A DNA stretch of 22,118 nt from a virus. The stretch is from positions 1 to 22,118 of IMG/VR virus record IMGVR_UViG_3300010413_000191. The stretch is one strand, 5' to 3'. The position numbers were made by a program, and so were the translations under genes. This document shows, in pieces, positions 1 through 22,118 of this stretch (position 1 is its first letter; each line of letters starts with the position of its first letter). Under the pieces are notes generated by a model. That model searched no databases and was not told the DNA's origin. It was given only the letters and a program-made list of their open reading frames with translations.

Positions 1-1
1 T

Positions 2-46
2 CAAACATATGTTGGCATTAAAAGTATCTTGATGGTGATAAAATAA
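2..46 (+). CDS. possible 3' end of an upstream gene (partial)
   Basis: The frame starting at base 2 is open to a TAA at 44-46, giving a C-terminal peptide QTYVGIKSILMVIK. That TAA overlaps the polymerase ATG at 46 as TAATG, the same stop/start arrangement seen at 6525 and 20257. This is only 14 codons and no function can be read; the other two frames also contain stops. The overlap style is the only argument for it. Confidence 0.35.
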   Translation, partial: QTYVGIKSILMVIK

Positions 47-2718
47 TGGAAGGATTTTTTACCGAAGAAGAAATAGAAAGTTGTTCAAATATAAGAGTGG
101 ATTTAAATGGAGTAGATTCTAACTGTGTAAAATGTGGTTTATACAAAACTGTAAAGACCCCTAAAATGAAATATTCAGGGGAAGGCAGATTAAATTGCCT
201 AATAGTAGGGGAAGCACCTGGAAGCAATGAAGATGCACAAGGTGTGCAATTTGAAAAACATGCACAGGCAGGAGGGTATCTTAGACAAGAAATAAGTTTA
301 CATAATCTGGAATTAGATAGAGATTTCTGGAAGACAAATGCAGTGTGTTGCAGACCTATAAAGAAAACTAGAACCGGAGAATCAAACAGGCCTCCAACTA
401 ATAGTGAAATAGATTTCTGCCGTCCCCTTCTTTTTCAAACTATAAAAGAATTAAACCCAAGATTTATATGGCTATTAGGTGGGGTAGCATTAGAATCTTT
501 TTATGGTAGTTCATTCAAGGACAAATCAATAAGCAGGTTTAGAGGAACGTGCATACCTGACCAGAAATACAATGCATGGATTCTGCCTATGTTTCACCCC
601 TCCTACATTGTTAGAGATGCAAACAATGAAACCCTACCTTTTCAATTCGCAAGAGACATGAAGTCTGCAATAGATAAACTTTCTTTGCCTTCTGTTTACA
701 CAGAAGATCATAATAAAATGGTTGATTGTATAACTAATTTTGATGATCTAATATCTGCTCTCAATACCATAATTATGTGCAAACCATCTTCTTTAGAAGT
801 AGACTTTGAGACTACTGGGCTAAAACCATATTATCATGGACATAAAATATTGTCCATAAGTATGTGTGATTCTATTGAACATGCAATTAGTTTCCCCTTT
901 GAGTATCAACAGTTCTGGGATAATGCTCAATTCGTCCAGATAAAAAAGAGAGTAAGAAAAATACTTACTGATAAACAAATATTTAAAATGGCTCATAATC
1001 ATAAGTTTGAATATGTTTGGGCACATGAGATATTAGGAGTTGATTCAGGACCTTGGACATGGGACAGCTTAGTAGCGGCACATATTTTAGATAACAGAAG
1101 AAAATTTAGTGGATTAAAATTTCAAACTTACATAAATTTTGGAGTATACCCTTACGACAACAAAGTAGAAAGGTACATAAGAGGTTTTCCTTTCAATAAA
1201 ATGGAGAAGTGTCCTTTACCTGATCTTCTATTCTATGGTGGATTAGACGCATTATTTGGTTATAGATTAGAAAGCGTACAAGTGGCACAGTTCAAGGAGA
1301 GAGGGAGAAAATTGTCCGATGCATACAAGTTTTTTCATAAAGGATCATTAGCAATGGGGAAACTTGAAATAAGAGGTATATGCACGGATGAAGAATATTA
1401 TGAAAAACAATCAAACAAAGATGGCACAGGATTAATAGACAAAGAAATAAAAGAAGCGGAAAAGAGACTTAGACAAGGAAAGGAAGCTCAACTTTTTAGA
1501 CAAAATACAGGTAAAGAAATTGATCTTGATTCTACTGTAGACCTAGGTACACTTCTCTATGATATCTTGGACAATGAACCCGTACTAACAGAAAAAGGTA
1601 ATAGGAGTGTTGATGAAAAAGCTCTCAAGAAATTGGATATATCTTTTACTCACGATCTTCTTAAATACAGAAGGCTGTTGAAATTAACAGGCACATATTT
1701 AGCACAATTTAAACGGTATTCGTTCAAAGGAAAGATGCATCCATCGTTTGATCTTACTATCCCTGTATCCTATAGATCATCATCTAGCGATCCTAACTTT
1801 CAAAACATACCTAAACGTGACGACCACTCTAAAATGGTATGCAGAAAAGGAATAATACCAAGACCCGGAAGAGGTCTCCTCAGTAGTGACTTCAGTGGTG
1901 TAGAAGTAGCAATAAGCGCTTGTTACAATAAAGACAAGAACCTAATAAAATACATCACAGATGAAAAAACAGACATGCACAGGGACTCGGCAGCAGATAT
2001 TTGGCTTTTACCCCATGAAGAAATAACTAAAGAGATAAGATTCTCGGCTAAAAATAGTTGGGTGTTCGCTCAATTCTACAATTCTTTTTATGTCAACTGT
2101 GCTAAGGAGCTGTGGGGAAACTATCTTACTACAAAAACAAATAGTGGTGTAACTTTAGGAGATCATATGAGGAAGAAAGGTATAACAGATCTCTATCAGT
2201 TCACCGAGCATTGTAAAAAGGTAGAACAGAAGTTTTGGGGTGAAAGATTCTACACCTACAAAAAATGGAAAAATGCTATAACTAAAGAATATCAAAAGAA
2301 TGGATTCATAGAAACTTATTTTGGTTTTCAATACACTGGGTATATGACAAGGAATGAATGTTGTAATTATCAGACACAAGGAACAGCTTTTCATTGTCTA
2401 CTGTGGACTCTATTAGAAGTGGAAAAAATAGCAGAGGAAGAAAAGTGGGAATCTATTATATGTGGACAAATACATGATGATATTTTCACTGACTACACAA
2501 AGAATGAATTAGAAGATGTAGTGGATACAATAGATTATGTCGGCACTGAATTGATAAGAGAAAAACATAAATGGATAATAGTACCACTGAAAATAGAACA
2601 TGAGATATCAGGTATAAATGGTAACTGGGGTGAAATGAAAGAATATAAAAATGAGAGAAATGGTAACTATGGGGAGATGGAAGTAACATTCAAAAGTCAA
2701 AAGAAATTTAATACTTAA
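46..2718 (+). CDS. uracil-DNA glycosylase / family A DNA polymerase fusion (replicative polymerase)
   Basis: An 890-residue replicative DNA polymerase with an N-terminal uracil-DNA-glycosylase-like domain. Residues 1-200 match family 4 UDG: iron-sulfur cysteines C27 and C30 (CVKC), C101/C102 and C125, the motif GEAPGSNED at 55-63, and HPS at 184-186. The 3'-5' exonuclease follows: Exo I D253/E255 (VDFETTGL), Exo II NHKFE at 318-322 with Glu where Asp is usual, and Exo III YGGLDALFGYRL. Polymerase motifs are A (D615, SSDFSGVEV), B (R665, K669, then VFAQFYNSFY at 673-682) and C (IHDDIF, H810-D811). The 5'-3' exonuclease of bacterial Pol I is absent. A similar UDG-like/PolA layout is, as I recall, found in SPO1-type phage polymerases. 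The ATG at 46 overlaps a possible upstream stop. Asn in motif B, where related phage enzymes usually have Gly after the Tyr, is odd. The polymerase call is certain; UDG activity is inferred. Confidence 0.93.
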   Translation: MEGFFTEEEIESCSNIRVDLNGVDSNCVKCGLYKTVKTPKMKYSGEGRLNCLIVGEAPGSNEDAQGVQFEKHAQAGGYLRQEISLHNLELDRDFWKTNAVCCRPIKKTRTGESNRPPTNSEIDFCRPLLFQTIKELNPRFIWLLGGVALESFYGSSFKDKSISRFRGTCIPDQKYNAWILPMFHPSYIVRDANNETLPFQFARDMKSAIDKLSLPSVYTEDHNKMVDCITNFDDLISALNTIIMCKPSSLEVDFETTGLKPYYHGHKILSISMCDSIEHAISFPFEYQQFWDNAQFVQIKKRVRKILTDKQIFKMAHNHKFEYVWAHEILGVDSGPWTWDSLVAAHILDNRRKFSGLKFQTYINFGVYPYDNKVERYIRGFPFNKMEKCPLPDLLFYGGLDALFGYRLESVQVAQFKERGRKLSDAYKFFHKGSLAMGKLEIRGICTDEEYYEKQSNKDGTGLIDKEIKEAEKRLRQGKEAQLFRQNTGKEIDLDSTVDLGTLLYDILDNEPVLTEKGNRSVDEKALKKLDISFTHDLLKYRRLLKLTGTYLAQFKRYSFKGKMHPSFDLTIPVSYRSSSSDPNFQNIPKRDDHSKMVCRKGIIPRPGRGLLSSDFSGVEVAISACYNKDKNLIKYITDEKTDMHRDSAADIWLLPHEEITKEIRFSAKNSWVFAQFYNSFYVNCAKELWGNYLTTKTNSGVTLGDHMRKKGITDLYQFTEHCKKVEQKFWGERFYTYKKWKNAITKEYQKNGFIETYFGFQYTGYMTRNECCNYQTQGTAFHCLLWTLLEVEKIAEEEKWESIICGQIHDDIFTDYTKNELEDVVDTIDYVGTELIREKHKWIIVPLKIEHEISGINGNWGEMKEYKNERNGNYGEMEVTFKSQKKFNT

Positions 2719-2734
2719 AAAATAATAAAAAGTA

Positions 2735-2763
2735 TTGACAACCTGAAAAAAATAAGTTACTAT
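2735..2763 (+). promoter_or_regulatory. sigma70-type promoter
   Basis: A perfect -35 box TTGACA (2735-2740) is followed by a 17-bp spacer and a -10-like TACTAT (2758-2763, four of six consensus bases). It lies in the 93-bp gap after the polymerase gene, the largest gap in the left half apart from the hairpin region. A start near 2770 would leave a leader of about 40 nt before the clamp-loader GTG. It probably drives 2812 onward. Seen only as consensus match and position. Confidence 0.65.
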
Positions 2764-2811
2764 ACACATAAATAACAAACAATTTTAGTCCTAAAAAGGA
2801 GAAAACAAAAG

Positions 2812-3756
2812 GTGACTCTTAATGTTGATTACAGACCTATTAGAATAGATGAAATGGTAGGCAATGAAGCAGGGCTAAACAGTCTACAATCAAAGCTCAC
2901 TTCTGATGATATTCCTAGATCATATCTATTCACTGGCCCTCCTGGTTGTGGTAAAACTACCTTAGCATACGTTATAAAAGAGCACTTAGGCATTTCTGAC
3001 TTCGACTTTTACGAGTTTAACACTGCAAACACAAGAGGTATAGATACTATAAGAGATATTTCATCGGGGCTAAGCAGAGCAGCTATGGATGGATCTTATA
3101 AATTATATCTTCTTGATGAATGCCATCAGATAACTGGCGCTGCAATGGAAGCACTTCTGAAGATATTGGAAAATCCACCAAAGCACGTCATTGTTGTCCT
3201 TTGCACAAGTGAACCTGAGAAGATAAAACCTAACACTCTAAAAGCGGTGAAAAGGCGATGCTTTGAACTCGAAGTAAAGGCACTCCCAAGAGGCAAAATT
3301 ATAAAGCTACTGAAAGAAATTGTAGAAGCAGAAGAAGTCCCTGACTATCCTGATGCTATTCTTAACAAAATAGCAGACAGTTGTTGGGGTTCACCAGGTC
3401 AGGCCCTGTCACTTCTTGACTCAGTTATTGACATGGAGACTGAAGAGGCTGCTCTACAAGCCATTGAAAATTTAGTAGTTGGTGAAGCTACTATAGCGGA
3501 GCTTGTGAACACTCTCTTAGATAAAAGACTCTCCCAAGAAAATAAATGGGAACAGGTTCGAAAGTTAATACCTAAACTAACTGGTGATCCAGAGAGCATT
3601 AGATATGCAATATGTGGGTATTTAGATAAAATAATCTTGAATAAAGAAAGGGACGTTAATCGTATAATTCAAACAGCAGTATGTTTTACTGAGAGTTTTA
3701 TGTACACAGGAAGAATAGGTCTAACAGTAGCATGTCATGTGGCTTGTCAAATTTGA
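2812..3756 (+). CDS. AAA+ clamp-loader large subunit (RFC-small / T4 gp44 / DnaX-like)
   Basis: A 314-residue AAA+ ATPase that would load the sliding clamp onto primed DNA. Visible motifs: N-terminal YRPIRIDEMVGNE (the usual RFC-box style 'YRP..ddmvGq' opening), Walker A GPPGCGKT at 42-49, Walker B LYLLDECH with D102/E103, sensor 1 VVLCTSEPEKI, and RRCFELE, corresponding to the SRC arginine-finger segment of clamp loaders. A lid/sensor 2 region with GSPGQALSLLD follows. The start is GTG at 2812: AAAAAGGAGA lies 9 nt upstream, and the nearby ATG at 2822 is out of frame. No second (gp62-like) subunit or clamp is seen. It sits between polymerase and single-strand binding protein, as expected for a replisome operon. 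Confidence 0.9.
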   Translation: MTLNVDYRPIRIDEMVGNEAGLNSLQSKLTSDDIPRSYLFTGPPGCGKTTLAYVIKEHLGISDFDFYEFNTANTRGIDTIRDISSGLSRAAMDGSYKLYLLDECHQITGAAMEALLKILENPPKHVIVVLCTSEPEKIKPNTLKAVKRRCFELEVKALPRGKIIKLLKEIVEAEEVPDYPDAILNKIADSCWGSPGQALSLLDSVIDMETEEAALQAIENLVVGEATIAELVNTLLDKRLSQENKWEQVRKLIPKLTGDPESIRYAICGYLDKIILNKERDVNRIIQTAVCFTESFMYTGRIGLTVACHVACQI

Positions 3757-3767
3757 AAGGAGAATAT

Positions 3768-4280
3768 ATGGAAAAAGAATTAAATTACATAGAAGATGTT
3801 AGAATTGACAAAAACAATTTGGATGACTGTCTTATAAATCAAGCAGAATTGAGAGCTAAATGGAATGCTGCTTGGGCGGAAGCTACAAAAGAAAAACAAT
3901 TGGCAAAAAGAAAACTGGATTTAGTTACATCCGAGCTTGAACAAGAGGCTAGGTCAAATTGGGAAGTTCTGGGGTTTGCTAAAGCACCTACTGATCAGAT
4001 GGTAAAAAATTGGATACCTACCCAAGATTTGTATGATGCTGCTAACCTCGACCTGATTGATAAAACATATAAAGTAAATGTTTTATCAGGAGCAAAAGAT
4101 GCCTTTGATGATAGAAGAACTGGACTAACGGACATCATTAAGCTTTGGTTAAACAATTACTATGCTGATGAAAATATGATTGGAAAGGAAGCTAGAGATC
4201 TCCTTGAGGAAATAAGGAGAGATAAATCGGTAGAACAATTAAACAAAGAAGATCAAAAAAAGAAACTAAAAAGGAGGTAA
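3768..4280 (+). CDS. small replication-operon protein, possibly UvsY-like recombination mediator
   Basis: A 170-residue helical, highly charged protein with no recognised catalytic motif. The ATG at 3768 is chosen over the in-frame ATG at 3732 because AAAGGAGA sits at 3756-3763, and the upstream ATG would overlap the clamp-loader gene. The pattern of an N-terminal acidic 'Y-x-EDVRID' segment, a central LRAKWNAAWAEA helix and a late 'AFDDRRTGLTDIIKLWL' helix resembles small phage proteins sometimes labelled UvsY-like. Position next to the SSB and two genes from the RecA-like gene fits a mediator that loads recombinase onto SSB-coated DNA. The last codons AAA AGG AGG TAA also form the ribosome binding site of the next gene. 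Function is inferred from pattern and neighbours only. Confidence 0.75.
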   Translation: MEKELNYIEDVRIDKNNLDDCLINQAELRAKWNAAWAEATKEKQLAKRKLDLVTSELEQEARSNWEVLGFAKAPTDQMVKNWIPTQDLYDAANLDLIDKTYKVNVLSGAKDAFDDRRTGLTDIIKLWLNNYYADENMIGKEARDLLEEIRRDKSVEQLNKEDQKKKLKRR

Positions 4281-4283
4281 TTT

Positions 4284-5411
4284 ATGGGTTTCAAAGAAAA
4301 AATGGAAAAGATGAGGCAGGACTTATTGAAGACTACTCAGGACAGTATTGACAGACAAGAGGACACCGTTGAATATGGATCCATTTTCATCAAAGAGAAT
4401 ATACCTGCTGGCATAGGTTTTTGGAAGCCTGGATTTGGTGACCATTTGATTGACATAATGCCTTTTGAATTAGCAGGGCATTATCCAAGATACCCTAAAG
4501 GCACTTGGACATACGTCATTGATATTTGGGTGCATCAGAATGTAGGAGCTATGTTCGATCAGTTTGTTTGTCAAGTAAGAACACACAAAGAACCTGATCC
4601 TATGTGTGAATATCTTCGAGCCAATAAACTCCCATCTGATCAATGGAAAGTGATTGCCCCTAAAAGGCGTGTAGTCTACTTGATATGGTCACATGATACA
4701 CCTGAAGAAGAAGCACAAGGATTGAAAATATGGGAAGTAGCACATTGGAACACAGAAAAACATATCAGTGAAATTGCAAAACATCCTAAAGGTGGTGCAC
4801 CTATACCATTCTCAGATGTGGTAATGGGAAAACAGATTGCATTTAAGATCGTGAAGTCAGGGACTTACACTGATAGTCAAGGGAAAGAACGAGACAGCAT
4901 GGATTTTGTTGGTCATAGATTTGTTGAAAGAGAATCCCCAATACCTGAAAAGTTTGCTGATAAACTGTTTTCTTTAGATGCGTGCATTAAATTCAATCCT
5001 ACTTGGGAAGAACAGGCGACAGCTTTCCCCTTAGCTAGTAAACCTGAACCTACCTACGAGCCATCAACAGAAGGGATAAGAGCTCCTGCTCTTGAGAGAG
5101 AAAGTGGTCCTGGTGATTATCATACTGAATTACCTGAAACGACTCAAGAGGATTCCCCTTTTTATGATAACCCCCCAACAGTATTAGAATGCCCTGGTGG
5201 TGGGATAATAGGGGTTGATCTTGAGAAGTTAGATGACTGTAAAAAATGTTTAGTGTGGGATGAATGTTCGGATGAACAGGACAAGTTAAAAGGTAAGAGT
5301 AAAACCAAAGAAAAACCAAAGGAAGAAGTCGCTGTCAAGCTATTTAACTTAGAATCCAAAGAAGAAGAAGCTCCTAAAGGCATGATAAGAAGGAGAAGGA
5401 GGAGACAGTAA
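4284..5411 (+). CDS. gp32-like single-stranded DNA-binding protein
   Basis: A 375-residue protein resembling the long phage single-strand DNA-binding proteins. A lysine-rich N terminus is followed by an aromatic-rich core with KPGFGDHLIDIMPF, FDQFVCQVRTH and the segment APKRRVVYLIWSHD (about 125-138), typical of the OB-fold core of this phage family. Near the C terminus a Cys4 set, C...CKKC..(V)WDEC at about 302-330, looks like a small zinc-binding element. The product ends in a poly-arginine stretch (IRRRRRRQ) instead of the acidic tip usual in SSBs; see findings for an alternative acidic tail in the -1 frame. AAGGAGGT at 4271-4278 gives a very strong start. It would coat single strands for the polymerase and the RecA-like recombinase encoded next. 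Confidence 0.75.
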   Translation: MGFKEKMEKMRQDLLKTTQDSIDRQEDTVEYGSIFIKENIPAGIGFWKPGFGDHLIDIMPFELAGHYPRYPKGTWTYVIDIWVHQNVGAMFDQFVCQVRTHKEPDPMCEYLRANKLPSDQWKVIAPKRRVVYLIWSHDTPEEEAQGLKIWEVAHWNTEKHISEIAKHPKGGAPIPFSDVVMGKQIAFKIVKSGTYTDSQGKERDSMDFVGHRFVERESPIPEKFADKLFSLDACIKFNPTWEEQATAFPLASKPEPTYEPSTEGIRAPALERESGPGDYHTELPETTQEDSPFYDNPPTVLECPGGGIIGVDLEKLDDCKKCLVWDECSDEQDKLKGKSKTKEKPKEEVAVKLFNLESKEEEAPKGMIRRRRRRQ

Positions 5412-5463
5412 GAAATGGATTAAAAATAGCATTGTTACCTAATGAAAATGAAGAGGAATAAAA

Positions 5464-6525
5464 ATGCTAAAAAGAAAGAAATGTACAGTAAAGGAAGAAG
5501 AAAAAGAGCAAGGGAAAGAATGGATTGATCCTTACTGTCTCATACCTACAGGGTCAACCATTCTGAATTGTTCATTATCTGACAACTACATGGGAGGGTA
5601 CAAATTAGGTACTATTGTCAATACGATTGGAGACTCAGGAACTGGCAAAACTTTGCTTGCTCTTAATTCTCTAGCCGAAATGGCTCTCTTTAAAAGGTTC
5701 GATGATTACGTTTTCAAATTTGATGATGCTGAGGTTTCTTTAGCTCCAAACTTAAGGCAAATGTTTGGTAAAGAAATGGAGAGAAGAATAGAAATATTAC
5801 GATCAGGTACAATTCAAGATCTGTATGTTAATATTCTAAAAGCTATTAAAGATGGAAGACCTTTTATTTATATAGTAGATAGTTTGGATGCTCTGACTTC
5901 AAAAGAGGAACAAAACAGGGCAGATAAAATGCTCAAAAACAAAGAAAAAGAGGAAGAAGGTAAGGCTGTTAAAGAAGAAGGCAGCTACAAAATGGAAAAA
6001 GCTAAGATGATTAGTGAGATCCTAAGAGTAGTAGCAAAAGAGATAGAAGATAAAGAGGCATTTTTAAATGTGATATCTCAAACTAGGGACAACATAGGAT
6101 GGGGATACTCAGATAGAACTAGAAGCGGTGGAAAAGCTCTTAAATTCTATTGCTATCATGAGATGTGGATATCACATATAGGAACTATTAAAAAACTAAA
6201 CGAAAAGATTGGGAGCAGTAGTAAAATTGAGATCAGCAAAAATAAACTTACCTTCAAGAAAAGAACAATACATATCCCCATATTTGACAATTTTGGTATA
6301 GATGATGTGGGCTCATGTGTAGATTATTTAGTAGCTGAAAAGATATGGACAAAAGATAAACAGACTATTAAAGCAAAACATTTGGGTTTGGAAGGCACCA
6401 GAGAGATTTTAATAAAAAGAATTGAGAATGAATGCAGAGAGATGGAAGTAAGGGAACTTGTTGGCACAACATGGAATTGGAAAGAAAGCCAATTAATCCC
6501 TGACAGGAAAAAGAGGTACTTATAA
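5464..6525 (+). CDS. RecA/UvsX-like recombinase
   Basis: A 353-residue strand-exchange ATPase of the RecA superfamily. Walker A is GDSGTGKT at 56-63, preceded by a 'GGYKLGTIVNTIG' lead-in. A Walker B strand, FIYIVDSLDAL, has D139. QTRDN and the RSGGKALKFYC segment at about 220-230 match the DNA-binding loop and following strand of RecA proteins. A lysine/glutamate-rich insert (about 145-185) lies between Walker B and the next helix. Ribosome binding site AAGAGGA is at 5451-5457. The stop overlaps the next ATG as TAATG at 6523-6527. It would form filaments on single-stranded DNA with the SSB and mediator candidate for recombination-dependent replication and repair. Shorter and more divergent than cellular RecA, with no LexA-type context. 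Confidence 0.88.
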   Translation: MLKRKKCTVKEEEKEQGKEWIDPYCLIPTGSTILNCSLSDNYMGGYKLGTIVNTIGDSGTGKTLLALNSLAEMALFKRFDDYVFKFDDAEVSLAPNLRQMFGKEMERRIEILRSGTIQDLYVNILKAIKDGRPFIYIVDSLDALTSKEEQNRADKMLKNKEKEEEGKAVKEEGSYKMEKAKMISEILRVVAKEIEDKEAFLNVISQTRDNIGWGYSDRTRSGGKALKFYCYHEMWISHIGTIKKLNEKIGSSSKIEISKNKLTFKKRTIHIPIFDNFGIDDVGSCVDYLVAEKIWTKDKQTIKAKHLGLEGTREILIKRIENECREMEVRELVGTTWNWKESQLIPDRKKRYL

Positions 6526-7169
6526 TGGCTAAAGGAAGTGCTAGTGAAAGAGAAACTTGTAAGACTCTAAGCCTATGGTGGACTGATGGGGAAAGGGATG
6601 ATATATTTTGGAGGACTGCAGGATCAGGTAGCAGAGCTACAATGAGAATGAAAAGTAGTGTGGATACTAAGTACCAATATGGAGATATCACTTTTACTGA
6701 TCCTATAGGTAAACCATTAATTGATCTCCTTTTGATAGAAAATAAGTCTGGGTACAAGGATACTATAAGCGTCCTAGATTTTGTAGACTCCCCCAAAAAA
6801 ATACCTCAACTCACAAAATGGATGGAAAAAGCTGAAAAAGAAAGGAGGGATGCTGAAAGACCTTATTCAGTAATAATCTTTAGAAGGACAAGAAAGTCTA
6901 AATGTATATTAATACCAATTGATCTATTTTCTTTGATAGAAAGTTATTCTGGAATATACTTAGGTCCTATGATAAGATTCTATAAACATAGGGAAGTAAC
7001 CAATTATATGATAGTTGAATTTGAACCATTTTTGCATTGGTTTCATCCTGCACAACAAGCTGTAAAGTTTTTAACTTTTAATAGTAAAATGAAGGGGAAA
7101 ATGGGTTTCACCTTTCACAACAAGAATTTTAATAGTAAACCTAAAAAACTAATAAGGAGAAAAAAATGA
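6525..7169 (+). CDS. PD-(D/E)XK-family nuclease, possible Holliday-junction resolvase
   Basis: A 214-residue protein with a clear PD-(D/E)XK core in its first third: E8 in SASERETCK, a conserved FWRTAGSGSRAT block, D54 in YGDI, and E72-x-K74 in LIENKSGY. This is the layout of Hjc-like and related phage nucleases. The middle, with 'ITKWMEKAEKERRDAERPYSVIIFRR', would complete the fold, and the C terminus is basic (KPKKLIRRKK), suiting DNA binding. The start overlaps the recombinase stop by one base (TAATG), so translation is probably coupled. Context after RecA and before Mre11/Rad50 supports a role in resolving recombination intermediates. The exact DNA substrate cannot be told. Confidence 0.75.
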   Translation: MAKGSASERETCKTLSLWWTDGERDDIFWRTAGSGSRATMRMKSSVDTKYQYGDITFTDPIGKPLIDLLLIENKSGYKDTISVLDFVDSPKKIPQLTKWMEKAEKERRDAERPYSVIIFRRTRKSKCILIPIDLFSLIESYSGIYLGPMIRFYKHREVTNYMIVEFEPFLHWFHPAQQAVKFLTFNSKMKGKMGFTFHNKNFNSKPKKLIRRKK

Positions 7170-7360
7170 ATAATGTTTATTTGGAACTTGATGCCATGAT
7201 TGAGGAATTAAAAGAAAGACTATTAGATGCCCACAAATTTGACGAAGGCAACTTCAGAGCAGGTACAAGAATAACAAAAGCACTTATTAAAACATCGAAG
7301 AAAGCAAAGGATCTAAGGCAGTTCATCTTTGCTGTTAAAAAACAACGGTCTTCAGCATAG
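7166..7360 (+). CDS. small histone H1-like DNA-binding protein
   Basis: A 64-residue basic protein. After an acidic helix (NNVYLELDAMIEELKERL), the segment KFDEGNFRAGTRITKALIKT is followed by SKKAKDLRQFIFAVKKQR. The 'GN.-AGTR-..KAL....K.AK.LR..I...K' pattern is that of the short H1/Hc1-like proteins found in Bacteroidetes and in several phages. Such proteins bind DNA non-specifically and may compact or protect it. The start overlaps the previous stop as ATGA (7166-7169). The stop TAG at 7358-7360 lies inside the left arm of the first intergenic hairpin. Family assignment is from pattern memory. Confidence 0.7.
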   Translation: MNNVYLELDAMIEELKERLLDAHKFDEGNFRAGTRITKALIKTSKKAKDLRQFIFAVKKQRSSA

Positions 7361-7381
7361 TTGACGCCAGCAACTATGCTG
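7353..7381 (+). promoter_or_regulatory. perfect 11-bp RNA hairpin over a stop codon
   Basis: CAGCATAGTTG (7353-7363) pairs perfectly with CAACTATGCTG (7371-7381) around a 7-nt loop. The left arm contains the TAG stop of the histone-like gene. No U-run follows, so it is not a standard intrinsic terminator. It could protect a 3' end, be a processing site, or be one arm of a larger structured leader with the hairpin that begins 4 nt later. Confidence 0.7.
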
Positions 7382-7385
7382 TTCG

Positions 7386-7446
7386 GTCACATGGGACTCG
7401 ATAGCAATGAGTTTTACCTCCTTTCTCTCATTGCGTCCCATGTGAC
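7386..7446 (+). promoter_or_regulatory. long hairpin with anti-Shine-Dalgarno loop
   Basis: A perfect 12-bp outer stem (GTCACATGGGAC, 7386-7397, with GTCCCATGTGAC, 7435-7446), a 6-nt one-sided bulge (7398-7403) and a perfect 8-bp inner stem (GCAATGAG, 7404-7411, with CTCATTGC, 7427-7434). The 15-nt loop (7412-7426) contains ACCTCCTTTCT, identical to the 3' tail of Bacillus-type 16S rRNA. Eight loop bases (7419-7426) are complementary to AGAAAGGA (7458-7465), the ribosome binding site of the next gene. Likely a cis translational control element or a small regulatory RNA. The structure is directly visible; the role is inferred. Confidence 0.75.
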
Positions 7447-7471
7447 TATTCTTATTTAGAAAGGAAACAAA

Positions 7472-8428
7472 ATGATAAAAACAATTGAAATAGGTAATTT
7501 TCAAAGCCACTCAGGTACCGTATTAGAATTATCAAATGGGGTAAACATAATAAAAGGGAGATCACATAGTGGCAAATCATCAATCGTAAGAGCACTTAAA
7601 TGGTGTCTCTTAAATCAACCAAGAGGAGATTATTTTGTAAGTTTTTTCAAAAATAAAAAGGACTCTACTATGGTTGGTGTAGGATTCTCCGAAGATACTT
7701 ATTTGATAAGAGAAAGAGGTTCCAATACTAATTGCTACCAGTTTGGGTATGATGAAGAAAATTCCACTATTGATCCGGGTGCTGACTTGCCAGAAGAAGT
7801 GACCAACATATCTAATATATCCAGCATAAATTTCCAAACACAAGATGAACAGCATTTTCTTTTTAAAGAATCCCCAGGAAAGGTAGCTAGGGAGCTTAAC
7901 AAGATTGTAGGGTTAGACATAATCGACCGTTCCATATCTAATCTCAATAAAATCGAAAATGAAAATAAAATAACAGTAAAGAATGCTGAAAAAGAAAAAG
8001 GGGAAATAGAGGAGAAACTGAGAGAATTAGATTTTGTTTTCGATTTAGAAAAAAGGGTAGAAAAAATAGAGGAGCTCACGAAAAAATTTGAAGAAGTGAG
8101 TAGCAAGAGGAATTTTATAATTGAGACAGTGAAACAAATAAAAGAACTAAAAGACAGTATAAAAGCAGATACGGAATGGTTATCTATAAAAGAACCTGTC
8201 CAAAAGCTTAAAATTCTTATGGAGAAGAGATCTTCAGAGCTAAATTCCTTAAATAAATTAAGAGCACTCATATCAGACATCAAAAAGTTTGAGATCGTCA
8301 AAGGGCGGGCCAATGGTGAAGTGGGCCAGCTACTTTTAAAGCGTTCTCAGATAGTAAATAGTGCTGAATATAAAAAAGAGTTTTGTCCTAAATGTGGTGC
8401 ACACATAAAGTACTGGAGGAAGAAATGA
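7472..8428 (+). CDS. N-terminal half of a split Rad50/SbcC (T4 gp46-like) ATPase with zinc hook
   Basis: A 318-residue protein that starts like Rad50/SbcC: IEIGNFQSHSG, then Walker A GRSHSGKS at 29-36, and a Q-loop region near SSINFQTQDEQHFLF. A long charged coiled coil (about 150-295) ends in the zinc-hook motif CPKCGAH at 305-311, seven residues before the stop. The returning coil and the Walker B/signature half are missing here but are encoded at 9336-10165, so the ATPase is assembled from separate chains. AGAAAGGA at 7458-7465 precedes the ATG and may be masked by the upstream hairpin loop. The stop overlaps the nuclease start as ATGA (8425-8428). Confidence 0.85.
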   Translation: MIKTIEIGNFQSHSGTVLELSNGVNIIKGRSHSGKSSIVRALKWCLLNQPRGDYFVSFFKNKKDSTMVGVGFSEDTYLIRERGSNTNCYQFGYDEENSTIDPGADLPEEVTNISNISSINFQTQDEQHFLFKESPGKVARELNKIVGLDIIDRSISNLNKIENENKITVKNAEKEKGEIEEKLRELDFVFDLEKRVEKIEELTKKFEEVSSKRNFIIETVKQIKELKDSIKADTEWLSIKEPVQKLKILMEKRSSELNSLNKLRALISDIKKFEIVKGRANGEVGQLLLKRSQIVNSAEYKKEFCPKCGAHIKYWRKK

Positions 8429-9339
8429 AATTTTTATGCACAGGTGATTGGCACATTGATACAAAAAGACCTTTACGTAGGAAAGATGACTATTGGGAAA
8501 CGGTGCAAAGAAAAATAAAATTCATTAAAAATCTTGCTATTAAAGAAAACTGCACCTCAATACTTCAACCAGGAGATTTTTTTGAATCCCACAGAGCAAG
8601 TGATTTTTTGAAAGCTTGGGCAATAGAAACATTTATTGATGTTACGGTAGATACGGTATATGGCCAACATGATTTAAGATACCATAACTCTGACACTTCA
8701 AATACACCTTTAGCGGTATTAGAATCTGCAGGGGTAATATGTGTACACAATACAGAAAGTTGTAGTTATAATGGAATAGGTATAAAAGGTGCTAGTTGGT
8801 TTGAAGATATACCTGAAATAGACAAAGAGAACAAGGACAACGATATAAACATATTGTTAGTTCACAAGATGATAATCAAAAATGAAAAATTATGGGAGGG
8901 ACAAGTTGATTATACGATGGGTAACATTCTGCTTAAAACTTCTGGGTATGATCTTATTGTGGCTGGCGATAATCATCAACATTTTACTATTGCTGATGGA
9001 CACGGGAGATACTTGGTCAACTGTGGTTCCTTATTTCGAACCAAAATCGATCAGACCAATCATACCCCTATAGTCTACATTTATGATACTTTAGATAGAA
9101 GTATTACATCCTACAAAGTCCCTTGTGAACCATTTAAAGATGTATTCGACATGGAAAAATATGAAGAAGATAAGAAGAGGGACGAAAAAATACAAGCGTT
9201 TGTAAAGAAGCTCCCAGGAAGTTCTGTGCCTTCCTCTATGGATTTTCCAAAAAGAGTTAAAGAGATAGTGGAAGAGGCTGATTTAGAGGATGATATTCGT
9301 AAGGAAGTTATAGAAATAATAGAAAGGACATTAAAATGA
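8425..9339 (+). CDS. Mre11/SbcD (T4 gp47-like) metallophosphoesterase nuclease
   Basis: A 304-residue calcineurin-like nuclease, partner of the split Rad50. Metal-binding motifs in order: GDWH (D8, H10), GDFFE (D51), GQHD (81-83, with Gln where GNHD is the usual form), LVHK (H147) and GDNHQHF (H184, H186). The acidic C-terminal helices (about 240-304) could bind the ATPase. The ATG at 8425 is preferred over the in-frame ATG at 8392: GGAGGA lies at 8415-8420, and the ATGA overlap with the upstream stop matches the operon style. The complex would open and resect DNA ends or hairpins. Gln in the third motif is, to my memory, not rare in phage members. Confidence 0.9.
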   Translation: MKFLCTGDWHIDTKRPLRRKDDYWETVQRKIKFIKNLAIKENCTSILQPGDFFESHRASDFLKAWAIETFIDVTVDTVYGQHDLRYHNSDTSNTPLAVLESAGVICVHNTESCSYNGIGIKGASWFEDIPEIDKENKDNDINILLVHKMIIKNEKLWEGQVDYTMGNILLKTSGYDLIVAGDNHQHFTIADGHGRYLVNCGSLFRTKIDQTNHTPIVYIYDTLDRSITSYKVPCEPFKDVFDMEKYEEDKKRDEKIQAFVKKLPGSSVPSSMDFPKRVKEIVEEADLEDDIRKEVIEIIERTLK

Positions 9340-9566
9340 TACAAGAAGAATTAGAGAAGATAGAAAGACAGATTCAACAGGCTAGGAGAGAAATAGATCA
9401 ATCACAAGGAAGATTAGACGCCTTATGTGATACCTTATCAAAAGAGTACAACACAACACCTGAAGAAGCAGACAAAAGAATAAAAGAAATGGAAAACTAC
9501 CTAAGTAAAACAGAAAAGCTGATAGAGAAGTCATGGAAAGATCTAAAGGAGAATTACGAATGGTAG
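9336..9566 (+). CDS. small coiled-coil protein between the Rad50 halves
   Basis: A 76-residue, almost wholly helical and charged protein (heptad-like ELEKIERQIQQARREIDQSQ, later EADKRIKEMENYLSKTEKLI). It has no catalytic motif. Its start overlaps the nuclease stop as ATGA (9336-9339), and its stop overlaps the next gene by 7 bases. Its place between the nuclease and the C-terminal ATPase half suggests that it supplies part of the returning coiled coil of a Rad50 encoded in three pieces, or bridges the halves. That role is inference; the coiled coil and the operon position are seen directly. Confidence 0.75.
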   Translation: MIQEELEKIERQIQQARREIDQSQGRLDALCDTLSKEYNTTPEEADKRIKEMENYLSKTEKLIEKSWKDLKENYEW

Positions 9567-10165
9567 ATATTAAAGAAGCAAGAAAGTTCTTAGATGAATG
9601 CATGTCCGAGTTCAAATATTGTGAGAGAAAGAATGAGGAACTAGAAGATCTTCTCAAAAGAGAAAAAAGAAAGACGGAAGCTATCAAGATAGTAAGAGCC
9701 ACCGTGCAAACTGCTGCTCAAGAAGTGCAAAAGAATTTGGAATACCATCTCAGTGACCTAGTAACCACCGCTTTGCACGCTATATTTCCTGATGACATTA
9801 ACTTCATAGCAAAAATAGAACAGAGGAGGGGACAAACGGAATGTGATTTACTTTTTGAAGAAAAAGATAACAAGTACAAACCGTTAGATGGTAGTGGATA
9901 TGGTCCTGTAGATGTTGCAACTTTTGTGTTTAGGCTCTGTTTTTGGTCTCTAAAAAAGAATAGACCAACATTTATACTTGATGAACCATTTAGAAATCTT
10001 AGCCCTAATTTTCATTCAAAGATATCTGAGTTAATTAAGGAGTTAAGCGAGGAGTTAGGGATACAATTTATAATTGTATCCCATCAGGATGAAATAAATA
10101 TTGCAGCAGACAGAACATTTTATGTAGACAAGGTAGATGATAAATCAATGGTAAAAACCCTATGA
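9560..10165 (+). CDS. C-terminal half of the split Rad50/SbcC ATPase
   Basis: A 201-residue protein carrying the second half of an ABC-type SMC/Rad50 head: N-terminal coiled coil (about 1-65), signature-like LDGSGYGPVDVATF at 109-122, Walker B TFILDEPF with D141/E142, D-loop-like RNLSP, and H-loop IIVSHQDE with H175. Walker A is absent and is supplied by the gene at 7472. The ATG at 9560 is chosen over the in-frame ATG at 9533 because AAAGGAG lies at 9545-9551. The stop TGA overlaps the convergent holin-like gene's stop (10160-10165). Together with 7472 and 8425 it completes a Mre11-Rad50 type end-processing complex. Confidence 0.85.
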   Translation: MVDIKEARKFLDECMSEFKYCERKNEELEDLLKREKRKTEAIKIVRATVQTAAQEVQKNLEYHLSDLVTTALHAIFPDDINFIAKIEQRRGQTECDLLFEEKDNKYKPLDGSGYGPVDVATFVFRLCFWSLKKNRPTFILDEPFRNLSPNFHSKISELIKELSEELGIQFIIVSHQDEINIAADRTFYVDKVDDKSMVKTL

Positions 10166-10174
10166 GGTATTTTT
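10153..10174. terminator. weak bidirectional terminator-like element at the convergent stops
   Basis: AAAAACC (10153-10159) can pair with GGTATTTTT (10166-10174, one bulged A) around CTATGA, which holds both stop codons. It gives an A-tract before and a T-tract after the stem on either strand. The stem has only two G-C pairs, so it may be too weak to work. Confidence 0.25.
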
Positions 10175-10399
10175 GTCTTTGAACAACAATTTATTTTTAT
10201 CCGCTGATCCTTGACTACTACCGAACACCCAATTTATTACTGTAATAAATGCTGCTCCCCACCATCCGACTATAAGTCCTAAATGTTCTTTTATAAACGA
10301 TGGTATATTTTCAGGTATATTATTAAAAAAGTATAAGGATGTAATAAAAATAAATCCTGAAATGACTACTATCGCTAACACCATTTGGTTTCTGTTCAT
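10160..10399 (-). CDS. holin-like two-TM membrane protein
   Basis: A 79-residue membrane protein: TM1 at about 5-25 (MVLAIVVISGFIFITSLYFF), TM2 at about 41-62 (LGLIVGWWGAAFITVINWVF), then FGSSQGSADKNKLL and a charged tail. A hydrophobic segment ending in 'FGSS.GS..K' is typical of phage holins of the 3-TM GTA-holin type, which make the membrane lesion at lysis. The ATG at 10399 is preferred over an in-frame upstream ATG at 10435 because it overlaps the upstream stop as ATGA with GAGGGA before it. No endolysin is visible in the window. Confidence 0.65.
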   Translation of the reverse strand: MNRNQMVLAIVVISGFIFITSLYFFNNIPENIPSFIKEHLGLIVGWWGAAFITVINWVFGSSQGSADKNKLLFKDKNTS

Positions 10400-11631
10400 A
10401 TATCCCTCACATTCATTTGTATATCTTTCTCCCATTTATTACCTTCACTCGTAACACATTTAAAAGTAAATTTGTAGGGGGAGTTGGATTCAGCACCATC
10501 TTTTATTCTAACTCTTAAAATAGTGTCAGTTTGAACATCAAAAGAACCACTTATATACACTGATGTATCCTCTTCACCTGAAGCATCCACACAAGTTACC
10601 GACGAACTTGACAGCAATACAGATTCTTCATCAGTGTCTACCACAGCAGAAAACTCTACTCCTATTGCATACTCCTCATAAGGTTGCTTAGAAAATTCTT
10701 CCAGCAGAGGTGGGTACCCGGGAGACTCCATGGTGAACACTAGAGAACAAGTTCTTTGGTATGGAGGTTCTGTTGTAGTAGTGCTTGTTGTGGATATTGT
10801 ACTTGTTGTGGATATTGTACTTGTTGTGGATGCAGTACTGCTAGTGCTTGAACTGGTGGACATAGTACTGCTGGTACTTGACGAACTGGTAGTAGTACTT
10901 GATGAACTAGAAGTGGTACTGCTAGTGCTTGAACTGGTGGACGTGGTACTACTGGTGCTCACACTCGTGGATGTGGTACTGAAAGTACTGGAGACTGTTG
11001 ATGCAGTACTGCTAGTACTAGAGCTGGACATAGTACTGCTGGTACTTGAACTGGTGGACGTGGTACTACTGGTGCTAGAAGTAGATGCAGTACTGCTGGT
11101 ACTTGAACTGGTGGATGCAGTACTGCTGGTACTTGAAGAACTGGAAGTGGTACTACTGGTAGTAGAAACGGATGCAGTACTGCTGGTACTCGAACTACTG
11201 GAGGTTGTAGATTCAGTACTGCTGGTACTGGAGGTTGTAGATTCAGTACTGCTAGTACTGGAAGTAGATGCAGTACTGCTGGTACTCGAACTACTGGAGG
11301 TTGTAGATTCAGTACTGCTGGTACTAGAGCTGCTTGAACTGGTGGACGTGGTACTGCTGGTACTAGAGCTGCTTGAACTCGTGGATGTGGTACTACTGGT
11401 ACTGGAAGTAGATGCAGTGCTGCTAGTACTGGAACTGCTTGAACTGGTGGACGTGGTACTAATAGTACTTGAACTGCTAGAGGTTGTGGATATGGTACTA
11501 CTGGTACTCGAAGTGGATGCAGTACTAGTGGTACTTGAACTGCTAGTAGTGGAAGTAGTTGTAAGTGGTTTCATGTCCCCTTCTAATGGGGCCATGTCAC
11601 CTTCAAAAATATTTATATCGCCATTACTCAC
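10396..11631 (-). CDS. Ser/Thr-rich mucin-like phage surface protein with C-terminal Ig-like domain
   Basis: A 411-residue protein in three parts. Residues 1-23 hold a repeated GDM-x-PL motif (EGDMAPLEGDMKPL). Residues 24-287 are almost only Ser and Thr with scattered Ala, Ile, Val and Glu, a low-complexity spacer of about 264 residues. Residues 288-411 form a compact domain (CSLVFTMESPGYPPLL ... VRIKDGAESNSPYKFTFKCV ... KDIQMNVRDI) resembling Ig-like beta domains of small phage virion proteins. The GTG start at 11631 has AAGGAGGGGG 5-6 nt upstream. No signal peptide. The spacer could be a flexible or O-glycosylated stalk; function unknown. The low-complexity gene has its own direct repeats. 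Its stop overlaps the holin-like start. Confidence 0.7.
   Translation of the reverse strand: MSNGDINIFEGDMAPLEGDMKPLTTTSTTSSSSTTSTASTSSTSSTISTTSSSSSTISTTSTSSSSSSTSSTASTSSTSSTTSTSSSSSSTSSTTSTSSSSSSTSSTESTTSSSSSTSSTASTSSTSSTESTTSSTSSTESTTSSSSSTSSTASVSTTSSTTSSSSSTSSTASTSSSTSSTASTSSTSSTTSTSSSTSSTMSSSSTSSTASTVSSTFSTTSTSVSTSSTTSTSSSTSSTTSSSSSTTTSSSSTSSTMSTSSSTSSTASTTSTISTTSTISTTSTTTTEPPYQRTCSLVFTMESPGYPPLLEEFSKQPYEEYAIGVEFSAVVDTDEESVLLSSSSVTCVDASGEEDTSVYISGSFDVQTDTILRVRIKDGAESNSPYKFTFKCVTSEGNKWEKDIQMNVRDI
10771..11562 (-). repeat. degenerate Ser/Thr codon repeat array
   Basis: About 790 bp made of AGT/ACT/ACC/AGC/TCC-type codons, read on the + strand as variations of AGTACTGCTGGTACT. It encodes the Ser/Thr spacer of the 10396-11631 gene. 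Unit borders drift, as expected for a coding minisatellite grown by slippage or unequal recombination. An 18-nt unit (CTTGTTGTGGATATTGTA) is tandem at about 10784-10819. Confidence 0.85.
11171..11325. repeat. 59-nt identical direct repeat pair
   Basis: The 59 bases at 11171-11229 recur without a mismatch at 11267-11325, a 96-bp (32-codon) offset. A shorter part (about 22 nt, GAGGTTGTAGATTCAGTACT onward) appears a third time in between. The offset keeps the reading frame, suggesting recent in-frame duplication. Confidence 0.75.
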
Positions 11632-11666
11632 AATCCCCCTCCTTCCCCTGGTTTACCATGATAGAA

Positions 11667-11963
11667 TTACACTTTTATCTTTAAATCGTTAGTTAATTCT
11701 CCAGGGATAAGAATAATTACATCTCCATCTTTAAAAACAGTCTTGTTAAGTTCCTCTTTACTCGTAATGGCATTCAATCTTTCAAACTTACTGTTATCAA
11801 TGCTAGGTACTACATTTCTAATGGCTTCTTCAAAGGTATCTAAAATCTCGGGCAAAGTAAGTTCCCCTGGGGTATCCTCATCTGTCATCCTTGCTCCTAA
11901 AGCAAATAATGTATTCATCATTACAGATCCATATCTCATAATTAACATAAACTTGTTACTCAT
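11667..11963 (-). CDS. small hypothetical phage protein (internal-start form)
   Basis: A 98-residue protein starting MSNKFMLIMRYGS at an ATG (11963) preceded by a strong purine-rich site (AAGGAAAGGAAAGAG). It has a hydrophobic, Met-rich N terminus, an acidic middle (DEDTPGELTLPEILDTFEEA) and a beta-like end (FKDGDVIILIPGEL). No family recognised. The frame stays open upstream to 12248, so this could also be the C-terminal part of a longer product (next entry). This start is preferred for a stand-alone protein because no good start codon with a ribosome site exists further upstream in this frame. Confidence 0.6.
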   Translation of the reverse strand: MSNKFMLIMRYGSVMMNTLFALGARMTDEDTPGELTLPEILDTFEEAIRNVVPSIDNSKFERLNAITSKEELNKTVFKDGDVIILIPGELTNDLKIKV

Positions 11964-12202
11964 CTCTCTTTCCTTTCCTTTTCTTTTAAACTTAAATAAT
12001 AAAAGTAATCTTAATAAAAAATTTTCCTCATATAATTTTACGAATAAAATTTTGCTACCTCCACATTCACAAGAGGAATGACAGCTATAACAATACTGCT
12101 TATATTGAATGGCTGTAGTTAGACATTCTAACATTTCTTCATCGGACAATAATTTAACGTCTACTTGTGTCACTACTTTAAAACCAACATGAATTTGTTC
12201 AT
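11667..12202 (-). CDS. possible long form made by -1 frameshift, with Cys-rich segment
   Basis: An ATG at 12202 overlaps the upstream stop as ATGA and follows AAGGAGGT, but its frame (MNKFMLVLK) stops at 12173-12175 after nine codons. The last two sense codons lie in T TTA AAG (12182-12176), a canonical -1 slippery heptamer. A -1 shift there enters the long open frame and gives about 178 residues. That frame includes LSDEEMLECLTTAIQYKQ, then YCYSCHSSCECGG (six Cys-type residues, metal-binding-like), a Leu-rich stretch (ENFLLRLLLLF), a basic run, and finally the 98-residue protein above. Alternatives: a natural or assembly indel in the TTTTAAA run, a leader peptide, or a duplicated gene start. 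Untested. Confidence 0.4.
12176..12182 (-). promoter_or_regulatory. candidate -1 frameshift slippery site T TTA AAG
   Basis: On the - strand the heptamer TTTAAAG is in the X XXY YYZ phase relative to the ATG at 12202 and is followed directly by TAG. No strong downstream stem was found by eye. Confidence 0.4.
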
Positions 12203-12615
12203 TTAATATTATACCTCCTTGATTTATTACTTGTTGCGGCATGATCATACTGAAGCTTTTTAATAGCTTCCGAATTGGTCAACTGAATATCTGACATTTC
12301 TTTTAAGCGCTGGATAACAGTACTGGCTTTTTCCTTTATAGCATCTTGATTGGCAATTACTGAAGACTGCCTAATTGCTATTGTACTTATTAAATCATTA
12401 TGCTTTTCTATCTTCATAACTAGATAGCCGTTTATACCTGTACAGATCGCTACCAGTGCTATCACCACCCAGCGCTCTACGGTATTACCAAGACGAGTTT
12501 TTATACCTTTTAAACAATTCTCAATGTCAGTATGATGTGGGCATATACCGTCCCTAACTGGACTTAACCTTCTTCCGTATGTGTTTGGCTTTCTGCGCTC
12601 TTGTTTTAAATTCAT
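12199..12615 (-). CDS. one-TM coiled-coil membrane protein near the lysis genes
   Basis: A 138-residue protein: a basic N terminus with RRLSPVRDGICPHHTDIENCL (Cys/His cluster CPHH), one membrane segment at about 49-68 (VVIALVAICTGINGYLVMK), then a helical coiled-coil-like region to the end. Small phage proteins with a 'CPHH..IE' N-terminal segment plus one TM and a coil are common next to holins, but I cannot name a function; a lysis accessory or membrane anchor is a guess. The final codons (AGG AGG) supply the ribosome binding site of the next gene, and the TGA overlaps its ATG. Confidence 0.7.
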   Translation of the reverse strand: MNLKQERRKPNTYGRRLSPVRDGICPHHTDIENCLKGIKTRLGNTVERWVVIALVAICTGINGYLVMKIEKHNDLISTIAIRQSSVIANQDAIKEKASTVIQRLKEMSDIQLTNSEAIKKLQYDHAATSNKSRRYNIK

Positions 12616-12646
12616 TTATATATAATCCTTATAACAGAGCTTCTCC

Positions 12647-12973
12647 TTATTGATTTAGTATTTTCATACCATTTGGAATAGGTGGATGTCGTTTCAATAA
12701 AAAAGGGACGGCATCTGACTGCCTCCCTTGATCGTTAATGTACCATACTGATATCTCTGCTGATCCCAAACCTGTTATGTTATATATAATTACGGCAGAA
12801 CCGTCAGGTGTTAATATCAAAGGGTCTATAGTCGTGACACCATCTATTGTAACACCGACAGACACAACATTGTCGGATTCAAGCGGGATATCAGCTATCA
12901 GCAATTCGTCTGCGAAACTTACAAGTAAGGTTGATAGTAGTAATAAAATAATAAGTAAGAATTTTTTGTGCAT
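12647..12973 (-). CDS. small secreted beta-rich protein
   Basis: A 108-residue protein with a clear signal peptide (KK, then FLLIILLLLSTLLVSFA, cleavage likely before DELL at about 22). The mature part is an Ig/FN3-like beta domain (VVSVGVTIDGVTTID, GSAVIIYNITGLGSAEISVWY, RQSDAVPFLL) with a proline-rich end (PPIPNGMKIL). AAGGAGA lies 5 nt before the ATG. It follows the beta-helix gene by 13 bases, so they are probably co-translated. Similar short 'IdG...vPFll..PP.P' proteins occur in phage tail-fibre regions; function unknown. Confidence 0.7.
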   Translation of the reverse strand: MHKKFLLIILLLLSTLLVSFADELLIADIPLESDNVVSVGVTIDGVTTIDPLILTPDGSAVIIYNITGLGSAEISVWYINDQGRQSDAVPFLLKRHPPIPNGMKILNQ

Positions 12974-12986
12974 GTTGTCTCCTTAG

Positions 12987-14477
12987 TTATGGTGAAATAG
13001 TACCGCTGCCAACCGATATATTTCCACTTCCGGGCCAGTTGCAATTAGCACAGTATTCATATGCACCTATATCGTATCCAGAACCAACTGGAATACCTAA
13101 TCTTAAATAATCAGTTGTTAGACCTACATTTACACCATTATCAATTGCAGGTGATGTTGATTGGAGCCTAAAATCAGTGGCGCTTTTAAATAACGGGTCT
13201 GCAACAGATGATCCTGAAGTGTCAAACAATAATGTTTCGGTCCAGTAAGCCCATGTCCTGGTTGCTGCGTTATAATAGATATCACCATAGCGCAAAATAT
13301 TATTAGACGCCGTGAAATTAGTAAGAGTATCATCAACATAATATTCATCATTAGAGTTATCCCCAAATACTATGTTATTCTTAAATGTGATAGCATTATC
13401 GTATCTGAATCTAACCTCCTTAGGGTAAGAGCTAAAATCCGTGCTGGTATTATGATAGATAGTATTGTTATAAACATTCAAAGTAAGAGATCCATCACCA
13501 GTACCAGCGTCATAGAACCCATAATAATTGCCTGTCATGACATTATAATAGACATTGACTGTATATGCACTGGCCCCAAATGTTGATACCGCTATACCGG
13601 CATAGTAATTGTCATAAGCACGATTATTATAAATTTCCGCTGAGCATCTAGTTACTATCCCGTTACCACTTGGGTTATCGTGTACCAAATTGTTACTTAC
13701 CACAGTATTTGAGCAATCATAACCTAAATATATTCCATGGCCATAACTTTTTGTTTCAGCATAGCAATTGTGATGAACATCGTTATTATCAATCAAGGTA
13801 TTATTGCCAACACCTATTATTCCGGTACTATATTGGTTGCTTGTGTCCTGACCGTTATACGATACCGTGTTGCCGGTAATGACATGATTAGTGCTGCCGT
13901 TCTCCCAGTTTAATCCGTGAACCCCATTATAAGTTATTAAGTTATTGCGTATCCAAATATAATCTATAGCTACATTGATATAAATACCATAATCACTTGC
14001 ATATGATACCGTACAGTTATCAATATAGATGTAATTCGAGTCGCCGCTAATATGCAGCCCATTATCCGCAGAGTTTGTTAAAACCAAACCGTTTAGCTGC
14101 CAGTACGATTTATCAAGAGCGTAAACACATTGATTGTCCGTTGCTTCACCATCAAGTGTCGGTGCGCTGTAACTTGCTCCGGTATACCATGATGTGTCTA
14201 CCGTGTATTGATCTATATTACCGCTGCTGCCAGAGTTGGCTATAGTTAAAGGAAGCTCCGCTGCACCCCAGGTTTCACCGCCCTTAAAAATAAATATGTC
14301 ACCTGCTGCATGTGAATAACTACCGGCAAAACCAACCATACCGGGGCATCGCTTCCAAGGAGTAGATGTTGATGTCCCGTTTGCTGAGTCATCCGATGCA
14401 GATTGGTCTATGTAATAAGTAGCTGCAAAAGTCTGAGTACTAAAAAATATGAATAATATAAATAATAGTTTTTTCAT
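12987..14477 (-). CDS. secreted right-handed beta-helix protein (tailspike / polysaccharide-lyase-like)
   Basis: A 496-residue protein. The ATG at 14477 is chosen over 14525 because it begins a typical signal peptide (KKLLFILFIFFSTQTFA, cleavage before ATYY) and avoids overlap with the next small gene. The body from about 120 to 350 is a run of parallel beta-helix turns (repeated 'N.I..N...yn...GI.i', e.g. WIRNNLITYNGVHGLNW), the fold of pectate lyases and phage tailspikes. The end has TSPAIDNGV and YDIGAYEY, the usual close of secreted beta-helix proteins, then SGNISVGSGTISP, a tail shared in form with the gene ending at 14765. No catalytic residues could be assigned. Likely binds or cuts a surface glycan. 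Confidence 0.8.
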   Translation of the reverse strand: MKKLLFILFIFFSTQTFAATYYIDQSASDDSANGTSTSTPWKRCPGMVGFAGSYSHAAGDIFIFKGGETWGAAELPLTIANSGSSGNIDQYTVDTSWYTGASYSAPTLDGEATDNQCVYALDKSYWQLNGLVLTNSADNGLHISGDSNYIYIDNCTVSYASDYGIYINVAIDYIWIRNNLITYNGVHGLNWENGSTNHVITGNTVSYNGQDTSNQYSTGIIGVGNNTLIDNNDVHHNCYAETKSYGHGIYLGYDCSNTVVSNNLVHDNPSGNGIVTRCSAEIYNNRAYDNYYAGIAVSTFGASAYTVNVYYNVMTGNYYGFYDAGTGDGSLTLNVYNNTIYHNTSTDFSSYPKEVRFRYDNAITFKNNIVFGDNSNDEYYVDDTLTNFTASNNILRYGDIYYNAATRTWAYWTETLLFDTSGSSVADPLFKSATDFRLQSTSPAIDNGVNVGLTTDYLRLGIPVGSGYDIGAYEYCANCNWPGSGNISVGSGTISP

Positions 14478-14496
14478 TATGGTCACTAATTTTTTA

Positions 14497-14754
14497 TTAC
14501 TTTGTAATCGATTTAATTTTTCCATTTTTATAAAAAATATAAGAAAAATATTTATTTTCTGTTATATTCCATTTTGAATATATATCATTCATTGGAGTTA
14601 GTGCAATAGAACATGGTAAATCAATGTTATCATAAAACTTTAAAAAATTGTTTATAGCAATATGAGATATATTTTCATATTCTTCAGGATCATTCGCAAT
14701 ATGTTGTTCTAAACTACAAAGTCTTTCCAATATAGCTTTTTTACCTGCCTTCAT
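14497..14754 (-). CDS. small hypothetical protein, very AT-rich
   Basis: An 85-residue protein (MKAGKKAILERLCSLEQ ... YFSYIFYKNGKIKSITK) with a helical, charged first half and an aromatic, beta-like end. It has no signal peptide or TM. AAGGGAG lies just before the ATG. A hand count over 14521-14760 gives about 25% GC, against mid-40s percent in the fibre genes beside it, so it may be an inserted accessory gene (moron). No family recognised. Confidence 0.6.
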   Translation of the reverse strand: MKAGKKAILERLCSLEQHIANDPEEYENISHIAINNFLKFYDNIDLPCSIALTPMNDIYSKWNITENKYFSYIFYKNGKIKSITK

Positions 14755-14764
14755 GTCTCCCTTA

Positions 14765-17182
14765 TTATGGTGTGCTAATTGTTCCCGTTCCTATTGAAAT
14801 TGTCCCTGTGCCATATGAAATAGTTCCATCTTCTGCAGCGGGCGGTTCTTCATCTTCAAGTGTGTAAAATCCGGCATAATTATCACCATACCAGATAGGT
14901 ACAGATGGAATGCCTTCTTGCCCAAGCACATCTACAGACACAACCCAGAATCTATCAAAATTATTGCTGTAAGCCCCTTCTGGCAACGTATACGTGGTTC
15001 CTGTAATGAGTTCTGTATTAACCTTATTGACAGGAGCCATCCCGCCACTTTCGGTTCTGGCATATGCAAACACATTATATCCAGTTATACTATCTTCAGG
15101 CGCAGCATCCCATGTCAATGTTTCTGTCGGGTTGTCCATCCATACGGATTTAACCGAAGATGGAACTGTAGTGGCGAATGGTGAAGGCCCACTTTCCACA
15201 CCAAAATCATTGACTGCCCTGATGACATAAGCCCATACCTTGAAATCATAATCTGCTGATTCTTCGGGCACATCTGCGTTTAAATCAGCATCATCGTCAT
15301 GGTAGCTGGTTGTTTCAATAAGCCCGCCCATGTTGAGCTTTGTCATGTTCTCCACGTTTCTAAACATATAAACCGCCGGCACAGAATGACCATCGTAAGT
15401 TGTCTGATACCATTTGGCATCGGCATCTATTTTGGTTGATGCCCCTGTAGCATTAGCTGCACCGGCAATGGAACCCGTTATAGCACCAGCAGAAAATGTC
15501 CCTGACCTGCCTAAGATAGATAAGTACCCGGCCGCATCATCTCCAACCCAAGACCCTGATTCAACAGTTACATACTTTACAGTTGCAGTTACAGCACCCT
15601 GAGACACTGTTTCGTCCGCCACAAAGGCGTCGGTTCCATTATTGAATGGTAAAACTTCCATTATAGTTGTGTTAGTATGAACTGTAACCTTGCCACGATA
15701 AATATTATACCCAGCCACATCGGTTGCAGTGTGCGCGGTCCAAGATACGTCTACATCGTTATCTGATCTTGCACTTACAATTGGTGCCGCCATGACTTCA
15801 GGCTGGCTACGAGCGAAATATGATTGTTTACTCTCTACTTCATCATTAATGGATGTATAGCGATAAAAGTATATTGTACCAGGAGTTACATCCTCATCAT
15901 CATATGATGTGTCCGCTGTTTCTTCAACTTCAGAATATGTTCTAGGTATATTCCCAGTAGCACGATATACTTTGTACGTATCGGTGCCGGGTATTTCTGT
16001 CCAGCTTACTAAGACCGAATCGGCATCGGTCGTGATGGTTGGAGCAGGTGGACGATCTTCCCATGATCCGCCGGCCTCAGCCCTGAATGTCCAAATCCTA
16101 TTTTCAACGGTACTTTTATAATCGTCCGTAAATTGACTCGTAGCATAAAACTTATTATCAGTAGTACTGAATGACATATTTGTAGTTCTTACTAATGATT
16201 GATCAGTACTATTTATTTCAGTAGTTCCTATCTCTGACCATGTTGCCGTAGTAGGATCATATTTCCAAGTCGCTTTACTACCTGCTCCAATGTTCGCATC
16301 AGCCGACCCTTGAGCATGAATATAAGCTACCAGTACATGAATATCATGAATTGGATCATATCTCATCACCGGTACTGAAGCATACTGAGATCCGTTTCTA
16401 TAAATTTGATATTCCTCACTTGATTCAAAAATGTCACTACTTAATGTTAATTGATTTTCAGAATCAACACTTGTAATAGTCGCTGATGTATCATCAGTTA
16501 TATTATACGCGATATCTCCAAACGTACTACTGCCACCGTGAACATTATCAGTTTGAAAAGAAGCTCCTGAATCTACTAATTTACCAGCACTTGTCGATGT
16601 CGCTGTACCGGTAACAGGTGATGGAAAACTATAAAATCCAGGCGGATGAGGGTCCAAATCTGCGCTTGTCCAGGCGTTAGTCGATGGCGTATAGGTCCAG
16701 GTAAGTTCATCAGCTAAATACGGAGGGCCTCCAAGAGTCGTGTCTCTATATTGTGACCCGTACATATATAATACATTACGCGAACTGTCCCATGACAGAC
16801 CAGCATGGTTTCTCTTAGCTGGTGAATTGGTTGCTGAAGTGTCAGTTAATGTGTTCGTATATGGATCATAATAATGAAGATTGTCCTGCGCTCCTGCATT
16901 ACCAGTACCCGCGAAAAAGTATGTGACTTGGTGCTCGTCGGCATACGCAGCAGCAACATTCTGTTTTCCTAAATTGGCACTATCTAACCCCTCAGCTTCC
17001 CTGTTGTATAGATATTCAGGTAAGCAATCTGTCCATTCGTTATCATCAGGGCTATATGTCCATAACCTCGCGCCTCGCATGTAGATTGATCTGTTCCACT
17101 GGTAACCGTGGCTTAAAAACTCACCTATTGTTGTTACATATTTTCTATTTGCGTAGTCAAACTGACTACCACCAGCAACCAC
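14765..17182 (-). CDS. Kelch-like / fibronectin type III protein, continuation of the upstream beta-helix gene
   Basis: An 805-codon frame that begins at a GTG directly after the TGA of the upstream gene and in the same frame. The GTG has no visible ribosome site and no signal peptide follows, so it is probably the second part of one gene. Residues 1 to about 370 hold Kelch-like blades (ARLWTYSPDDNEWTD, LHYYDPYTNTLTD, LTWTYTPSTNAWT, ATWKYDPTTATWSE). A beta module at about 189-263 (GTATSTSAGKLVDSGAS ... EEYQIYR) and another at about 526-580 are inserted. FN3-like domains follow at about 375-450, 460-520 and 690-770 (VLVSWTEIPGTDTYKVYRA, DVDVSWTAHTATDVAGYNIY). It ends in GTISYGTGTISIGTGTISTP. 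Likely an extended adhesin-type fibre. Confidence 0.75.
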   Translation of the reverse strand: MVAGGSQFDYANRKYVTTIGEFLSHGYQWNRSIYMRGARLWTYSPDDNEWTDCLPEYLYNREAEGLDSANLGKQNVAAAYADEHQVTYFFAGTGNAGAQDNLHYYDPYTNTLTDTSATNSPAKRNHAGLSWDSSRNVLYMYGSQYRDTTLGGPPYLADELTWTYTPSTNAWTSADLDPHPPGFYSFPSPVTGTATSTSAGKLVDSGASFQTDNVHGGSSTFGDIAYNITDDTSATITSVDSENQLTLSSDIFESSEEYQIYRNGSQYASVPVMRYDPIHDIHVLVAYIHAQGSADANIGAGSKATWKYDPTTATWSEIGTTEINSTDQSLVRTTNMSFSTTDNKFYATSQFTDDYKSTVENRIWTFRAEAGGSWEDRPPAPTITTDADSVLVSWTEIPGTDTYKVYRATGNIPRTYSEVEETADTSYDDEDVTPGTIYFYRYTSINDEVESKQSYFARSQPEVMAAPIVSARSDNDVDVSWTAHTATDVAGYNIYRGKVTVHTNTTIMEVLPFNNGTDAFVADETVSQGAVTATVKYVTVESGSWVGDDAAGYLSILGRSGTFSAGAITGSIAGAANATGASTKIDADAKWYQTTYDGHSVPAVYMFRNVENMTKLNMGGLIETTSYHDDDADLNADVPEESADYDFKVWAYVIRAVNDFGVESGPSPFATTVPSSVKSVWMDNPTETLTWDAAPEDSITGYNVFAYARTESGGMAPVNKVNTELITGTTYTLPEGAYSNNFDRFWVVSVDVLGQEGIPSVPIWYGDNYAGFYTLEDEEPPAAEDGTISYGTGTISIGTGTISTP

Positions 17183-17185
17183 TCA
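17153..17185 (-). promoter_or_regulatory. in-frame TGA with downstream hairpin inside a Kelch region
   Basis: The TGA at 17185-17183 is the only stop between two same-frame open frames of 824 and 805 codons. Thirteen bases past it, GTAGTC (17169-17164) pairs with GACTAC (17158-17153) around a 5-nt loop, extendable by two pairs with one bulge. A downstream stem can favour readthrough or recoding. A point mutation or sequencing error from TGC, TGT or TGG is the simplest alternative. Confidence 0.5.
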
Positions 17186-19657
17186 GGCCCCAGGTGGGCC
17201 ATCAGGCGGGAATTGTATGTTCCAGTCATCATTATCTATATCGTATGTCCATAACGCATAAGACTGAACCGATAAATTCGCAGCATCATGTCCACCTGAA
17301 TGAAGCCAAAGCCTATTGTATGGGTCAAATGACCCTGCATATTCCCAACCAAAGTTAGGAGATTCCTCTGTTTCGGTTGGAGAAATCATAACCCAATTAT
17401 CAACCGTGAAATATTCGTCAGCACCCATGTCTGGCGTACTGTTGACTGGATGAATCGAAGTTGCAGTATCATTTATTCCAACAACACTAACGCCAGCATC
17501 GATACAAGGACTGGTAGGATCAAGAGCGAGATCGTGATTTTCAGGGTCAATAAAATCCGGGTTCTCATCAGTCCCATTAGCTTCTTGACCAGTATAGGAA
17601 CTAAAAGACGCCATATCTTCGCGTTCACCAACGCCAAGAACATGTATATCAGCATCCCAACAACTCGATGCACACGGCGGTAATAACTTTGACAAATCAT
17701 CATCCCAAGCAGGATCTTGATCAACTGTATACCAATACCCAGTTGCCCAAGTAGGCACACCGGCATCGTTGTCGGTGTAGATACAATCATAATCCCAGTC
17801 CATAGGAATATACATCATGCTGGCGCTACCCCAAGCATACCTATGACCATAGAACGCATTGTTGCGCATTGTAACATTACCATGGGAGCCGGAAGGTCTT
17901 ATGGTGCTGGCCTGGTCGTTTCCTTCAGCCACATAACCAGAGTTATGATAAAAATACACACGACCTGCGCCATATGTTGCGCTGTTAGCCATTTTGACAA
18001 TACTGCCGCCTTCATTTGTCTCAGTTAGTTTTATGCCGGATGCTTTATTACCTATAAAATACGTAGGGCCAACAGTAATGGGCGCTATAGAAAAACCTCC
18101 AATTGCATCCTTACAAACATTGTTCCAAAAACGGTTGTTGATATTTGCACCTTCAGGCTCATAGCAATCATCACCTATGTATTGAGCAGTATTGTCATAA
18201 ACATCAACATTAAAGTTCCAGGCAATCTCGTCAAGATCTCCCCAACTGCCTGGATTGATACCGTTAAACGAATACTTTATGTCATTTCTTCTTATTACCG
18301 TTCCGCCACCAGCCATTGTGGTAATAGCGAATGTTTCCGTGTTTTTTGATTTGTTTACAGACCACGGCCAGGTAAATAATTCTGGTGCGTCATATATATA
18401 GTTGTCTTGAATAGTCCCGTAATGAGTTTCGTCAGTAGTGCCTGATGTCCTGGCATAAATCCCATAGTAAACATTATAAATATCGCAGTTTTGAATTACG
18501 TAATAACTTGAATTTAAAATATCTATTCCAACAGCGGGATTACTTTTTCCAGATTTACCATAATACCCAATGTAAAAGTTGTCTATAATAATATAATCTG
18601 CACCAGTAATTAAAAAGCCATCATAAACTGTTGATGGTTGCACAAGCATGGCAGTTGTGCCTGAATCGGGGTCAGAATCGTCCGGCAGCCAAACATATAA
18701 AGTACCATCATCTTCAGACCAGAAGCCACCATCCACTCCAACAGTCGCTAAATCTTCGTCAATAAAATTCTGGAAAGTACATGGTGTGCAAGTCCCAGTT
18801 TGCCACCCAGTACAGCAATCCCAAGGAGCATCAACATCAGTACATTGAGCATTATTTACAACACCACATTGAGTTTGGGATTGACGGTAATCAACCAGCC
18901 TGTGGCCTTTATCATAGTTTTCCGTAGTATCCCTATAACCAACCTGATATACACGGCTGCCAAATTCGTTATAATAAATGGTATTCCCTTCGCCACACGT
19001 TTCAGTGGGGCATGCTGTCCAGTTAGAGCCGCCGGATACGTCTAATGCAGCATTGGCACCTGACAGGTAAACCCTGCCATTTTCGCCAACGAACTTGATA
19101 TAGTTGCTTGCGTCACCACTGACATTGACAGTAACCATTTCGTGATATACGCCTGGCTGAACATGCACTATGTCACCAGCCGACACCATGCTTTCAGCCT
19201 TAGTAATGGTCAAAAATGCGCAAGTACCATCTCCTGCTGCTTCATTTTGAGAACCGTCACAGTTGGTATCATGCCCATCCGTGCGAACATAGTAGTCACT
19301 CCCAGTCCCGGTTGGAAATACGTCATTGCGAGTTGCTATCTGGCCTTGATCATAGTTTGCCGGTGTTGAGGTTTCGCTTACCCTGACATTGTAGGTTGTG
19401 TTTTTGGTGAGCTTGAATATAGACCCGATGAACCAATTGTTATCATAATGAATCTTTGTCAGTTTGTGCCCTGTGATCCACGTTTCAGCGCCATCAATCT
19501 GGTATTCAAGCGTTAGATCGGCTTCGGTGTAATCTGTTGCCGTGGTTTCGATTCTAACACTAATGGATTCATAAGTTGAATCTAATGTAAGGCTACCAAT
19601 TGAAGCTCCAAAACACAAATTAGGAAATAAACAAAGTAATAATAAAGTTTTTTTCAT
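17183..19657 (-). CDS. secreted FN3 / beta-helix / Kelch protein, first part
   Basis: An 824-residue protein with a signal peptide (KKTLLLLCLFPNLCFG, cleavage near ASIG), an FN3-like domain (about 20-110, SISVRIETTATDYTEADLTL ... NTTYNVRVSE), and a long parallel beta-helix (about 125-740) beginning DYYVRTDGHDTNCDGSQNEA and GDIVHVQPGVYHEMV. The helix has many 'N.I...GI.a' turns and ends TSPCIDAGV ... DMGADEY. A Cys-rich insert (about 270-300, CTGWQTGTCTPC) interrupts it. After this a Kelch-like segment starts (SFDPYNRLWLHSGGHDA, ALWTYDIDNDDWN) and is cut by TGA after PPGA. The next frame resumes the same pattern. AAGGT precedes the ATG. Probably a glycan-binding or depolymerising fibre protein. 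Confidence 0.8.
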   Translation of the reverse strand: MKKTLLLLCLFPNLCFGASIGSLTLDSTYESISVRIETTATDYTEADLTLEYQIDGAETWITGHKLTKIHYDNNWFIGSIFKLTKNTTYNVRVSETSTPANYDQGQIATRNDVFPTGTGSDYYVRTDGHDTNCDGSQNEAAGDGTCAFLTITKAESMVSAGDIVHVQPGVYHEMVTVNVSGDASNYIKFVGENGRVYLSGANAALDVSGGSNWTACPTETCGEGNTIYYNEFGSRVYQVGYRDTTENYDKGHRLVDYRQSQTQCGVVNNAQCTDVDAPWDCCTGWQTGTCTPCTFQNFIDEDLATVGVDGGFWSEDDGTLYVWLPDDSDPDSGTTAMLVQPSTVYDGFLITGADYIIIDNFYIGYYGKSGKSNPAVGIDILNSSYYVIQNCDIYNVYYGIYARTSGTTDETHYGTIQDNYIYDAPELFTWPWSVNKSKNTETFAITTMAGGGTVIRRNDIKYSFNGINPGSWGDLDEIAWNFNVDVYDNTAQYIGDDCYEPEGANINNRFWNNVCKDAIGGFSIAPITVGPTYFIGNKASGIKLTETNEGGSIVKMANSATYGAGRVYFYHNSGYVAEGNDQASTIRPSGSHGNVTMRNNAFYGHRYAWGSASMMYIPMDWDYDCIYTDNDAGVPTWATGYWYTVDQDPAWDDDLSKLLPPCASSCWDADIHVLGVGEREDMASFSSYTGQEANGTDENPDFIDPENHDLALDPTSPCIDAGVSVVGINDTATSIHPVNSTPDMGADEYFTVDNWVMISPTETEESPNFGWEYAGSFDPYNRLWLHSGGHDAANLSVQSYALWTYDIDNDDWNIQFPPDGPPGA

Positions 19658-19669
19658 GTGTTACCTTAA

Positions 19670-20257
19670 CTATTTGTATGCCTGAAACTCACCACCTTCA
19701 TTATATAGATATGCACTCCAAGATGCGCCACTAGCCGAATAGCAAATATCTTCGTTGCCGGCAGGAGCACAATCATCAACCTCTGCAGCCCAAGCAACAT
19801 AGTTGGCAGCATCCGAAGTTGTTGATCTCAGCACGACATGATATTTGGTACCTTGAGTAACAGGTACAGATATATTTTCAAATGTAACATCACCATAAGT
19901 ATCACCTATATCTGCTGATTCAGCAGTGTCAGTAGACTCGTCTATCTCACCTGTCGCGTCTGTTGGGCTATCACCACCGTCATCAGTCCATACCGAAAGA
20001 TAAATAGACCCGGGGAATGAACCAACTTCTTTTAGTTTTACTGTAAATTTACATAGTGTTGTTGTTGCCGCAGCGACAAACATAGTTGAATAATATTTTA
20101 CTGTACCACCAACTGGTATATTTTTATCTTGTTGACCAGCACAAACATCTGCAGCAGTTGTACATGCAGGTGCAGCCGCCGTCGCTCCATAGTACCATCC
20201 AGCATCCGCCTGTAATGGCAGTAATAATAGTAGTAATAGTAATAAAAATCTTCTCAT
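19670..20257 (-). CDS. secreted beta-sandwich (jelly-roll) protein
   Basis: A 195-residue protein with a signal peptide (RR, ten leucines in the h-region, ending LQADA before GWYYG). The mature part is a jelly-roll-like beta domain: TTTLCKFTVKLKEVGSFPGS, IYLSVWTDDGGDSP, VPVTQGTKYHVVLRST, NYVAWAAEVDD, ending in aromatic strands. This resembles the 'choice-of-anchor' or carbohydrate-binding domains that occur in phage fibre regions. The ATG overlaps the upstream TAA as TAATG, and GGAGGA lies 5-6 nt before it. The leucine run is coded by a TTA/CTA-type triplet run (about 20210-20250), prone to length change. Function is not certain; glycan binding is a reasonable guess. Confidence 0.7.
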   Translation of the reverse strand: MRRFLLLLLLLLLPLQADAGWYYGATAAAPACTTAADVCAGQQDKNIPVGGTVKYYSTMFVAAATTTLCKFTVKLKEVGSFPGSIYLSVWTDDGGDSPTDATGEIDESTDTAESADIGDTYGDVTFENISVPVTQGTKYHVVLRSTTSDAANYVAWAAEVDDCAPAGNEDICYSASGASWSAYLYNEGGEFQAYK

Positions 20258-22118
20258 TAATCTTCCTCCGCGTAGTACCAGAATTCAAATATGATTTGAT
20301 GGGTTGTTTCTGTATAAGCTGTGCCAAATTCAAGATACAAAACCTTACCATTAGCAACCGCTGCGCCACCATTTATATTAGCATTTGTATCTTCGGTTGA
20401 TACGCCGTTTGTAGTGTCCAGTGCGTCAATAACCGCTGCGTTGGCTACACCGATGAAAGCATCAGCACGTTTAAAGTCAAGATCAACTTCCGTTGTCGGG
20501 TCAGCTTCAAAACTAAGTTTCCATTCGGTGATGATTATCCCTTCTGGTGCATCGTCACCAATCGTCATTAAAAACAGTCTATCAACAGCACCGTCACACA
20601 CGACTTTAGGATCAAAACTGATTGCAAAATGCTGAAGTAAACTATGCGCTGCCTCTCCTTGAATTTCGCCAGCCGCACCGCCATGAAAGACAAGTTGATC
20701 ATCAGTCAATTGAAGCCCTATTTGACCTGCTACTGTTAACGCCATGTCAGACGTGCTGTTCCAAATCTCTGTTGTGGCACCTCCAAGATCGACAGTTCCA
20801 GTAGACGTTATTCCCCCGGTAACACTTAAAATACCAGCAGAACTAAGTGCCATTTTTTCAGCGGCAACTTCACTTGCCCCTGTTTTAAAGCTAAGTTTTG
20901 TTGCATTAGAAGCCGATCCAAAGGCCCCTTCCGCCACAGCTTCAATCCCTGCAGCAACTAAAATCGCATCATCTGCTCCAGCATTCGGTGCCCTAAAATT
21001 AATTGCTCCTATAACATCAGCATTTATATCAGAGTCATTTGTTTGTAATTCAAGTATAAAAGGGGTGTTATCAGCATCCGTTACATGGAAAAGATCAAGT
21101 CCTTCATTATGCGAATGAATGATTTGGATTTCATTACTATCCCCAAAGGTTATTTTAGCAACATCAGAATCGAGTACTATATCATCACCGACCCAAATAT
21201 CCTTGGCCACAGACGCACCACCAGCGACAGTGATTGCAGCCGTACCGATTGCACTTGCTTCGGTCGCATTGGTTAGACTCACTACACCAGATGCCGCTAT
21301 AGTGGTCAAGCCAGTAACCGCACCTCCAGTGAATGTCACTGTACCGTTGCTGAAGCTGTTAAAGCCGGATAACACCAGGTCAGGTGCATCCCCGTTAGTG
21401 CTGGTGAATGTGACATCACCGTTTCCATCTGCTGACATCGAGATTGCAAAACTTGGGTCGTCTGCCTGATTACCCATTACTATAACAAACGGCTTTGCAT
21501 CCACAGATGACGTTCCAAGGGCAACAACCTCGTTAGTTCCATCTAAGGTAAGATAGGGAACATCCTCTACACCGCCTGCATCAACATGTAAAACGATTGA
21601 GGAATCTTGTCCGGCAGTGACTGCATCGGAATAAATACCGCATGTCCCTGGCTGAGATGCCGTCGTGTCGTTGCAAGTAAGAGCTGGATCCGCATCCCCC
21701 ATTGTGATATCACCTATACCAGCATACCCTGCTTGTCCAGTTATTACCCCAGCAAATGTAGCTGCACCTGTATTTGTTATATTTGTAGAGTCAGAGGTGA
21801 CACTAAATTTGGCATCAGCAGACCCTATGACTATCTCACCAGTCCCCGCTGAATCTATATTCAGATCAACATTGGTTTCCCCTGCAGAAGATAAAGTAGG
21901 ACCATTCCCTGTAGTAGCATTAGTGACCGTGAAGTAGGTTATGGCCGATCCTGTTGTATTGAAAACAATCTGCTCATTCTTATTGGCATCAACTATAGCC
22001 CCACCATTCTTTATCAGTTGTCCACCATAAAAATAGTCGGTGCTTACCCAAACACCTTGTATGACGTAATCATCCCCTGTATCCCAATCTCTGTCAGTTC
22101 CACCTGTCAATGTACAAA
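20257..22118 (-). CDS. tail-fibre-like protein, 5' end outside the window (partial)
   Basis: At least 617 residues; the frame is open to the right edge, so the TTG at 22110 is unlikely to be the true start. Composition is Gly/Ala/Thr/Ser/Asp-rich with short beta repeats typical of phage fibres: GDITMGDADPALTCNDTTA, IGTAAITVAGGASVAKDIWV, DSDVAKITFGDSNEIQIIHS, GSASNATKLSFKTGASEVAA, AGILSVTGGITSTGTVDLGG. Similar strings occur in tail fibres of marine phages, as I recall. The C-terminal 130 residues (FDPKVVCDGAVDRLFLM ... HQIIFEFWYYAEED) look like a separate compact beta domain, possibly the receptor-binding tip. It heads the visible - strand block and is followed with a 1-nt overlap by a secreted beta-sandwich gene. 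Confidence 0.8.
   Translation of the reverse strand, partial: CTLTGGTDRDWDTGDDYVIQGVWVSTDYFYGGQLIKNGGAIVDANKNEQIVFNTTGSAITYFTVTNATTGNGPTLSSAGETNVDLNIDSAGTGEIVIGSADAKFSVTSDSTNITNTGAATFAGVITGQAGYAGIGDITMGDADPALTCNDTTASQPGTCGIYSDAVTAGQDSSIVLHVDAGGVEDVPYLTLDGTNEVVALGTSSVDAKPFVIVMGNQADDPSFAISMSADGNGDVTFTSTNGDAPDLVLSGFNSFSNGTVTFTGGAVTGLTTIAASGVVSLTNATEASAIGTAAITVAGGASVAKDIWVGDDIVLDSDVAKITFGDSNEIQIIHSHNEGLDLFHVTDADNTPFILELQTNDSDINADVIGAINFRAPNAGADDAILVAAGIEAVAEGAFGSASNATKLSFKTGASEVAAEKMALSSAGILSVTGGITSTGTVDLGGATTEIWNSTSDMALTVAGQIGLQLTDDQLVFHGGAAGEIQGEAAHSLLQHFAISFDPKVVCDGAVDRLFLMTIGDDAPEGIIITEWKLSFEADPTTEVDLDFKRADAFIGVANAAVIDALDTTNGVSTEDTNANINGGAAVANGKVLYLEFGTAYTETTHQIIFEFWYYAEED

Follow-up and report, generated by a model that had tools for sequence, protein, structure and literature searches.

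The gap between the hc1 and rad50N genes of an uncultivated phage is predicted to fold into two strong hairpins in tandem, here termed H1 and H2. The stretch analyzed, hereafter the window, is the 22,118-base IMG/VR virus record IMGVR_UViG_3300010413_000191. We put at about an even chance the proposal that the two hairpins act as an intercistronic mRNA element, setting the hc1 part of the transcript apart from the rad50N-mre11 part, contributing stabilization and possibly RNase III-type processing, and perhaps damping rad50N initiation through the H2 loop. The proposal builds on the fold predicted for the gap, on where that fold lies, on the complementarity of the H2 loop to the next Shine-Dalgarno (SD) sequence and on the recurrence of structure behind hc1 genes; from these we infer stabilization, processing and damping.

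The element lies within a plus-strand operon that begins with DNA polymerase A (carrying a uracil-DNA-glycosylase domain), a clamp loader, two genes of unknown function and a UvsX/RecA-like gene. It continues with a PDDEXK/RusA-like gene, the Hc1-like gene, the N-terminal half of Rad50/SbcC, Mre11/SbcD, a 76-aa gene and the C-terminal half of Rad50. The Hc1-like open reading frame (7166-7360, plus strand; 64 aa; Pfam Hc1, E 1.2e-6) has its stop codon, 7358-7360, inside the 5' arm of H1. The gene 3' of the element, rad50N (7472-8428, plus strand), matches PHROG 16465, an exonuclease (E 9e-35), and Pfam AAA_23; a single-query search found no close protein relatives of its product. Rad50/SbcC is coded as two halves, 7472-8428 and 9533-10165, on either side of mre11 (8392-9339), an arrangement also present in about 60 related loci. 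The rad50N product ends in FCPKCGAH, which resembles the zinc-hook motif, as if the gene had been split at the hook. Elsewhere in the window, the uracil-DNA-glycosylase-type domain is fused to the N-terminus of the polymerase (46-2718), and a minus-strand gene (10396-11631) is built mainly from degenerate repeats (AGTACTGCTGGTACT and variants) coding for a Ser/Thr-rich stretch. A search of genome contigs with the clamp loader returned only distant matches, mostly in metagenome bins, and no host was found.

H1 (7353-7381, plus strand; -15.7 kcal/mol) is a perfect hairpin with an 11-bp stem and a 7-nt loop, and it overlaps the hc1 stop. H2 (7385-7447, plus strand; -31.4 kcal/mol) is a two-part hairpin of 13 + 8 pairs with a one-sided 6-nt bulge. 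Its lower stem (7385-7397/7435-7447) contains 12 Watson-Crick pairs and one G-U pair, the bulge (TCGATA, 7398-7403) occurs on the 5' side only, and the upper stem (7404-7411/7427-7434) has 8 bp. The 15-nt loop, TTTTACCTCCTTTCT (7412-7426, plus strand), holds the anti-Shine-Dalgarno (aSD) 11-mer ACCTCCTTTCT (7416-7426). This 11-mer is the 3' tail of Bacillus-type 16S rRNA; it may or may not match the tail of the phage's own host. An A/T-rich linker (7448-7457, plus strand) connects H2 to the rad50N SD, AGAAAGGA (7458-7465, plus strand), and the ATG follows at 7472. Loop bases TCCTTTCT (7419-7426) are complementary to this SD.

A preliminary description of this DNA had reported a hairpin with an aSD loop within 7386-7465. 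Its coordinates and letters check, as do the 15-nt loop with its 11-mer and the exact pairing of eight loop bases with the rad50N SD. Its "20-bp" stem is indeed in two parts, and the exact count is 20 Watson-Crick pairs plus one G-U; the distance from stem to SD, given there as 11 nt, is 10 nt. That description overlooked H1. Because this second, perfect hairpin stands beside H2, the hc1-rad50N gap is best regarded as a tandem of two hairpins.

The predicted structure of the gap is well beyond chance. The segment 7370-7480 folds with an MFE of -34.9 (z -4.8), none of 200 shuffles being equally stable, and z reaches -8.6 once H1 is included. Further, among perfect hairpin stems that contain G+C, none found in the 22-kb contig is longer than that of H2 (12 bp). 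The strong tandem fold is confined to the hc1-rad50N gap.

None of the relatives shares the sequence of the element. No DNA relatives were found in phages, plasmids or the fetched loci, and the H2 upper hairpin has no exact copy in any other viral contig. Protein-guided scans yielded some 130 IMG/VR loci; counting the window itself, an Hc1-like gene is present in 15 distinct loci. According to the preliminary description, phages that keep the gene order with neither stem nor loop conserved would refute its interpretation. Taken literally, that is what is seen in L016 and L009, in which the hc1-rad50N order is kept and both stem and loop are missing; but these relatives are distant (36-41% identity in rad50N), and alignment of non-coding DNA is therefore not expected. 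The closest relative, L079 (60% identity in PDDEXK, 53% in hc1, 46% in rad50N), has a hairpin, GGGGTGGT/ACCACCCC, that is unrelated to H2; in the flanks of this hairpin, CCTCC at the hc1 stop is paired with GGAGG, the SD of the gene that follows. L031 and L135 have yet other hairpins, which lack U-tracts.

What recurs after hc1 is the position of structure, not its sequence, and this is our strongest comparative result. The 120 nt that follow the ends of hc1-like genes have a median fold z of -2.07 (15 loci), compared with about -0.1 for the ends of recA, PDDEXK, rad50N, mre11 and rad50C in the same phages (338 ends in total), whose medians by group range from -0.41 to 0.05. The one-sided p for this difference, in which kinship is ignored, is 0.0004, or 0.0013 without the window; the comparison was devised after the first hairpins had been seen. 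Excess structure is slight or absent at six of the 15 hc1 loci (z above -0.5), and in L042 the structured stretch falls inside the next gene, not in the gap. The structures of the relatives occupy the coding strand, and most of them fall in the interval from the hc1 stop to the following SD. Related phages thus place different RNA structures at the same spot. That distant phages carry dissimilar structures behind one and the same small gene suggests a common requirement for an RNA element at this site.

Following up this recurrence led to a candidate RNA family that is absent from Rfam. An 84-nt RNA, termed R1, is found directly behind the Hc1-like gene in L016 (3845-3928), L018 (3379-3462) and L141 (7158-7241), and about 160 nt further on in L017 (2771-2855). 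Its fold comprises P1, P2 and a three-way junction of two hairpins, with a likely pseudoknot between GGAC in the P3 loop and GTCC between P2 and P1. Compensatory changes support P1 and P2: three pairs are changed on both sides, and 97% of cells are paired, against 22-62% in slid controls. R1 matched no Rfam family and no GenBank phage. Because only four sequences are available, it is a candidate, not a proven, RNA family. The window does not belong to it, since no covariance-model match occurs there up to E 10; a match to the R1 DNA motif in L143 was dropped because it lies inside a coding frame.

How might such an element act? H1 and H2 would split the replication-recombination transcript into an hc1 part and a rad50N-mre11 part, blocking 3'-5' decay into hc1 and decoupling the translation of rad50N from that of hc1. 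Judging from the coordinates, a ribosome at the hc1 stop would disturb H1 but not H2; translation of rad50N should therefore start independently, from the gene's own SD. H2 combines two stems, a one-sided bulge and roughly two helical turns, and is thus a plausible site of RNase III-type processing. Its aSD-like loop, for its part, may base-pair with the nearby SD on the 3' side and so modestly damp initiation at rad50N. The hairpins are not simple terminators, given that H2 fails the terminator score and that the other hairpins lack U-tracts: at the H2 tail no intrinsic terminator was found (best d'Aubenton-Carafa d of -20, where a value above 0, with a GC-rich stem and a U-tract, would pass), and H2 was rejected as one.

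An important question is whether the aSD identity of the loop has any meaning. It could be accidental: in a genome with purine-rich SDs, any C/U-rich loop would resemble the 16S tail and be complementary to many of the SDs, and the hairpin alone would matter. We consider this reading, which is compatible with the separation of transcript parts proposed above, to have somewhat less than an even chance. Composition-matched shuffles of the C/U-rich loop reach its pairing energy with the rad50N SD 4% of the time, and the loop sequence is not conserved in relatives. Moreover, an aSD-like hexamer, on either strand, occurs in the loops of a few dozen of the 1235 hairpins in the fetched loci, near a simple chance estimate; many of these few dozen are nested. 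Against an accident, the exact 11-mer occurs once in the contig, whereas a dinucleotide shuffle is expected to hold it just 0.01 times. Other exact matches to ACCTCCTTTCT in related loci were set aside: those on the minus strand are ordinary SDs of plus-strand genes, and three distinct ones on the plus strand lie outside comparable hairpin loops. Separately, three strong hairpins in other loci carry SD or aSD sequence in their loops: L070 7490-7525 (loop GCTCCTTTCTC, about 50 nt 5' of a gene with the SD AAAGGAGA), L081 5876-5906 (AAAAGGAGGG in the loop, 5' of a recA-like gene) and L088 11815-11851 (GGAAAGGAGGG in the loop).

Alternatively, the H2 loop and the rad50N SD could form an H-type pseudoknot that keeps translation repressed until it is undone by a ribosome, by a phage protein or through processing. 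We regard this as unlikely, although such a lock could add to the separation explanation. The preliminary description had raised masking of this kind and had doubted that the linker could span the stem. That objection is softer than it was stated: an ideal stacked A-form stem of 21 bp measures about 53 A, which the 11 backbone links would cover at 4.9 A per link, and the short linker thus does not forbid the pseudoknot, even if it would be nearly fully stretched. The pairing itself is a perfect complement of 8 bp, the longest in the gap (p ~0.01 versus shuffled gaps), with a duplex energy of -10.2 kcal/mol before the costs of pseudoknot loops. Pairing and geometry both allow masking, then, but the two relatives that keep the gene order have neither the stem nor the loop. 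Further, other SDs of the contig pair with the loop better than its own does, namely those at 4284 (11 bp, -15.8), 3768 (-12.7) and 11631 (-16.4), so the loop is not adapted to the SD of rad50N in particular; better pairing elsewhere is expected of any perfect aSD sequence.

Complementarity between gap and SD is nominally significant in the window and in L079 (p 0.012 each), where the CCTCC/GGAGG pairing is reached by a different fold; the further seven relatives examined do not reach significance. In L009 a GCTCC/GGAGC pairing is possible, though not significant, and L016, L018, L017, L135 and L031 likewise show no significant complementarity. Across these positional counterparts of the element, none of which can be aligned with it, Fisher's p is 0.016 with the window and 0.08 without it, so that the relatives taken together fall short of significance. 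If the loop does regulate translation, it would constitute a compact phage switch between the gene for a DNA-binding protein and those for the Rad50/Mre11 nuclease.

It is improbable that the palindrome acts at the DNA level, in recombination or replication, and not as RNA. Both arms fold almost equally well on either strand, and SbcC- and SbcD-like genes are next in order. L079 (near 8356) and L135 (near 2686) share about 80% identity across PDDEXK and most of hc1, whereas past the end of hc1 they no longer align; this end is therefore a recombination boundary. Weighing on the other side, the contig holds no second copy of the element, and the relatives' structures lie on the coding strand, just 5' of the SD. 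Nor does the skew switch at 7.4 kb, and a replication origin at the element was accordingly rejected.

A trans-acting RNA is more improbable still. Such an RNA, a phage copy of the 16S aSD tail cut from the replication transcript, would bind the SDs of phage or host mRNAs and shift translation during infection; the SD of the gene at 4284, with its 11-bp match, would be one target, and processing out of the operon mRNA is possible. The preliminary description had thought that this model deserved attention, but positive evidence for it did not emerge: no promoter-like site starts within 7012-7500 on the plus strand, an intrinsic terminator is lacking, conservation is absent, and Rfam gave no gathering-level match in the window, only chance matches within the element. 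Among the latter, membership of the upper hairpin in the LhrC/rli22 clan (Rfam CL00114) was rejected, its 13.7 bits (E 7.3, chance level) comparing with a cut-off of 80.

Set against known systems, the loop architecture resembles that of the alpha-r14/cuckoo and LhrC sRNAs (PMC10746234, PMC4132741), and by this analogy the former, followed by LhrC, would be the nearest known architecture for an RNA acting in trans. The alphaproteobacterial alpha-r14/NfeR1/"cuckoo" sRNAs resemble H2 in that their aSD motif is exposed in the loop of a hairpin whose stem is free in sequence (PMC10746234). They are, however, separate trans-acting sRNAs with three CCUCCUCCC hairpins, whereas H2 has a single aSD loop, with the motif ACCUCCUUUCU in place of CCUCCUCCC, lies inside an operon with no promoter-like site or terminator of its own in place, and is accompanied by an H1 loop that lacks the motif. 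The LhrC family of Listeria, placed in one Rfam clan with rli22, likewise has a loop rich in C and U that can pair with SD regions; its loop motif, too, is present in three copies, and H2 differs in lacking the UCCC motif and in not being a separate RNA. In type I toxin mRNAs such as aapA3 (PMC6733600), an upstream CU-rich segment can sequester the SD in cis, as the H2 loop might. There, the aSD-SD pairing is a simple local hairpin or a long-distance interaction, whereas H2 would need a loop-to-linear pseudoknot across a 21-bp stem.

The separation of transcript parts that we favor has its closest parallels in hairpins of polycistronic messages. An intercistronic hairpin stabilizes the pufBA segment in Rhodobacter (PMC10253847), and the RNase III hairpins of phage T7 mature and protect polycistronic mRNAs (PMC4858673, PMC8708148). 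The T7 sites, of which R1.1 is an example, are, like H2, phage intercistronic hairpins located just 5' of the next start, with two stems, an internal irregularity and about two helical turns. H2 is predicted to have this shape, a two-part intercistronic stem of about two turns 5' of a start; it differs from R1.1 in its one-sided 6-nt bulge and its 15-nt loop.
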